This document shows positions 1 to 64,000 of a stretch of DNA of 64,000 nt, piece by piece. The notes below the pieces were generated by a model. That model searched no databases. It saw only the letters and a program-made list of their open reading frames with translations, and was not told the DNA's origin. The stretch's first letter is position 1; each line of letters starts with the position of its first letter. The translations under genes were made by a program, and so were the position numbers. The DNA comes from Sinorhizobium alkalisoli. GTDB lineage: Bacteria; Pseudomonadota; Alphaproteobacteria; Rhizobiales; Rhizobiaceae. The stretch lies in the NCBI RefSeq assembly GCF_008932245.1, contig NZ_CP034909.1, forward strand, positions 2,356,001 through 2,420,000, written 5' to 3'.

Positions 1-142
1 GAACCGGGTCAGAAGGCGGAGCCGCCAGCTCTGCATGTCGCTACTCCTTATGATCGATAAAGGCGACAGCCGCGCTGTAGAGGTTCGGGATAATTCTTTC
101 AAATGATTTCCCTGATCCCGAATATGCGCTAGACGGGGGGTA

Positions 143-1063
143 ATGTTCAAACTCGCGCATATTTCCGACGTTCACCTCGGGCCGTTGCCGGAGCTTACCC
201 TGCGCGAACTCGCCTCGAAAAGAATCACCGGCTTCGTCAACTGGCACAGAAACCGAGCGCGCCACCTTTTCCCCGGCACGCTCGCGTGCCTGATGGAGGA
301 CATGGAGAGCCGCCGACCGGATCATCTGGCGATCACCGGCGATCTCGTGAATCTCGCCTCCTCGCTTGAGATCAAGGCGGTGACCGAATGGCTCGCGGAA
401 GCCGGCGATCCCAAAGACGTCTCCGTCGTGCCTGGCAACCACGACGCCTATGTGCCGGGCGCCTACGAGCGGATGTCCCGTGCCTGGTATCCTTATATGC
501 GCGGCGACGTCGGTCCAACCGGATGGGCGAAGGAGCATTCCTGCTTCCCCTATATGCGCGTGCGCGGCCAGGTCGCGCTCATCGGCTGCTCGACGGCCGT
601 CGCCACGCCCCCCTTCGCGGCAAGCGGCTATTTCGGGCCGCATCAGGCGCGCGCCACGGTCAATCTGCTGCGCGCGGCCGGCGAGGCCGGGCTCTTCCGG
701 GTCATCATGATCCATCATCCGCCGATCCGCGGCGCAACCTCGATGCACAAGCGCATGATCGGCATCCGCCGTTTCGCCGCGACGATTTCGTCCGGTGGAG
801 TGGAACTGGTGTTGCATGGCCACACCCATCTCAACACGGTTCATTGGCTGAAGGGACATGCAGGGCCGGTGCCGGTGGTCGGAATCTCATCGGCCTCCCA
901 GGCGCCGGGCGGCAGCAAGCCCGTCGCCGCCTACAATCTCTTCACGATCGCAGGTGCGCCTGACAAATGGCAGGTGACGCGCGAGCGCTTCGCGCTCAAT
1001 GCCGACGCGACCGCTACCACCCTTGCCGAAACGACGCATTTTTATGGCCAGCCTGTCGAATAA
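143..1063 (+). CDS. Calcineurin-like metallophosphoesterase
   Basis: A 306-residue protein of the calcineurin-like phosphoesterase family, probably a cytoplasmic phosphodiesterase or phosphatase with two metal ions; the substrate cannot be told. The metal-binding motifs are in family order: DVH (residues 9-11), GDLVN (66-70), GNHD (98-101), MIHHPP (about 189-194) and HGHTH (225-229). No signal peptide or membrane segment is visible. The ATG at 143 follows a G-rich Shine-Dalgarno stretch a few bases upstream. It stands about 100 bp before the TPR gene on the same strand. The family is certain, the role is not. Confidence 0.9.
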   Translation: MFKLAHISDVHLGPLPELTLRELASKRITGFVNWHRNRARHLFPGTLACLMEDMESRRPDHLAITGDLVNLASSLEIKAVTEWLAEAGDPKDVSVVPGNHDAYVPGAYERMSRAWYPYMRGDVGPTGWAKEHSCFPYMRVRGQVALIGCSTAVATPPFAASGYFGPHQARATVNLLRAAGEAGLFRVIMIHHPPIRGATSMHKRMIGIRRFAATISSGGVELVLHGHTHLNTVHWLKGHAGPVPVVGISSASQAPGGSKPVAAYNLFTIAGAPDKWQVTRERFALNADATATTLAETTHFYGQPVE

Positions 1064-1170
1064 ACGGCGAGTCTTGCGCGTCTTATTCGCGTTCGGTTCG
1101 GATCAGCCAGCCGCCGGGGGATGTCCGGTTCGGCTGGGTCACCGATCACCGATCTTCACAGGAGACAGGC

Positions 1171-1719
1171 ATGACGAACCGCAAAATCATTCTCTTCGCC
1201 TCCGCAGTCTTGACGGCCTCGGTAGCGAGCCACGCGGCGATGGCCGTCGGCGATGACACCAGCGAGCCGCCGAAGAAGACCAAGACGACCACCCAATGCA
1301 CGAACGGCAAGGTCTGGGACGCCAAGCAGAACAAATGCGTCGAAGCGAAGAAGAGCAGCCTCGATGACGATATATTGTTCGATGCGGCGCGCGAACTCGC
1401 CTATGCCGGCCAATACGAGAATGCCATCAAGGTTCTCGGCGCCATGAAGGAGCAGCACAGCGCCCGCGTCTTCAACTATCTCGGCTATGCCAACCGTAAG
1501 GCCGGCCGTATGGAACTCGGCATGCAATATTACAAGCGCGCTCTTCAGGCGGACGGAAATTACATCCTTGCCCGCTCCTATATGGGGCAGGCGCTGGTCG
1601 AGCAGGGCCGGATCGAGGAAGCGAAATTGCAGCTCGTCGAGATTCGCGATCGCGGCGGCGAAAACACCTGGGCCTACAGGGCATTGCTGCAATCGCTCGG
1701 AGGTCTCCGCCACTACTGA
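1171..1719 (+). CDS. Secreted TPR-repeat protein
   Basis: A 182-residue protein with a Sec-type signal peptide (basic MTNRK start, hydrophobic core, cleavage probably after SHAAMA), so likely periplasmic. After it comes a short segment with two cysteines about 13 residues apart (CTNGKVWDAKQNKC), then tetratricopeptide-like helices (YAGQYENAIKVLG, YLGYANRKAGRMELGMQYYKRAL, ARSYMGQALVEQGRIEEAKLQL). TPRs normally mediate protein-protein contacts. The ATG at 1171 is chosen because GGAG lies just upstream and the signal peptide starts there; the reading frame stays open upstream but that part looks non-coding. It lies about 200 bp ahead of the sigma factor gene. Confidence 0.8.
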   Translation: MTNRKIILFASAVLTASVASHAAMAVGDDTSEPPKKTKTTTQCTNGKVWDAKQNKCVEAKKSSLDDDILFDAARELAYAGQYENAIKVLGAMKEQHSARVFNYLGYANRKAGRMELGMQYYKRALQADGNYILARSYMGQALVEQGRIEEAKLQLVEIRDRGGENTWAYRALLQSLGGLRHY

Positions 1720-1918
1720 AGCGCGTGGCTGCGCGCCTTTCCTCGGACAGGTAACCCGCTGTCGGAGGCGCAGAACGGCTATTGGATGGGCCCGAAGCGC
1801 AAAAACCTCTTTGCGTTCCGGCTCTTCCCTTGCAGACTTCGGATCGTGTTTCATATCATGGGCCGTGGGTTCGCGTGGCGAGCAGGCCCCCGATCCGGCA
1901 TGTCTCATTGGAAGAGTA

Positions 1919-2437
1919 ATGCGCCAAGCGGTTGAGATGAAGGACTTCAGACGGGATTTGGTCAGCCTGCTGCCCAAATTGCGTCGCTTCGCGATGACGC
2001 TGACACGCGACGTCAATGATGCCGACGACCTTCTTCAGGAGGTCTGCGAGCGCGCGATCACGCGCAGCCATCTTTGGAACGGAGAGGGTCGGCTGGCGAG
2101 CTGGGTCTACGCCATGACCCGCAATCTTTGGGTCGACGAGATCCGCAAGCGCAAGGTCCGCAGCGGGGGCGACATGACCGATTTTCTGGGTTCTGCCGAA
2201 CTCAACGTCGAAGCGACCGCCGAGAAGGCGGTCTATGTCAATCAGTTGCATAGGATGATCCTCTCCATGCCGGAGGGATTGGCAAGCGTGTTCCTGCTGG
2301 TAAACGTCGAAGGCTACAGCTACCGGGAAGCGGCGGACATACTCGCGATCCCCGTCGGTACGGTCATGAGCAGATTGTCGACGGCGCGCCTCAGGCTTGC
2401 GGCAATGCTGTCCGAAGATGCGGAAAGGAGGGCATGA
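1919..2437 (+). CDS. ECF-type RNA polymerase sigma factor
   Basis: A 172-residue group IV (extracytoplasmic function) sigma factor. Region 2 is recognisable from DADDLLQEVCERA and WVYAMTRNLWVDEIRKRK; region 4 from MPEGLASVFLLVNVEGYSYREAADIL followed by the helix-turn-helix IPVGTVMSRLSTARLRL. It directs RNA polymerase to a small stress regulon. The anti-sigma gene starts 3 bp after its stop codon, so the two are translationally coupled. ATG 1919 has GGAAG just upstream; ATG 1937 is an alternative. In S. meliloti the locus near leuA carries one of the RpoE paralogues (probably RpoE3), but I assign no symbol. The 198 bp before it holds no gene that I can see. Confidence 0.92.
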   Translation: MRQAVEMKDFRRDLVSLLPKLRRFAMTLTRDVNDADDLLQEVCERAITRSHLWNGEGRLASWVYAMTRNLWVDEIRKRKVRSGGDMTDFLGSAELNVEATAEKAVYVNQLHRMILSMPEGLASVFLLVNVEGYSYREAADILAIPVGTVMSRLSTARLRLAAMLSEDAERRA

Positions 2438-2440
2438 GCG

Positions 2441-3268
2441 TTGCAGGAGACGAAAGGACTCGCGCTCGAAGTGCGGCTCTCGGCCTATATCGACGGCGAG
2501 ATCGGCGAAGCGGAGAAGACGGAGCTCGATAGCTTGCTGGCGCAGGACGACGACGCGAGGGCTCTGCTTGAGCGCCTGAAAGCAGGCAGCACCTTCGGCA
2601 ACAGGGCCTTCGAGGATTTCCTCCACGATCCCGTGCCTCTGGCTCTGGTCCGCCAGATCAAGCAAGGCCCCGGGATCACGCCGCGTTTCGAGCGGGTCGC
2701 AACGGCGAACCTTCCGAAAAGAAGCCTGCGCATCTGGCCGCGCCTTGCCGTCGCCGCCGTTGCGCTGTTCTTCCTCGGCAGCGTCGGCGGTTTCATTCTT
2801 GGCAGTGCCGGCAACATCGTCGATCCCGCCCCCGAGGCGGCCGATCGCTCGTGGATCGGCGAGGTCGCAGAGTATCACGCCATCTATTCGCGCCAGAAAA
2901 AGCACCTTGTCGAGGTACCGGCCTCGCAGGCAGCAGAGATCCAAAGCTGGCTCTCCTCAAGCGTCGGCGTTGCCTTCCGCATCCCCGATCTCACGCGCAA
3001 GGGACTGACCTTCGAAGGTGCCCGCTTGCTTGTCGCCAACGGCAGACCCGTCGCCCAACTGATGTACCGCGATCGCGAAAGCGAAATCGTCGCCATCTGT
3101 TTCCTGAAGAACGGCGGCGGCGGGAAACCGGATCAATTCAGAGAGACGATCCGCGGCGATCTAAGCCTCGTCTCCTGGCAGCGAAACAACGCTTCCTTCG
3201 TCGTGGTGGGACCGTCATCGGATGCCGGCCTGCAGGATCTCGCCCAGATGGTGGCGGCGGCCATATGA
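2441..3268 (+). CDS. Membrane-anchored anti-sigma factor
   Basis: A 275-residue protein that should hold the adjacent ECF sigma factor inactive at the inner membrane. The N-terminal part (1-70) is a small helical anti-sigma-like domain (LSAYIDGEIGEAEKTELDSLL). One transmembrane helix lies at about 100-122 (LAVAAVALFFLGSVGGFIL), with a periplasmic domain of about 150 residues after it. The zinc-binding HxxxCxxC motif of the ZAS anti-sigma group is absent. Translation apparently starts at TTG 2441, behind a strong AAGGAGGG inside the end of the sigma gene; no in-frame ATG fits. The gene ends at a large inverted repeat facing leuA. Confidence 0.85.
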   Translation: MQETKGLALEVRLSAYIDGEIGEAEKTELDSLLAQDDDARALLERLKAGSTFGNRAFEDFLHDPVPLALVRQIKQGPGITPRFERVATANLPKRSLRIWPRLAVAAVALFFLGSVGGFILGSAGNIVDPAPEAADRSWIGEVAEYHAIYSRQKKHLVEVPASQAAEIQSWLSSSVGVAFRIPDLTRKGLTFEGARLLVANGRPVAQLMYRDRESEIVAICFLKNGGGGKPDQFRETIRGDLSLVSWQRNNASFVVVGPSSDAGLQDLAQMVAAAI

Positions 3269-3306
3269 CGGGGCAGTCCCCCTCTGAACAGAGGGGGACT
3301 GCCCCG
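3269..3306. terminator. Perfect 18-bp inverted repeat between convergent genes
   Basis: Two 18-bp arms (CGGGGCAGTCCCCCTCTG and its exact complement) are separated by only AA. The repeat starts right after the anti-sigma stop codon and ends 5 bp before the leuA stop codon. A bidirectional terminator is the obvious role, although neither side has a U-run. A repeat-family member or cruciform is the alternative. Confidence 0.6.
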
Positions 3307-3311
3307 GAAGG

Positions 3312-5021
3312 CTACTTCCCCATCGTCTCCAGCACACGGTTGGCGGCCGAAACGATCGCTTCGAGCGAGGCGGCGACGATATTGGTGTTGACGCCGACGC
3401 CGAACAGCGTGCCCCCCGGATATTCGACTTCCACATAGGCGATCGCCGCGGCGTTCGAGCCGTGCTGCAGCGAGTGTTCGGAATAGTCTGCCACCGAGAG
3501 CTCGATGCCGAGATAGATCGACAGGGCATTGATGAAGCCGTCGATCGGGCCCGTGCCCTTGCCCTCGATCCGCCTGGCCTCGCCCCTGTCGGTGATCTCG
3601 GCGGCAACGACGCGCAGTCCCTTGTGTTCGCTCACCGGATAGGTGTGGTGATCGATGAATTTGAGCCGCGCGCCGGGCTGCTCCACGTAATCTTCTATGA
3701 AGCGCTGATGGATCCGCTTCGACGGCAGTTCCTTGCCCTCCTCGTCGGTAATGCGCTGGATGTCCTCGCGGAACTCTATCTGGAGTTTCCGCGGCAGATT
3801 GATGCCATAGTCCTCCTGCAGGATATAGGCGATGCCGCCCTTGCCCGACTGCGAGTTGATGCGGATGATGGCCTCGTAGCTGCGCCCGACGTCGCGCGGG
3901 TCGATCGGCAGATAGGGCACTTCCCAGAGCGTCTTGTTTGCCTGCTTCAGCGCCTTCATGCCCTTGTTGATGGCGTCCTGGTGCGAACCGGAGAAGGCGG
4001 TGTAGACCAGCTCGCCGACGTAAGGGTGGCGTTCCGGAATGACCATCTGGTTGGAATATTCGTAGACTTCCTTGATGCGCTCGATATCCGAGCAGTCGAG
4101 CTTCGGATCGACGCCCTGTGTGAACATGTTGAGCGCCAGCGTCACCACGTCGACATTGCCGGTGCGCTCGCCATTGCCGAAAAGCGTACCCTCGACGCGA
4201 TCCGCGCCGGCCATCAGGCCGAGCTCGGTGGCGGCGATACCGGTGCCGCGATCGTTGTGCGGATGCAGGGAGATGATCAGGTTCTCTCGGTTGTCGAGAT
4301 TGCGGCACATCCATTCGATCTGGTCGGCATAGATGTTCGGCGTCGCCATTTCGACCGTCGACGGCAGATTGATGATGAGCTTGTTGTCCGGCGTCGGCCC
4401 GATGATCTCGGTAACGGCGTTGCAGATCTCCAGCGCCACTTCGAGTTCCGTACCGGTGAAGCTCTCAGGCGAATATTGGAAGCGGTAGCCGCCTCCCGCC
4501 TTTGCCGCCATGTCGGTGATCATCTTGGCGGCATCGGTGGCGATCTGCTTGATGCCGGAGACGTCCCTGGCGAAGACGACGCGACGCTGCAGCTCGCTTG
4601 TCGAATTATAAAAGTGGACGATCGGATTGCGGGCGCCCTCGAGCGCCTCGAAAGTGCGCGTGATCAGCTCCGGCCGGCACTGCACCAGCACCTGCAGCGA
4701 CACGTCCTCCGGCACATTACTTTCCTCGACACACCAGCGGGCGAAGTCGAAATCCGTCTGTGAGGCGGAAGGGAAGCCGATCTCGATCTCCTTGAAGCCC
4801 ATGTCCAGGAGCAGGTGGAACATCCGCGCCTTGCGGTCGTGCCCCATCGGATCGACGAGCGCCTGGTTGCCGTCGCGCAGGTCGACCGAACACCAGATCG
4901 GCGCCTTGGCGATCGTCTTGGATGGCCAGGTGCGGTCCGGCAGCGCCACCTGCGGATAGGGCTGATATTTCAACGCGGCCTCGGGCATGCCTTGCTTGAC
5001 GGGATGCGATTTCAAGATCAT
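3312..5021 (-). CDS. leuA: 2-isopropylmalate synthase
   Basis: A 569-residue alpha-isopropylmalate synthase, which condenses acetyl-CoA with 2-ketoisovalerate in the first committed step of leucine synthesis (cytoplasm). The catalytic TIM barrel shows CSVDLRDGNQAL (about 44-55; metal and catalytic residues), HPHNDRGTG and NGERTGNVD. The C-terminal part (YPVSEHKGLRVVAAEI, then GPIDGFINAL and GVGVNTNIVAASLEAI) is the LeuA regulatory domain, which binds leucine in characterised homologues. Length and sequence fit the long LeuA type seen in rhizobia and actinobacteria. An upstream leader peptide with consecutive Leu codons (5192-5317, same strand) suggests control by leucine supply as well. Confidence 0.97.
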   Translation of the reverse strand: MILKSHPVKQGMPEAALKYQPYPQVALPDRTWPSKTIAKAPIWCSVDLRDGNQALVDPMGHDRKARMFHLLLDMGFKEIEIGFPSASQTDFDFARWCVEESNVPEDVSLQVLVQCRPELITRTFEALEGARNPIVHFYNSTSELQRRVVFARDVSGIKQIATDAAKMITDMAAKAGGGYRFQYSPESFTGTELEVALEICNAVTEIIGPTPDNKLIINLPSTVEMATPNIYADQIEWMCRNLDNRENLIISLHPHNDRGTGIAATELGLMAGADRVEGTLFGNGERTGNVDVVTLALNMFTQGVDPKLDCSDIERIKEVYEYSNQMVIPERHPYVGELVYTAFSGSHQDAINKGMKALKQANKTLWEVPYLPIDPRDVGRSYEAIIRINSQSGKGGIAYILQEDYGINLPRKLQIEFREDIQRITDEEGKELPSKRIHQRFIEDYVEQPGARLKFIDHHTYPVSEHKGLRVVAAEITDRGEARRIEGKGTGPIDGFINALSIYLGIELSVADYSEHSLQHGSNAAAIAYVEVEYPGGTLFGVGVNTNIVAASLEAIVSAANRVLETMGK

Positions 5022-5147
5022 GTGCAGCTTCTCTTCGTCACTGGAGCGTCGCTTGCCGCATGCAATAGCCGATCGCCGGAATTATTGCGATGGCTGATGC
5101 TCGCCGGAGCGCGCCTGTTTTAACTGTTGTTTGCAGCTTGGGATTTC

Positions 5148-5193
5148 GAGGAGCGATCCGCCGGCAGGGCTTTTCGGCCGCCGGGCGCTCCTC
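5148..5193 (-). promoter_or_regulatory. Hairpin downstream of the leuA leader ORF
   Basis: On the minus strand GAGGAGCG pairs with CGCTCCTC across a GC-rich loop that can itself fold. The 5' arm overlaps the leader stop codon (5192-5194), so a ribosome stalled at the Leu codons just upstream would change the fold. No clear U-run follows, so it may not be a plain intrinsic terminator. It could instead act through Rho or on leuA translation. Confidence 0.45.
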
Positions 5194-5317
5194 ACCGGAC
5201 CCGGCAACCGCGCGTAAGGCCGAGAAGAAGAAGCGAGGCGAAGGCGCGCACGGAAGCGCGATTGTTATCGCGTCCGGAGAAGATCGCTGCGATCCTGTGT
5301 GCTTTCGCCTGGGTCAT
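5192..5317 (-). CDS. leuL: leuA leader peptide (predicted attenuator ORF)
   Basis: A 41-codon ORF upstream of leuA and on the same strand. Codons 29-34 encode SLLLLGL without the serine: four Leu codons in a row, then Gly, then Leu. The coding segment ends in a hairpin arm. Consecutive codons for the pathway's end product in a short ORF before a biosynthetic gene are the hallmark of ribosome-mediated attenuation. The ATG at 5317 has no Shine-Dalgarno but lies 7 bp after a TATAGG -10-like box, so the RNA may begin at or near the AUG. The symbol leuL is used by analogy with enteric bacteria. Confidence 0.7.
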   Translation of the reverse strand: MTQAKAHRIAAIFSGRDNNRASVRAFASLLLLGLTRGCRVR

Positions 5318-5324
5318 GCAAGTG

Positions 5325-5353
5325 CCTATACACGGGCCGACGCTGTGGGGCAA
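5325..5353 (-). promoter_or_regulatory. Predicted sigma-70-type promoter of leuL-leuA
   Basis: On the minus strand, a TTGCCC -35 box (5348-5353), a 17-bp spacer and a TATAGG -10 box (5325-5330). The expected start point falls at or within about two bases of the leader ATG at 5317. Confidence 0.55.
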
Positions 5354-5410
5354 GAGGAGAAGCAGATTGCGTGCCGTACTGAATGTAAGTCTTGGCTGGT
5401 TCAGACCTAG

Positions 5411-5510
5411 TCCTCTCCCCGCCGGCGCGGAGAGGGACTTGGAGGATGCCGCGAGTCTCCTTCGCCCGCCTGCGGGGAGAAGGTGGCCGGTAGGCCGGAT
5501 GAGGGGCGAT
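5411..5510. repeat. RIME-like intergenic mosaic repeat
   Basis: Palindromic blocks (CTCTCCCCGC...GCGGAGAGG, then CTCCTTCGCCCGCCTGCGGGGAGAAGG) are followed by GGCCGGATGAGGGGC. This is the usual form of rhizobium-specific intergenic mosaic elements. It lies between the leuA promoter and the clpP stop codon. A relative lies at 51567-51740. No gene is visible in this stretch. Confidence 0.65.
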
Positions 5511-5541
5511 CGCTTGCTCTAAGGCCGGGAGGCGCTCGTCA

Positions 5542-6132
5542 TCAGATTTCAGTGACGGAGGTGATGATCCGCGAAACGAGCCCGTAGGCCTTCGCTTCGT
5601 CCGCTCCGAGCCAGTAGTCGCGATCGGTGTCCTTGGCGATCTTTTCGACCGGCTGGCCGGTCGCTTCCGAGAAGATTCGGTTGAGGCGCTCGTTCATCTT
5701 GATAATTTCCCGCGCCTGGATCTCGATGTCGGAGGCCATGCCGCGCGTACCGCCGGACGGTTGATGCAGGAGGAAGCGGGTGTTCGGCAGGCACAGGCGG
5801 CGCTCTTTCGGGGCCCCGACATAGATCAGTGCGCCGGCGGAAGCGACCCAGCCAGTGCCGATCGTCCAGACCTTGGGTTTCACGAACTTGATCATGTCGT
5901 GAATGCTGTCGCCCGATTCCACATGGCCGCCCGGCGAATTGATGAAGATGCGAATATCCTCATCGCTGGCCGAGGCCAATGCCACGAGCTGCGAGCAGAC
6001 CTTCAGCGCCAGCTCCTGGGTGACCGTTCCGTAGATGAAAATCGAACGCGACTTGAAAAGGTTCGCCTCCGTTTCCTTGCCGAGCGGCAATTCGGTCTTC
6101 TTCTCTTCCTGGTCGTCGTCGTTCATCCGCAT
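5542..6132 (-). CDS. clpP: ATP-dependent Clp protease proteolytic subunit (paralogue)
   Basis: A 196-residue serine peptidase of family S14, the barrel-forming ClpP subunit that degrades substrates unfolded by ClpA or ClpX. The triad is intact: Ser98 in GWVASAG, His123 in FLLHQPSGG and Asp172 in DTDRDYW, at the same numbers as in E. coli ClpP. The site differs from the usual GQAASMGA, and no clpX is adjacent, so this is probably a second, specialised copy (S. meliloti has a clpP2 near leuA) rather than the housekeeping clpP-clpX gene. The N-terminus is charged ([12 protein letters not shown]), with no long propeptide. Confidence 0.92.
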
Positions 6133-6311
6133 TCTCCGGACTCCTCATGAAATGTCTCAAAGTCAGATAATGCGACTCGACAGCGAAAACAATGCAATGA
6201 AATAGGCGAAGCTGGCTCCGCCCAGCCGGTGCTGCTGCGGTGGGAAATGCGCGAGGGACGACAAATGCTGTATGGACAGGGCGCAAAAGCCCAATAAGAT
6301 CAGCGCGTCAG

Positions 6312-6402
6312 CAATGGTGCGGTCCCTGGTAGAGCCGCGCCCCGCTGACATGAATTTCAGACAGGCGGGCTACCTCCCAGGCCTGCCGACCAGTGGGGAC
6401 CC
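6312..6402 (+). promoter_or_regulatory. Possible cobalamin riboswitch ahead of hupE
   Basis: The leader contains GGTGCGGTCC, then GAGCCGCGCCCCGCTGACATGA, then CCCAGGCCTGCCGACC. These resemble in order the GGTG..TCC, GAGCTGCCCCCGCAACTGTGA and AGCCAGGAGACCTGCC (B12 box) blocks of the cobalamin riboswitch. GGTCCC (6321-6326) can pair with GGGACC just before the hupE start, which would cover its ribosome-binding site. The match is imperfect and the 5' part is unclear, so this is a candidate. Rhizobial hupE genes are known to carry B12 elements. Confidence 0.45.
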
Positions 6403-6404
6403 GA

Positions 6405-6983
6405 ATGAAGAAACAGATCCTTATCGCCGCCGCCGCGCTTGTTGCCTCCGCCGCACCCGCTTTTGCCCACCTCGATCCGACGCTGCACGTCTCGCTGACG
6501 GCCGGTCTGTTGCACCCGTTTTTCGGCGCCGACCATGTCCTTGCGATGCTCGCCGTCGGCCTCTGGGCCGGAGAGATCGGCGGACGGGCACGCTGGGCGG
6601 TACCCGCAACCTTCGTCGCGACCATGGCCGTCGGCTTTGCGCTTGCGGTAATCGGCGTCGGCCTACTCTTTGTCGAACCGACGATCCTCGCCTCCGTGAT
6701 TGCTCTTGGCCTGATGGTGGCGATCGCCGTCCGGCTCTGCGCTGCGAAAGCCGCGGCCATTGTCGCAATCTTTGCGCTGTTCCACGGTCATGCGCATGGG
6801 GGAGAGCTTGGTGCGGCCAGCGCCTGGTCCTTTGCCGCGGGCTTCATCATCGCGACCGCCCTCCTCCACGTCGCCGGTATGGTCTTCGGCATGGCGCTCG
6901 CCAGGCGCTCGGGCGGCGCCAGCCTCGCCCGCCTGCTCGGCGGAATTACCGCGCTTGCCGGTGCAGCCCTGATGCTCGGATGA
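6405..6983 (+). CDS. hupE: HupE/UreJ family nickel/cobalt transporter
   Basis: A 192-residue polytopic inner-membrane protein of the HupE/UreJ family, secondary transporters for nickel or cobalt. A signal-like N-terminus (MKKQILIAAAALVASAAPAFA) precedes about six hydrophobic helices. The family metal motif HPFFGADH is in the first helix after it, and a second His cluster, FHGHAHG, lies mid-protein. ATG 6405 is chosen over GTG 6393 because it starts a proper signal peptide and GGGGA lies before it. No hydrogenase or urease gene is nearby. With the possible B12 riboswitch, cobalt uptake for cobalamin synthesis is more likely than nickel; that is inference. Confidence 0.85.
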   Translation: MKKQILIAAAALVASAAPAFAHLDPTLHVSLTAGLLHPFFGADHVLAMLAVGLWAGEIGGRARWAVPATFVATMAVGFALAVIGVGLLFVEPTILASVIALGLMVAIAVRLCAAKAAAIVAIFALFHGHAHGGELGAASAWSFAAGFIIATALLHVAGMVFGMALARRSGGASLARLLGGITALAGAALMLG

Positions 6984-7042
6984 GCAAATGAAGAGCGAAG
7001 GGGCGGGTCCATGCCCGGCCGTTCGGGAAAATGGCTGAATGA

Positions 7043-7519
7043 ATGCTGGTGATCCGCCCTGCACTCCCCGAGGAGATCGGCACCCTTGCCGCAATCGGCC
7101 TTTCAGCCTGGCTGAAGGGGATAGCGCCACTCGTGACCGAGACGGTGGCGACCAGGATTGCCGCAACCAATCCTTTCCTGCCGTTTCTGCAAGAACTGGG
7201 GCCACGCGTGGTGGTGGCCGAGATCGGCGGCGCAGCCGCGGGGATCGGTGCATGCGAGTGCAACGACAATACGATCAGCGATATCTGGATCGCGCCGGCC
7301 TTCGAAGGGCGCGGCGCCGGATCGGCCCTGATCGGAGCGCTCGAAGCGCAGATCGCCGGCCGAGGATATGCGGAGGCGCATATTCAGGTTGCCGTCCGGA
7401 ACGAGCGGGCGCTCCAGCTCTATCGCCATCTCGGCTATCGTGAAACCTGGCGGAAGGTGCTGTTCGACCCCATCCTTGAGACCGATCTTGAAAAGGTCGG
7501 TCTCTCCAAGCTTCTCTGA
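7043..7519 (+). CDS. GNAT family N-acetyltransferase
   Basis: A 158-residue GCN5-related acetyltransferase, transferring acetyl from acetyl-CoA to an unknown amine. The fold is visible from the N-terminal IRPALPEEIGTLAAI, the central beta-strand ISDIWIAPAFEGRGAGSALI (the acetyl-CoA pyrophosphate loop, here GRGAGSAL) and the C-terminal VAVRNERALQLYRHLGYRETWRK. It is a free-standing gene about 60 bp after hupE. The substrate cannot be told. Confidence 0.88.
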   Translation: MLVIRPALPEEIGTLAAIGLSAWLKGIAPLVTETVATRIAATNPFLPFLQELGPRVVVAEIGGAAAGIGACECNDNTISDIWIAPAFEGRGAGSALIGALEAQIAGRGYAEAHIQVAVRNERALQLYRHLGYRETWRKVLFDPILETDLEKVGLSKLL

Positions 7520-7543
7520 TCGGTGCGCCTGTTCGGGCGCGCG

Positions 7544-8017
7544 TCACCCGCGGCCGCGATAGGTCGGCACGCCTTGGTCCGGCAGCCAAACGCCTCCAGG
7601 GGGATTGCCGGTCTGCCAGAAGACGTCGATCGGGATGCCGCCGCGCGGGTACCAATAGGCGCCGATCCTGAGCCATTTCGGCGAAAGCAGCGATACCAGC
7701 CGCTTGGCGATTTCCATGGTACAATCCTCATGGAAGGCGCCGTGATTGCGGAAAGAATGCAGGAACAGTTTCAGCGACTTCGACTCGACCAGCCAGCCAT
7801 CCGGCACATAGTCGATGACGATGTGCGCGAAGTCCGGCTGTCCCGTCATCGGGCAGAGCGACGTGAACTCCGGCGCGGTGAAGCGGACGACGAAATCCGT
7901 GCCGGCGTGGCCGCTCGGCACCCTTTCCAGTTCGGCCTCTTCCGGGCTTTGCGGCAGATCTACTTTCGCGCCGAGTTGCGAAAGTCCTGATACGTCCGTC
8001 TTCGTCATTTCCGTCAT
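7544..8017 (-). CDS. queF: NADPH-dependent preQ0 reductase
   Basis: A 157-residue QueF of the short, single-domain type. It reduces 7-cyano-7-deazaguanine (preQ0) to preQ1 in queuosine tRNA modification. The nucleophilic Cys55 lies in [13 protein letters not shown], with the partner Asp62. The QueF signature [15 protein letters not shown] and [12 protein letters not shown] are both present. No other queuosine genes are near. A second possible start is the Met at codon 4. Confidence 0.95.
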
Positions 8018-8137
8018 GCTCCAATCTGTGATCGAGACGCTGGATGGGGCGCACCGCCCACTCTTCTCCTTAATGCCCCTGAATGATGCCTAACCTATCA
8101 GGCGGCAATTCATAGTGCGACAGCATTGCACGTCCAG

Positions 8138-9055
8138 TCAGCCGCGCGGTGCCGTGGTCTTGACGCGCACGCCGTGCGCCTTCTCGCCCTCCGGCTCGAC
8201 GTGAATGGCGATCCGCGCCCCCGGGTGAACGACACGGATCGCATCCTCGATGCGATCGCATATATCATGGGCTTCGCCAACCGGCATCGCCTCCGGCACC
8301 ACCATGTGAAAATCCACGAAGGTCGCCGGGCCCGCCTGCCGCGTCTTTAAGTCGTGAACGCCGAGCGAGCCCTCGGCATTGTCCGCGATGGCCCGCTTGA
8401 TCGCCTCCTCTTCCTGCGCCGGCACGGCCCTGTCCATCAGCCCGTCGATCGAGCGCGAGATGACCTTCCAGCCCTGCCAGAGGATATTGCCGGCGACGAC
8501 CACCGCAAGCAGCGGATCGAGGATCGCGTAACCGGTGGCAAGTGCCAGGAGAAGGCCGACAAGCACGCCCGCCGAGGTCACGACATCCGACACGATATGG
8601 TGACCATCGGCGCTGAGCGCCGGCGAGCGATGGCGCCTGCCCGCCCGGATCAACAGATAGGCCCAGGCGGCGTTGATCACGCCGGCACCGAAATTGATCG
8701 CAAGACCGAGTGCGGGCGCATCCAGCATGGAGGGCGCCATCATCTCCGGCACAGCCTCCCAGATGATCAGGAGCGCCGCGACGACGATCAGCACGCCTTC
8801 GATGACCGCGGAAAAATACTCCGCCTTGTGGTGGCCGAACGGGTGTGTCGCATCCGCCGGCTTCGCGGCATAGCCGATCATCATATAGGCGATCACCGCA
8901 GCGATGACGTTGACGGTGGATTCCAGTCCGTCCGAGAGAAGAGCCACCGAGTCCGTCACCCACCAGGCGAGCATCTTCAGCCCCATGACGCCAAGAGAAA
9001 GCGGCATGCCCCAGAAGGCGAGCCTCAGGACTGTTCGGTTGTCGGGCGCGGTCAT
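8138..9055 (-). CDS. Cation diffusion facilitator (YiiP-type, probably Mn2+ exporter)
   Basis: A 305-residue CDF-family metal/proton antiporter with six transmembrane helices and a cytoplasmic C-terminal domain (about residues 210-305) rich in His and Asp. Likely metal ligands: SDGLES in TM2 and HHIVSD (HxxxD) in TM5. The start at 9055 is preceded by GAGGAATGAG; the 18 codons upstream look like leader. Its position beside trpE(G) matches the S. meliloti gene SMc02724 (SmYiiP), reported as a manganese exporter. The metal is inferred from that resemblance; zinc or iron export is possible. Confidence 0.88.
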   Translation of the reverse strand: MTAPDNRTVLRLAFWGMPLSLGVMGLKMLAWWVTDSVALLSDGLESTVNVIAAVIAYMMIGYAAKPADATHPFGHHKAEYFSAVIEGVLIVVAALLIIWEAVPEMMAPSMLDAPALGLAINFGAGVINAAWAYLLIRAGRRHRSPALSADGHHIVSDVVTSAGVLVGLLLALATGYAILDPLLAVVVAGNILWQGWKVISRSIDGLMDRAVPAQEEEAIKRAIADNAEGSLGVHDLKTRQAGPATFVDFHMVVPEAMPVGEAHDICDRIEDAIRVVHPGARIAIHVEPEGEKAHGVRVKTTAPRG

Positions 9056-9102
9056 CTCATTCCTCTGCAGATGCAAACGAGTTGCAAATGCATGCCTATT
9101 CA

Positions 9103-9142
9103 AACGCAAAACCGCCCGCGCGGGTTTTCGCGCAGGCGGGTC
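9103..9142 (-). terminator. Rho-independent terminator of trpE(G)
   Basis: On the minus strand ACCCGCCTGCGCG pairs with CGCGCGGGCGGT, followed by TTTTG. It lies about 90 bp after the trpE(G) stop and before yiiP on the same strand, so the two genes are probably separate transcription units. Confidence 0.7.
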
Positions 9143-9229
9143 GTCGTCACCATGGGCGATTTCGGACGGATTGTCAAAGGGCGGTCACCGCCCGCGCGCC
9201 TCTGCCGCAGGTAGTCGAAATGTGTCGCC

Positions 9230-11419
9230 CTAGGCCGCCTTGATCTTCGCGCGCTTGGCCAGATGCGCCACCACGTTTTCGATCATCCGCATGCCGGCGT
9301 CACCGCCGAGCGTCATGATCGATTCGGGGTGAAACTGCACCGCGGCCACGGGTTCCTTCATGTGCTCGATGCCCATGATCGTGCCGTCCTCACTCTCGGC
9401 CGTTATCGTGAACTCACGCGGCAGGCTCGATGGGTCGGCGAAGATAGAATGGTAGCGTCCGACCGTCACCTCGCGGCCGAGGCCGGAAAAGACGATGCCC
9501 GGTTCCAACACCCGAATGCGCGAGGGCTTGCCATGCATTGGGATCGCCAATTGCCGAAGGTCTCCGCCATAAGCTTCCGCCAGCGCCTGCAGGCCGAGGC
9601 AGACGCCGAAAATCGGCAACTCGCGCGCCCGCGCCTTCTTGATCGTCGCCTTGCAGTCGAAGTCCTTCGGGCTGCCGGGGCCGGGCGAAAGCACGACGAG
9701 GTCCGGCTTGACCCGATCGAAGATCTCCTCGGCGACCGGCGTGCGCACCGTCGTGACGGTAGCACCGGTCTGGCGGAAATAATTGGCCAGCGTGTGGACG
9801 AAGCTGTCCTCGTGGTCGACGAGCAGGATTTTGACCCCGGCGCCGACCGGGGCCACGTCGCGCGCGGCCTTGGCGCTGTTGGTGGATTTCGCATCGCGAA
9901 TGGCGGCAATCATGGCGGAGGCCTTCAGTTCGGTTTCGGCTTCTTCCTCTTCGGGGCTGGAATCATAAAGCAGCGTCGCGCCCGCCCGCACCTCGGCAAT
10001 CCCGTCCTTGATCCGGATCGTGCGCAGCGTCAGGCCGGTGTTCATGTCGCCATTGAAGCCGACCATGCCGATCGCGCCGCCATACCAGGCGCGCGGGCTC
10101 TTCTCGTGGCTCTCGATGAAGCGCATCGCCCAGAGCTTAGGCGCCCCGGTCACGGTCACCGCCCAGGCATGGCTCAGAAAGCCGTCGAAGGCGTCCATAT
10201 CGTCGCGCAGGCGCCCCTCGATATGATCGACCGTGTGGATCAGCCGCGAATACATCTCGATCTGACGGCGGCCGATCACCTTCACCGATCCCGGCACGCA
10301 GACGCGGCTCTTGTCGTTGCGATCCACATCCGAGCACATGGTGAGCTCGGACTCGTCCTTCTTCGAGTTCAGGAGCTTGAGGATCTGCTCGCTGTCGGCA
10401 ATCGGATCGTCGCCGCGCTTGATTGTCCCGGAAATCGGGCAGGTCTCGATGCGGCGGCCAGACACACGCACGAACATCTCCGGCGAGGCACCGACGAGAT
10501 ATTCCTGGTTTCCGAGGTTGATGAAAAAGGAATAAGGCGACGGATTGATCGCCTTCAGCCGGTTGGAGATTTCCGAAGGGCGGCTTTCGCAGCGCTCGTA
10601 GAACTTCTGCCCCGGAACCACTTCGAAAAGATCGCCGCGGCGGAAGCTCTCCTTCGCCTTGACGACAAGCTCGGCATATTCGCCCGGCCGATGGTCCCCG
10701 TGCGGCGGAATGCTGTCGACGATGCGGAACGGTTCCGGCGCGATGTCGGCCGCCTTGCCTTCGGTCGAAAGTCCACCTCCCGCAAAGTCATAGCGGTCGA
10801 TCCAGGCCCTTGCCGCATAGTGATCTACGACGAGGATCTCATCGGGCAGGAAGAGGACCATGTCGCGCTGGTCCTGCGGCCGCTCAAGCTTGAGTTCGAT
10901 CGAGTCGAACTGGAAGGCGAGATCGTAGCCGAAGGCGCCATAGAGGCCGAGGCTCGCATCCTCTTCCGAATGGAAGAGGTTGGTCACCGCGCGGAGCACG
11001 GTGAAGACGGTTGGCATCTTCGAGCGTTCTTCCTCGGTGAAAACGCGGTCGGGCTCGTCGATGGTAACGTCGAGACGACGCGCGGTCCGGTCCCCGAGCG
11101 TGATGTCGACCACGGACTTCAGGTGCTCGGCGACAAGCGCCAGCAGCACTTCGCCGCGCTCATTATAGGCTTCGATCCAGAGCGAACGGCCGAACGAAGA
11201 AATGGCAAGCGGCGGATCGACGACGGCAGTGTCCCAGCGGGTGTAACGGCCGGGATATTCGTAGTTGGAGGAGAACACAGCGCCGCGTCTCTCGTCGAGC
11301 CTTTCGACATAGCCGGCGATCGCGTCCGTATAGGAGGCTTCGCGCCGCCTGCGGGTGACGACGATGCCGCCCCGGGTGGTGTAGCTTTCCGCGCCGTCTT
11401 CCAGAATTACCGTTGCCAT
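9230..11419 (-). CDS. trpE(G): Anthranilate synthase, fused TrpE-TrpG
   Basis: A 729-residue fusion of both anthranilate synthase subunits, making anthranilate from chorismate and glutamine (first step of tryptophan synthesis). The N-terminal 500 residues are the chorismate-binding part ([59 protein letters not shown]). From about residue 530 comes the class I glutamine amidotransferase: [23 protein letters not shown] with the nucleophilic Cys, and AVQFHPES with His and Glu. The fusion and this length are typical of rhizobia. The start at 11419 gives the known size; the 27 codons upstream overlap the attenuator. Regulation is by the trpL attenuator. Confidence 0.97.
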
Positions 11420-11466
11420 TCGTCTCGCTCCGTCAAAGCCCGGTCTTTCCACGCGGCCCGAATACG

Positions 11467-11577
11467 AAAAAGCCGCCTCGAAATCTCCGGGCGGCTTCAT
11501 GTCTCAATCACGCATGACTGGTCAAGGCCGCTTCAGCGGACCCACCACCAGACCGAAATGTTGCGTGCGGTTGCCAT
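11467..11577 (-). ncRNA. trp attenuator RNA (rnTrpL-type)
   Basis: Leader transcript from the trpL start to an intrinsic terminator: on the minus strand AAGCCGCC pairs with GGCGGCTT followed by TTTTT (about 11467-11498). When tryptophan is scarce, ribosomes stall on the Trp codons and should prevent this hairpin. In S. meliloti the terminated RNA also acts in trans as the sRNA rnTrpL; whether that holds here is inferred. Confidence 0.85.
11533..11577 (-). CDS. trpL: trp operon leader peptide
   Basis: A 14-residue leader peptide (MATARNISVWWWVR) with three successive Trp codons, too short for normal gene calling. It is close in length and sequence to the published S. meliloti peTrpL. No Shine-Dalgarno precedes the ATG, and a -10-like TAACAG ends 8 bp before it, consistent with the leaderless start known in S. 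meliloti. Confidence 0.92.
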   Translation of the reverse strand: MATARNISVWWWVR

Positions 11578-11585
11578 GGGCGAAA

Positions 11586-11614
11586 CTGTTAGCCTGCCTT
11601 TGGACGGCGTGCAA
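11586..11614 (-). promoter_or_regulatory. Predicted promoter of trpL-trpE(G)
   Basis: On the minus strand, a TTGCAC -35 box (11609-11614), a 17-bp spacer and a TAACAG -10-like box (11586-11591), placing the start at or very near the trpL ATG. The rest of 11615-11835 holds no gene that I can recognise. Confidence 0.6.
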
Positions 11615-11835
11615 GCGGGAAAAGCATTGGTTGAATAGGACGGCCACCGCCGGACCGTCCAGCCTTCCGGACCTCAGAAGCGCTGACCAGAGAGTCCCGG
11701 AAGGTGCGTCTCGGCTCGGAATGATATTGCGACGGCTGCGAGTATACCCCTCTCCTCAGTTTCAGCACATTTTGACGGAGGATTGTTCCCTTGCGCTCGG
11801 CACGTTCGACCGCGACGCGAACGGAAGGTCCCCGC

Positions 11836-12648
11836 ATGCGCCACGCCGGACTCATATTGCTCTGCTCCTTGATCGCCTGCGGCGCGACCCTGCCTCAGCA
11901 GGGGCCGGTGCCAGCGGAGAAACCCGAAAACAGCAGTAAGCCGACTCCGGCGCCGAAACCTGCGGCGCCGACCGACAATGACAGTTCCGCAACCGGGAAG
12001 ACCGAGTCCGGCCGCGACTTGCCTGCCGGCTGGAAGGACGATGCCATTGACGCCGTGCCGCCGGTGATCGTCGAAATCGAGAAGGAAGATGAAGGTGCCT
12101 ACCGAGCCTGCCTCGCCGCGCTTCGCACCCTCGGCGCCTCATTCACCGAAGGCGCGCGCATCGACGACGGCAAGGGTTGCGGCATCGACAAGCCGATCGA
12201 AGTCAACGAAATTCTGCCGGGCACGTCGCTGAAGCCGGAGGGCACGATGCGCTGCGAAACGGCGCTGGCGCTTGCCCGTTGGACCAGGGAGACCGCGGCT
12301 CCGGCCGCGAAGGTCGCCTTCGGCCCGGATGCGGCCATCGGGAGCCTCAATCAGGCCTCTTCCTACGTCTGCCGTCTCAGGAACAACGGCAGCACCGGCA
12401 AGATATCCGAACACGCGCGTGGCAACGCCATCGATATTGCCTCCATCACACTGAAGGATGGCAAAACGATCGACATCCAGCCGCGCGACGACGACGGTAC
12501 GCTAACCGGCGCCTTTCAGCGCGCCATCACCGCCACCGCCTGCCTCTATTTCACCACCGTGCTCGATCCCGGCAGCGATGCGGCGCACGAGACGCATCTG
12601 CATTTCGACGTCATCGAACGGAAGAACGGTTATCGGTATTGCCGTTGA
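11836..12648 (+). CDS. Extensin-like family lipoprotein
   Basis: A 270-residue envelope protein. The N-terminus (MRHAGLILLCSLIACGATL) has a lipobox ending at Cys15, so it is probably a lipoprotein. A Pro/Ala/Lys-rich linker (about 20-60) follows. The C-terminal domain of about 180 residues is the bacterial extensin-like domain. It carries SEHARGNAIDIA and HETHLHFDV, a His-Asp-His pattern like that of M15-type zinc peptidases acting on peptidoglycan; enzyme activity is inferred only. Start 11836 follows GGAAGG; an upstream in-frame ATG at 11791 would spoil the signal sequence. It is divergent from trpL. Confidence 0.8.
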   Translation: MRHAGLILLCSLIACGATLPQQGPVPAEKPENSSKPTPAPKPAAPTDNDSSATGKTESGRDLPAGWKDDAIDAVPPVIVEIEKEDEGAYRACLAALRTLGASFTEGARIDDGKGCGIDKPIEVNEILPGTSLKPEGTMRCETALALARWTRETAAPAAKVAFGPDAAIGSLNQASSYVCRLRNNGSTGKISEHARGNAIDIASITLKDGKTIDIQPRDDDGTLTGAFQRAITATACLYFTTVLDPGSDAAHETHLHFDVIERKNGYRYCR

Positions 12649-12676
12649 CAATATTGCATCAGCGACGAATCTCCCC

Positions 12677-13135
12677 TCAGCCGCCCCCACTCTCGTACCC
12701 GAGCGCGACGAATACGCCGGAAAAGCATCCCGCGACCTCTCCTTCGCCCATGAGCTCGGCCGTGACCGTCAGTCGCGCGCGGCCGTGCCGCTCCAGGAGG
12801 CGCATGAACCCCGGCCATTGATCCGGGTCTTCAAGGCTCGAGCGCGCCGAAAAGCCGCCGGCGACGGGCTTCAGGTAATCCATGCGGTTGCTCTGGATCA
12901 CCAACCGGCTGTTGACGCCGCTCAACCGCAGCCGCAGATGGAGGAGCGACCAGGCGGCGAGGATCGACAGCGCCGAGGCGCTGCCGCCGAAGACCGTTTC
13001 GCGATGGTTGATGTTCGGTGCGAGCGGTGCCTGAAGAACCACATGCCCCCACTCCAGCGCCGCCACCTCGACCTGCATGGCGGCGGAGAGCGGAATATGG
13101 GCATGGAGGTATTCCCGCAGTTCCGAGGGTGTCAT
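12677..13135 (-). CDS. YiiD_C-type hot-dog thioesterase-like protein
   Basis: A 152-residue protein resembling the C-terminal thioesterase domain of YiiD (hot-dog fold). The cues are NINHRETVFGGSASALSILAAWSLLHLRL, typical of the central helix with its conserved residues, and the following strands SRLVIQSNRMDYLKPV. It may hydrolyse an acyl-CoA or bind acyl groups; the substrate is unknown. The ATG at 13135 has a clear AGGAGG upstream. The frame is open far upstream, but that part is antisense to the DUF1993 gene and was excluded. It converges on the extensin-like gene. Confidence 0.75.
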   Translation of the reverse strand: MTPSELREYLHAHIPLSAAMQVEVAALEWGHVVLQAPLAPNINHRETVFGGSASALSILAAWSLLHLRLRLSGVNSRLVIQSNRMDYLKPVAGGFSARSSLEDPDQWPGFMRLLERHGRARLTVTAELMGEGEVAGCFSGVFVALGYESGGG

Positions 13136-13188
13136 AATGCCTCCTATGGTTGGCCACGGACCAGTGGCCGGGCAGAACTCACTTCTAC

Positions 13189-13300
13189 CGCATCGGCCCG
13201 AAAATCGTACCCGATTTTCGGAAAGCTCGATGCGCAGATTCAAAGCGTTAGCGTCCTTTGCGCGTCTGAAAGCGTCTGAAAGACGCGCGGCGCTGCAATC
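13189..13300 (+). repeat. Intergenic repeat, copy 1 (inverted partner at 14216-14331)
   Basis: The block from GCATCGGCCCGAAAATCGTA through GGAAAGCTCGATGCGCAG to GACGCGCGGCGCTGCAAT recurs in inverted orientation about 1 kb downstream. It contains hairpins such as CGATTTTCGG and GCGCGTCT...AGACGCGC. With copy 2 it brackets the DUF1993 gene. The rest of 13136-13435 contains no gene that I can see. Confidence 0.75.
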
Positions 13301-13435
13301 GGGAGCCGAGCTACGGCACGTTGCGGCGTCTTTTCGCGCAAACCTCGCCGCGCCCGATTGAAACCTCTCCCAACCGCCACGATCTAAGGGCGGCCAAGCA
13401 TTTTTCTGCAAGCACAAACCTATCGAGGAACATCC

Positions 13436-13945
13436 ATGCCGCTCCCCATGTACGCACTCATCGTCCCCGCCTTCACCCGCGGCTTTACGGCCCTCGACGG
13501 ACTTCTGGGCAAGGCCGAAGCGTTCGCCACCGAGAGGGGCATGCCGCTCGCGGAGCTCTTCGACGCGCGGCTCGCGCCGGACATGCTGCCGCTCGCTGGC
13601 CAGATTCAGCGGGCGAGCGACACGGCGAAGAACGCGATCGGGCGGTTGACGACGCTCGAGGCGCCACGCCTTCCCGATGACGAACAGGATTTCGCGGCAC
13701 TGCACGAGCGGATCGCCAGGACGATGGCCTTTATCGAGACCGTGAAACCCGAGCATCTCGACGGCAGCGAGACCCGTGAGGTGACGCTCAGCTTCCCCAA
13801 CCTCAAGGTGACGTTCAGCGGCGGCGATTACCTCCTGCAGTTCGTGCTGCCGAACTTCTATTTCCACGTCACCACTACCTACGACATCCTGCGCCACAAA
13901 GGCGTACCGATCGGCAAGGCGGACTTCATCGGCCACCTCGGCTAA
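13436..13945 (+). CDS. DUF1993 family protein
   Basis: A 169-residue soluble helical protein of the DUF1993 type, a DinB-like fold of unknown function. Recognisable parts are the N-terminal PMYALIVPAFTRGFTALDGLLGKA, the middle PDDEQDFAALHERIARTMAFIETV and the C-terminal PNFYFHVTTTYDILRHKGVPIGKADFIG. The His residues near the end are typical of the family. It is a single gene lying between inverted copies of an intergenic repeat, with a second palindromic element right at its stop codon. Confidence 0.82.
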   Translation: MPLPMYALIVPAFTRGFTALDGLLGKAEAFATERGMPLAELFDARLAPDMLPLAGQIQRASDTAKNAIGRLTTLEAPRLPDDEQDFAALHERIARTMAFIETVKPEHLDGSETREVTLSFPNLKVTFSGGDYLLQFVLPNFYFHVTTTYDILRHKGVPIGKADFIGHLG

Positions 13946-14208
13946 CCCGCATTTCTCACACTCCTTGCGCCTTGCGTTGGATTTTGGCGAGTTGGATGCA
14001 GGCGAAAGCCGCGAAAAGCGTAGCCCGTCCTACGGTTGAGCGGCTTTCGCCCGGAGGCAGCCGCCATAATCCAACCCTGCGGGCCGGTTGAAAATGGCGA
14101 CTGTGTGCGTCGCATGACTTGCCCGATGAGCCACATCGGGCTGCACGATTCTCCTACCCTGTCCCCATTTTGAACCGGCGCAGGGCACAAGGAGTGTGAG
14201 AATGCGGG
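13946..14208. repeat. MITE-like palindromic element
   Basis: A 263-bp segment bounded by near-perfect terminal inverted repeats: CCCGCATTTCTCACACTCCTTG on the left and its complement, one base shorter, on the right. Inside are further paired blocks, including a hairpin of GAAAGCCGC with GCGGCTTTC and a pair TTGGATT with AATCCAA. It has no coding capacity. It begins directly after the stop codon of the DUF1993 gene. This looks like a non-autonomous mobile or mosaic element; I cannot name its family. Confidence 0.65.
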
Positions 14209-14215
14209 CTAGGCC

Positions 14216-14331
14216 AGGATCTACGGCGCAGCGCGTCTTTTCAGACGCGCAAAGGTCCAAAGGTCGCTGTAACTCTTTGAATCTGCGCATCGAGCTTTCC
14301 GAAAATCGGGTACGATTCTCGGGCCGATGCG
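14216..14331 (-). repeat. Intergenic repeat, copy 2
   Basis: An inverted copy of 13189-13300 containing CTTTGAATCTGCGCATCGAG, TTTCCGAAAATCGGGTACGA and CGGGCCGATGCG, plus the hairpin GCGCGTCTTTTCAGACGCGC. It abuts the fhs stop codon and could serve as the fhs terminator. Confidence 0.75.
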
Positions 14332-16011
14332 TTAAAACAGCCCTTCGATGTAGCCCGCTTCGTTGAGGCGGATCCTCTCGGACGAGGGCACTTTCGGCAG
14401 GCCCGGCATTGTCATGATCTCGCCGGTGATGACGACGATGAAGCCGGCGCCTGCCGCGAGCCGCACCTCGCGGATCGGCACCGCATGCCCGCTCGGTGCG
14501 CCGCGCAGGTTGGGGTCGGTGGAAAAGGAATATTGCGTTTTGGCCATGCAGATCGGCAGATAGCCATAGCCCTGGTCTTCCCAGGTCCGGAGCTGCTCGC
14601 GCACCAGCTTGTCGGCTATGACCTCGCTCGCATGGTAGATATCCTTGGCGATGGTCTCGATCTTCTGGAAGAGCGGCATTTCATCTGGATAGAGCGGCGA
14701 GAACTGCGAATGGCCGGCATTGGCGAGTTCGACGACCTTCAAGGCCAGATCCTCGATGCCAGCTGAGCCTTCGGCCCAGTGCTTGCAGAGCACCGCCTCG
14801 GACCCGAGCGTCCTCACATAGTCCTTGATCGCCTGGATCTCTGCTTCCGTGTCGGTCGTGAAATGGTTGATCGCGACCAGTGCCGGAACGCCGAATTTCT
14901 TGACGTTCTGCACGTGCCGCCCGAGATTGGCGCACCCCTTCTTCAAGGCCTCGACATTCTCCTTGCCGAGATCTTCCCTCTTCACCCCGCCATTCATCTT
15001 GATCGCCCTGACGGTTGCGACGATCACTGCGGCGTCCGGCTTGAGTCCGGCCTTGCGGCACTTGATGTCGAAGAATTTTTCCGCTCCGAGATCGGCCCCG
15101 AAGCCCGCTTCCGTCACGACGTAATCGGCGAGCTTCAGCGCGGTTGTCGTCGCCACCACCGAGTTGCAGCCATGGGCGATATTGGCAAAAGGGCCGCCAT
15201 GGACGAAAGCCGGATTGTTCTCGAGCGTCTGCACCAGGTTCGGCTGCATGGCGTCCTTGAGCAGCACGGCCATGGCGCCGTCCGCCTTGATCTCGCGGGC
15301 GAAAACCGGGCTCTTGTCGCGCCGGTAGCCGATGATGATGTTGCCGAGGCGTCTTTCGAGGTCCCGGATGTCCGTCGCCAGACACAGGATCGCCATGACT
15401 TCGGAGGCGACGGTGATGTCGAAACCCGTCTCGCGTGGATAGCCATTGGCAACACCGCCAAGCGCGCCGACGATCTGGCGCAGCGCCCGGTCGTTCATGT
15501 CCATCACCCGCCGCCAGGCAACGCGGCGGGTATCGATCGCCTGTTCGTTGCCCCAATAGATGTGATTGTCGATCAGCGCAGCGAGCAGGTTGTGCGCCGA
15601 GGTGATGGCGTGAAAATCGCCCGTGAAATGTAGATTGATGTCCTCCATAGGCACCACCTGGGCATAGCCGCCGCCGGCGGCACCGCCCTTGATGCCGAAG
15701 CAGGGGCCGAGCGAAGCTTCGCGGATGCAGACGATTGCCTTCTTGCCAATACGGCTCAGACCGTCGCCAAGCCCGACGGTGGTCGTCGTCTTGCCCTCAC
15801 CCGCCGGGGTCGGGTTGATCGCCGTCACAAGGATTAGCCGCCCGTTCTTCCTTTCTTTCTGCGCGGCGATGAACTCCGCGCTCACCTTCGCCTTGTCGTG
15901 CCCATAGGGAAGCAGGTGCTCCGGCGGAATGCCGAGCTTCGCACCGATTTCCATGATCGGCTTCTTCGTCGCGGCGCGCGCGATCTCGATGTCGGATTTG
16001 ACGTGCCCCAT
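14332..16011 (-). CDS. fhs: Formate-tetrahydrofolate ligase
   Basis: A 559-residue formyltetrahydrofolate synthetase, which uses ATP to join formate and tetrahydrofolate into 10-formyl-THF (one-carbon metabolism, cytoplasm). The phosphate-binding loop [13 protein letters not shown] lies at about 64-76; [35 protein letters not shown] is the usual following block, and [16 protein letters not shown] is conserved. Start 16011 ([12 protein letters not shown]) has GAGGGGAG before it and gives the usual length; 12 codons upstream are open but weakly supported. The stop codon touches an intergenic repeat. Confidence 0.97.
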
Positions 16012-16106
16012 GGCTCCCCTCAATTTGTGTTCGCACGGCTCGCGCATTCAACCTCCTCCGCCGAATGCGCTTGCGTTTGCTTGTTCTTACGCTGACATGA
16101 AGTCCG

Positions 16107-17324
16107 TCAGCGGGCAAGAATGTCGCGCATTTCCACGAGATTGGACCGAACACGGAGAATGTAGAAACCCATGGTTGCGAGGTGCGTCGGCATGATCCAG
16201 CCGTCCTCGCGGCCATTCGAGATGATCAGCGGTTGGATACGCAGCGCGGCGCGAAGCTGCTTCATCGTTTCCGTATAGATCGGCGTCAGCCCCCGCTGCG
16301 TGACGACATTCTCGAAATCGGCGCCCGCCGCCGACAGGATGCCGTAATAGCCGTAGAGTTGGCCGAATGAGAACCAGAAGCGGTCGTCCGCCCGCGTGTC
16401 GAACCAGCCGCCATTGTGCAACTCGGAGCGCTCGCGAATGATCGCCGACGTATTGCCGAGGTCGCTCGCGATGCGATCCAGGAATTCGACCAGATTGTCC
16501 GACCGCCCATCGAAGACCGCATCGCACTTGCCGAGAGATACATTGAACTTCCTGAGGTCGCGCATGGCGGCGCGATAGAAGCTGGGAGTCGGTGTTTTCG
16601 GGCCGAACGGGCTGATGCCGAAATACCAGGTCTCCTCGTCGAACTGGATATTGCCGCGCGCGCTCTGCAGGTCGTTGTTGATTCCGGAAGTGCCGCGGAC
16701 GCGGCCGAGCGAGTCGACCAGTTCCACGGCCGTGCGCCGCACCGCCTGATTGATGCCGCGCTGGAACGATGCCTTGTTGTCGAGCCAGGGCGTATCGTCC
16801 CAGTCGAGCCCGAAAAAGCCGATCTTGTAGGCAAGCATCGAGGATATCCAGGCGTTCTGGTTGACATTGAAGTCGATGAGATCGGCTGCAACATCGACGA
16901 TTGCGGAGTGCTGGCAGGCGGTCCCGGCGGGCAGCTGCGCGACGGCCAGCGATTCAGGCGTCGAGGTCCCTGCATCGAGCGCTGCCCGGTTGGCGGGGGT
17001 CACATCGGCCGATTGCCCGGTCGTCGTCGCCCCCGGACCACTGACCGGCGAGCCGGCCGGTGTCTTGCGTTCGGCGAGCTTGTAGCGGTCGACGTAATCC
17101 GGATCGAAATTGGTCCAGGCCTGCGTCTGCCAGATGAAATAGCCGTAGAAGAGGACAAAGGCGAGCAGGATGAGCGCGATTGGCCCTTTGATGATCCAAC
17201 TTCTTCCGCGGTACCAGTTGCCAAGCGCGACGAAGGGCCAGGCGAGCCACGCCACTACCAACCCGATGCCCCGGCCGATCGCCGTGAAGACACGCTGAAA
17301 GAACGCAACGATCGGATCGAACAT
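16107..17324 (-). CDS. DUF2333 family membrane-anchored protein (fifth gene of AAA+ operon)
   Basis: A 405-residue protein with one strong transmembrane helix at about 49-66 (ALILLAFVLFYGYFIW), preceded by amphipathic segments; the bulk should lie in the periplasm. It matches what I know as DUF2333 (QHSAIVDVAADLIDFNVNQNAWISSMLAYKIGFFGLDWDDTPWLDNKASFQRGINQAVRRTA). No catalytic motif is visible. The ATG at 17324 follows GAGGAATAG, which overlaps the end of the gene before it (3-bp gap), so the two are coupled. It is the last gene of the five-gene operon 22888-16107 and supplies its only clear membrane anchor. Confidence 0.8.
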   Translation of the reverse strand: MFDPIVAFFQRVFTAIGRGIGLVVAWLAWPFVALGNWYRGRSWIIKGPIALILLAFVLFYGYFIWQTQAWTNFDPDYVDRYKLAERKTPAGSPVSGPGATTTGQSADVTPANRAALDAGTSTPESLAVAQLPAGTACQHSAIVDVAADLIDFNVNQNAWISSMLAYKIGFFGLDWDDTPWLDNKASFQRGINQAVRRTAVELVDSLGRVRGTSGINNDLQSARGNIQFDEETWYFGISPFGPKTPTPSFYRAAMRDLRKFNVSLGKCDAVFDGRSDNLVEFLDRIASDLGNTSAIIRERSELHNGGWFDTRADDRFWFSFGQLYGYYGILSAAGADFENVVTQRGLTPIYTETMKQLRAALRIQPLIISNGREDGWIMPTHLATMGFYILRVRSNLVEMRDILAR

Positions 17325-17327
17325 CTT

Positions 17328-18617
17328 CTATTCCTCTTTGAGACCGTAGAGCTTGTGGCGGAAGGCGGCCTTGTCCTTGAGATATGTGCCCGTCAACGTC
17401 GCAACAACATATTCCCGAAACTTTTCGCTGTAGCCTTCATAAGCGCTGTAGAAGCCCTGCTTGTCGAAAACGAAGCGCGAGACGAAATCGCGCGGGACGA
17501 GTTGTGAAACGAGGCGGTTGACGAGCCACTGGTCCGGGTGATCGGGCGCGGCCCTTACCAGCAGGAAGCGATGTGCCGGGGCGATTTCCTGCATTTTGAC
17601 CGTGCCGGTCGCGGCGATCGCCCGCGACATTTCCTGCAGGAAAGGATAGATGCCGTCCCGCGCTACCAGCGCGGCATTGCGGTGAATCCACGTCTGCAGC
17701 CAGATTCGATCGGCATTGACCAGGTCGGCGTCCGGATCGGCCTCGTTGATCAGCCCGCGAACGGCCATGTCCGCCCGGTGCTGGAACAGGCCGGAGTGCT
17801 CCACCCAGGAGGCCTGCGGCAATTGCAGCCGGTTCGTCGCAGCCAGGAAATCGTAGATGCGCGCATGATCGGAGATCGCGATATAACTCACCTGCCAGGG
17901 CCGCGAGCGACGAAAGCCCGGCGCCGACGGATCGCAGATCACCGTCGTCGTCTTCGCGTCCAGGAAGACATAGACGCCGCCGAAGTGGTTCGCCCAGAAG
18001 GCCTGGTGGCGGAAGATGAGTTGGTCGGGCACCAGTGCATTCTGCCGGATGTCGCCGGTCGTCTGCGCCAGTTCCACCATCCGCCCGAGCATCGCGTCGT
18101 CCGCCCAGGCGTTCGGCACCTTCTTCAAACGGTCGATGAGCTCGCGAAGTTCGGCCGCCTTGCCGAGCATGCCTTCGGCCGAGAGCACCCGGAACCGCAC
18201 CTCGTTGATCGACAAGAGATCGTCGATGTCCTTGACGACGGAGACCGTATCCTCGATCTCTCCATAGAGAGCGTCTTTGATCGTCACCGCGTGGATTGCA
18301 CGGCTGTTTGCATTGAAGAATTCGTGCATCAACGCCGCAGTGTTGGAAAAGCTCGTGTGCACCACCGGCAGCTCCCCCTGCGCCGGCGTCAGGATGATGA
18401 AGCGCCGGTTCACCCGATTGGGATCGAGATAATCCTGGTCCCCCAATTCATAGGCAATCTCCGGCGAGAAGCCGGTCATGTCGATGCTGAAGCGCGGAAG
18501 CGCCGTCGGCCTGAGGCCGAAGCCTTCGAGCGCCTTGTTGTAGCGCGCAATAAGGTGCGGCTCGGAAATATCGAGCAGCCGCCCGTAAATGAGCTCGGCT
18601 TCCAGGAGGCGCTTCAT
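17328..18617 (-). CDS. Conserved protein of unknown function (fourth gene of AAA+ operon)
   Basis: A 429-residue soluble protein of no known activity; it resembles a rhizobial family listed as DUF6638, which I assign tentatively. It has no transmembrane helix or signal peptide. The sequence is acidic and Arg-rich, with recognisable blocks ELIYGRLLDISEPHLIARYNKAL, PEIAYELGDQDYLDPNRVNRRFIIL and WVEHSGLFQHRADMAVRGLI. It lies between the AAA+ ATPase (52 bp) and the DUF2333 gene (3 bp) on the same strand. Co-transcription suggests a partner or substrate adaptor of the ATPase; that is inference. Confidence 0.75.
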   Translation of the reverse strand: MKRLLEAELIYGRLLDISEPHLIARYNKALEGFGLRPTALPRFSIDMTGFSPEIAYELGDQDYLDPNRVNRRFIILTPAQGELPVVHTSFSNTAALMHEFFNANSRAIHAVTIKDALYGEIEDTVSVVKDIDDLLSINEVRFRVLSAEGMLGKAAELRELIDRLKKVPNAWADDAMLGRMVELAQTTGDIRQNALVPDQLIFRHQAFWANHFGGVYVFLDAKTTTVICDPSAPGFRRSRPWQVSYIAISDHARIYDFLAATNRLQLPQASWVEHSGLFQHRADMAVRGLINEADPDADLVNADRIWLQTWIHRNAALVARDGIYPFLQEMSRAIAATGTVKMQEIAPAHRFLLVRAAPDHPDQWLVNRLVSQLVPRDFVSRFVFDKQGFYSAYEGYSEKFREYVVATLTGTYLKDKAAFRHKLYGLKEE

Positions 18618-18669
18618 TGTGGAACGCTCCGCAAGACGCGGACGTCCCGTTCGCTGACCAATGCCGCCA

Positions 18670-20586
18670 TCAACTCTGCCACCTGCCGGCGCGCTTCATT
18701 GCCTCGATCTCGTGGATCGCCTTCTCGCGCTGGCGTTCGCGGCGAATGATGTCGGCGATCGCTGCGTCGTCGGTTTTGTCAGTGTATCGGAATTCGCTGT
18801 CGGCATAGCGGTTGATTTCCTGCAGCACCATGTCGATGGTGATCGGGCCGCGGAGATCCTCGATCATTGCCCTCTTCTCCTCATAGGATTTGTGCATGAA
18901 GGAGGCCGCATCCTCGAACCAGTCGTCCGGCAGTTCGACATCCATCGCCCGCATCTTGATCGCGTCGGTGATGTTCCTGATGGCGCGGCCGGTGAAGCGG
19001 GGTTCGGCCTCCTTTATCCGATGCAGATAGGCACCGACATCGGCAAGCGTGGCGACCTTGCCCCTTTCCTTCTCAAAACGTTCCCAGACGGCGACGAGCC
19101 CATCCTCCTGCGGCCGCGAATGCGCCGCATAAGATTGCGTGACGGCCCGCTTGATCTCCTGGCCGGCATAGAGCTCGTGCTCTCCCAACGGGATCTGATG
19201 GTTGTTGCCGACGAGCAGCGCAAAAATGTCGATGTAGTCCGCCTCCGTCTGCGGCCCGTCGACCAGCCAGCGCGCACCGGCCCGCTGACGCAGCGCATCG
19301 TCGACATTCTCCGGATGGTTCGAAAACATGCCGAAGGTGCAATTGCCGCGAATGACGGTCGAGGCGCCGGCGAAGCTCTCCATTAGAACCGCGGTCACCT
19401 CATGCTGACCGGCCGAGGCGCGGTCGTCGGAACGCTTCGCCGTCACCTGGTCGACATCGTCGATCGTGCCGAAACCGATCGCGCGCGGGTTCATGACGTT
19501 ATTGACGAACTCCTTGCAGTTCTGGCCCGATTTGCCCTGGTATGAGGAAATCTGGTCGACACCGAAGTTCTCGTAATGGAGGGCATAGCCGGCGACGCCG
19601 CAATAGTCGTGCAGCATGCCGGCAAGCATCTGGATCAGGATCGTCTTGCCGGTGCCCGGCATACCGTCGCCGATGAAGGTGAAAAGGAAGCCGCCGAGTT
19701 CGACGAACGGGTTCATCTGCCGGTCGAAGTCATAGGCCACCAGCATTTTGGCAAGCTTCAGCGCCTGATATTTGGCGATGTGGTTGCCGATGATCTCCTC
19801 CGGCTTCTTGAAGGTCATCACAAGCGGCTTGCGCTTCTGCCCGGGCGCGACGTCGAAGCCGTTGAGCGTGAAGTCGTCCTGGTCGAGCCGGATGTGCACA
19901 GTCTCGAAGTTCTGCAATCCCGTGAAGCGCGCCTTGCGGGCGAGCAATCCGTCGATCGCCACGCGTGAAAAGGCGCGGGTTCGGGCCGTCAGGGCAAGCT
20001 CGTCGGGCGCGCCCGCGATGCTGCGGTCGAGCGCCGCCACCATGCTTTTCAAGGCGTCCTGGGGGGTGTCGATAAGAAAGTCCGGCTCGGCGGCATCGTC
20101 GACCGGCTCCCCCTCCCCCTGCAAGGTCGCGCCGAGATAGGCGGCGAGCGTGAAGGCGGCGACATAGGCCGACGCCGCAAGCAGCGCCTTGAACCGCTCC
20201 GCATCCTCCCCGGCGAGCGGTGCAGTCGAATTGCGCGCCTGCAACTGTTCGAGACTCGTCTGCCGCGCGAATACGTCGGCAACCGCCAGCGCCACCTGGA
20301 TGCCGCGGCGGACGCGGTAGAGCACGGCGTGCTGCGCCGGAGAGAGTAGCGGATCTGCGCCGCGGATCGATTGAACGGTGCGGGCAAGCTCGACCTCCCG
20401 CGTGCGGCGCTGGCCGCCCGTCGACACGGTCGAGACGAAGCGGCGCCCGGTACCGGCAAGCGGCGCGCCATTTGGACCATCGACCCGCTCGAGGATGATG
20501 AGCTTGGTGACGAGGCTCTGGGCGATCGCCTGGTGCTTGGCAATGTCGTCCTCGTGGAGCGTCGTCAGGCCCGCGTTCAAAGTCAT
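18670..20586 (-). CDS. AAA+ ATPase (third gene of unknown operon)
   Basis: A 638-residue protein with a roughly 290-residue helical N-terminal region, then one AAA+ module. Walker A is GDGMPGTGKTIL at about 306-317. Walker B is GFGTIDDVDQV at about 369-379, ending in two acidic residues. Sensor 1 lies in TFGMFSNHPENVD, directly followed by RQRAGAR, which can supply the arginine finger. The C-terminal part is charged. No protease or helicase domain is fused. It should remodel a protein or complex at the cost of ATP. Neighbours start 3 bp before and 52 bp after, so this is the motor of the five-gene operon. The target is unknown. Confidence 0.88.
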   Translation of the reverse strand: MTLNAGLTTLHEDDIAKHQAIAQSLVTKLIILERVDGPNGAPLAGTGRRFVSTVSTGGQRRTREVELARTVQSIRGADPLLSPAQHAVLYRVRRGIQVALAVADVFARQTSLEQLQARNSTAPLAGEDAERFKALLAASAYVAAFTLAAYLGATLQGEGEPVDDAAEPDFLIDTPQDALKSMVAALDRSIAGAPDELALTARTRAFSRVAIDGLLARKARFTGLQNFETVHIRLDQDDFTLNGFDVAPGQKRKPLVMTFKKPEEIIGNHIAKYQALKLAKMLVAYDFDRQMNPFVELGGFLFTFIGDGMPGTGKTILIQMLAGMLHDYCGVAGYALHYENFGVDQISSYQGKSGQNCKEFVNNVMNPRAIGFGTIDDVDQVTAKRSDDRASAGQHEVTAVLMESFAGASTVIRGNCTFGMFSNHPENVDDALRQRAGARWLVDGPQTEADYIDIFALLVGNNHQIPLGEHELYAGQEIKRAVTQSYAAHSRPQEDGLVAVWERFEKERGKVATLADVGAYLHRIKEAEPRFTGRAIRNITDAIKMRAMDVELPDDWFEDAASFMHKSYEEKRAMIEDLRGPITIDMVLQEINRYADSEFRYTDKTDDAAIADIIRRERQREKAIHEIEAMKRAGRWQS

Positions 20587-20589
20587 CGC

Positions 20590-21738
20590 TCAAACCTCGC
20601 TCACCACCTGGTTACCGGAAATCACATGTACCTTGTAATCACCGAAAATCCCGGCCGCCTCGCCGGAAGCATAAAGCGCCTGATAGGCGTCATGCGGCAC
20701 CAGCGCATGCTTCTCATAGGCGCTGACCCCCATGCGGGCGGCCTCGAGATTGTCGGTGTCGATATGGAATTCTTCCTGCGCCGGCGTCGAGGACCAGAAG
20801 CCGTGTTTGGCCGGACGCTCCGCCTTGGAATAGACCTCCTGCACCGTCCAGGTCAAAAGCCAGGCATTCTCGGTCCTGCGCACCTTCGAGAGGATTTCGT
20901 TGATCTTCGCGCTGTTCTCGGTGATCCCCGCCGAATAGAACGGCCCAAGCACGATGCGCCGAAGCTGCTTCGGATGCAGTTCCGGAAAATCCCTGTCGAG
21001 CGTCGTGGCGATCGTTGCCGGCGTCAGCGAATAGGCGCTGTGCTTCGAAGCGAAATCGTCGAAGCGGCTGGCAAGCTCCGGATTGAGCAGTCCGCCGACA
21101 GGCAGCGGGATCTCGACGTCGGGATTGAGCTTGCCGTCCCTGGTCACCAGCATTTCGACGATATTTTCCGATGAATCCTCGATCGTCGCCATATAGACCA
21201 TCGGCAGGGTCTGGCTGCCGTCGAATGCGCCCCAGGACACGACGTAATAGGGCCGCATCGTCTTCGGATTGACAGCAACCCGGATCGTCTCCGGCAGGAT
21301 GAAGGGCGAGAAGATATTCCCCTGGCCGATCTGCTCGAGATAAAGCCGCTCGGCCATCCGCGATTGCAGCGCATCGGGAAAGGCCTTGTGCCGCAGGATG
21401 AAATCCACCATTTCCTCGCGCAGCGCATCGGCAGAGGGAATACTCGCCAGCCGCCTGTCGGCGCTCTGGCGGTCATTCTCGAATTCCAGCACGTTCTGGA
21501 ACGTCGGATAGCCGCTCTCCGCACGCGCGATGCGGAACTGCTCGACAAAGCCGATGCGGTTCTCCCAGCAGGTGATCGATGCCTTCAGCCGCGCCAGATA
21601 GGGAACAATGACCTCGCCCACCACCGTATTGCGGTAGAGCGGCGAGTTTCGGTCTCCGAGAAACAGCTCCAGCCCCGCCACCGCAGCCCGGATCGAGGTG
21701 AAGTATTGCCGGACGGACGAGGATATCGCAACGCTCAT
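20590..21738 (-). CDS. Protein of unknown function (second gene of AAA+ operon)
   Basis: A 382-residue soluble protein that I do not recognise. Start 21738 (MSVAISSSVRQYFTSI) has GGGAGGCG upstream. The N-terminal 130 residues are helical (VAGLELFLGDRNSPLYRNTVVGEVIVPYLARLKASI). The middle is more beta-like (IRVAVNPKTMRPYYVVSWGAFDGSQTLPMVYMATIEDS). The C-terminal region again is helical. No catalytic motif or membrane segment is visible. It lies 3 bp before the AAA+ gene and 61 bp after the coiled-coil gene. The tight spacing suggests a complex with the ATPase. Confidence 0.72.
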   Translation of the reverse strand: MSVAISSSVRQYFTSIRAAVAGLELFLGDRNSPLYRNTVVGEVIVPYLARLKASITCWENRIGFVEQFRIARAESGYPTFQNVLEFENDRQSADRRLASIPSADALREEMVDFILRHKAFPDALQSRMAERLYLEQIGQGNIFSPFILPETIRVAVNPKTMRPYYVVSWGAFDGSQTLPMVYMATIEDSSENIVEMLVTRDGKLNPDVEIPLPVGGLLNPELASRFDDFASKHSAYSLTPATIATTLDRDFPELHPKQLRRIVLGPFYSAGITENSAKINEILSKVRRTENAWLLTWTVQEVYSKAERPAKHGFWSSTPAQEEFHIDTDNLEAARMGVSAYEKHALVPHDAYQALYASGEAAGIFGDYKVHVISGNQVVSEV

Positions 21739-21799
21739 CGAACGCCTCCCGCCATCTGCCAAAGGGCGGCCGGAAATCGGATCATCGACGCCTTGCCGA

Positions 21800-22888
21800 T
21801 CACTGCTTCACGTAATCTGCGGCATTGTGCTTTTCCATTACGTCCTGGAAGCGGCGGGCAAAGGCGTCGTCGGCGAGTTTCTTGCGCCGCTGGATATCCT
21901 GTGTCGCCTGCATGTTCTTCTCATGCATTTCGAGCAGGTCGCCGATGTGGCGCTGGGCCGCGGCGCCGATCCCGGCCATGGTTTCCTCGGCGGCGGTGTC
22001 GACCTGGCTGCCGAGCGTGTTGATCTTGTGGGCGACATCCTGCTGCGCCGCGGTCTTCAAGGAATCCTCGAGCGACTTGTAGAGGACGATACGCTGTTCG
22101 GTGTCAATCGTCAGCTTGTTGATTAGCGTGTTCTGCGCCGCGATCTGGTTGTTGAGCGAGTCGACGAAGGTCTGGAACATCGCCGTGTAGCGCTCGAGCG
22201 TCTGGCTCTCGGCAAGCAGTTCCTGCTCCTTGGCCTGCTTCTCGTTGTATTCGGTCGCGAGCCTGGAGCGCTCCGCCTCAAGGTCGGTGCGGGTCCTCTG
22301 GTCGGTCGAGGCGGCGATCCGGTTCTCGATGTCGAGCAGCAGCGGATTGAGTTCCTCGATCCTCTTCTGCGTTTCCTCAAGAGTCGTCATCGTACCTTTG
22401 CGGCGCTCGATTACCTGGATGAGGCTCTGCTCCGAGGTTTTGTAGCGCTGGTCGAGAATCGACTTCTGATCCTTGAGGATGCCGACGATCATATCGGACT
22501 TGGCAAGCAGCTCCTGCAGATTGCCGGCGAGCGACATGTTGCGCACGCGATCGGTACGCATGCGCTGCATCGACTGCTTGGAAAAGATGCCGATGAACTT
22601 CTCGTAGCCGGTATAGCTCTTCATGCTCTCGAATTCGGCGCCAAAGACATTGGTCGCGTCTTCGAGGCCGATGATCAGATCGGCGATATTGGCCTCCATC
22701 ACCTTCTGCTGCTTGATGACGTCCTGGATACGGGCGTTCTCGATGTCGAAATCGACGTCACCGAGCCTGGTGTCGGCCTTGGCGAACTGCTCGAGAACGA
22801 CGCCGGACTGCTCAAGCTTGCCGCGCATCTCGTCGACGACGTTCTTCGTCTTCTCGATCTCGGTGTCAAAATTCTGAAGAGTCGCCAT
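21800..22888 (-). CDS. Coiled-coil protein (first gene of AAA+ operon)
   Basis: A 362-residue protein that is almost entirely helical, with long heptad-like stretches: MATLQNFDTEIEKTKNVVDEM at the start and LEETQKRIEELNPLLLDIENR near residues 170-190. Gln, Glu and Lys are abundant, with no membrane helix. It recalls TelA/KlaA-like or PspA-like coiled-coil proteins in general character, but I cannot place it in a family. It leads the operon behind a predicted promoter at 22961-22989. A scaffold or filament role beside the AAA+ ATPase is the simplest guess. Confidence 0.75.
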   Translation of the reverse strand: MATLQNFDTEIEKTKNVVDEMRGKLEQSGVVLEQFAKADTRLGDVDFDIENARIQDVIKQQKVMEANIADLIIGLEDATNVFGAEFESMKSYTGYEKFIGIFSKQSMQRMRTDRVRNMSLAGNLQELLAKSDMIVGILKDQKSILDQRYKTSEQSLIQVIERRKGTMTTLEETQKRIEELNPLLLDIENRIAASTDQRTRTDLEAERSRLATEYNEKQAKEQELLAESQTLERYTAMFQTFVDSLNNQIAAQNTLINKLTIDTEQRIVLYKSLEDSLKTAAQQDVAHKINTLGSQVDTAAEETMAGIGAAAQRHIGDLLEMHEKNMQATQDIQRRKKLADDAFARRFQDVMEKHNAADYVKQ

Positions 22889-22960
22889 TTTCCGTCCCCT
22901 TGATCCGCACCGACAGGCGCACGTCAGCGGCCCAGATTACTCAGCCATCGATTGCACTTA

Positions 22961-22989
22961 TATAAAGGACGTCCGACAGGCGAGGACAA
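22961..22989 (-). promoter_or_regulatory. Predicted promoter of the AAA+ operon
   Basis: On the minus strand, TTGTCC (22984-22989), a 17-bp spacer and TTTATA (22961-22966; TATATA overlaps). It lies about 72 bp before the coiled-coil gene, between it and tdk. Confidence 0.5.
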
Positions 22990-23007
22990 GACGCGGTTGG
23001 GCTTTTT

Positions 23008-23592
23008 TCACCCCTGCATCCGGTCTTCCCAATGGCGGCGGCAATAGGAGACGTATTTCTCGTTGCCGCCGACGTCGACTTGTGCGCCCTCGCGCACGAC
23101 ATTGCCCTTGCCGTCGAGGCGCACGACCATTGTCGCCTTGCGGCCGCAATGGCAGATCGTGCGTACCTCGCGCAGTTCGTCGGCGATCGCGAGCAGCGCC
23201 ATGGAGCCGGGAAAGAGCTTGCCCTTAAAATCCGTCCTCAAGCCATAGGCCATCACGGGGATGCCGAGACGGTCGGCCACCCTCGCGAGCTGCCAGACCT
23301 GGTTCTCGCCGAGAAACTGCGCCTCATCGACGAATATGCAGGCGATCTCGCCGGAACCGTCGCCGTTCATGCGCTCGACAAGGGCGTAGAGATCCTCAGC
23401 TCGGCGGAACGGGATCGCCTCCGCGTCGAGCCCGATGCGCGAGGCGATCCGGCCGACGCCGGCGCGATCGTCGAAAGCGGCGATCAGCATCACGACGCGC
23501 AGGCCGCGCTCCTGGTAATTGTAGGACGCCTGCAGCAGCAGCGTGCTCTTGCCGGCATTCATCGTCGCGTAGCTGAAATAGAGTTTTGCCAT
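23008..23592 (-). CDS. tdk: Thymidine kinase (type II)
   Basis: A 194-residue thymidine kinase that phosphorylates thymidine with ATP in nucleotide salvage. The P-loop ATMNAGKST is at 9-17, the DEAQF motif (IFVDEAQFL) carries the catalytic acidic residue, and the structural zinc site is formed by CHCG and YCRRHW in the lasso region. It stands upstream of the AAA+ operon on the same strand, with a 119-bp gap containing that operon's promoter, so it is probably a separate unit. Confidence 0.96.
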   Translation of the reverse strand: MAKLYFSYATMNAGKSTLLLQASYNYQERGLRVVMLIAAFDDRAGVGRIASRIGLDAEAIPFRRAEDLYALVERMNGDGSGEIACIFVDEAQFLGENQVWQLARVADRLGIPVMAYGLRTDFKGKLFPGSMALLAIADELREVRTICHCGRKATMVVRLDGKGNVVREGAQVDVGGNEKYVSYCRRHWEDRMQG

Positions 23593-23879
23593 GAGCCCCG
23601 TCTCCGGAATCGCAAGCCGTTACATGACGAGGCGAAGGGCGGAAGGCCAGAGCGCGGGCGACGCGACCCACAGCTTTTCGCGAGGCGCTGCGGACGGTGC
23701 TGGCGCCGGACATGAAATAGCCGCATCGCGCCTTGTTTCGCGGGGATTGCGACATTCCGCGTCGCTCCGTGCATCCCTTCAGCGTATTGAGACAATACAC
23801 TGCCGTGGGCACCAAGGCCTTGAATTCCGGTCCCATTGGTGTTTGGCTAAACAAGAATGGAAGCAGGGGAACGACTACG

Positions 23880-24836
23880 ATGATAAGAAATCTCACTCTC
23901 AAACTCATGCTCGCGGGCAGCGTTTGCGTGGCGGCCCTGACCGCCGGAAACGCTGTCGCGGCGGATCCGGAAAGCTGCAGTCCCGTGCGCTTCTCCGACG
24001 TCGGCTGGACGGACATCACCGCGACGACGGCAACGGCCACGACCATCCTGAAGGCGCTCGGTTACGAGACGGATGTGAAGGTGCTCTCGGTTCCGGTTAC
24101 CTACACGTCGCTGAAGAACAAGGACATCGACGTCTTCCTCGGCAACTGGATGCCGACGATGGAAGGCGATATCGCCCCCTATCGCGAGGATAAGTCGGTC
24201 GAGACCGTGCGCGAGAACCTCGAAGGCGCCAAGTACACGCTTGCGACCAACGCAAAGGGCGCGGAACTCGGTATCAAGGACTTCAAGGACATCGCCGCTG
24301 AGAAGGATGCGCTCGACAGCAAGATCTATGGCATCGAGCCCGGCAATGACGGTAACCGCCTGATCATCGACATGGTCGAGAAGGACACTTTCGGCCTCAA
24401 GGGCTTCGAAGTGGTCGAATCCTCCGAGCAGGGCATGCTGGCGCAGGTCGCCCGCGCCGAGAAGGATGGCGAGCCGATCGTCTTTCTTGGCTGGGAGCCG
24501 CATCCGATGAACGCCAACTTCAAGCTCACCTATCTCTCCGGTGGCGACGACATCTTCGGACCGAACTTCGGCGGAGCCACGGTCTACACCAATGTCCGCG
24601 CCGGCTACACCGAGGAATGCCCGAACGTTGGCGCCCTTCTCAAGAATCTCAAATTCACGCTCGAGATGGAAAACGAGATCATGGGCAAGATCCTGGACGA
24701 CGGCGAAGATCCGGAGAAGGCTGCCTCGGAATGGCTCAAGGCCAATCCCCAGGTCCTCGAGCCATGGCTTGCGGGCGTCACCACCAAGGAGGGCGCCGAC
24801 GGGCTGGCCGCGGTCAAGTCCGAGCTCGGCCTCTGA
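23880..24836 (+). CDS. choX: Choline ABC transporter substrate-binding protein
   Basis: A 318-residue periplasmic binding protein with a signal peptide cleaved near residue 28 (GNAVAA|DPES). It captures choline for the ChoXWV importer. The blocks RFSDVGWTDITATTATATTIL, VFLGNWMPTMEGD and FLGWEPHPMN hold the Trp and Asp residues that form the aromatic choline box in the S. meliloti ChoX structure. The ATG at 23880 has a GCAGGGGA upstream. choW starts about 150 bp later, after a hairpin. In S. meliloti choX is choline-inducible; no operator is certain here. Confidence 0.96.
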   Translation: MIRNLTLKLMLAGSVCVAALTAGNAVAADPESCSPVRFSDVGWTDITATTATATTILKALGYETDVKVLSVPVTYTSLKNKDIDVFLGNWMPTMEGDIAPYREDKSVETVRENLEGAKYTLATNAKGAELGIKDFKDIAAEKDALDSKIYGIEPGNDGNRLIIDMVEKDTFGLKGFEVVESSEQGMLAQVARAEKDGEPIVFLGWEPHPMNANFKLTYLSGGDDIFGPNFGGATVYTNVRAGYTEECPNVGALLKNLKFTLEMENEIMGKILDDGEDPEKAASEWLKANPQVLEPWLAGVTTKEGADGLAAVKSELGL

Positions 24837-24885
24837 CGGCCTGACGCCACGCGCCCCGACGACGTGCATCAGGGGACTGAACGCG

Positions 24886-24919
24886 TGCCGCATGTTTCCG
24901 GAAGCGGATACATGCGGCA
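24886..24919 (+). promoter_or_regulatory. Intra-operon hairpin between choX and choW
   Basis: TGCCGCATGT pairs exactly with ACATGCGGCA across a 14-base loop. There is no U-run. Such hairpins often stabilise the upstream mRNA, which would explain more binding protein than membrane subunits. Confidence 0.5.
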
Positions 24920-24984
24920 GCAGCCTGCCCTTAGCACGGCGCCATGCGATCCTGTTCGACCCCTGACAAGAGGGATTCAATCCC

Positions 24985-25830
24985 GTGGAATTTCTGACTG
25001 ACCATCCCATTCCGATCGGCGGCTGGGCCAAGGCCTTCGTCGACTGGCTGACAACCAATTTCGAGCTGTTTTTCGACCAGCTTGCAAACTTCCTGTCGGC
25101 AATCATCTCCATTCTGCTCTACATCCTCCAGACGCCGCACCCGCTCATCGTCATCGCGATCGTGACCGCGCTTGCCTGGTGGTTCCGCCGCTCGATCGGC
25201 ATCGCGGCCTTCACCTGTCTTGGCCTTCTGCTGATCATCAACCAGGGCTACTGGAAGGAAACCACGGAGACGCTGGCGCTGGTGCTCGCGGCCACCTTCG
25301 TCAGCATGGCCGTTGGGATCCCACTCGGCATCGCCGCGGCGCGGCGTGCCTGGATCTATGCCTTCATGCGCCCGATCCTCGACCTCATGCAGACGATCCC
25401 CACCTTCGTCTACCTGATCCCGGCACTGATCCTGTTCGGTCTTGGGATGGTGCCGGGCCTGATCGCCACGGTCATCTTCGCCATTCCCGCGCCGATCCGC
25501 CTAACCCGCCTCGGCATCATCTCGACGCCGCCCGCGCTGGTCGAGGCCGCCGAATCCTTCGGCGCCACGCCCTGGCAGGTGCTGCGCAAGGTGGAACTGC
25601 CCTTCGCAATGCCGCAGATCATGGCCGGCCTTACCCAGACGATCATGCTCTCGCTTTCGATGGTGGTCATCGCCGCTCTGGTCGGCGCCAACGGCCTCGG
25701 CGTGCCCGTCCTCAGGGCTCTGAACACCGTCAATATCGCCCGGGGCTTCGAGTCCGGACTCTGCATTGTCATCCTCGCAATCGTTCTCGATCGTCTGTTC
25801 CGCTCATCCGATGAAGGAGAAGGCGCATGA
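24985..25830 (+). CDS. choW: Choline ABC transporter permease
   Basis: A 281-residue inner-membrane permease of the proline/glycine-betaine (ProW) type. It has about six or seven helices. The EAA loop that contacts the ATPase is seen in ALVEAAESFGATPWQVLRKVELPFAMPQIMAGL. Start is GTG at 24985, with GAGGGATTC upstream; MEFLTDHPIPIGGW is the expected ChoW N-terminus. It overlaps choV by 4 bp (ATGA), so they are translationally coupled. Confidence 0.95.
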   Translation: MEFLTDHPIPIGGWAKAFVDWLTTNFELFFDQLANFLSAIISILLYILQTPHPLIVIAIVTALAWWFRRSIGIAAFTCLGLLLIINQGYWKETTETLALVLAATFVSMAVGIPLGIAAARRAWIYAFMRPILDLMQTIPTFVYLIPALILFGLGMVPGLIATVIFAIPAPIRLTRLGIISTPPALVEAAESFGATPWQVLRKVELPFAMPQIMAGLTQTIMLSLSMVVIAALVGANGLGVPVLRALNTVNIARGFESGLCIVILAIVLDRLFRSSDEGEGA

Positions 25831-26876
25831 CAGACGCCGTCGTTTTCAAGAATGTCGACATCATCTTCGGCAAGAACCCGCAGGTGGCGCTCGAGATGGT
25901 CGACCAGGGGAAGAGCCGGGACGAGATCGGCGCGGCCTCCGGTCATGTGCTCGGCGTCGCCGGCGCCTCGCTGTCGATTCATGAAGGCGAGATCCTCGTG
26001 CTGATGGGTCTCTCCGGCTCCGGCAAATCGACGCTGCTTCGAGCGGTCAACGGGCTTGCCCCGGTCGTGCGCGGCGAGGTGGAGGTCAAGACGGCGAACG
26101 GCTCGCTCAATCCCTATCGCTGCAATGCCAAGGCGCTTCGCGACTTCCGCATGCATACCGTCTCGATGGTATTCCAGCAGTTCGCGCTTCTGCCCTGGCG
26201 GACGGTGGCCGACAATGTCGGCTTCGGACTCGAACTTGCCGGCGTTCCGGACGGCGAACGCAAGAAGCGCGTCGGCGAGCAGCTCGAACTCGTCAATCTC
26301 AGCGCGTGGGCGGACCGTAAGGTCAACGAGTTGTCCGGCGGCATGCAGCAGCGTGTCGGCCTCGCCCGCGCCTTTGCGACGGGCGCGCCCATTTTGCTGA
26401 TGGATGAGCCGTTCTCCGCGCTCGATCCGCTGATCCGCACGCGCCTGCAGGACGAGCTGCTGGAATTCCAGCGGCGACTGAAGAAGACGATCATCTTCGT
26501 CAGCCACGACCTCGACGAGGCCTTCCGCATCGGCAATCGCATCGCGATCATGGAGGGCGGACGGATCATCCAGTGCGGCACGCCGCAGGAAATCGTGAGG
26601 AACCCGGCAAACCAGTATGTGGCCGACTTCGTCCAACACATGAATCCGATCGCGATGCTGACCGCGAAGGACGTGATGCAGAGCGGCATCGATCGCTCGA
26701 CCGCCGGCGCGGGAGTGACCGCCACCGCCAGGCCCACGACGCCGCTCATCGACATCCTCGACGCCATGTCGCGTCAGCCGGGCAGCATCGGCGTCGTCGA
26801 TAACGGCGCGGTCGTCGGAACCATCGATGCGCAGGACATCGTCGAAGGACTTACCCGCCACCGCAGCAGGGAATGA
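25827..26876 (+). CDS. choV: Choline ABC transporter ATP-binding protein
   Basis: A 349-residue ATPase energising choline import. Walker A is GLSGSGKST (61-69), the Q-loop FQQFALLPW, the signature LSGGMQQR, Walker B ILLMDEPFSALDP and the switch His SHDLDEA. The N-terminal 40 residues (FKNVDIIFGKNPQVALEMVDQGKSRDE, in part) are typical of the ProV/QAT group. A C-terminal tail of about 80 residues may be regulatory. It is the last gene of choXWV, followed by a terminator. Confidence 0.96.
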   Translation: MTDAVVFKNVDIIFGKNPQVALEMVDQGKSRDEIGAASGHVLGVAGASLSIHEGEILVLMGLSGSGKSTLLRAVNGLAPVVRGEVEVKTANGSLNPYRCNAKALRDFRMHTVSMVFQQFALLPWRTVADNVGFGLELAGVPDGERKKRVGEQLELVNLSAWADRKVNELSGGMQQRVGLARAFATGAPILLMDEPFSALDPLIRTRLQDELLEFQRRLKKTIIFVSHDLDEAFRIGNRIAIMEGGRIIQCGTPQEIVRNPANQYVADFVQHMNPIAMLTAKDVMQSGIDRSTAGAGVTATARPTTPLIDILDAMSRQPGSIGVVDNGAVVGTIDAQDIVEGLTRHRSRE

Positions 26877-26898
26877 CGCGGGCGATGCAATGTGTTCG

Positions 26899-26937
26899 AA
26901 AAAGGCCTGGAGCGCACGCTCCGGGCCTTTTATTTTG
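26899..26937 (+). terminator. Terminator of choXWV
   Basis: AAAAGGCCTGGAGCG pairs with CGCTCCGGGCCTTTT around the loop CA, followed by ATTTT. It is a well-formed intrinsic terminator between choV and the HugZ-like gene. Confidence 0.85.
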
Positions 26938-26967
26938 GATGATGCACCGACCGTTAAGGGGGCGACG

Positions 26968-27711
26968 ATGAGCGAGAAACCCAATGTCCTGCGCGATACC
27001 GATGACGAGGCACGCAAGCTCGCCCGTGTCCTGCTCCGATCGGCGCGGAGCGGTGCGCTGGCGGTGATCGAACCTCAGAGCGGCGGCTTTCCCTTCGTCA
27101 GCCGGGTGCTGCTCGGCATCGACGTCGACGGAGCGCCGGTGGTTCTGGTCTCGCGTCTGTCGACCCATACCCAGGCGCTGCTCGCCGACGACCGCGCATC
27201 TCTCTTGACGGGCGAACCCGGCAAAGGCGATCCGCTCGCCCATCCGCGCCTGACCGTACAATGCCAGGCTGAAGAGATCCGGCGCGATTCGGACGACCAC
27301 GCCCGCATCCGCGAACGCTTCCTGCGGCGCCACCCGAAAGCGGGACTTTATATCGATTTCCCCGATTTCGGCTTTTTCCGCCTGACACCGCAGCGAGCGA
27401 GCCTCAATGGCGGCTTTGGCCGTGCCTATGCGCTGACGGCCGACGATCTCGTCATCGATTCACCGGCGACCGCCGCGCTCGCGGAGATGGAGGCGAGCGC
27501 AATCGACCACATGAATACCGATCATGCCGAGGCAGTAGACCATTACGCGAAGGTTCACTGCCGGGCATCCGGTGGCGACTGGAAGCTCGTTGGAATCGAT
27601 GCGGCCGGTCTCGATCTCGCTGATGGCGAGGCGCTGAAGCGCCTCGAATTCGAGACGCCGATACAAAATGCAGCCGAGTTGCGGCCTGTCCTGAAAAAAC
27701 TTTACCGCTAA
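26968..27711 (+). CDS. HugZ-like pyridoxamine-5'-phosphate-oxidase-fold protein
   Basis: A 247-residue two-domain protein. The N-terminal 155 residues form the split-barrel flavin/haem-binding fold (ARVLLRSARSGALAVIE, GFPFVSRVLLGIDVDGAPVVLVSRLSTHTQALLADDRASLL, then HPKAGLYIDFPDFGFFRL). The C-terminal 85 residues are the DUF2470 domain (IDHMNTDHAEAVDHYAKVHC). HugZ proteins of this form degrade haem in some bacteria, so iron release from haem is possible but unproven. ATG 26968 has AAGGGGG before it; the frame upstream is non-coding terminator. Confidence 0.82.
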   Translation: MSEKPNVLRDTDDEARKLARVLLRSARSGALAVIEPQSGGFPFVSRVLLGIDVDGAPVVLVSRLSTHTQALLADDRASLLTGEPGKGDPLAHPRLTVQCQAEEIRRDSDDHARIRERFLRRHPKAGLYIDFPDFGFFRLTPQRASLNGGFGRAYALTADDLVIDSPATAALAEMEASAIDHMNTDHAEAVDHYAKVHCRASGGDWKLVGIDAAGLDLADGEALKRLEFETPIQNAAELRPVLKKLYR

Positions 27712-27758
27712 ACCGCACTTGGCTACCCCCATTTCTTGCAGTGGGTGGTTGCCCTTTT

Positions 27759-27774
27759 ATGCATCACGGCTAAT
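27759..27774 (-). promoter_or_regulatory. NolR-type operator upstream of nolR
   Basis: On the minus strand ATTAG-N9-AT, matching the published NolR consensus (A/T)TTAG-N9-A(T/A). It lies about 40 bp before the nolR start, fitting autoregulation. Confidence 0.6.
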
Positions 27775-27815
27775 TATCGTGCTTCGTCAAACATAACTAC
27801 GTGTGATGTGATCGC

Positions 27816-28172
27816 ATGGAGCACGCAATGCAGCCTCTCTCGCCTGAAAAACACGAGGAAGCCGAAACAGCAGCCGGTTTTCTTTCTGCCATGGCAAATC
27901 CGAAACGTCTGCTCATCCTCGACTCGCTCGTCAAGGAAGAGATGGCAGTGGGCGCATTGGCCAACAAGGTCGGATTGAGTCAGTCTGCCCTTTCGCAGCA
28001 CCTTTCGAAACTGCGGGCGCAGAATCTGGTCAGCACTCGCCGGGACGCGCAGACGATCTACTACTCGAGCTCTTCCGACGCGGTCATGAAGATCCTGGGC
28101 GCGCTCGACGAGATCTATGGCGAACACAGCCACCCCGTAGGAGACAAGCCGCTCCTGCGCAAATCGGCGTAA
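27816..28172 (+). CDS. nolR: Nodulation repressor NolR (ArsR/SmtB-type)
   Basis: A 118-residue winged-helix regulator nearly identical through its first 90 residues to the S. meliloti NolR that I know (MEHAMQPLSPEKHEEAE...). The helix-turn-helix lies at about 45-72 (VGALANKVGLSQSALSQHLSKLRAQNL). NolR binds as a dimer and represses nod genes and other targets. The ArsR metal-binding Cys motif is absent. The C-terminus (EIYGEHSHPVGDKPLLRKSA) looks complete and ends in RKSA; the S. meliloti 1021 copy is known to be damaged near this end. A second start exists at codon 5. Confidence 0.9.
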   Translation: MEHAMQPLSPEKHEEAETAAGFLSAMANPKRLLILDSLVKEEMAVGALANKVGLSQSALSQHLSKLRAQNLVSTRRDAQTIYYSSSSDAVMKILGALDEIYGEHSHPVGDKPLLRKSA

Positions 28173-28470
28173 CTTCCCCGTACGCCACCCATCTGGACGA
28201 CCTCCGTATTGGCCCCGACGAGCCATTGTGCGAGGGCGTACGCGCATGTGTCATCATACCCTTTCATCGTTGCTTCACCCCCCGTCTGCGCTGCCCGGCA
28301 TCTCTCCACAAGGGGAGAAAACGGCTTAGCGCAACGGAGGGCTGCTTTGATTCAACGCAATGCCCGGCCGACGAAATTGAGGTAAGGCTTCTCCTTTGGC
28401 CAATGGCGTCCCTGCATCGCTGCCGGCCACGGCTTGGATCGGCGCTTGCTTGTGTTGAAAGGAGCGACCC

Positions 28471-30936
28471 ATGGTTTCGACCAGAACGGCACCGGGCATA
28501 AGCGATGAGCCTGTCGAAGATTCAACGGCAACCCGTCCGCTCTCGAAGGAAGAACTGCGGGCGATCGACGCCTATTGGCGAGCATCCAATTACCTCTCGG
28601 TCGGGCAGATCTACCTCCTCGATAATCCGCTGTTGAAGGAGCCGCTGAAGCGCGAGCATATCAAGCCGAGGTTGCTCGGGCATTGGGGTACGTCACCGGG
28701 CCTGAATATGCTCTATGCCCACCTCAACCGGGTCATCAAACGCGATGACCTCAACATGATCTACGTGATTGGCCCGGGGCACGGTGGACCTTCTTTGGTA
28801 GCTCACGCTTACATGGAAGGCACCTATAGCGAGGTATATCCAAATATCAGCCAGGATGCGGAGGGCATGAAGCGGCTGTTCAAGCAGTTCAGCTTTCCGG
28901 GAGGAATCCCCAGTCACGTTGCACCAGAGACGCCGGGAAGCATCCATGAGGGCGGCGAGCTCGGCTACGCCTTGAGCCATGCCTATGGGGCGGCGTTCGA
29001 CAACCCCGACCTGATCGTCGCCTGTATCGTCGGGGACGGAGAGGCCGAGACCGGACCGCTTGCGACCGGCTGGCACGGCAACAAGTTCCTGAACCCGGCG
29101 CGCGACGGCTGCGTGCTCCCCATCCTCCACCTCAACGGATACAAGATTGCGAATCCTTGTTTTCTCGCCCGCATTCCCAGGGACGAGTTGCAGAAATTCT
29201 TCGAGGGCATGGGTTACGCGCCGTATTTCGTCGAAGGGCGTGACCCGGCGGCCGTCCATCAGCAGTTGGCCGGCGTACTCGACGCCGTGGTCGCGGAAAT
29301 CAAGCGAATTTGGACCGATGCCCGCACCAACGGCAAGGTCATGCGCCCCAACTGGCCGATGATCGTCTTGCGCACGCCGAAGGGCTGGACCTGCCCGGAG
29401 GAGATCGACGGCAAGAAATGCGAGGATTACTGGCGCTCGCATCAGGTGCCGATGGGCGACATGGACAATCCAAGCCACATCCGCATTCTCGAAGACTGGA
29501 TGAAGAGCTATCGGCCCGAAGAGTTCTTCGACGGCAACGGCCGGCTGAAGCCGGAATTGGCGGCGCTCGCTCCCGTGGGGCGCCGCCGCATGAGCGACAA
29601 CCCGCATGCAAATGGCGGCCTGCTTCTGCGCGACCTGAAGATGCCTGACTTCCGTGACTATGCGGTCGCCGTTCCGAGCCCCGGCGCCACAACGGCGGAG
29701 TCGGCGCGCGTGATGGGCGCTTTTCTGCGCGACGTGATGAGGCTCAATCTCGAGGCCAAAAACTTCCGTCTTTTCAGCCCGGACGAGAACAACTCGAATC
29801 GTTGGCAGGATGTGCTCGAGGTCACGAACCGTTGCTACATGGCGGAGATCTATCCCGAGGACGATCATCTGGCGCCGGACGGTCGGGTGATGGAGGTGCT
29901 CAGTGAGCATCAATGCCAGGGGTGGCTGGAAGGTTACCTGCTCACCGGACGCCACGGCTTCTTCTCCTGCTACGAAGCATTCATCCACATCATCGACTCG
30001 ATGTTCAATCAGCACGCCAAATGGCTGAAGGTGTGCAACGAAATCGCCTGGCGGCGGCCGATCGCTTCGCTGAACTATTTCCTGAGTTCCCACGTCTGGC
30101 GTCAGGACCACAACGGCTTCAGCCATCAGGATCCCGGCTTCATCGATCACGTCGTCAACAAGAAGGCCGACGTTATCCGGGTCTATCTGCCACCGGACGC
30201 GAACACGCTTCTATCGGTCACGGATCATTGCCTCAGGAGCCGCAACTACATCAACGTCGTGGTCGCCGGCAAGCAGCCCGCCCCGCAATGGCTGACAATG
30301 GACGAGGCCATCAAGCATTGCAGCGAAGGCCTCGGGATCTGGGAATGGGCGAGCAATGACAAGGGCAGCGAGCCCGATGTCGTGATGGCATGTTGCGGCG
30401 ACGTGCCGACGCTCGAGACGCTGGCAGCGGTCGAATTGATCCGTGACCATCTGCCGGACCTGAAGGTGCGCGTCATCAACGTGGTGAACCTTATGAAGCT
30501 GCAGCCGTCGGAGGAGCATCCGCACGGCCTTTCGAACCGCGACTTCGATGCCTTGTTCACAAAGGATAAGCCGATCATCTTCGCCTTCCATGGCTATCCA
30601 TGGCTGATCCACCGTTTGACGTACCGCCGCACGAATCACAAGAATCTGCATGTTCGCGGCTACAAGGAGGAAGGGACGACGACCACCCCATTCGACATGG
30701 TTGTGTTGAACGACCTGGATCGGTTCCACCTGGTCGAGGACGTGATCGACCGGCTGCCGCAACTGGGGGCCCGTGCTGCCTACTTCAAGCAGGCAATCCA
30801 CGAGAAACTGATCGAACACCGGCAACACATTCAGAAGTACGGCGACGATCTGCCAGCCATCAGCGGTTGGAAGTGGGGCCTGAAGGGAGCGGCCGGCAAA
30901 CCTCTGGGCACGTCCACTGAAGAGGACAATATTTAA
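28471..30936 (+). CDS. xfp: Phosphoketolase (xylulose-5-P/fructose-6-P)
   Basis: An 821-residue thiamine-diphosphate enzyme that splits xylulose 5-phosphate (and often fructose 6-phosphate) with phosphate to acetyl phosphate and glyceraldehyde 3-phosphate or erythrose 4-phosphate. Signatures: [37 protein letters not shown], ThDP-binding [19 protein letters not shown] and the C-terminal [19 protein letters not shown]. The ATG at 28471 has AAAGGAG upstream. The next gene begins 20 bp after its stop. The 298 bp before it separate it from nolR and hold no gene that I can see. Confidence 0.96.
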
Positions 30937-30956
30937 GGACGACTCAAGCGGAAACC

Positions 30957-32276
30957 ATGCCCGAGATGCTCTCGACCGACGCCGATCTCCATGGACCGCC
31001 GACCGATGAAGATCTGGGGCGGCTACAGTTCACAACGCTGCTGTATTACCTGCAAGTCACCAATCCGGACAATGGCCTGGTCCGTGACAAAACAGAGCCG
31101 AACGCCCCGGCAAGCATCGCGGCAATCGGCATGGCGTTGGCGACGACTCCCGTTGTTGTGGAACGAGGCGTCATCATCCGCGAATTCGCGGCGAAGATCA
31201 CTCGCAAGCGATTGCGATTCTTGTCGGAACTTCCGCAAGGACCAGAGCCGGACGCCTCCGGCTACAAAGGCTTTTTCTATCATTTTCTGGACATCGAAAC
31301 GGGCCGCCGCGTTTGGCAATGTGAGTTGTCAACCATCGATACGGCGTTCCTGTTGGCGGGCGCACTGACGGTAGCAACCTATTTCGATGGCGACACCGCC
31401 GACGAGGCGGAAATCCGCCAACTCGCGACGACGCTTTATGAGCGTGCCGATTGGAACTGGGCCCGCGATGGCGGTCCGACGCTGACGCACGGTTGGCACC
31501 CGGAAAGCGGTTTCATTCCCCACCGCTGGCGTGGGTACGACGAAGGACTGCTGCTCTACATCCTCGGGCTCGGTTCGCCGACCCATCCGTTGCCGCCCGA
31601 ATCATATGCCGCCTACACGGCCACCTATGAATGGAGGAATATCTATGGCCGCGATGTGCTTTATTCTGGACCGCTCTTCACCCACCAACTGTCGCATATG
31701 TGGGTGGATTTTCGAGGCATTCGCGACGAGTTCATGCGGCAGCACGACAGCGACTATTTCGAGAACAGTCGGCATGCAACGTTCGTGCAGCAGGAGTATG
31801 CGATTCGCAATCCGATGAATTTCGCCGGCTACGGGGAATATTGTTGGGGATTCACGGCGAGCGACGGGCCCGGTTGGGTCACGCGCGTGGTCAATGATGT
31901 CAAGCGGGAGTTCTTTGATTACATCGCACGAGGGGCTCCATTCGGGCCCGACGACGGGACGGTTTCACCATGGGTTGTTATCGCTTCGCTGCCATTCGCG
32001 CCTGAAATCGTCATTCCGACAACCCGCAACTTTGCCCGCATGAACCTGGGCATGACGCGTCTGTACGGGTTCAAGCCGTCGTTCAATCAGTCTTTCGTGG
32101 TGAAAGACAGTCCGACCGGATGGTGGGTAACTCCGTACCACTTCGGCGTCGACCAAGGGCCGGTTGTGCTGATGGTCGAAAACTACCGGACGGGCCTGCT
32201 CTGGGACATAATGCGCCGATCCGCACCCATAGTGACAGGGCTGCGCAGGGCTGGGTTCACCGGGGGCTGGCTATAA
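30957..32276 (+). CDS. Glycoamylase-family (GH144/COG5368-like) protein
   Basis: A 439-residue protein with the glycoamylase signature RWRGYDEGLLLYILGLGSPTHPLP followed by SGPLFTHQLSHMWVDFRGIRD. The fold is an alpha/alpha barrel. The same family includes endo-beta-1,2-glucanases and the C-terminal part of cyclic beta-1,2-glucan synthase NdvB, so a beta-1,2-glucan or another glucan may be the substrate. No signal peptide is visible, so it would act in the cytoplasm. It follows xfp by 20 bp, suggesting an operon in which released sugar feeds phosphoketolase. Function is inferred. Confidence 0.82.
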   Translation: MPEMLSTDADLHGPPTDEDLGRLQFTTLLYYLQVTNPDNGLVRDKTEPNAPASIAAIGMALATTPVVVERGVIIREFAAKITRKRLRFLSELPQGPEPDASGYKGFFYHFLDIETGRRVWQCELSTIDTAFLLAGALTVATYFDGDTADEAEIRQLATTLYERADWNWARDGGPTLTHGWHPESGFIPHRWRGYDEGLLLYILGLGSPTHPLPPESYAAYTATYEWRNIYGRDVLYSGPLFTHQLSHMWVDFRGIRDEFMRQHDSDYFENSRHATFVQQEYAIRNPMNFAGYGEYCWGFTASDGPGWVTRVVNDVKREFFDYIARGAPFGPDDGTVSPWVVIASLPFAPEIVIPTTRNFARMNLGMTRLYGFKPSFNQSFVVKDSPTGWWVTPYHFGVDQGPVVLMVENYRTGLLWDIMRRSAPIVTGLRRAGFTGGWL

Positions 32277-32522
32277 CACGCTCACGAAAGGACCGAAGGC
32301 GTTGTGCCGCTCAACCACCCCAGCGCGCATCCTGTCGAAATTCGCCGGGCCGCTGCAGGCTCTAAACGCAACCATAATACCGGACCAACCAACGGCATAT
32401 CGGTCGACAAAGCTGCAGGCTTGACGCTGATAGAGGCGCTGATAATTTGACCAACGGGTAAAATAATCCGGCGCGCTCCACCACCTCGCTGCCGGACGAG
32501 AATCCTCCAAGGAGAACAGGAC

Positions 32523-33842
32523 ATGGCGACCCGCCTAAGCAATGACCTCAGCGCCTTCTGGATGCCGTTTACGGCCAACCGGCAATTCAAGAGGGAGCCG
32601 CGTCTCTTCGTCGGCGCCAAGGACATGTACTACACGACCCATGACGGGCGGACGGTGCTGGATGGAACCGCGGGGCTCTGGTGCGTCAATGCCGGCCATT
32701 GTCGCCCGAAGATCACGGAGGCCATTCGCGAGCAGGCGGGCGAGCTCGATTATGCGCCTGCCTTCCAGCTCGGCCATCCGAAAGCCTTCGAACTCGCCAA
32801 CCGGCTCGTCGATATCGCCCCGGAAGGGATGAACCACGTTCTCTACACCAATTCCGGTTCGGAATCGGTCGACACCGCGCTCAAGGTGGCGCTCGCCTAT
32901 CACCGCGCCAAGGGCGACGGCTCGCGCTTCCGCCTCATTGGCCGCGAGCGTGGCTATCACGGCGTCAATTTCGGCGGCATTTCCGTCGGCGGCATCGTCG
33001 CCAACCGCAAGATGTTCGGCACGCTTTTGACCGGCGTCGACCACCTGCCGCATACGCACTTGCCAGGCAAGAACGCCTTCACCCGCGGAGAGCCCGAACA
33101 CGGCGCCGATCTCGCGAGCGAGCTGGAGCGCATCGTCACCCTGCACGACGCCTCGACGATCGCCGCCGTCATCGTCGAGCCGGTTGCCGGTTCCACCGGT
33201 GTGCTCATCCCGCCGAAGGGCTATCTTCAGAAGCTGCGCGAGATCTGCACGAAGCACGGCATCCTGTTGATCTTCGACGAGGTGATCACCGGCTTCGGCC
33301 GTCTCGGCACGCCCTTCGCCGCACAATATTTCGGCGTCAAGCCCGACATCATCACCACCGCCAAGGGGCTCACCAACGGCGTGATCCCGATGGGCGCGGT
33401 CTTCGTCAGCTCCGAAATTCACGACGCTTTCATGACCGGGCCGGAGCACCTGATCGAGTTCTTCCACGGCTACACCTATTCGGGCAACCCGATCGCCTCG
33501 GCCGCGGCACTCGGCACGCTCGACACCTACAGGGAAGAGGGATTGCTGATGCGCGCCGCCGAGCTTGCTTCCTATTGGGAAGAGGCCCTGCATTCCTTGA
33601 AAGACTGCCCGCTCGTGGTCGATATCCGCAATATCGGATTGATCGGCGCGATCGAACTCGAGCCAATTGCCGGCGAGCCGACGAAGCGCGCCTTCTCGGC
33701 GTTTCTGAAAGCCTATGAGAAGGGCCTCCTGATCCGCACCACCGGAGACATCATCGCGCTTTCGCCACCGCTGATCATCGAAAGAGAGCAGATCGATGAA
33801 TTGTTCGACAAGCTGCGTGATGTCCTGACGAACAATATCTGA
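32523..33842 (+). CDS. Omega-amino acid:pyruvate aminotransferase (class III)
   Basis: A 439-residue class III PLP-dependent transaminase, most like beta-alanine/omega-amino acid:pyruvate aminotransferases. Seen: [18 protein letters not shown] at the start, [16 protein letters not shown] (phosphate cup), [13 protein letters not shown] and [16 protein letters not shown] with the PLP lysine. ATG 32523 has AAGGAGAA upstream. It stands after 246 bp of non-coding DNA and ends at a hairpin before ade. The true amine donor is unknown. Confidence 0.88.
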
Positions 33843-33862
33843 AATCCGCTCGCAATCCTTCG

Positions 33863-33892
33863 ACCCTTTCCCCGTCCGCGGGGAGAGGGTTA
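33863..33892 (+). terminator. Hairpin after aminotransferase gene
   Basis: ACCCTTTCCCCG pairs with CGGGGAGAGGGT (one G-U pair), followed by TATTGTT. It is probably a terminator; the sequence also resembles the core of the RIME-type repeats. Confidence 0.5.
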
Positions 33893-33927
33893 TTGTTATG
33901 AATCGGTATAGAAAACGGAGTGAGGCC

Positions 33928-35625
33928 ATGTCCGAAACGCTGGAGCGCTTGATCGATCAGGGCGTCGGCCGTGAGCCGGCGGACATCGTGCTCAAGGGCG
34001 GACGGTTCTTCGATCTCGTCACCGGCGAACTGGTCGTCTCGGACATCGCCCTCTCAGGCGACAGGATTGTCGGTACCTGCGGCGAATACCGCGGCCGCGA
34101 GGAGATCGACATCTCCGGCCGCATCGTCGTTCCAGGCTTCATCGACACGCATCTGCACATCGAATCATCACTCGTGACGCCGCACGAATTCGACCGCTGC
34201 GTCCTGCCGCTCGGCATCACCACCGCCATCTGCGATCCGCATGAGATCGCCAACGTGCTCGGCACCGAAGGCATCCAGTTCTTCCTGGATTCGGCGCTGC
34301 AAACCATCATGGACATTCGCGTCCAGCTTTCCTCCTGTGTGCCGGCCACACACCTCGAAACCTCGGGCGCCGACCTCCCGGTCGAGCGGCTCCTGCCGTT
34401 TCGCCAGCACCCGAAGGTGATCGGCCTGGCGGAGTTCATGAACTTCCCCGGCGTCATCCACAAGGATCCGGTCTGCCTCGCCAAGCTCGACGCCTTCCAG
34501 GGCGGCCACATCGACGGGCATGCGCCGCTGCTCCGCGGCAAGGAGCTGAATGGTTACCTCGCAACCGGCATCCGCACCGACCATGAATGCACGAGCGCGG
34601 AAGAGGCGCTGGAAAAGATCCGCAAGGGCATGCACATCCTCGTGCGCGAGGGCTCCGTCTCCAAGGACCTGGACGCCCTGATGCCGATCATCACCGAACG
34701 CCTTTCGCCCTACCTGGCGCTCTGCACGGACGATCGCAACCCGCTCGACATCGCCGAACAGGGCCATCTCGACCATATGATCCGCACCGCCATCGCCGCA
34801 GGCGTCGAACCGCTGGCCATCTATCGCGCAGCCTCGATCTCGGCCGCGCGCGCCTTCGGGCTTAGGGACCGTGGCCTTGTCGCGCCCGGGTGGCGCGCCG
34901 ACCTCGTCGTCGTCGACAGCTTGGAGAATTGCAAGGCGCAGATGGTGTTTTCCGCCGGGAGGCGTGTCACCGACCGGCTCTTCGCGCGGCGCAAGCCGGT
35001 CGAGCCGGTTGGGCTCGACAGCGTCAAGGCGCGAGAGGTCAAGGCCGCCGACTTCGGCGTCCCTTATGCCGAGGGAGAAACTTCGGTGATCGGCGTGCTG
35101 CCCGGCAAGATCATCACCGAACACCGCCGCTATCGTCTCCCCACCGAGGGCAACCGAACCGGTGTCGATCTCGACCGCGATATCATCAAGGTCGCGGTCG
35201 TCGAGCGCCACGGCCACAACGGCAATCACGCCAATGGTTTTGTCCAGGGCTTCGGGCTGAAGAAGGGCGCGATCGCCTCAACCGTCGGCCATGACAGCCA
35301 CAATATCTGCGTCGTCGGCGTCAATGACGAAGACATGGCGCTCGCCGCCAACCGCCTCGGCGAAATCAAGGGCGGCTTCGTCGTCGTCGAGGACGGCAAG
35401 GTCACCGGCGAGATCGCTTTGCCCGTCGCCGGCCTGATGAGCCTCGAACCCTATGAGCGTGTGCGCGACATCCTCCACCACCTGCGCCAAGCCGCCGTTG
35501 CGCTGGGGGCGACGCTCGAAGAACCATTCCTGCAACTCGCCTTCCTGCCGCTCCCGGTGATCCCGCATCTGAAGATCTCCGACCGGGGGCTGGTGGACGT
35601 CGACAGGTTTGCGCTGATCGGGTGA
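33928..35625 (+). CDS. ade: Adenine deaminase
   Basis: A 565-residue amidohydrolase-superfamily adenine deaminase, converting adenine to hypoxanthine and ammonia. Metal ligands: HLHIES, HEIAN and [10 protein letters not shown]; the C-terminal domain ([36 protein letters not shown], in two parts) is specific to this family. ATG 33928 is chosen because GGAGTGAGG precedes it; ATG 33898 would add ten residues. The product can feed XdhAB, encoded 16 kb downstream. Confidence 0.94.
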
Positions 35626-35741
35626 GTTGTCCGCCCGCTCCGGCCGCCTCTGGTGACTTCGCTCAGGCTCGCTCCGACGCTTCGCCCTCCTCATCCTCGG
35701 GCTTGAGCCGACTGGGCACTGCCGCCTCCTCCTCCACCGTT

Positions 35742-35774
35742 ATCCTCGGCCCTGAGCATCTCAGGGCCGAGGAT
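35742..35774. terminator. 14-bp inverted repeat between convergent genes
   Basis: ATCCTCGGCCCTGA and its exact complement flank the loop GCATC. It lies between the ends of ade and the alpha-glucosidase gene, so a bidirectional terminator is likely. It may also belong to a Sinorhizobium palindromic repeat family. Confidence 0.5.
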
Positions 35775-35804
35775 CACAATGGAGAGGAAACGTCCTCTCA
35801 CGCC

Positions 35805-37451
35805 TCACCGCAGCCTTCCGCAAAACGCATCGAGTCCTTCGAGCCTGACCACGTCGTCCGCAATTTCCGGCGCAAAGCCGGGCAGCGGCAGCGCCTCCGC
35901 AACCGTGGTAGCCGATGAGAGATGAACCTCTTGCGGCTCTGTCGTGAGGTTGAACAGGAACAGCAGCCGTTCGCCGTCCTTCTCCCGCACGAAAGCAAGC
36001 ACGTCCCGATTGGACGCCAGGAAGGACATTTCTCCGTCGATCAGGGCCGCATGCATACGGCGGAAGGCCAGCGTTCGACGGTAGTGTTCGAGCACCGATC
36101 CGGCGTCACCCTCCTGAGTATCCACCGCAAGCAGGCGCTGATCGTCTCTTACCGGCAACCACGGAATGCCGGACGAAAAACCGCCGGTTGGATGTCTGTG
36201 TTCCCAGACCATCGGCGTCCGGCACCCGTCACGGCCCTTGAATGCCGGCCAGAAGCGGATGCCGTAGGGATCCCGCAGTTCCTCAAGCGCCAGTTCCGCC
36301 TCCGGCAGGCCCAGTTCCTCCCCTTGGTAGAGGCAGATCGAGCCGCGCAGGGTAGCAAGAACCGAAATGGCGAGTTTGGCCAGCCGCTCGCGATCGGCAC
36401 GCGGAACCGCAAATCGGCTGACATGCCGCATCACGTCGTGATTGGAGAGAGCCCAGCACACCCAGCCATCGGCGACCATCGCCTGGAAGCCCTCCACACA
36501 GCGGCGAATGTGGCTCGCCGTGAAAGCCGGCCCGAGAAGGTCGAACGTGTAGCACATATGCAACTTGTCGCTGCCGCTCGTATAGGCGGCAACAGTCTTC
36601 AGCGACCGAGCGCCGTCGCCCACCTCACCCACGGTTGCACGGCCGCCGTATTCATCGAGCAGCGCCCGCAGGCGACGCAGGAAGGCGATGTTCTCCGGAC
36701 GGCTCTTGTCGTAGAGATGACTCTGCATCCCGTAGGGATTGACGTCCGGCGCATCCTGACTGATCGCATCGGGATCGGGCACGACCGGCGGATTATCCCG
36801 CAACTGATCGTCATGGAAGTAGTAATTCACCGTGTCGAGCCGGAACCCGTCGACGCCGCGTTCAAGCCAGAAGCGAACCGTCGAAAGCAGCGCCTCCTGT
36901 ACCTCGGGATTGTGGAAATTGAGATCCGGCTGCGACGTCAGGAAATTATGCAGGTAATACTGCCTGCGCACGCCGTCCCATTCCCAGGCCGGGCCGCCAA
37001 AGACCGAAAGCCAGTTGTTCGGCGCGGCACCGTCCGGCTTCGGGTCGGCCCAGACATACCAATCCGCCTTCGCATTGGTCCTGCTCGATCGGCTTTCGAC
37101 AAACCATGGATGCCGATCCGATGTGTGCGAGATCACCTGGTCGATGATGACCTTCAGCCCGAGCCGGTGCGCCTCCGCCAGCATTTCATCGAAATCGTCG
37201 AGCGTACCGAACATCGGATCGACGTCGCAATAGTCGGAGACGTCATATCCCATGTCCGCTTGCGGCGAGGTGAAGAAGGGCGAGAGCCATATCGCGTCGA
37301 CGCCGAGCGCAGCGATGTGCGAAAGCCGCCGGGTGACACCGCGCAGATCGCCGACGCCGTCGCCATCGGTATCCTGGAAGGAACGCGGATAGACCTGGTA
37401 GATCACCGCACCGCGCCACCAGTCGTCGCCACGCCTCGCCTCGATCGCCAT
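35805..37451 (-). CDS. Alpha-glucosidase (GH13, oligo-1,6-glucosidase type)
   Basis: A 549-residue GH13 enzyme releasing glucose from alpha-linked oligosaccharides. Catalytic blocks: VISHTSDRHPWF, GVDGFRLDTVNYY with the nucleophile Asp, TVGEVGD with the acid/base Glu, and ALSNHDVMRH with the transition-state Asp. No signal peptide, so cytoplasmic. ATG 37451 has AAAGGAAGG upstream; Met at 37466 is possible. It is divergent from kdgK. Relatives in S. meliloti (AglA) act on sucrose, maltose or trehalose. Confidence 0.92.
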   Translation of the reverse strand: MAIEARRGDDWWRGAVIYQVYPRSFQDTDGDGVGDLRGVTRRLSHIAALGVDAIWLSPFFTSPQADMGYDVSDYCDVDPMFGTLDDFDEMLAEAHRLGLKVIIDQVISHTSDRHPWFVESRSSRTNAKADWYVWADPKPDGAAPNNWLSVFGGPAWEWDGVRRQYYLHNFLTSQPDLNFHNPEVQEALLSTVRFWLERGVDGFRLDTVNYYFHDDQLRDNPPVVPDPDAISQDAPDVNPYGMQSHLYDKSRPENIAFLRRLRALLDEYGGRATVGEVGDGARSLKTVAAYTSGSDKLHMCYTFDLLGPAFTASHIRRCVEGFQAMVADGWVCWALSNHDVMRHVSRFAVPRADRERLAKLAISVLATLRGSICLYQGEELGLPEAELALEELRDPYGIRFWPAFKGRDGCRTPMVWEHRHPTGGFSSGIPWLPVRDDQRLLAVDTQEGDAGSVLEHYRRTLAFRRMHAALIDGEMSFLASNRDVLAFVREKDGERLLFLFNLTTEPQEVHLSSATTVAEALPLPGFAPEIADDVVRLEGLDAFCGRLR

Positions 37452-37592
37452 GCGCCTTCCTTTCATTCCCGCAGATCCTCTTGAGATGTATCGTCCGGTA
37501 CCGTCCGAGTAAACGGCACTTGCAACATTCACTTGCCCGAGCGGCGGCGCTTCGCTAACCCATTGGGCGAACAACCGGCAAGGGAGGACCTT

Positions 37593-38516
37593 ATGGCAGG
37601 CACGATGCTTTCGATCGGCGAATGCATGGTCGAACTGATGCAGGCGGAGAGAGGCATGCTGCGCAAGGGCTATGCCGGCGACAGCTTCAATACCGCTTAT
37701 TATGCCCGGCTATTTGCGCCGGCGGACTGGACGGTGGATTATTTCACCGCCGTCGGCACCGATGCGGTCTCGGACGAAATGATCGCCTTCATGGAAAGTA
37801 ACGGAATCGGCACGTCGCATATCGCCCGGATCGAGGGTCGCATGCCGGGCCTTTACATGATCCACCTGAAGGAGGGCGAGCGCAGCTTCTCCTACTGGCG
37901 TTCCACCTCTTCCGCCAAGCTGCTTGCCGAGGACCCGGATCGGCTGAGGAAGGCTGTCGAGGCCGCGGACGTTGCCTTTTTCTCCGGCATCACGCTGGCG
38001 ATCCTCTCGCCCGGCGCGGGCGAGACGCTGCTTTCCGAACTGCGCCGCGCGAAGGCCGGCGGCAAGCGCGTCGTCTTCGATCCGAATATCCGTCCGCGCC
38101 TGTGGGACGACGCGACCCGGATGCTCACCACTCTCGAGGCCGGCGCCCGGGCGGCGACGATGGTGCTGCCGAGCTTTGACGACGAGGCGACGCATTTCGG
38201 CGATGCGTCAGTCGGCGAGACGATCGATCGCTACCGCGCGCTTGGTGTCGAGGAGATCGCCGTCAAGGACGGCGGCAAAGGCATCACGCTGCAGTTTGAC
38301 GGCGAACGCCTGCATGTGCCCGCAGTTCCCGCGTCGCGGATCGTCGACACCACCAGCGCCGGCGACAGCTTCAACGGCTCTTTCCTCGCCCGTCTTGCCG
38401 CCGGCGACAGCCCCGCCGATGCCGCCGCCTTCGCCGCCCACGTCGCTGCTGCCGTCATCGGTCACCACGGGGCGCTGGTTGCGCGGGAGACGCTGGCGGT
38501 CGAGGATATCGCTTAG
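37593..38516 (+). CDS. kdgK: 2-dehydro-3-deoxygluconokinase
   Basis: A 307-residue PfkB-family sugar kinase that phosphorylates 2-keto-3-deoxygluconate, feeding the Entner-Doudoroff route. Seen: GYAGDSFNTAYYARLF near residue 26 and the anion hole DTTSAGDSFNGSFLARL near 255, with the catalytic Asp. Start 37593 follows AAGGGAGG; upstream codons are not supported. It converges with der. KDG specificity is inferred from overall resemblance. Confidence 0.86.
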   Translation: MAGTMLSIGECMVELMQAERGMLRKGYAGDSFNTAYYARLFAPADWTVDYFTAVGTDAVSDEMIAFMESNGIGTSHIARIEGRMPGLYMIHLKEGERSFSYWRSTSSAKLLAEDPDRLRKAVEAADVAFFSGITLAILSPGAGETLLSELRRAKAGGKRVVFDPNIRPRLWDDATRMLTTLEAGARAATMVLPSFDDEATHFGDASVGETIDRYRALGVEEIAVKDGGKGITLQFDGERLHVPAVPASRIVDTTSAGDSFNGSFLARLAAGDSPADAAAFAAHVAAAVIGHHGALVARETLAVEDIA

Positions 38517-38583
38517 ATCGGCAGCTGCTGCGGAGGACGGGCAGGCGCATGAGGGGCCAACGCCGTCCTCACTCGGCAAACCG

Positions 38584-40017
38584 TCACCGCCTCTTGCGCG
38601 CCTTCGTCTCGTAGGGATTGTCCGAGGCGCGGAAATGGACGCGAATGGGCACGCCCGGCATATCGAAATCCTTGCGCAGGCCGTTGACGAGATAGCGGAC
38701 ATAGGATTCCGGCACCGCCTCCGGACGGGTGCAGGAGATCATGAAGCCCGGCGGGCGGGCCTTCACCTGCGTCATGTATTTGAGCTTGAGCCGGCGGCCG
38801 GAGACGGCCGGCGGTGGGTGCTGCACCTGTTGCGCTTCGAGCCAGCGGTTGAGGCGCGCCGTCGAAATACGGCGGTTCCAGACCTTGTCGGTCTCGATGA
38901 TCGCCTGCATCAGCCGGTCGAGCCCATAGCCCGTGTGTCCGGAAATCGGCACCGCGCGGATGCCGCGGGCCTGCGGCAGCAGCCGTTCGGTCTTCTCGCG
39001 CAGGTCCGCGAGCACCGCCTGCCAATCCTCGACCAGATCCCATTTGTTGAAGGCGAGCACCGCCGCACGTCCCTCGCGCAGCACCAGGTCGACGATCTGC
39101 AGATCCTGCTTCTCGAAGGGAATAGTCGCATCGAAAACGATGACGACCGTTTCGGCAAAGCGGATCGCGCGCAGCGCGTCGGCGACGGAAAGCTTTTCGA
39201 GTTTCTCCTGAACTTTCGCCTTGCGGCGCATGCCTGCCGTATCGAACATCTTGATCGTGCGGTCACGCCATTGCCACTCGACCGAAATGGAATCGCGGGT
39301 AATCCCCGCCTCCGGACCGGTCAGGAGCCGGTCTTCGCCAAGGAAGCGGTTGATCAGCGTCGATTTGCCCGCATTGGGGCGGCCGACGATCGCGACGCGC
39401 AGAGGTTTGGTTTCGTCATAGACGGGCTCGGCCTCTTCGTCCTCCGCCCCCTCGCCCACCTCGGCCGGCCTGACATCGACATCCGTCACGGCGACGTCCT
39501 CGGCGGGCGGAAAGGCCCTCTCCTCGCCAAGCGCTGCGACGATCGCGTCGCGTAGGTCGAGCATGCCCTGGCCATGCTCGGCCGAGATCGGGCAGGGTTC
39601 GCCAAGGCCGAGCGTAAAGGCATCGTAGAAGCCGCCCTCGGAGCCGCGAGCCTCGGCTTTGTTGGCCACGACGATGACCGGCTTGCCGCGCCGGCGCAGC
39701 ATTTCGGCAAGCGTCTCGTCGGCGGGCGTCAGGCCTGCCTTGGCGTCGACGATGAAGAGCGACAGGTCGGCCTCGTCGATTGCCGCCTCGGTCTGCGCCC
39801 ACATGCGGCCCTGCAGGCTGTCGGGTGCGGATTGCTCGAGGCCGGCCGTGTCGATGATGCGGAATTTGAGGTCGACGAGCTTGGCGTCGCCCGGACGGCG
39901 GTCACGCGTCACCCCCGGCGTGTCGTCGACAAGCGCCAGCTTCTTGCCCACAAGCCGGTTGAACAGTGTGGACTTGCCTACATTAGGGCGCCCGACGATG
40001 GCGACGGTAAAACTCAT
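38584..40017 (-). CDS. der: GTPase Der (EngA)
   Basis: A 477-residue GTPase with two G domains in tandem, needed for 50S ribosome assembly and generally essential. Domain 1 has GRPNVGKST (8-16), DTPGV and ANKAE; domain 2 has [14 protein letters not shown] and NKWD; a KH-like C-terminal domain ends in basic KARKRR. An acidic linker ([17 protein letters not shown]) joins the two. It begins 10 bp after the TPR gene. In S. meliloti 1021 this gene (engA) lies on pSymB; here it is surrounded by chromosomal neighbours. Confidence 0.97.
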
Positions 40018-40027
40018 TCTGAATGCC

Positions 40028-40696
40028 TCAAGCCTTGCCGCTGGCCCCGATCACGTCGAGCAGCATCTGCGCCCTGTTCGCAATGCCGCGCGGGCTCTCC
40101 GTATCTTCGGCGATCTGCTGGAACCAGCTCTTCGCCTTGGCGTAGTCGCCCGCCTTGTAGGCGGCAAGCCCGAGCGCCTCGCGCGCGGAATGGCGCATGG
40201 CGTTCTGCGGCACCGCCAGTTGCTCGACCTCCGCCGAGACCTGCTCATAGGTTCCCGCGTCGATCAGCAGATAGGCCGCGCGCAGCCGCGCCGCGTCGCG
40301 CAGCGCCGCCGGAATCCGGCTGTCCTTGCCGATGTCGGTAAAGGCCGCGATCGCCGCGTCGGTTTCCCCCTTTTCGGCCTCGAGCGTCGCCGCACGCAGA
40401 CGGGCAAGCACGGGATAGGAGCCGTAGCCATCCTGCTCGAGCTTCGTCAGCGCGGCCAGCGCTTCGTCGGATTTGTTTTCCTTGGCGAGGTCGAGGGCGA
40501 CCAGGAAGGCGTCGCCGGATTCCGACGAGGAGGCATCCTGCCAATAGTCGTAGCCGACCTTGCCGATCGTGCCGAGGATAATCAAGGCGGCGACCGCGAT
40601 AATGACCCCGCCGAACCGCGTCCAGATCGCCTTCATCTGGTCCGAACGGAGCTCTTCATTGACCTCGCGGATAAAGCTGTCGTCTTGGTTCGCCAT
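40028..40696 (-). CDS. Membrane-anchored TPR protein (YfgM-like)
   Basis: A 222-residue protein with a cytoplasmic N-terminus ([20 protein letters not shown]), one transmembrane helix at about 29-46 and a periplasmic region of TPR-like repeats ([46 protein letters not shown]). It resembles E. coli YfgM, which works with the SecYEG/PpiD chaperone network and likewise sits upstream of der; the function here is inferred from that. Start 40696 has only a modest upstream signal. Confidence 0.85.
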
Positions 40697-40832
40697 GTCC
40701 TGTTCCGGCTGCCCGGCCTTTACTTTAAAGATTGCGTCTGGAGCGGCAACGCCGCGCATCTTTCTCGATGCTGCCCCAGGAGTTTGCGCCTTCTACCCGA
40801 TTTTGCGCCGCTTGTAAGGGGGCGAACGTGAT

Positions 40833-41420
40833 TTACCCGACCACGAGAGGAGCGACGCCGATCACCAACTCGTGCAGTTTCCAGACAATGACGCCAAAAA
40901 GCGCGGCTCCGATCACCGCCGCCGCAAGATCGTAGCGGTAGGAGACGAAGCGGGGATAGGCGATCTCGCCCGCCCGCCACCGCTTCTTCATCGAGATGCG
41001 CATGATCACGCCCCAGGCGAGAAACGAGCCGAAAAGCAGGACGGACGCCGTTTCGCCATTGGCGAGCAGGTGCGCGAGCGCCCAGATCTTGATTGCCAGG
41101 ATCGCGGGGTGCTTGGTCGCCACGCGAATCCTGCCGGGCGGCAGGAAAGCGGCCACAAGGCAGATGCAAGCGATCAGCATCAGCGTCAGCGCGATATGCG
41201 CCATGAAGATGGGCGGTGTGTAAAGCATTCCGGTCGTCGTGCGAGCCTGAGCGAAGCCGATCGCGATCAGCGCCAGCCCGACGAGTGCAAGCGTACCGTG
41301 TACGCCGTGCCATGTACCCGTGCCGCGCCGCTTGATCACCGCTGTGCGGATCGCAGGCGCGAAGCTTCGCACCAGATGGATGCCGAAAAATATCACGATG
41401 CCCAGGACCAGAAGTGCCAT
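40833..41420 (-). CDS. NnrU family membrane protein
   Basis: A 195-residue polytopic inner-membrane protein with about five or six helices, of the NnrU family linked to denitrification in some alphaproteobacteria. Motifs: HLVRSF at the start, GTGTWHGVHGTLALVGLALIAIG, and the helix KHPAILAIKIWALAHLLANGE with conserved His residues. The ATG at 41420 has GGGGGAG upstream. No denitrification genes are near, so its role is open. The 136 bp after it lead to the TPR-der unit and probably hold that promoter. Confidence 0.85.
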   Translation of the reverse strand: MALLVLGIVIFFGIHLVRSFAPAIRTAVIKRRGTGTWHGVHGTLALVGLALIAIGFAQARTTTGMLYTPPIFMAHIALTLMLIACICLVAAFLPPGRIRVATKHPAILAIKIWALAHLLANGETASVLLFGSFLAWGVIMRISMKKRWRAGEIAYPRFVSYRYDLAAAVIGAALFGVIVWKLHELVIGVAPLVVG

Positions 41421-41606
41421 GTCTCCCCCGTTTTGACATTGAGCTCGGCCGACAGACCGACCTGCGCGCCCGTTTACCGTTCGTTAACCACCGCATAGCG
41501 GGACCGCCTGTGAATTTCCAGCCGGATCAAAGGATTGCCGCATTGTTGCTCAAGGAGGCAGCGAACAAATCGTCGCAGCCACTGATTCTCCCAAGAAGCC
41601 CTCCGC

Positions 41607-42605
41607 ATGATCCGCAAGTTCCTCACGCTCCCCGTCTGCCTTTTTCCCGCCCTCGCCGTCGCGGCGCCGCCGGCCGCACCGGCAAAAGACAAGCAACTGG
41701 TGATCGTCTCCTTCGATGGAGCCCATGACAATGCGCTTTGGGACAAGAGCCTCGCGTTGGCGAAACGGCACGGCGCGCACTTCACCTATTTCCTCTCCTG
41801 CACCTTTCTGATGACGAAAGCCGACGGGAAGGCGAGCTACAAGGCGCCGGGCCAGAAACGGGGCCGATCGAATGTCGGTTATGCCCAGGATCGCCACGAG
41901 GTCGCCGCTCGCGCCGGCCATATCTGGCGGGCGCATCTCGATGGACACGACATCGGCAGCCATGCCTGCGGTCACTTCGACGGCAAGGGCTGGAGCGAGG
42001 CCGACTGGAAGCAGGAATTCTCGTCCTTCCGCACGGCGCTCGTCGACGCCTGGAAGAGGGCCGGCAGGCCGGAGGCCGAGCCGGAAGGCTGGGCGGACTT
42101 CGCCCGAACCGGCATTACGGGCTTTCGCGCCCCCTACCTCTCCTTGAGCGACGGGCTGGTGCCGGCAATAAAGGCCTTCGGCTTCACCTATGATGCCAGT
42201 CTCGTCACCAAAGGCCCCGCTTGGCCGAGGGCCGGGGACGAACTGCCCCGCTTCGGCCTGCCGCTCATCCCCGAAGGGCCTTCCCGCCGGCCGGTGATCG
42301 GCATGGACTACAATCTTTTCATCCGCCATTCGATGGGGATCGAAAACAAGAAGGACAGCGCCCGCTTCGAGGAACGCACGCTGGAAGCCTTTCGCAACGC
42401 CTTCATCAGGGAATATGACGGCGAGCGCATCCCGCTGCAGCTCGGCTTCCATTTCGTCGAGATGAACGGCGGCGCCTACTGGCGCGCGCTCGACCGCTTC
42501 CTGACCGAGGCCTGCGGCAAGCCGGACGTCGCCTGCGTCAGCTATGCGCAGGCACTGCCCTTGATCGAGCGCGCCAGGAAGAAGGCGGACGGCTCCGCCT
42601 TCTGA
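41607..42605 (+). CDS. Polysaccharide deacetylase family protein
   Basis: A 332-residue secreted carbohydrate esterase-like protein with an N-terminal signal peptide (MIRKFLTLPVCLFPALAVAAPPA). The NodB-type fold is seen from IVSFDGAHDN (motif 1), DGHDIGSHACGH (motif 2, two metal-binding His), GFRAPYLS (motif 3) and TYDASLV. Motif 1 differs from the usual FDDG, so the chemistry may differ. It probably acts on an N- or O-acetylated glycan in the periplasm. It converges with bacA with only 12 bp between. Confidence 0.83.
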   Translation: MIRKFLTLPVCLFPALAVAAPPAAPAKDKQLVIVSFDGAHDNALWDKSLALAKRHGAHFTYFLSCTFLMTKADGKASYKAPGQKRGRSNVGYAQDRHEVAARAGHIWRAHLDGHDIGSHACGHFDGKGWSEADWKQEFSSFRTALVDAWKRAGRPEAEPEGWADFARTGITGFRAPYLSLSDGLVPAIKAFGFTYDASLVTKGPAWPRAGDELPRFGLPLIPEGPSRRPVIGMDYNLFIRHSMGIENKKDSARFEERTLEAFRNAFIREYDGERIPLQLGFHFVEMNGGAYWRALDRFLTEACGKPDVACVSYAQALPLIERARKKADGSAF

Positions 42606-42617
42606 TGGATGGCGCGA

Positions 42618-43880
42618 TCAGAGCGCCATCTCCTCCTTGCCGCCGGCCTCGATGAACTGCTGATCGATCTCCGGCAGCGGCTCTTCATAGAGGATCGATT
42701 CGAAGGCGCGCAGGCGCTTGTAGATCGACAGGAGTTCGACGATCGTCGTCCAGGAATTGACGAGATACTGGAAGGACTCGCGCACCTGCCCGAAGACGTT
42801 CAGTATCTGGGTCATCACGCCGAGCGTCAGCTTCCCCGCCACGATTGCGGGCACCAGCACGAATGTGCCGTACAGGTTATCGGCCTGCAGGTAGAAGATA
42901 CGCGCTATGTTGAAATACATGTAGTGGAAGTATAGGCGGAAATAATTCCTTCTCACGTTGTGAAACAGCTCTCCGAGGGTCAGCGGATCGGCGCGATCCG
43001 CATGATCTTCGCCGTAGACCAGTTCCTTACGATACGCCGCCTCGACCCGCTGGTTTCGAAATTCGAGGCCCGGAAGCTTGATGCCGACCAAGGCAAGGAA
43101 AACAGTGCCAAAAATCGACCAGCTGATCGCCGCCCAGACCAATGCATGGGGCACTTCGCCGACGACCGGCAGTACGCTGACCTGCTCGGAGAACTTGAAG
43201 AGCACCGGCAGGAAAGCAATCAGCGTCATGATGGAACTTACGAGGCCGACACCCAGCCGTTCGACCGTGGACGAAAAGCGCATCGTGTCTTCCTGGACGC
43301 GCTGAGATGCCCCTTCGACATGGCGCAGCTTCGGCCAATGCGAGACGTAGAATTCGTTCATCGCGGTCCGCCAGCGGAAGATGTAGTGGCTGACGAAGAA
43401 GAGATTGAGTACGCCGACCGTCACCGCCACGAACGCAATCCCGGCGAAGCCGAGCATGCCGGTATAGAGCTGCTCGGCCGTCACGGGTGCCGTCTTCGCT
43501 AGCGCTTGCTGGATCAGGTTATAGAAGGGGCCGTACCAGGCGTTGATCGCGACGCTGACCTGGACCGAAAAATAGGTGTTGAAGATAATCAGCGCCGAAC
43601 CGAGAATCGACCAGTTTTGCCACCTGTGCGGCGCGTATGCGAACCAGAATCCGGCGAACAGGGCTACGACCGCCAGATAGTAGATGTAGAACCAGAGGAA
43701 CGGGGCCGACCAGAAGACCGAAACACCGATGACGGGTTCCACGCCATCGGGAAGCGGCGGCAACCCGAACACTGCGCCAAGATCACGCCCCGCGCTATAC
43801 CAGCCGAGGATGGCGATGAGCGACCAGACGACAACGGAAAGAAAAAACAGCTTCGGTTTGGGAAAGAAGGATTCGAACAA
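42618..43880 (-). CDS. bacA: Peptide transporter BacA/SbmA
   Basis: A 420-residue inner-membrane protein of the SbmA/BacA family with about seven or eight helices, importing antimicrobial and nodule-specific peptides and required for bacteroid survival in S. meliloti. The length equals the S. meliloti protein, and [13 protein letters not shown] plus [22 protein letters not shown] and [23 protein letters not shown] are characteristic. The apparent start is TTG at 43880, with only weak ribosome-binding sequence before it. In S. meliloti 1021 bacA lies on pSymB, near engA and bdhA; here the same set is on the chromosome. Confidence 0.9.
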
Positions 43881-44012
43881 GGGACGGCACTCACGTTTTC
43901 TCGGAGGTCTACGACTTGCCTCCTGATGCGCCGAAACTAGGGCAATTTCACCGCTTCAACAATTCGACAATACGAATGTTACCGTTATTTCATGAAGCTG
44001 CGCCCGGCGAGA

Positions 44013-45317
44013 TCATGGTTGCCGCGCGGCGATCGCGGCGTTGATTGCGCGCAACTCCAGCACCACGACGCCGCCGCACGCCAGGAGCACGATTGCGGCA
44101 ACCAAGGTCGGCGGAGTAAAGCTTCCGGTCCATTCGGCCAGCCAGCCGGCCACCAGAGGCCCTATGATCTGCCCTACGCCGAAGGCGGCGGTCATGAAGG
44201 CGAGCGCCCGGCGCGGGCTTTCGGGTGCAAGGCGGTGACCGATCTGCAGGCCGTAGGCCGTGATCATCATGAAAGTGAGCCCCAGCATCAGACCGCCGAC
44301 GAGCGGTGCCAGGGTTCCGGGCAGAGAGACGGTCAGGACAAGGCCGGCCGCCTCGACGAGGAGCCCAATGGCATATAAGCCGGCAAGACCGACGCGCCGC
44401 ACGGCGAAACGCCAGAGCTGCACCGACAATGCGGCACTGGCACCCGTCAGCAGCCAGGCCGGGAATTCTCCGCCGCCTGCCTCGCGGGCCATGGCGACGA
44501 GGAAGGTGGCGGTAATCACATAGCCGAAGCCGAAAAAGCCGTAGGTGAGCGTCACCACCGCGAGCTCTCTCGTCCAGACAAGCGGCGCCTCCGGCCGTTC
44601 GCCTTCCGCGGCCTTGCCACTCTCCTGCAACAGAACCGCGACGAGAGCAGTGCCCGCAAGCGCGAGAAGAGCGCCGGTAAACCAGTGTGCCTGCGAGGCG
44701 GAAAGGCTGCCGACCCCGGCGAGCGGCGCCGCCCAGACGGCGATCGACGACAGCGCGATGCCAAACCCGACGCCGCCGAAATGCACCGGCGGCACATGTT
44801 CCGATCTCGCGCGCAGGCCCTCGCCGAGCACGATCCCTGACACGAAGATCATGGCGAAGGCGCTCGCGAGGCCCGCAAGGAAGCGGATGAGCCCGAAGGC
44901 GAGCACCGACGCGGTGAGTCCCATGGCGCCAAGCAGCAGTGCCGTAGCCACCAGGGCGGCCAGGCCAATTCTGCGTTCGTGGCCGTGAGCCCAGCCATAG
45001 GCCGCCAGCACGGCACCGGCGAGATAGCCGACGAAATTCGCCGAGGCGATCAGCCCGGCATGCGCGGGTGAAAGCCCCGCATCCGCCATCATGGCCGGCA
45101 GGATAGGCGTATAGGAAAACCGGCCGAGGCCCATCGCCACCGCCATAGCGATGGCGCCGGCGATGGCGGTCGCAACGAGGCTCCCGCTCGAAACGGCAGG
45201 AAGGGCGGCAGGCGACGAAGCCTCCGCATGCTCCCCCGGGTGCGGATCGGCACCATCGACGACGGCTTCGCCGGATCGCCTGCCGTCGCGGTCCGGCACT
45301 CTCTGGTGCGTGCTCAT
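44013..45317 (-). CDS. YbfB/YjiJ family MFS transporter
   Basis: A 434-residue major facilitator protein with about 12 helices after a 45-residue polar N-terminal tail (HPGEHAEASSPAALP). Recognisable: GLGRFSYTPILPAMMADAGLS near TM1-2, the start of the YbfB/YjiJ-type repeat, and GAFVGQ-like AAFGVGQIIGPLVAGWLAE. Substrate unknown. It is an isolated gene between bacA and map. The tail may mean that the true start is further in (SSGSLVATAIAG), but no better start is evident. Confidence 0.85.
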   Translation of the reverse strand: MSTHQRVPDRDGRRSGEAVVDGADPHPGEHAEASSPAALPAVSSGSLVATAIAGAIAMAVAMGLGRFSYTPILPAMMADAGLSPAHAGLIASANFVGYLAGAVLAAYGWAHGHERRIGLAALVATALLLGAMGLTASVLAFGLIRFLAGLASAFAMIFVSGIVLGEGLRARSEHVPPVHFGGVGFGIALSSIAVWAAPLAGVGSLSASQAHWFTGALLALAGTALVAVLLQESGKAAEGERPEAPLVWTRELAVVTLTYGFFGFGYVITATFLVAMAREAGGGEFPAWLLTGASAALSVQLWRFAVRRVGLAGLYAIGLLVEAAGLVLTVSLPGTLAPLVGGLMLGLTFMMITAYGLQIGHRLAPESPRRALAFMTAAFGVGQIIGPLVAGWLAEWTGSFTPPTLVAAIVLLACGGVVVLELRAINAAIAARQP

Positions 45318-45406
45318 AGGCCCTTATTGCACCGCAACAGGAAGGCGACAAATCAGTATATTTGAAGGGACGATGGAGGAAATCGAACGATCCGGCTTCG
45401 GCAAAC

Positions 45407-46156
45407 TCAGCCCGGCAGCGTCACAACCAGCGGACCGCCGCGGGTAACGACCACCGTATGTTCGTATTGCACCGTCGGTGCGCGCGGTTCGCTATAGAGC
45501 GTCCAGTCGTCGTCTCCGCCCTCGGCCCAATGCGCTCCCATCGACAGGAACGGCTCCACCGTGAAGACCATGCCTTCGCTCATCCGCCGCCGCTCCGAAG
45601 GATCCGGCCAGGTCGCGATTTCGCCGGGCTCCTCGTGGAGCGACCGGCCGATGCCGTGGCTTGCGAGATTGGTGACCAGCGAATAGCGGTTCTTGCGCGC
45701 GAATTCGCCAATGGCATTGCCGATAGCCGCAAGCGGCTGGTTCGGCCGCACCTGCTTGAGGCCCACCCACATGGCGCGCCTGCCGTCGCGGCAGAGGCGG
45801 TCGATCGCAGCCGTCACCGGCGGCACCGGAAACGACGAGCCCGTGTCGGCGAAGATGCCGTCCTTCTCGGCAGAGACATCGATATTGACGAGATCGCCCG
45901 AGTTGATGACCCGGCTGCCGGGAATGCCGTGGGCGATTTCCTCGTTGACGCTGATGCAGGTCGCGCCCGGAAAGCGGTAGCAGAGCTCCGGCGCCGAGCG
46001 CGCACCCGCATCCTCCAGCACCTTGCGGCCGATGGCATCGAGCTCCGCGGTCGTGATGCCCGGCTCGAGCGCGTCGCCCATCGCCTGAAGCGCGTTGGCG
46101 CAGATGCGGCCGATCTCCTTCAGCCGTTCGAGGTCTTCGTCATTGTTGAGGGTCAT
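45407..46156 (-). CDS. map: Type I methionine aminopeptidase
   Basis: A 249-residue dimetal peptidase that removes the initiator Met. Seen: CISVNEEIAHGIPG with the first His, NIDVSAEKDGIFADTG with two Asp ligands, NLASHGIGRSLHEEP with His, and GMVFTVEPFL with Glu. The start at 46156 (MTLNNDED) is used; another Met is seven codons upstream. This is probably a second map, since it stands alone away from ribosomal-protein genes. Confidence 0.94.
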   Translation of the reverse strand: MTLNNDEDLERLKEIGRICANALQAMGDALEPGITTAELDAIGRKVLEDAGARSAPELCYRFPGATCISVNEEIAHGIPGSRVINSGDLVNIDVSAEKDGIFADTGSSFPVPPVTAAIDRLCRDGRRAMWVGLKQVRPNQPLAAIGNAIGEFARKNRYSLVTNLASHGIGRSLHEEPGEIATWPDPSERRRMSEGMVFTVEPFLSMGAHWAEGGDDDWTLYSEPRAPTVQYEHTVVVTRGGPLVVTLPG

Positions 46157-46219
46157 GGCGTCTCGCTTTCGCGGCACATGTAGCGTGCCGGCCAGGCTTA
46201 TGCCAGTCCCTCGACTGCG

Positions 46220-47275
46220 TCAGTCCCTAAAGTTGCCGGCCGCCTCCTCCGCCAGCATCTCCCGCACGAGTGGGGCGACCTTGGTGCCGTAGAGCTCAAT
46301 GCCGCGCATGATCTGGTCGTGCGGCATGAGCCCGATCGCCATCTGCAGGAGGAAGCGATCGTTGCGGAAGAGCCGCTGATGCACGACGATCTTTCGCGCT
46401 ACCGTCTCCGCATCGCCGATGAAGAGGTTGCCGGTCGGGCTCCGTGCCTGCTCGTAGTGGGCACGGCTCGTCGGCCCCCAGCCACGTTCGCGGCCGATAC
46501 GGTCCATCACCTCGGCCTGGGGGCCGTAGAACTGGTCGGCCGCGGCCTCTGTCGTGTCGGCGATGAAACCATGCACATTGATGCTCGTCTTCAGCGCCGA
46601 AATATCCTGGCCGGCGCGGCGGGCTGCCTCGCGATAGAGATCGAAGAGCGGTGCGAAACGCCGCGGCTCGCCGCCGATGATGGCAAGGGCCATCGGCAGG
46701 CCGAGCGCGCCGGCGCGCGCGACCGACTGCGGCGTGCCCCCGACGGCAATCCAGAGCGGCAGTGGATCTTGCAGCGACCGCGGATAGACGCCGCGGCCGT
46801 TGATCGCCGGCCGCATCTCACCGGCCCAGGTAACCTTCTCGGCCTCCCGGAGCTTGAGCAGGAGATCCAGCTTCTCGGCGAAGAGCTGGTCGTAGTCGTC
46901 GAGCGACTGTCCGAAGAGCGGGAAGGATTCGATGAAGGAACCGCGCCCGGCCATGATCTCGGCGCGGCCATTGGAAAGGAGATCGAGGGTCGCGTACTGC
47001 TGGAAGACGCGGACCGGCTCGTCGGAGCTCAGCACCGTCACTGCACTCGTCAGGCGAATACGGCTCGTGCGCGCCGCGGCCGCCGCAAGCACCACCGCCG
47101 GCGCGGAGACGGCGTAATCCGGCCGGTGATGCTCTCCAAGCCCGAAGACGTCGAGCCCCACCTGGTCGGCAAGCTCGATCTCCTCGATGAGATCGGCAAG
47201 CCGGCGGCGCCCTTCGGCGCCCTTGTCGGCCGCATTGGGATCGACATCCGCGAATGTGTAAAGCCCGAGTTCCAT
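46220..47275 (-). CDS. Luciferase-like (LLM class) flavin monooxygenase
   Basis: A 351-residue bacterial-luciferase-type TIM-barrel protein (F420/FMN-dependent family). Typical blocks: [64 protein letters not shown] (in two parts), [26 protein letters not shown] and [17 protein letters not shown]. Start 47275 begins the barrel (MELGLYTF). It oxidises an unknown substrate. The 50 codons upstream in frame look non-coding. It lies between map and glpK as an independent unit. Confidence 0.85.
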
Positions 47276-47458
47276 GGCAGCACCCTGTTTGCTCTTCGCG
47301 ATGAGATAGTCGGCTGACGCCCAGGCCGCCAAGGCGCATTCAGGAAACACTCTGTTTCCGACAAAGTGCGTTTCCGACCATGCGGCCTGGGCCTCCCTCT
47401 TTGCCGGGAAGTGCCGCCCAAGCAATCACTGTCCCCTCGCCCGCTGCAGGCCGATGCG

Positions 47459-48952
47459 CTAAGCCGCCACCAGCGTCCGCTTCACGGCGCTCCGCCAGCC
47501 CTTCAGCTTCACCTTGCGGGTCGCCCCGTCCATCTTCGGTTCGAAGCGCCGGTCACGTGCCCAGGACTTGGCGAATTCCTGCCGGGTCGGCCAGACGCCG
47601 GCGCGGCTGCCGGCGAGCCAGGCGACGCCGAGCGCCGTGGTCTCGAGGATCACAGGGCGGTCGACCGGCGCGTCGAGCAGGTCGGCCAGTCTCTGCATCG
47701 TCCAGTCGGAGGCGACCATGCCGCCGTCGACACGCAGCACCGTGTCCTTGCCGTTGCTGCGCCAATCGCGATGCATGGCGTCGAGCAGGTCGCGGGTCTG
47801 GTAGCAGACGGACTCAAGCGCCGCGCGGGCAAATTCCGCCGGGCCTGTATTGCGCGTCATTCCATAGATCGCACCGCGGGCATCCGGGTCCCAATGCGGC
47901 GCGCCGAGGCCGGTGAAGGCCGGTACGAGATAGACCTCCTGTGATGGATCGGCACTTTCGGCAAGCGCGCCGGTGTCAGGCGCCGCCTTGATGACCTTGA
48001 GCCCATCGCGCAGCCATTGCACGGCGGCGCCCGCGACGAAAATCGATCCTTCGAGCGCATAGGTGGTTTTGCCGTCGAGGCGATAGGCGATCGTGGTCAG
48101 GAGTCGGTTCTTCGACCGGACGATATCCTTGCCGGTATTGAGCAGCGCGAAGCAGCCGGTGCCGTAGGTCGACTTCAGCATGCCCGGCTCGAAGCAGGCC
48201 TGGCCGATCGTCGCCGCCTGTTGATCGCCCGCAACACCGAGGATCGGGATCGCCGCGCCGAAGAGCGACGGATCGGTGACGCCGAAGTCGGCGGCGCAAT
48301 CCTTCACCTCCGGCAGCATTGCCCGCGGAATGCGCAGGATCTCGAGCAGTTCGTCGTCCCAGGCATTGTCGACGATGTTGTACATCAAGGTGCGCGACGC
48401 GTTGGTGGCATCCGTCGCGAATGACTCGCCGCCCGTCAGTCGCCAGATGAGGAAGGTATCGATGGTGCCGAAGCAGAGCTCGCCCTTCGCGGCACGCGCC
48501 TGTGCCCCCTTCACGTTGGAGAGGAGCCAATGGAGCTTCGTGCCGGAGAAATAGGGATCGAGCAAAAGGCCGGTCTTCTTTGCGAAGGTCTTTTCCAGTC
48601 CGTTCTTCTTGAGCTTGTCGCAAAAGGCGGCCGTGCGGCGGTCCTGCCAGACGATCGCGTTGTGGATCGGCTTGCCGGTTTGGCGGTCCCATACGACCAC
48701 CGTCTCGCGCTGGTTGGTTATGCCGATTGCAGCAACGTCGCTCGCGACAATGCGGGCCTTCTCCATCGCCTGCGTCACGGTGAGAACCACCGTCTGCCAG
48801 ATCTCCTCCGGGTCGTGCTCCACCCAGCCGGACTTCGGGAAGTGCTGCTTGAATTCCTTCTGGCCGACGCCGACGACCTTTTGCGTCTCATCGAAAACGA
48901 TCGCCCGAGTGGACGTCGTACCCTGATCGATCGCGAGAATATATCCGCCCAT
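47459..48952 (-). CDS. glpK: Glycerol kinase
   Basis: A 497-residue FGGY kinase that phosphorylates glycerol with ATP. Seen: [22 protein letters not shown] (first phosphate loop), [30 protein letters not shown] and [30 protein letters not shown] (in parts). ATG 48952 has GAGGGGCAT upstream. Divergent from bdhA; AACGAAA-type repeats lie between (49070-49100), possibly for a GlpR-like repressor. Confidence 0.96.
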
Positions 48953-49255
48953 ATGCCCCTCCTCGGCACGCGATGCTTCAAGACGAGGAGATGCGCCGGA
49001 ACCCGGCTCCGCTCATCCTGTTCCTTTCGCCCTTCCTCAAAGGCCTTCGAAAGAGTTCAATACGATGGGAAAACGAATGTCAAACGAAAACAAAACGCAA
49101 CACTCTCCCGGCCTCCCGACTGCCGCCGACAGTGCGTTGCAAGACCGAAAAACACAATTGTCACCGGCGCACTTTTGCGCGTAGGCTGAAGTTCTTGCGA
49201 CGCAAAACGAGCGACGGACGAGACAGGCATCGCGATGCCGAGGGAGAAATCGAGA
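48953..49255. other. Divergent glpK/bdhA intergenic region
   Basis: A 303-bp stretch with no gene. Near 49070-49100 it holds AAAACGAAT, AAACGAAAA and AAAACGCAA in tandem, spaced about one helical turn apart, resembling DeoR/GlpR-family operators. The rest shows nothing that I recognise apart from a Shine-Dalgarno AGGGAG before bdhA. Confidence 0.4.
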
Positions 49256-50032
49256 ATGACGAAAACTGCGGTCATAACGGGTTCGACGAGCGGCATCGGC
49301 CTGGCGATCGCCAAGGCCTTCGCGAAGTCCGGCGCCAATATCCTGTTGAACGGTTTCGGCAAACCGGACGAGATCCAGGCGGTGACGGACGAGGTTGCGG
49401 GTCTGACATCCGGCACGGTTGTCTACCACCCGGCCGACATGACGAGGCCGGAGGAAATCGCCGATCTGATGGCCACCGCCGCCTCGCGCTTCGGCGGCAC
49501 CGACATCCTCGTCAACAATGCCGGTGTGCAATTCGTCGAGAAGATCGAGGATTTTCCGGTCGAACAATGGGACCGGATTATCGCCATCAATCTTTCATCC
49601 TCTTTCCACACGATCCGCGCGGCCGTTCCGGCGATGAAGCAGAAGGGCTGGGGCCGCATCGTCAACATCGCCTCGGCGCACGGGCTCGTCGCCTCTCCCT
49701 TCAAGTCCGCTTATGTTGCGGCTAAACACGGCATCATGGGGCTCACCAAGACCGTCGCCCTGGAGGTGGCGGAAAACGGCATCACGGTGAACTCGATCTG
49801 CCCCGGCTATGTGCTGACGCCGCTCGTCGAAAAGCAGATTCCGGATCAGGCGCGGACGCGCGGCATCACGGAAGAGCAGGTGGTCAACGAGGTGATGCTC
49901 AAGGGGCAGCCGACGAAGAAGTTCATCACCGTCGAGCAGGTGGCGTCACTGGCGCTCTATCTCGCCAGCGACGATGCCGCCCAGATCACCGGCACGCATG
50001 TTTCGATGGATGGCGGCTGGACGGCCCAGTAG
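49256..50032 (+). CDS. bdhA: D-3-hydroxybutyrate dehydrogenase
   Basis: A 258-residue short-chain dehydrogenase oxidising D-3-hydroxybutyrate to acetoacetate with NAD+, used in breakdown of poly-3-hydroxybutyrate. Cofactor loop GSTSGIG (9-15 region), NNAGVQF, catalytic Tyr-Lys in SAYVAAKHG, and the C-terminal QITGTHVSMDGGWTAQ typical of BdhA. Start 49256 follows AGGGAGA. xdhA follows after 12 bp, the same mixed-function operon (bdhA-xdhA2-xdhB2) described in S. meliloti. Confidence 0.95.
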   Translation: MTKTAVITGSTSGIGLAIAKAFAKSGANILLNGFGKPDEIQAVTDEVAGLTSGTVVYHPADMTRPEEIADLMATAASRFGGTDILVNNAGVQFVEKIEDFPVEQWDRIIAINLSSSFHTIRAAVPAMKQKGWGRIVNIASAHGLVASPFKSAYVAAKHGIMGLTKTVALEVAENGITVNSICPGYVLTPLVEKQIPDQARTRGITEEQVVNEVMLKGQPTKKFITVEQVASLALYLASDDAAQITGTHVSMDGGWTAQ

Positions 50033-50044
50033 AGCGAGACGGTG

Positions 50045-51535
50045 ATGGCAACGGCATCCGACAGCATCCGCTTCATCCTGAACGACACCGACATCGTCCT
50101 TTCGGAGGTCGCGCCGACCGCGACGCTGCTTGACTATCTGAGGCTGGACCGCCGCCTCACCGGCACCAAGGAGGGCTGCGCCGAGGGCGACTGCGGCGCC
50201 TGTACGGTGCTCGTCGGACGGCTTGCCGACGATGGCCGCGGCGGCGAAAAACTCGTCTACGAAACCGTCAATTCCTGCATCCGCTTCCTGGGATCGCTCA
50301 ATGCGACTCATGTCGTCACCGTCGAGCATCTGGCTGCCCGGGACGGCGCGCTCCATCCGGTTCAGCAGGCGATGGTGGATTTCCACGGCTCGCAATGTGG
50401 CTTCTGCACGCCGGGCATCGTCATGTCGCTCTACGGGCTGTGGCTGACCAACGATACGCCGCGCCGCGCCGCAATCGAAAAGGCGCTGCAGGGCAATCTC
50501 TGTCGCTGCACCGGCTACGAGCCGATCGTGCGAGCGGCCGAAGCCGCGGCCAAGGCGCGACCTTCGGCGATCTTGGATCCGATCACGCGCACGCGGGAAG
50601 CGGTTGCCACAAAGTTGAAAGAACTTCGGCCGACGCAATCGATCACCATTCGCAAGGACGATGACTGTCTGATCGTGCCGGCGGATACGGCCGGTCTCGC
50701 GGCGGTACTCGCCGAACATCCGGCCGCCACCATCGTCGCCGGCGCCACCGACGTCGGCCTCTGGGTGACGAAACAGATGCGATCCTTGAACCCGGTCGTA
50801 TTCATCAACGGCATAGCCGAATTGCAGCGGATCGAACGATCGGACGCCGGCCTGACGATTGGTGCCGGCGTCAGCTATACGGAGGCCCATGACGCCCTCG
50901 CGTCGGCATATCCGACCTTCGGCCGCCTGCTCGAGCGCATCGGCGGCGAGCAGGTGCGCAACATGGGCACGATCGGCGGCAATATCGCCAATGGTTCGCC
51001 GATCGGCGACAGCCCGCCACCGCTAATCGCCCTCGGAGCAACCGTAACATTGCGCTCGAAAGCCGGCACGCGCACGCTGCCGCTCGAAGATTTCTTCCTC
51101 GCCTATGGCAAGCAGGACCGGAAGCCCGGCGAATTCGTCGAAAGCATCTTCGTTCCGGCACTGCCGGCGGGGGACCTCTTCGCCGCGTACAAGGTCTCGA
51201 AGCGCCGCGACGAGGACATCTCCGCCCTGCTCGGCGCCTTCCGGATCTCCCTTGACGAGGAGAACCGCGTGACGACCGCCCGCATCGCCTATGGCGGCAT
51301 GGCGGCGACGCCGAAACGGGCGAATGCGGTCGAGGCCGCGCTCACGGGACAGCCCTGGACGGAAGAGACGATCCGTACCGTGCAGCCAGCCCTCGAAACG
51401 GATTATCAGCCACTTACCGACTGGCGCGCCACCAGTGCATATCGCATGCTCGCTGCGAAGAACCTGCTGATGCGCTTTTTCCTGGAGAGCGCCGGTGAGA
51501 CGGCTGAGCTTCGGCGGTTTGAGGAGGTCGCATGA
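50045..51535 (+). CDS. xdhA: Xanthine dehydrogenase small subunit
   Basis: A 496-residue subunit carrying two [2Fe-2S] clusters and FAD, passing electrons from the molybdenum site to NAD+. Cluster 1: GCAEGDCGACTVL with a later NSCIRF; cluster 2: CGFCTPGIVMSLYGL and LCRCTGY. The FAD domain follows (TIVAGATDVGLWVTKQMR; MGTIGGNIANGSPIGD). ATG 50045 is used; GTG 50042 adds one residue. It is second in bdhA-xdhA-xdhB. A repeat element separates it from xdhB. Confidence 0.95.
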   Translation: MATASDSIRFILNDTDIVLSEVAPTATLLDYLRLDRRLTGTKEGCAEGDCGACTVLVGRLADDGRGGEKLVYETVNSCIRFLGSLNATHVVTVEHLAARDGALHPVQQAMVDFHGSQCGFCTPGIVMSLYGLWLTNDTPRRAAIEKALQGNLCRCTGYEPIVRAAEAAAKARPSAILDPITRTREAVATKLKELRPTQSITIRKDDDCLIVPADTAGLAAVLAEHPAATIVAGATDVGLWVTKQMRSLNPVVFINGIAELQRIERSDAGLTIGAGVSYTEAHDALASAYPTFGRLLERIGGEQVRNMGTIGGNIANGSPIGDSPPPLIALGATVTLRSKAGTRTLPLEDFFLAYGKQDRKPGEFVESIFVPALPAGDLFAAYKVSKRRDEDISALLGAFRISLDEENRVTTARIAYGGMAATPKRANAVEAALTGQPWTEETIRTVQPALETDYQPLTDWRATSAYRMLAAKNLLMRFFLESAGETAELRRFEEVA

Positions 51536-51566
51536 AGGCCGACATCGAGAATTATGACCCGCGATT

Positions 51567-51740
51567 GCCCCTCTCCTCGGATTTAACCCAAGGCCTAACC
51601 CTCTCCCCGCGGGCGGGGAGAGCGGACGAGCGCAATGCGATAACGTCACTTTTCACCGCCCGGACGGGAAGAAAAACGCCGGTCCGCCCTCCGCAGTTGC
51701 GTAGCTACTGCGGAGGGCGGGCAGGCCGGATGAGGGGCCC
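51567..51740. repeat. RIME-like repeat inside the xdhA-xdhB gap
   Basis: It contains CTCTCCCCGCGGGCGGGGAGAG and a 14-bp inverted repeat (CCGCCCTCCGCAGT with its exact complement, 9-base loop, at 51684-51720), ending in GGCCGGATGAGGGG as at 5411-5510. It fills most of the 228 bp between the two xdh genes. Confidence 0.7.
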
Positions 51741-51763
51741 CTCCGCCGTGAGGATTGGCTGAG

Positions 51764-54097
51764 ATGGATAAAACCGCCTTCGAAGACGAAGCCACCATTG
51801 TCGGACCGATGCACGCGCGCCTCCCCCACGACAGCGCCCACAAGCACGTTGCCGGCACCGCCGATTATGTCGACGACATGCCGGAACCCGTCGGCACCCT
51901 GCACGGCGCGCTTGGCCTCACCGACCGGGCGCATGCGGAGATCCTGGAGATGGAACTTTCCGCCGTTGCCGCGGTCTCGGGCGTCGTCTGCGTGATGACT
52001 GCCAAGGACATGCCGCATTCCAACGACATCAGTTCGACGCATCTGCACGACGAGCCGGTGCTCGCCGACGGCCGGGTGCAATTTCATGGACAGCCGGCTT
52101 TCGCGGTTATTGCCGAGACGCGCGAGATCGCCCGCCGCGCCGCACGACTCGCCAAGATCACCTACCGGGACCTGCCGCCGCTGGTCGATGTCGCCGAGGC
52201 GAAAGCAGCGGGCGGCGAACTCGTCACGCCGCCGCTGACGCTCGAGCGCGGCCATGCCGAAACCGAGTTGCAACGGGCCCCTCGCCGGCTTCAGGGACAG
52301 ATGCGGATCGGCGGCCAGGAACATTTCTACCTGGAGGGTCACATCGCGCTCGCGATCCCGGGCGAGGACGACGAGGTGACCGTCTGGGTCTCGACCCAGC
52401 ATCCGAGCGAGATCCAGCATATGGTCGCGCAAGTTCTCGGCGTGCCCTCCAATGCCGTGACGGTGAATGTCCGCCGCATGGGCGGCGGCTTCGGCGGCAA
52501 GGAAACGCAGGGCAACCAGTTCGCGGCCCTTGCCGCGGTTGCCGCGCGCAAACTGCGTCGCGCCGTCAAGTTCCGCCCGGATCGCGATGACGACATGATT
52601 GCCACCGGCAAGCGGCACGACTTTCTCGTCGACTATGACGTCGGTTTCGATGAGGAAGGCCGCATCCTGGCGGTCCAGGCGAACTATGCCGCGCGATGCG
52701 GCTACTCCGCCGACCTTTCCGGCCCAGTCACCGACCGCGCCCTGTTCCATGCGGATAATGCCTATTTCTATCCGCATGTGAAGCTGACCTCGCAGCCGCT
52801 GAAGACGAACACGGTCTCGAACACCGCCTTTCGCGGCTTTGGCGGCCCGCAGGGCATGCTTGGCGGCGAGCGGATCATCGAAGAGATCGCCTATGCGCTC
52901 GGCAAGGACCCGCTCGACATCCGCAAGCTGAATTTCTATGGCGACAAGGAGTCCGGCCGCGACATCACGCCCTATCACCAAAGGGTCGAGGACAACATCA
53001 TCCGCCGGATCGTCGACGAGTTGGAGGCAAGCGCCGATTATCAGGCGCGGCGCACTGCGATCATCGAGTTCAACCGGTCCAGCCGGGTAATCCGCAAGGG
53101 TATCGCACTGACGCCGGTGAAGTTCGGCATTTCCTTCACGCTTACCCATCTCAATCAGGCGGGCGCGCTCGTCCATATCTATTCGGACGGCTCGGTGCAT
53201 CTCAATCACGGCGGCACCGAAATGGGCCAGGGGCTCTACACCAAGGTGGCACAGGTCCTTGCCGACAGTTTCCAGATCGACATTGACCGCGTGAAGATCA
53301 CCGCGACGACCACCGGCAAGGTGCCGAACACCTCGGCGACGGCGGCCTCTTCGGGTTCCGACCTCAACGGCATGGCCGCCTTCGATGCTGCCCGCCAGAT
53401 CAAGGAGCGGCTCGTCGCCTTTGCCGCCGAGCGCTGGCAGACCACTGCCGAGAATATCCGCTTCGTGGCGAATCACGTGAAGATCGGTGAAGAACTGGTG
53501 CCCTTCCCGGACCTGATCCGCCAAGCCTACATTGCCCGCGTGCAGCTTTCCGCCGCCGGCTTCTACAAGACGCCGAAGATCCATTGGGATCGTCCCACCG
53601 GCCGCGGCGCCCCCTTCTATTATTTCGCCTATGGCGCCGCCGTCTCCGAGGTCTCGATAGACACGCTGACGGGCGAATACCTGGTCGACCGCGTCGACGT
53701 GCTGCATGATGTCGGCCGCTCGCTCAATCCGGCGATCGATCTCGGCCAGATCGAGGGCGGCTTCGTCCAGGGCATGGGTTGGTTGACGACGGAAGAGCTC
53801 TGGTGGGACGAAAAGGGACGGCTGAGAACGCATGCGCCCTCCACCTACAAGATTCCGCTGGCCTCGGACCGGCCGAAGATCTTCAACGTCCGCCTCGCCG
53901 AATGGTCGGAAAACGCCGAACAGACGGTCGGCCGTTCCAAGGCGGTGGGGGAACCGCCGTTGATGCTGCCCATTTCGGTGCTCGAGGCCCTCTCCATGGC
54001 GGTCGCGAGTGTCGCCGATTACCGCGAATGCCCGCGACTGGACGCGCCGGCGACGCCGGAACGTGTCCTGATGGCGGTGGAGCGGTTGAGACATTGA
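51764..54097 (+). CDS. xdhB: Xanthine dehydrogenase large (molybdenum) subunit
   Basis: A 777-residue molybdopterin subunit that hydroxylates hypoxanthine to xanthine and xanthine to urate. Seen: GTADYVDDMPEP at the start, GGQEHFYLEGHIAL, MGGGFGGKETQ, FRGFGGPQGM, TEMGQGLYTKVAQV and SKAVGEPPLML with the catalytic Glu. Start ATG 51764; TTG 51755 would add three residues. It usually needs XdhC to insert the sulfurated cofactor; that gene is not in this window. Confidence 0.95.
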   Translation: MDKTAFEDEATIVGPMHARLPHDSAHKHVAGTADYVDDMPEPVGTLHGALGLTDRAHAEILEMELSAVAAVSGVVCVMTAKDMPHSNDISSTHLHDEPVLADGRVQFHGQPAFAVIAETREIARRAARLAKITYRDLPPLVDVAEAKAAGGELVTPPLTLERGHAETELQRAPRRLQGQMRIGGQEHFYLEGHIALAIPGEDDEVTVWVSTQHPSEIQHMVAQVLGVPSNAVTVNVRRMGGGFGGKETQGNQFAALAAVAARKLRRAVKFRPDRDDDMIATGKRHDFLVDYDVGFDEEGRILAVQANYAARCGYSADLSGPVTDRALFHADNAYFYPHVKLTSQPLKTNTVSNTAFRGFGGPQGMLGGERIIEEIAYALGKDPLDIRKLNFYGDKESGRDITPYHQRVEDNIIRRIVDELEASADYQARRTAIIEFNRSSRVIRKGIALTPVKFGISFTLTHLNQAGALVHIYSDGSVHLNHGGTEMGQGLYTKVAQVLADSFQIDIDRVKITATTTGKVPNTSATAASSGSDLNGMAAFDAARQIKERLVAFAAERWQTTAENIRFVANHVKIGEELVPFPDLIRQAYIARVQLSAAGFYKTPKIHWDRPTGRGAPFYYFAYGAAVSEVSIDTLTGEYLVDRVDVLHDVGRSLNPAIDLGQIEGGFVQGMGWLTTEELWWDEKGRLRTHAPSTYKIPLASDRPKIFNVRLAEWSENAEQTVGRSKAVGEPPLMLPISVLEALSMAVASVADYRECPRLDAPATPERVLMAVERLRH

Positions 54098-54157
54098 GAT
54101 TGCCCTTCGCAGGGAGAGGATGCCCGGCACGAGGGGCAGTCGCGAAACGGCTCCCGA

Positions 54158-54358
54158 TCAAAGCCCTTCATCATCCAGCCGGGGCGGGCGTCCGTCCATG
54201 AATCCCATATCTCTCTTCATGTGATCCGACACGGCACCGATATCCAGCCGCGGATAGGAGGGCCGCATCAGCGTGCGTACGCCCGCGGCCAGCCCGGACA
54301 TAAGCTCGCGCGGCAAAAGTGCTTTTCGTTCAGGGCGTTCCAGTGCATCGCAAGTCAT
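54158..54358 (-). CDS. Small conserved protein, DUF1127-like tail
   Basis: A 66-residue protein starting MTCDALERPERKALLPREL with AAGGA upstream. Its C-terminal half (DIGAVSDHMKRDMGFMDGRPP) recalls small rhizobial proteins with a DUF1127-type end, but I am unsure of the family. It is divergent from the LysR gene with 103 bp between, and convergent with xdhB. It may be the target of that regulator; this is inferred from position only. Confidence 0.6.
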   Translation of the reverse strand: MTCDALERPERKALLPRELMSGLAAGVRTLMRPSYPRLDIGAVSDHMKRDMGFMDGRPPRLDDEGL

Positions 54359-54461
54359 CGTCGCAAATCCTTCGGAATGGGAAAGTCGACTTGCAGGATG
54401 TCGATAAGCATGCTCGAATTCCAATCGAATATCCATCTGCATGCATCAAGAGAACTTATCC

Positions 54462-55361
54462 ATGAAGCTATCGAAGCAGTTCCCGCTGAATGCACTGAGG
54501 GTTTTCGAAGCGGCCGCCCGGCTCGGCAGCTTCACCAGGGCGGGTGAAGAGCTCGGCATGACCCAGACGGCCGTCAGCTATCAGATCAAGCTCATCGAGG
54601 AGAGTGTCGGTGAGCCTTTGTTCTTGAGGCGCCCGCGGCAGGTCACGCTGACGGAAGTCGGCGCCCGACTGGCCCCCAAGGTTACCGAGGCCTTTGAAAT
54701 GCTCAAGGACGCGGTCGCGTCCGCCCGTGGCGACACTGAAGCGGCCCTGCTCATCAGCTCGACGGCGACCTTTGCCTCGCAATGGCTCGCCCGGGAAATC
54801 GGCACATTCCAGCTCGAACATCCGAATATTGCCGTACGCCTGGTGGCGAACGACGCGATCGTCGATTTCAGCAAGGAATCGGTCGACGTTGCGATCCGTT
54901 CCGGCAAAGGTGACTGGCCGGGGCTCGTCAGCCACCGCTTGATGCGAGTGGAGTTTGCCCCCATGCTCAGCCCCGCACTTGCCGAGACGATCGGTGGCGT
55001 GCGCACGCCGCGGGATCTACTGAAGCTCCGCATCATCGACCCTCGAGATCCCTGGTGGCCGTTGTGGTTCCACGCTGCCGGTGTGGACGATCCGGATCTG
55101 GCCAGCCGTCCCGTGAGCCGGCTCGGCGCACAGGTCTTCGAGGCTCGTGCAGCGGTGGCCGGCCAGGGCGTCGCGATCCTGATGCCGGAATTCTATAGCG
55201 ACGACGTGGCGCTCGGCAGGCTTTACCAGCCGTTCAATCTGCGCTGCAGCGATACTCACGACTACTGGCTCGTCTATCCGCATGCTCGCCGAAACACGCC
55301 GAAGATCCGTGCTTTTCGCGATTGGATTCTGGGCGCGCTTAACCCGGATAGCATCACTTGA
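54462..55361 (+). CDS. LysR-type transcriptional regulator (GcvA-like)
   Basis: A 299-residue LysR regulator with an N-terminal winged helix (LNALRVFEAAARLGSFTRAGEELGMTQTAVSYQIK, in two parts) and a type 2 periplasmic-binding-like effector domain (residues 90-299). The first lines are like GcvA and AmpR group members. ATG 54462 (MKLSKQF) is the usual start; Met at 54441 is possible. It lies between xdhB and puuD, so it may control purine catabolism genes or the divergent small gene. No operator was identified with certainty. Confidence 0.9.
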   Translation: MKLSKQFPLNALRVFEAAARLGSFTRAGEELGMTQTAVSYQIKLIEESVGEPLFLRRPRQVTLTEVGARLAPKVTEAFEMLKDAVASARGDTEAALLISSTATFASQWLAREIGTFQLEHPNIAVRLVANDAIVDFSKESVDVAIRSGKGDWPGLVSHRLMRVEFAPMLSPALAETIGGVRTPRDLLKLRIIDPRDPWWPLWFHAAGVDDPDLASRPVSRLGAQVFEARAAVAGQGVAILMPEFYSDDVALGRLYQPFNLRCSDTHDYWLVYPHARRNTPKIRAFRDWILGALNPDSIT

Positions 55362-55537
55362 TGCAAATGCTGAAATGACTGAATCGCACGCCCAGAACAT
55401 CAATCTAAGCTTTTGTAATAGATCAGCTTCGCGAGACGCTCACCGTTCGGCGAAAATGCGGAGGGCAGCGAAATCGCCCCTTCCCCGCCATCGCTTTTTC
55501 TCGCAAGGTTGGGCGAACGAAGACAAAGGGGAACTGA

Positions 55538-56770
55538 ATGTATGAATTCGCCATTGCCTGGGAATGGCTGGCTTTTGCCGTCCGCTGGCTGCATGTGGTC
55601 ACCGCCATCGCCTGGATCGGCTCATCCTTCTATTTCATCGCGCTCGACCTCGGCCTGGTGATGCGCGACCACTTGCCGCCGGGCGCCCACGGCGAGGAAT
55701 GGCAGGTGCATGGCGGCGGCTTCTACCATATCCAGAAGTATCTCGTTGCGCCCGAGAGGATGCCGGAGCACCTCACCTGGTTCAAATGGGAGTCCTACTC
55801 GACCTGGCTCTCCGGCTTCGCCATGCTCTGCATCGTCTATTATGGCGGCGCCGATCTTTTCCTCGTCGACCGGCATGTGCTGGACATTTCGGCAACGACC
55901 GCGATCGCACTCTCCCTTGCCTCGCTCGGGCTCGGTTGGCTCCTTTACGACCTGCTCTGCAAATCGCTCCTCGGCAAGAACACCTGGGGGCTGATGATCC
56001 TGCTTTACGTCGTGCTCGTCGCAATCGCCTGGGGCTATACGCAGGTCTTCACCGGCCGGGCCGCATTTCTGCATCTCGGCGCCGTCACGGCGACGATCAT
56101 GTCGGCCAACGTCTTCTTCGTCATCATCCCCAACCAGAAGATCGTCGTTGCCGACCTGATCGCCGGGCGCACGCCCGATCCGCGGCTCGGCGCGCAGGCC
56201 AAGCAGCGCTCGTTGCACAACAATTACCTGACGCTGCCGGTCATCTTCTTCATGCTGTCGAACCACTACCCGCTTGCCTTCGCGACCGCCTTCAACTGGA
56301 TCATCGCGGCGCTCGTCTTCCTGATGGGCGTCACGATCCGCCACTGGTTCAACACGACCCATGCGCGCAAGGGCACGCCGACCTGGACCTGGCTCGCCAC
56401 CGTGCTTCTCTTCATCCTCATCATCTGGCTTTCGACGGTCCCGAAAGTCTTGACCGGCGAAGAACGAGCCGAAGCCGCGCCGGCCTTTGGCCGCTTTGCC
56501 GACAACGCGCATTTTCCGGCAGTGAAGGAGGCGATCGCCACCCGCTGCAGCATGTGCCACGCGGCCGAGCCCGTCTATGAGGGCATCGCTCGCCCCCCGA
56601 ACGGGGTCACCTTCGGGAGCGACGGCGAGATTGCCGCGCGCGCACGCGAAATCTATATCCAGGCCGGGCGCAGCCATGCGATGCCGCCCGGCAACATAAC
56701 CGACATGACGGCGAAGGAACGTGGCCTGGTCACAGCCTGGTTCGAAAGCGCCGTCGGGGAGACACGATGA
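55538..56770 (+). CDS. puuD: Urate hydroxylase PuuD (membrane, cytochrome c-fused)
   Basis: A 410-residue urate oxidase of the PuuD type, turning urate into 5-hydroxyisourate. The N-terminal 310 residues form about eight membrane helices with His-rich segments (WLHVVTAIAWIGSSFYFIAL, GFYHIQKY, LSNHYPLAF, HWFNTTH). A C-terminal cytochrome c domain has the haem site CSMCH and axial Met in HAMPPGN. Electrons may thus pass to the respiratory chain, without the peroxide made by UaZ-type uricase. It overlaps guaD by 4 bp (ATGA). Confidence 0.94.
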   Translation: MYEFAIAWEWLAFAVRWLHVVTAIAWIGSSFYFIALDLGLVMRDHLPPGAHGEEWQVHGGGFYHIQKYLVAPERMPEHLTWFKWESYSTWLSGFAMLCIVYYGGADLFLVDRHVLDISATTAIALSLASLGLGWLLYDLLCKSLLGKNTWGLMILLYVVLVAIAWGYTQVFTGRAAFLHLGAVTATIMSANVFFVIIPNQKIVVADLIAGRTPDPRLGAQAKQRSLHNNYLTLPVIFFMLSNHYPLAFATAFNWIIAALVFLMGVTIRHWFNTTHARKGTPTWTWLATVLLFILIIWLSTVPKVLTGEERAEAAPAFGRFADNAHFPAVKEAIATRCSMCHAAEPVYEGIARPPNGVTFGSDGEIAARAREIYIQAGRSHAMPPGNITDMTAKERGLVTAWFESAVGETR

Positions 56771-58092
56771 CACCCGCCCTCATTCGCGGCCGCACCCTGA
56801 GCTTCAACCGAGCACCGCAAAGCATCGACGACAGCGCCGCCTATGCTTACGAAAGCGATGGCGCCCTGCTGATCGAGAACGGGCTGATCAAGGCCGCCGG
56901 CACCTACACGGCGGTCAAGGCGGCGGCACCGGAAGGGGTGGAGGAGATCGACCACAGACCGCACCTCATCGTGCCGGGCCTGATCGACACGCACCTGCAC
57001 TTTCCGCAGATGCAGGTCCTCGCCTCCTATGCGGCCAACCTGCTCGAATGGCTGAACACCTATACGTTTCCCGAGGAGTGCCGCTTCGTCGAGACGGCGC
57101 ATGCCGAGCGTATCGCCGGGCACTTCTTCGACGAGATGGCCCGCCACGGTACGACGACGGCGACTGCCTATTGCTCCGTGCACAAGGCGTCCGCGGATGC
57201 CTTCTTTGCCGAGAGTCTTAGGCGCGGGACGTGCATGGTCGCCGGCAAGGTGATGATGGACCGCAACGCTCCGCAGGGCCTCCTCGATACCCCGGAGACA
57301 AGTTATGACGAGACACGCGCCGTCATTGCCAACTGGCACGGCAAGGGCCGCAACCACGTCGCCATCACACCGCGTTTCGCCATCACCTCGACGCCGGAGC
57401 AGATGGAAGTCGCGCGATCGCTCCTCAGCGAATTCCCGCACCTGCACGTGCAGACGCATCTTTCCGAGAACCGCGACGAGATCGCCTACACATGCGAGCT
57501 CTTTCCGGAAGCGCAGGACTATACCGACGTCTATGCCCGCTACGACCTGCTCGGGCGAAAGAGCCTCTTCGGCCACTGCATCCACCTCTCCGAGCGCGAG
57601 GCCGATGCGATGAGTGAAAGCGGCTCCGTCGCCGTCTTCTGCCCGACATCGAACCTCTTCCTCGGCTCCGGCCTTTTTCCATTGCGCGTGCTGACAAGGC
57701 GCGGAAAGCCGGTGCGCGTCTCGGTCGCCACCGACATCGGCGGCGGCACCAGCTACTCGATGCTGAAGACGCTCGACGAGGCCTATAAGATCCTGCAATT
57801 GCAGGGCGAACGGCTGAACCCGTTCGAGACCTTCTACATGATGACGCGCGGCAATGCCGAGGCGCTGTCGCTTACCGACCGCATCGGCACGCTGGAGCCG
57901 GGCACCGATGCCGACCTCACGGTCTTGAATATGGCGGCAACCCCACCCATGGCGCTCAGGGCGGAAGTGGTCAATTCGCTTGCCGACGAGCTCTTCCTGC
58001 TGCAGACGATGGGCGACGACCGCGCCGTGGCCGAGACCTATGTGGGTGGCCGGCCGGCCAAATCGCCGCTCGACGCAATTCAAGCAGATTAG
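56767..58092 (+). CDS. guaD: Guanine deaminase
   Basis: A 441-residue amidohydrolase converting guanine to xanthine. Metal ligands: DTHLHFPQMQ (HxH), then HLSENRDEI and GHCIHLSER, with Asp in ATDIGGGTSYSML. PYxFPEE-like TYTFPEECRF is family-typical. Translationally coupled to puuD through a 4-bp overlap. Its product enters XdhAB. Confidence 0.95.
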   Translation: MTPALIRGRTLSFNRAPQSIDDSAAYAYESDGALLIENGLIKAAGTYTAVKAAAPEGVEEIDHRPHLIVPGLIDTHLHFPQMQVLASYAANLLEWLNTYTFPEECRFVETAHAERIAGHFFDEMARHGTTTATAYCSVHKASADAFFAESLRRGTCMVAGKVMMDRNAPQGLLDTPETSYDETRAVIANWHGKGRNHVAITPRFAITSTPEQMEVARSLLSEFPHLHVQTHLSENRDEIAYTCELFPEAQDYTDVYARYDLLGRKSLFGHCIHLSEREADAMSESGSVAVFCPTSNLFLGSGLFPLRVLTRRGKPVRVSVATDIGGGTSYSMLKTLDEAYKILQLQGERLNPFETFYMMTRGNAEALSLTDRIGTLEPGTDADLTVLNMAATPPMALRAEVVNSLADELFLLQTMGDDRAVAETYVGGRPAKSPLDAIQAD

Positions 58093-58183
58093 AAAGTGGT
58101 CAATTTTTTTTACCTCTGCTATTACGCCCCCGCCTGAAACGTGATAATGGCTCGGCAGTCATCATTGCTGAAGGCCGAGCCCC

Positions 58184-59320
58184 ATGACGCAAATCCTCGA
58201 CATCCACGATCTGAAGGCGCTCGCTAGGCGGCGCGTACCGAAGCTCTTCTTCGACTATGCAGACAGCGGCGCCTGGACCGAGGGGACCTACCGGGCGAAC
58301 GAGGAAGACTTCCAGAAGATCAAGCTGCGCCAGCGGGTTCTGGTCGATATGACCGATCGCTCGTTGGAAACGACGATGATCGGCCAGCAGGTTTCCATGC
58401 CGGTGGCGCTCGCTCCGACGGGCATGACCGGCATGCAGCATCCCGACGGCGAAATGCTTGCCGCCCAGGCGGCAGAGGCCTTTGGCATCCCCTTTACGCT
58501 GTCGACCATGAGCATCTGCTCGATCGAGGACGTCGCGTCGGTAACGACGAAGCCTTTCTGGTTTCAGCTCTATGTCATGCGCGAGCGCGAATTCGTGCTC
58601 AACCTCATCGACCGGGCAAAGGCCGCAAAATGCTCGGCGCTGGTCCTGACGCTCGACCTGCAGATTTTGGGCCAGCGCCACAAGGATCTGCGTAACGGCC
58701 TGTCGGCACCGCCGCGCATGACGCCGAAGCACCTCTGGATGATGGCGACGCGGCCGCGCTGGTGCATGAAGATGCTCGGCACCAGCCGACGCACCTTCCG
58801 CAACATCGTCGGACACGCGAAAAGCGTCACGGACCTTTCCTCGCTCAGCGCCTGGACGGCCGAACAGTTCGACCCGCAACTCTCCTGGAAGGACGTCGAG
58901 TGGATCAAGGAGCGCTGGGGCGGTCCGCTCATCCTCAAGGGCATTCTCGACCCGGAAGACGCCAAGATGGCGGCAAAGACCGGCGCCGATGCGATCATCG
59001 TCTCGAACCATGGCGGCCGGCAGCTTGACGGCGCCCCTTCCTCGATCAGCATGCTGCCGCGCATTGTCGATGCCGTCGGTCACCAGATCGAAGTTCATCT
59101 CGATGGCGGCATCCGATCCGGCCAAGATGTTCTGAAGGCGATCGCACTCGGCGCCAAGGGCACCTATATCGGTCGCCCGTTCCTGTATGGCCTTGGCGCC
59201 TTGGGCAGGGAGGGCGTGACGCTCGCCCTCGAGATAATTCGCAAGGAGATGGACATCACCATGGCGCTTTGCGGCAAGCGCCTCCTCACCGAAGTTGGAC
59301 GCGACGTCATCGTGGAATAG
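58184..59320 (+). CDS. lldD: FMN-dependent alpha-hydroxy-acid oxidase (LldD-like)
   Basis: A 378-residue flavoenzyme of the L-lactate dehydrogenase/glycolate oxidase family. Seen: FFDYADSGAWTEGTYRAN, PVALAPTGMTGMQHPDGE, TLSTMSICSIEDV, FQLYVMRERE and the active-site SNHGGRQLDGAPSS with catalytic His and Arg. Annotated LldD by resemblance; in this cluster another 2-hydroxy acid, such as glycolate, could be the substrate. No Shine-Dalgarno is obvious; an 8-bp stem (GGCTCGGC/GCCGAGCC) ends 2 bp before the ATG. Confidence 0.85.
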   Translation: MTQILDIHDLKALARRRVPKLFFDYADSGAWTEGTYRANEEDFQKIKLRQRVLVDMTDRSLETTMIGQQVSMPVALAPTGMTGMQHPDGEMLAAQAAEAFGIPFTLSTMSICSIEDVASVTTKPFWFQLYVMREREFVLNLIDRAKAAKCSALVLTLDLQILGQRHKDLRNGLSAPPRMTPKHLWMMATRPRWCMKMLGTSRRTFRNIVGHAKSVTDLSSLSAWTAEQFDPQLSWKDVEWIKERWGGPLILKGILDPEDAKMAAKTGADAIIVSNHGGRQLDGAPSSISMLPRIVDAVGHQIEVHLDGGIRSGQDVLKAIALGAKGTYIGRPFLYGLGALGREGVTLALEIIRKEMDITMALCGKRLLTEVGRDVIVE

Positions 59321-59345
59321 CGACCGCAGAATGCGCCGCGGCGCT

Positions 59346-59708
59346 TCAACTGCCCCGATAGGTGGAATAGCCGTAGGGTGAGAGCAGCAGAGGCACGTGA
59401 TAGTGGCTTTCGGGATCGGCGACGCCGAAGCGCAAGGGGATGAGATCAAGAAAGGCCGGTTCTGAAAGCGCCACGCCCGCCGTCCGAAGATAGTCGCCGG
59501 CGTGGAAGACCAACTCGTAGGTACCCGCCGTGAAGCCGGCGCCTTCGGCAAGCGGACCGTCGATCCGGCCGTCGCTATTGGTCTCTGCCGTGCAAAGCAG
59601 GCGCCGTTCCTCGCCCTCCACCCGATAGAAATCGATGCACAGCCCCTGGGCAGGCTTGCCGCGCGCGGTGTCGAGAACATGGGTCGTCAGGCGGCCGGAT
59701 TTGCTCAT
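59346..59708 (-). CDS. uraH: 5-hydroxyisourate hydrolase
   Basis: A 120-residue transthyretin-related HIU hydrolase, making OHCU from 5-hydroxyisourate. The fold and site are seen in [43 protein letters not shown]; the C-terminal YRGS is the family mark. It overlaps allA by 4 bp. Confidence 0.95.
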
Positions 59709-60256
59709 CGGATATTCTCCACGAACGGATCGGGAATGATGAAGGGAGCCTCGTAAAAGAACTCCTCCAGATTGTCGCCCGGTCCTGCACGATCGACGAC
59801 GAGGAAATTGCTTACGGCACCGATCGCCATCAGCGGATGATGCCAGACATTGCGGCCATAATTCACGCCCTGCCGGCCGCCCGCCAGGAACACCCGCGGC
59901 CGCAGCGGCCGCCCGCCTTCGCCCTCGGCGACCACCACAAGCCAGGGCCGATCCTCGAGCGGCGAGAAGCTTTGGCTGCCGAGCGGATGACGCTCCATCA
60001 TGGTGAGTGCGTAGGGAAAGGCCCGCGGCTCGCCACGGAAGAGGTTGATCACGACGCGCGCGCCTTCGCCGACGACCTCGGCCTCCGCAAGCGCGTGAAA
60101 CCGCTCGGTATTGCCGCCATTGATGAGGCGCATCGACGCCGGATCCGCTTCGATCACCGTTCCGAACGGCGCGAATGCCTCCCGCGTCAGCGGTTCGATC
60201 GACAGCAGATGCGACGTCGGGCCTTGCTTCCTGTCAGGAACGGCACCATCAGGCAT
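59705..60256 (-). CDS. allA: Ureidoglycolate lyase
   Basis: A 183-residue cupin-fold enzyme splitting ureidoglycolate into glyoxylate and urea. Seen: [50 protein letters not shown] and the metal-site region [16 protein letters not shown] 60256 overlaps the end of uraD by 8 bp, so the genes are coupled. A two-codon-earlier Met exists. Confidence 0.92.
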
Positions 60257-60752
60257 AATCATCTCCCGGAAGCATGGATTTGAGACGCAGCCGTGCGATC
60301 TGCTCCACCTCAGCGCAGGCGGCTTCAAATTCCTCTTCCGCGGGATTGTCAATGCGCCGCGCGAAGGCCGCGACAATATCGTCCTTCGTCAGTCCCTTCA
60401 CCGCAATGATGAAGGGGAAGCCGAATTTCTTCGTATAGGCCTCGTTGAGGGCCGTGAAGCGTGCATGTTCCTCGGGCGACAATCGGTCCAGTCCTGCAGA
60501 CGCCTGTTCCGCGCGCGAATCGGGGGTGAGTTCCCCAGCGACCGCCAGCTTGCCGGCGAGGTCCGGATGCGCCTTGAGGACGGCGAGGCGTTCCGCAGGC
60601 GAGGCGGCGCGAAAGGCAGTGCAGAGCGCCGAATGCACATTGCCGGCGGTCAACCCGACGGAGGCAGCGCGATCATAGGCCCGCTCCGCCACCCAGGGGG
60701 AATGTTCGAAGACGCCGCCGAAGCGGCGGACGAATTCTTCGCGTCCGGACAT
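60249..60752 (-). CDS. uraD: OHCU decarboxylase
   Basis: A 167-residue 2-oxo-4-hydroxy-4-carboxy-5-ureidoimidazoline decarboxylase, making S-allantoin. Seen: [21 protein letters not shown], the conserved HPDLAGKLA with catalytic His, and [13 protein letters not shown]. Start 60752 overlaps the puuE stop codon. The order puuE-uraD-allA-uraH on one strand is a purine-ring-degradation operon. Confidence 0.94.
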
Positions 60753-61681
60753 CAGCGCATTCCTTCCGGCTTGTGGTGCTCGTACCAGTGGCGTGCAATA
60801 TCGACGCGCTGCGGCACCCAGACCTTGTCGTGCGACAGGACATAGTCGATGAAGCGGGCGAGCGCCGCCGCGCGTCCGGGCCGGCCGACCAGGCGGCAAT
60901 GCAGGCCCACATTCATCATCTTCGGGCTGCCCTCCTTGCCTTCCTCATAGAGCACGTCGAACGTATCCTTGAGATAGGTGAAGAACTGGTCGCCGGAGTT
61001 GAAGCCCTGATTGGTGGCGAAGCGCATGTCGTTCGCGTCGAGCGTATAGGGAATGATGAGATGCGGTTTGTCGGGTGTCGGCCCCGGCACCCAATAGGGT
61101 AATTCGTCCGCATAGGAGTCGCAGGAATAGAGGAAACCGCCCTCCTCCAGAACCAGCTTCAGCGTATTGACGGACGGCTTGCCCTGGTAGATGCCGAGCG
61201 GCCGTTCGCCCGTCAGTTCCGTGTGCAGCCGCACCACCTCGCGAATGTGCTGCCGCTCGACCTCCTCGGGAAAATCCTTGTATTCGAGCCAGCGCAGCCC
61301 ATGGCTGGCGATCTCCCAGCCCGCCTCCTTCATCGCCGCGACCGCCTCGGGATTGCGGGCCATGGCAAGCGTCACCCCGTAGACAGTCAGCGTCACGCCG
61401 CGGCTCGTGAACAGCCGCCATAGACGCCAGAAGCCAACGCGCGCACCATATTCGTAGATGGATTCCATGTTGAGGTTGCGCTGCCCGGGCCAAGGTTGCG
61501 CGCCGACGATTTCCGACAGCAGGCTTTCGGACGCCGGATCGCCGTCGAGAATAGAGCTCTCGCCGCCCTCCTCATAATTCAGCACGAACTGGACCGCGAT
61601 GCGCGCGTCGCCAGGCCAGCGCGGATCAGGCGGCGTGCGTCCATAGCCGACGAGGTCGCGCGGATAGGTCTTCTCTGCCAT
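60752..61681 (-). CDS. puuE: Allantoinase PuuE (polysaccharide deacetylase-like)
   Basis: A 309-residue metal-independent allantoinase of the PuuE type, hydrolysing allantoin to allantoate. Seen: YPRDLVGYGRTPPDPRWPG, VQFVLNYEEGGE, ASHGLRW and PYTLDANDMRF, all typical of PuuE. ATG 61681 with AAGGGTG upstream starts MAEKTYPRD. It is the first gene of the four-gene minus-strand purine operon. Confidence 0.95.
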   Translation of the reverse strand: MAEKTYPRDLVGYGRTPPDPRWPGDARIAVQFVLNYEEGGESSILDGDPASESLLSEIVGAQPWPGQRNLNMESIYEYGARVGFWRLWRLFTSRGVTLTVYGVTLAMARNPEAVAAMKEAGWEIASHGLRWLEYKDFPEEVERQHIREVVRLHTELTGERPLGIYQGKPSVNTLKLVLEEGGFLYSCDSYADELPYWVPGPTPDKPHLIIPYTLDANDMRFATNQGFNSGDQFFTYLKDTFDVLYEEGKEGSPKMMNVGLHCRLVGRPGRAAALARFIDYVLSHDKVWVPQRVDIARHWYEHHKPEGMR

Positions 61682-61794
61682 CAAATCACCCTTCGATTTT
61701 TCCGGAACGGTAGCACCGCGGGCCGGATTGTCGAGATGCAAATGACGGCGAAAGCGGAACCGAAGCAGGTCCGGAAAGGCCATCGAAAATCCGC

Positions 61795-62583
61795 TTAGCG
61801 TGGCGTCGGCAAGGGCGCGACTGTGCGCGGCAAGGGGTCTACCTTAGGGCGACGCTCCGTCGGCCGCCTTGCACGATCTCCACGCGGACGCGCGGAAATC
61901 TTGCCGAGTGGATGCTGCGAATGCACGCGCATCGGCGCCCTGGCATCCTGTTCGACGAACAGCGCAAGGCTGTCGACCACGAGCGGCTCGGCCAGACGCG
62001 GCTCGAATAATTCGCGCAGCGGCGTCTCCAGCCGCCGTTCGGCGGCAGCGCTCAAGGGTCCCGTAAGCTTAAGATGGAAACGATACTCGTCCATCACGAA
62101 GGGGTCGCCCCAGCGGTGAAGATTGGAGAATTGCGGTGCCGTCAGCCGATCCGGATCCGTACGCTCGATCTCCTCCTCGCTAAGCGGCGCGCGAAAGCGG
62201 TCGAACGCCTCGATGACGCGGGCCGCAAGCAGATGCATCGCATGGAAAGGCACGTGCGGCACCAGTCCCCAGCACTGGCTGATGCGCGCCAGTTCCATAC
62301 GCTCGACCGTCAGCGGCGTTTCGGCGGTGGTGAAGTGCATCAGCGCCTTCAAAAGCTGGCCCTCGTCGGTCTCCGGCGCCAGGCGGAACGGTGCCATGAT
62401 CATGGCATGGAAGCCGAACCGGCGCGGCACGGCGGTATGGAAGGCGATTTCCGAAACACTGAGGGCGCCAACGGAAGGAAACTCAACCGCCTCGCCCGAA
62501 TAGACGCTCCGTCCAAGCCAACTCGCCGCAACGGCAGAGAGCGGATCGCTCATCGGCGGGGTGAAACATATGGCATACCGCAT
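61795..62583 (-). CDS. DUF1045 family protein (2H phosphoesterase-like)
   Basis: A 262-residue protein of the DUF1045 family, which belongs to the 2H phosphoesterase fold. Two spaced His motifs are visible: RFGFHAMIMAPF (about 55-66) and YRFHLKLTG (about 168-176). The last 40 residues are rich in Arg and Pro and probably disordered. DUF1045 genes often accompany phosphonate genes, but none is here. It precedes puuE on the same strand with 113 bp between. Function is unknown. Confidence 0.78.
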   Translation of the reverse strand: MRYAICFTPPMSDPLSAVAASWLGRSVYSGEAVEFPSVGALSVSEIAFHTAVPRRFGFHAMIMAPFRLAPETDEGQLLKALMHFTTAETPLTVERMELARISQCWGLVPHVPFHAMHLLAARVIEAFDRFRAPLSEEEIERTDPDRLTAPQFSNLHRWGDPFVMDEYRFHLKLTGPLSAAAERRLETPLRELFEPRLAEPLVVDSLALFVEQDARAPMRVHSQHPLGKISARPRGDRARRPTERRPKVDPLPRTVAPLPTPR

Positions 62584-62690
62584 GTCGCAGGCTCCGAAAC
62601 CGGTTCAGAGCAGGACGAGGCAACCCGCTCCGATACACATCGGCCGCGTGTTAGGTGATTTGCGTGACAGATTGACGAATTCGAACGGGG

Positions 62691-63824
62691 CTATCTGAGC
62701 GCTTCCATATGGGTCGCGCAACGGAATGAGTCCGGAAGATCTACGCGAGCCTGCCGCCCGGCAATTTCGTCGATCACCCATTGCGCCAGCACATGCGCCA
62801 TCCCGAAACTGATCTTAAAGCCCCCCGTCAAGACCGACAGCCGGCCATGGTCGGGGTGTCGGCCGACCATCGGTTCGCGCCCGATGGCCTTCGGGCGCAG
62901 GCCCGCCCAGCGCTCGACGACCGGAGCGCCTAGAAGCGCGGGCGCGAGTGCCGCCGCGCGGTCGATCAGCACCTGCAACTGCTCGTCCGTCGAAAACGGC
63001 GCGTCGAACCGATTTTCGCTGGTGCTTCCGACCGCCACGTGGCCATTGTCATGGGCAACGATATAAAGCCCGTCGGTGAAGATGATCGGCGACGCCGGGT
63101 CGATGTCGGCGCGAAGCAGGGCCGCCTGCCCTTTGATGGCGACGCCGCTCGGCGCCTGCCCACTGCGTGCCAAATGGTCGATGAAGGCGAAGCTCTCGAC
63201 GCCGGCCGCAAGGATACAATGGCCGAAGACCAGCGCCCTGCCATCGGCAAGCAGGAGCCGACCGCGCTCCGGATCGACCGACGCAACCTCAGCGCCCTCC
63301 TCGATCCGGACATGGGAAAAACCGGCGATTGCGGCGCGGAGCACCCGAAGCAGGTCTCGCGGCGAAACCCGGGCGGCCAGGGTGTCGTGCACGATACCAA
63401 AGGGTGCCGCCTGGATCGCTGGCCAATCGCCGGTTCCGCCATCCTTCACGTGCCAGTGGAAACGCCGCTCGCCCGCGATCCAGTGCCGCGCGGCATCCTG
63501 TTCATGGCCGCGGGCGATGTCCTTGAGATGCGGTTTGCCGAGCGGCATGACCCGGCCGGAACGGCGATAGCCTGCCGACAGGCCGGTCTCCTCCTCGAGC
63601 CGAGCGATTTCCCCTTCCAGCGACACCAGCGCGTCGAATTGGAACTGCTTCTTCGCGTTCCAGCGGTCCGGCATATGCGGCATGAGCGCGCCGAGCAAGC
63701 CGCCGCTCGCTCCCGCACCAATCCTCTTGCCTTCGATGAGCCGCGTCTCAATGCCGATGCGCCCTGCCATGAGGGCGGCCCACAGGCCCATGATACCGCC
63801 GCCGACGATCAAGACTTCGCTCAT
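62691..63824 (-). CDS. FAD-dependent amine/amino-acid oxidoreductase (DAO family)
   Basis: A 377-residue flavoprotein of the D-amino-acid oxidase/glycine oxidase family. The FAD-binding fold begins EVLIVGGGIMGLWAALMAG, with GAGASGG following, and the C-terminal part has RWAGLRPKAIGREPMVG and GGFKISFGMAHVLAQWV. Substrate unknown; sarcosine, glycine or a D-amino acid are possible. ATG 63824 is used; a Met five codons earlier exists. It is followed by DUF1045 after about 107 bp. Confidence 0.86.
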   Translation of the reverse strand: MSEVLIVGGGIMGLWAALMAGRIGIETRLIEGKRIGAGASGGLLGALMPHMPDRWNAKKQFQFDALVSLEGEIARLEEETGLSAGYRRSGRVMPLGKPHLKDIARGHEQDAARHWIAGERRFHWHVKDGGTGDWPAIQAAPFGIVHDTLAARVSPRDLLRVLRAAIAGFSHVRIEEGAEVASVDPERGRLLLADGRALVFGHCILAAGVESFAFIDHLARSGQAPSGVAIKGQAALLRADIDPASPIIFTDGLYIVAHDNGHVAVGSTSENRFDAPFSTDEQLQVLIDRAAALAPALLGAPVVERWAGLRPKAIGREPMVGRHPDHGRLSVLTGGFKISFGMAHVLAQWVIDEIAGRQARVDLPDSFRCATHMEALR

Positions 63825-63839
63825 CGATTGACCTACCAC

Positions 63840-64000
63840 TGCATAATTCCTTAGATCGTATTCGATCTGACGATCAAACTATGCCGCAACTCGAAGTGCT
63901 ACTGCGAGCTTTGCGCGCCCCAGGGGGCGCGCGGCGCTGTAGATTGGGAAAATGATCCGCATTGACATGACAGCAATCGATCTCCGCCAGACGCAATCGC
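63840..64000. other. End-of-window non-coding DNA with repeat-like hairpin
   Basis: No gene is seen. AGATCG-TATT-CGATCT (63853-63868) is a small palindrome upstream of the FAD oxidoreductase gene and could be an operator. GCGCGCCCC-A-GGGGGCGCGC followed by GGCGCTGTAG resembles the end of the repeats at 13189-13300. Confidence 0.35.

Follow-up and report, generated by a model that had tools for sequence, protein, structure and literature searches.

What do the five minus-strand genes at 16107..22888 of the window (the whole 64,000-nucleotide stretch of DNA that was analysed) encode, and do their products form one machine? The five open reading frames constitute a real operon, A-B-C-D-E, and their coordinates confirm the gaps of 61, 3, 52 and 3 bp given by the first-pass annotation. 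The genes and the elements within them are as follows.

21800..22888, minus strand: gene A, 362 aa, soluble coiled-coil protein; weak matches only, mostly to coiled-coil models
21899..22078, minus strand: residues 271-330 of A, conserved in 18 aligned A proteins of the full system and lost in three homologues without the ATPase
20590..21738, minus strand: gene B, 382 aa (ATG at 21738), soluble, without a Pfam family, fast evolving
18670..20586, minus strand: gene C, 638 aa, AAA+ ATPase with its AAA core at about residues 307-438
19642..19671, minus strand: Walker A of C, residues 306-315, GDGMPGTGKT
19528..19548, minus strand: pore-loop-1-like motif of C, residues 347-353, SSYQGKS; YQGKS in 113/113 sequences
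19456..19461, minus strand: Walker B acidic pair of C, Asp-Asp, residues 376-377, in 113/113 sequences
18618..18669, minus strand: C-D junction, 52 bp, empty in the window and longer than 350 bp in 51/112 other loci
17328..18617, minus strand: gene D, 429 aa, soluble, DUF6638 (PF20343)
16107..17324, minus strand: gene E, 405 aa, DUF2333 (PF10095), N-terminal membrane segment and a domain of ~340 aa
17130..17186, minus strand: membrane segment of E, residues 47-65, by hydropathy

The same annotation placed the genes behind one promoter. This was not borne out, as a search of the minus strand from 15900 to 23200 found no sigma-70-like promoter. A tdk-like gene (23008-23592, named by reading) lies on the same strand, with its end 119 bp upstream of A; read-through into the operon is therefore possible.

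A four-gene core with one of two membrane partners

Gene order was compared across genomes. A-B-C-D were found in this order on a single strand in 20/20 loci from other genomes, 16 of which also had E; the alignments drawn from these 20 loci leave out L034, L039 and L043 for all five proteins, L035 for B (split there into two ORFs) and L049 for C and D. Order and strand of all five genes were kept in 78 of 80 named loci, and A-D plus a membrane partner, E or F, lay on one strand in 109 of 112; the two and the three remaining loci, respectively, were cut by contig ends. F is a membrane protein of the DUF1523 family (PF07509; 4.3e-55 to 6.5e-68 in the four scanned, the other eleven being assigned by similarity) and follows D in all 15 untruncated loci that lack DUF2333. 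The 112 loci with D divide into 95 with E, 15 with F and 2 cut by contig ends, so a membrane partner is present in 110/110 loci not truncated at that end. On the ATPase tree the exchange of E and F needs one change. Of the genomes with F, five belong to the same order as the window, nine to the rest of its class and one to a different class; in this last genome A-D are 66-78% identical to those of locus L175, which indicates that the unit moves as a whole. The four genes A-B-C-D make up a conserved core, which is found, and moves, as a block with a single membrane partner, E or F.

DUF2333 is thus not the obligatory fifth part it was first taken for: another lineage has DUF1523 in its place, and DUF2333 often occurs without the other four. 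E without A was found in 20/131 genomes of the family, which suggests that E has a job of its own. Stand-alone proteins of the same PF10095 family differ from E in their surroundings, as no A-D match was found in ten such loci (L152-L161) scanned with all five profiles. Linkage of E to the core is not strict; comparison of the coordinates in the ATPase and E match lists placed E on another contig in five genomes (G602, G648, G675, G685 and G726, where contig breaks are possible) and, in two others (G631 and G680), on the contig of the ATPase but more than 10 kb from it.

Co-occurrence was followed in two genome sets, in counts of A, the ATPase, DUF6638 and DUF2333. In the order set (199 genomes), 31 carried the ATPase; DUF6638 was present in 31/31 and A in 30/31, the contig of the remaining genome beginning inside C. 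In the family set (131 genomes), the ATPase was found in 76, A in 80 and DUF2333 in 100, each list being nested in the next. The genomes G558 and G304 are without DUF6638. The genes are co-inherited, and the objection raised in the first-pass annotation, that they might not co-occur elsewhere, fails. The ATPase is missing from 55 of the 131 family genomes, which indicates a dispensable system; it was found in 65 of the 109 genera sampled within the family, and beyond it in other Alphaproteobacteria as well as in a single genome from a different class. No pointer to symbiosis was found, and the A-D core extends to a second family of the class (f24) and to the genome from the different class.

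The ATPase, its soluble partners and the membrane protein

C belongs to the AAA family (PF00004; 41.4 bits vs cut-off 21.2, 2.3e-10). Both Walker motifs had been described as intact. This holds for Walker A, GDGxPGTGKT, where the six commonest variants account for 109/113 sequences and all conform to GxxxxGKT. Walker B departs from the expected form, its second acidic residue, aligned to the DE of Rpt2, being Asp and not Glu in all 113. An aromatic YQG stands at the place of the YLG of Rpt2 in pore loop 1 (113/113), and a sensor-1 Asn and arginine-finger-like residues are also present. Since the remaining AAA features are there despite the Asp-Asp pair, C is regarded as an AAA protein whose Walker B is unusual. 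When the five profiles were compared with solved structures (A, B, D and E at E <= 1, C at 0.001), matches at E <= 0.001 were obtained for C alone, over its AAA core; proteasomal Rpt2, i-AAA protease and VCP were matched within residues 287-433. C resembles FtsH/VCP/Rpt-type AAA proteins in these matches and in PF00004, but differs from them in its own N-terminus of ~300 residues, which has no Pfam match, in its Walker B, and in that neither a protease nor a second AAA domain was found by Pfam.

Hydropathy gave no membrane-like segment in A, B or D. B has no Pfam match over the cut-off. D, first described as another unknown soluble protein, is soluble by this measure, but it is a DUF6638 member (256.6 bits vs cut-off 27, 5.7e-76). 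A relationship between B and D was considered and rejected (profile comparison 1%). E is a DUF2333 protein as first annotated (60.2 bits vs cut-off 22, 2.1e-16); of the single membrane helix assigned to it, one clear segment stands (47-65), yet a second, borderline window is seen at 16-34. Among 95 homologues, two hydropathy windows were present in 63, one in 29 and none in 3. Two Cys (137 and 267) are conserved in 93/93 homologues with letters there, and the ~340-aa domain that contains them is likely to be periplasmic. Three loci, of which one was scanned, have an SPFH/band-7-like gene separating A from B, and in a single locus PspA and YiaAB genes lie close to F, at a distance of one gene.

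Gene A has no Pfam match over the cut-off. Against solved structures (E <= 1) its profile gave weak matches, mostly to coiled-coil constructs, the best at 0.037. Of 49 Pfam families matched by 18 A members, 25 were listed, and these include neither PspA nor TelA. Comparison of sequence profiles (hhalign) gave a probability of only 22% (E 0.001) for A against PspA, the ESCRT-III family PF04012, with L196 left out of the PspA alignment (stop within the stretch); TelA against PspA gave 0.5%. TelA/KlaA proteins (PF05816) are like A in length and helical make-up. A was nevertheless rejected as a TelA protein, since the profile comparison, against no more than 7 TelA proteins, gave 1% and A of the window is without a Pfam match. 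The operon as a stand-in for PspA was likewise rejected: PspA occurs in 11/32 order genomes with DUF6638 and in 28/167 without it, lists compared by eye, and no avoidance is seen. The window's own genome has no PspA match.

Three loci have A-E pairs without B, C and D, and in their A proteins the segment 271-330 is lost. Invariant residues were kept at 0/14 positions inside the segment vs 25/47 outside it in the first protein (Fisher p 0.0003), 1/14 vs 23/47 in the second (p 0.005) and 0/14 vs 18/47 in the third (p 0.006), in tests that treat residues as independent; one 22-residue deletion accounts for part of the loss. All three loci lie in the same chromosomal place, in the order tdk-A-E, and may therefore represent one or two events. 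Residues 271-330 of A are likely to form a contact with the ATPase module.

A proposed membrane-tethered remodelling machine and its alternatives

The reading that we prefer, at a probability of roughly 0.42, is that the operon encodes one membrane-tethered AAA+ machine that remodels a coiled-coil assembly, ESCRT-III/Vps4-like in principle. E (or F) would sit in the inner membrane as a platform or sensor, A would assemble on it as a coiled-coil scaffold, and B and D would act as adaptors or regulators of C. C would engage the C-terminal segment of A and, with ATP, pull A apart or remodel the assembly, perhaps slowly owing to its Asp-Asp Walker B. The working principle would be that of Vps4 on ESCRT-III, exerted in the envelope via proteins of undemonstrated relationship. 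A link to the envelope is consistent with the membrane partner predicted in both versions of the unit; the data are also consistent with the coiled coil A as the client of the motor and with B and D as its adaptors. Against this machine stand the low profile probability relating A to PspA and the toxin-like inserts in nearly half of the loci (see below), which an envelope role does not explain. The occurrence of E without A, its loose linkage to the core, the one or two events that the three ATPase-less loci may represent and the many family genomes that lack the ATPase also count against it. As to the overall reading given at first, the co-inherited unit and the lack of a component found in a characterised complex stand, and DUF2333 as a fixed part does not.

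In a rather unlikely alternative, C works together with B and D as an unfoldase or assembly chaperone acting on an envelope protein. Its task would be the insertion, maturation or extraction of the DUF2333/DUF1523 protein or of that protein's client, and A would serve as a structural tether rather than as the substrate. The presence of a membrane partner of one of two families in all 110 loci untruncated there would fit, as would the conserved Cys pair in the likely periplasmic part of E and the motifs of C, which suit a threading ATPase and have Rpt2, i-AAA protease and VCP as closest solved relatives by profile. However, in the 20 of 131 genomes that have E without A or the ATPase, E needs no C for maturation, and it is A that loses its conserved segment once B-C-D are gone, a comparison made for A.

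Insertions concentrate at the C-D junction. Intervals longer than 350 bp were found there in 51/112 loci vs 7/111 at A-B, 6/111 at B-C and 2/95 at D-E. Toxin-antitoxin, nuclease-like or abortive-infection-like genes are carried by 48 of the 51 inserts, the classes being DUF559 (22), ParE+XRE (11), ParE+RHH (7) and Phd+PIN (4), with single inserts carrying HicB, the AbiJ N-terminal domain, DUF3825 and a DUF4145/HEPN match below cut-off. On the ATPase tree the insert type has to change 37 times or more. These three results speak for a defence or stress response, in which C with B and D senses membrane insult via A and E/F and the junction genes are exchangeable toxic effectors. We consider this improbable, slightly more so than the chaperone. 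No such insert is present in 61/112 loci or in the window, so no effector is needed, and a site that tolerates insertion can also retain toxin-antitoxin pairs as selfish genes. In PADLOC-DB 2023 no specific match to a core gene was found, C matching as a generic AAA protein (TRIP13 9.2e-5, IetA 0.0021) and A as a coiled coil only (JetC 0.12). The named loci also look chromosomal, at least one homologue of choX, tdk or fhs lying within the sequence examined around them in 79/80. These conserved flanks could speak for five neighbours without a common function, held together by operon inertia, but that is very hard to credit, as the core order is kept in five other-lineage loci where choX, tdk and fhs were not found (L036, L042, L044, L047 and L051), the swap is confined to the last gene and occurrence is nested.

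Relation to described systems

Like the operon, ESCRT-III/Vps4 and bacterial PspA/Snf7 systems have an AAA ATPase beside a helical coiled coil, and a membrane link. ESCRT-III proteins carry a C-terminal Vps4-binding motif, and in A a C-terminal coiled-coil element depends on the presence of the ATPase, as that motif would. The operon differs in the 22% profile probability of A, in the Asp-Asp Walker B and in that Pfam gave no MIT match for the window's C even at E values as high as 1. We know of no counterpart of B, D or DUF2333/DUF1523 in ESCRT-III/PspA systems. An account of PspA/Snf7 with classical AAA+ ATPases (mSystems 2024; PMC11237479) names no such operon in the portion consulted, and its main text does not contain the string 'Rhizobi'.

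Full-text search of the open literature found no component in a characterised complex, in keeping with the first-pass annotation. DUF2333 is mentioned in a T6SS effector locus, the gene being called uncharacterised; DUF1523 appears, in the excerpt available, as a bare table entry; for DUF6638 no mention was found in open full text. Nor was a description of the system found there by family, by S. meliloti locus tag or by combined terms, bar a possible ChvI-binding fragment. We take choX to be SMc02737, and counting via tdk, A and B presumably makes C SMc02733. An excerpt of PMC3687685 gives a ChvI-binding fragment inside S. meliloti SMc02733, which may lie within gene C; the locus-tag count to C as SMc02733 from shmR, SMc02726 in excerpts of PMC8343143 and PMC2848241, does not close exactly.

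New here are the DUF2333/DUF1523 swap, the nested occurrence with loss of A 271-330, and the C-D insertion hot spot. That these describe a whole undescribed class of membrane remodelling, with a non-ESCRT-III coiled-coil polymer, a slow Asp-Asp AAA+ motor, two adaptors, exchangeable DUF2333/DUF1523 sensors and a junction that repeatedly captures toxin-antitoxin or nuclease-like genes, is a doubtful proposition. The operon is a conserved five-gene ATP-driven system, widespread in the family, and the comparative results pose sharp questions: the partner of A 271-330, the equivalence of DUF1523, the effect of the Asp-Asp pair and the junction with its toxin-like genes. Should the operon prove to encode a coiled-coil remodeller, it would add a further bacterial answer, beside PspA/ESCRT-III, to the reshaping or repair of the envelope.

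Composition of the operon and motifs of its ATPase

The open reading frames at 16107-22888 include the five minus-strand genes that the first-pass annotation described, separated by 61, 3, 52 and 3 bp. It had also placed all five behind one promoter; no sigma-70-like promoter was found on the minus strand from 15900 to 23200.

Gene A, in the 16107-22888 region, minus strand, most upstream: coiled-coil protein, 362 aa
Gene B, minus strand, second: 382 aa
Gene C, 18670-20586, minus strand, third: AAA+ ATPase, 638 aa
Gene D, minus strand, fourth: DUF6638 protein, 429 aa
Gene E, 16107-17324, minus strand, last: DUF2333 protein, 405 aa

The Pfam scan of the five products gave matches for C, D and E only, A and B being without recognition; D, earlier taken for a soluble protein without a family, thereby has a named one. 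NCBIfam and PADLOC scans returned nothing beyond generic AAA or coiled-coil matches, and C has four PHROG matches, all falling on its AAA part. Sinorhizobium/Ensifer supplies the closest proteins and loci.

The profile of C aligns with proteasomal Rpt2 (residues 307-432), with further matches to i-AAA and a VCP-like chain. What we take to be the pore-loop position reads YQGKS (113 sequences), and the presumed sensor-1 Asn (GMFSN) and arginine-finger-like DALRQR are present in 113 of 113. Walker B, previously described as intact, carries Asp-Asp and not Asp-Glu in all 113; exchanging the catalytic Glu for Asp generally makes hydrolysis slower, as may be the case here. A ChvI-binding fragment is reported inside S. 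meliloti SMc02733 (PMC3687685); by locus-tag counting this may, though not with certainty, fall within gene C (window 18670-20586).

Occurrence of the five genes in other genomes

Co-occurrence of the five families elsewhere, the check proposed for the operon, was found: A-B-C-D stand in order on one strand in 20/20 loci fetched around the ATPase from other genomes, followed by E in 16. The 80 best named loci, out of at least 505 relatives, come from Sinorhizobium, Ensifer, Rhizobium, Pararhizobium, Shinella, Hoeflea, Mesorhizobium and Phyllobacterium, among others; A-B-C-D-E lie on a single strand in 78 of them, the other two being broken by contig ends. In the order, the ATPase occurs in 31/199 genomes and DUF6638 in 32, namely all 31 and one more on a 3-kb contig. 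A is present in 33, including 30 of the 31 (in the exception the contig begins within C) and three beyond the ATPase set, one of them marginal; DUF2333 is present in 38, including 25 of the 31. Neither DUF6638 nor DUF2333 was detected in 14 named control genomes. In a class-wide sample 2/142 genomes, the window's own among them, contained the ATPase. DUF6638 was present in 20/299 genomes of a phylum-wide sample: nine of Rhizobiaceae in the GTDB sense (window counted), one from the rest of the order, nine from a single further family of the class and one from a different class.

Within Rhizobiaceae the occurrence is nested. The ATPase (E <= 1e-40) was found in 76/131 genomes (65/109 genera), A in 80 and DUF2333 in 100; all 76 ATPase genomes have A and E, all 80 A genomes have E, and 20 have E without A. 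E is on a separate contig from the ATPase in 5/76 genomes, where contig breaks are possible, and more than 10 kb distant in two (G631, G680), so its adjacency is not strict. Near stand-alone E genes in the order, ftsE/ftsX-like genes (L152:1942-6556, L158:2179-11019, L161:2892-7541) and lysA-like genes (L155, L158) were named by reading and not by family scan. The ftsE/ftsX-like neighbours, with the lysA-like one at L158, possibly hint at an envelope role of DUF2333.

The membrane partner and segment 271-330 of A

Among 112 D-bearing loci the last gene is E in 95 and another ORF of 215-311 aa in 15, two loci being truncated. The replacing ORF (F) is DUF1523 (PF07509) in all four that were Pfam-scanned, the remaining eleven being linked to it by phmmer similarity; hydropathy gives two membrane segments in 12/15. 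In eight loci D and F are separated by a small membrane ORF of about 88-120 aa, as they are, by reading, in L177. One change on the ATPase tree (quick method) accounts for the E/F state. Genomes with F number five in the order, nine in a single further family of the class and one, G376, in a different class; A-D of G376 share 66-78% identity with their counterparts in locus L175. A-D and their membrane protein thus travel together as a unit, in which the membrane protein is the part that is exchanged. Cys 137 and Cys 267 of E (window 16107-17324) are present in 93/93 sequences with letters there (96 aligned), and a periplasmic disulfide between them is possible.

A without the ATPase was observed in four family genomes. 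One assembly (G707) is 68% complete and its contig stops within B; in the others (G164, G327, G569), tdk, A and E lie at the same chromosomal place, B, C and D are missing, and genome-wide searches for the ATPase and DUF6638 gave no match.

A-E-only loci in Rhizobiaceae (tdk-A-E, A without segment 271-330)
L150:6982-9547
L151:6422-8719
L201:5916-8079

In these three the A ORFs are intact, two sharing 56% identity, so A appears to be kept. Taking residues invariant among 18 A proteins of full systems, 25, 23 and 18 of 47 are retained outside 271-330 and 0, 1 and 0 of 14 inside it (Fisher p 0.0003, 0.005 and 0.006, which overstate the evidence as the three cases may represent one or two losses). 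Part of the loss in the first two is a 22-residue deletion. The segment is conserved in DUF2333 and DUF1523 versions alike and lost together with B-C-D. This specificity leads us to infer that 271-330 would contact the ATPase module, the remainder of A serving E.

In the mechanism we consider best (probability about 0.4), E or F would form a platform in the membrane on which A builds a scaffold, and C, together with B and D, would use ATP to remodel it, gripping A at its C-terminal segment. Among described systems the closest in principle are ESCRT-III/Vps4 and, in bacteria, the pairing of PspA or Snf7 proteins with AAA+ ATPases (PMC11237479); membership of these is not claimed. Profile comparison gave 22% for A against PspA and 0.5% for the TelA-PspA control; a separate profile comparison of A with TelA led to rejection of A as a TelA protein.

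Inserts between the genes and alternative readings

Three loci have an SPFH/band-7-like gene separating A from B (L096:7642-8580, scanned, Band_7 3.2e-29; L115:7902-8789 and L120:7907-8794, assigned by similarity), and in G182 PspA/IM30 and YiaAB genes lie near the DUF1523 end (L050:5102-6115), one opposite-strand gene intervening. These slightly strengthen the membrane side of the platform, scaffold and remodeller reading. An envelope-protein chaperone is an alternative that we hold to be unlikely. A Fic/DOC-family gene stands between B and C in G245 (L032:7803-8630).

Gaps above 350 bp were found between C and D in 51/112 loci, A and B in 7/111, B and C in 6/111, D and E in 2/95, and D and F, the site of the small membrane ORF, in 9/15.

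Classes of C-D inserts (51 loci within L032-L184; class names taken from Pfam scans of one or two members of each cluster)
DUF559: 22
ParE+XRE: 11
ParE+ribbon-helix-helix: 7
Phd+PIN: 4
HicB; AbiJ N-terminal domain; DUF3825; DUF4145/HEPN-like, below cut-off: one each
No class: 3

S. meliloti 4H41 has DUF559 at this junction, which is empty in the window. On the ATPase tree, insert type changes at least 37 times and insert presence at least 25 times, indicating frequent capture or loss; most of the loci come from one family and are not independent samples. The inserts can mean exchangeable effectors, as a defence or stress system would carry, a reading we consider doubtful; since over half of the loci have no insert, a tolerant site stabilised by selfish toxin-antitoxin pairs is favoured. 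That the five genes lack a common function is very improbable.

In open full-text literature DUF2333 is mentioned in one paper, where the gene belongs to a T6SS locus of Pseudomonas (PMC5256989), DUF1523 in four, one of which lists it in a proteome table (PMC10783040), and DUF6638 in none. The five-gene observation stands, and the earlier suspicion that the genes encode an undescribed machine has gained support; for a membrane-based scaffold and remodeller of this kind, we infer a role in the envelope.
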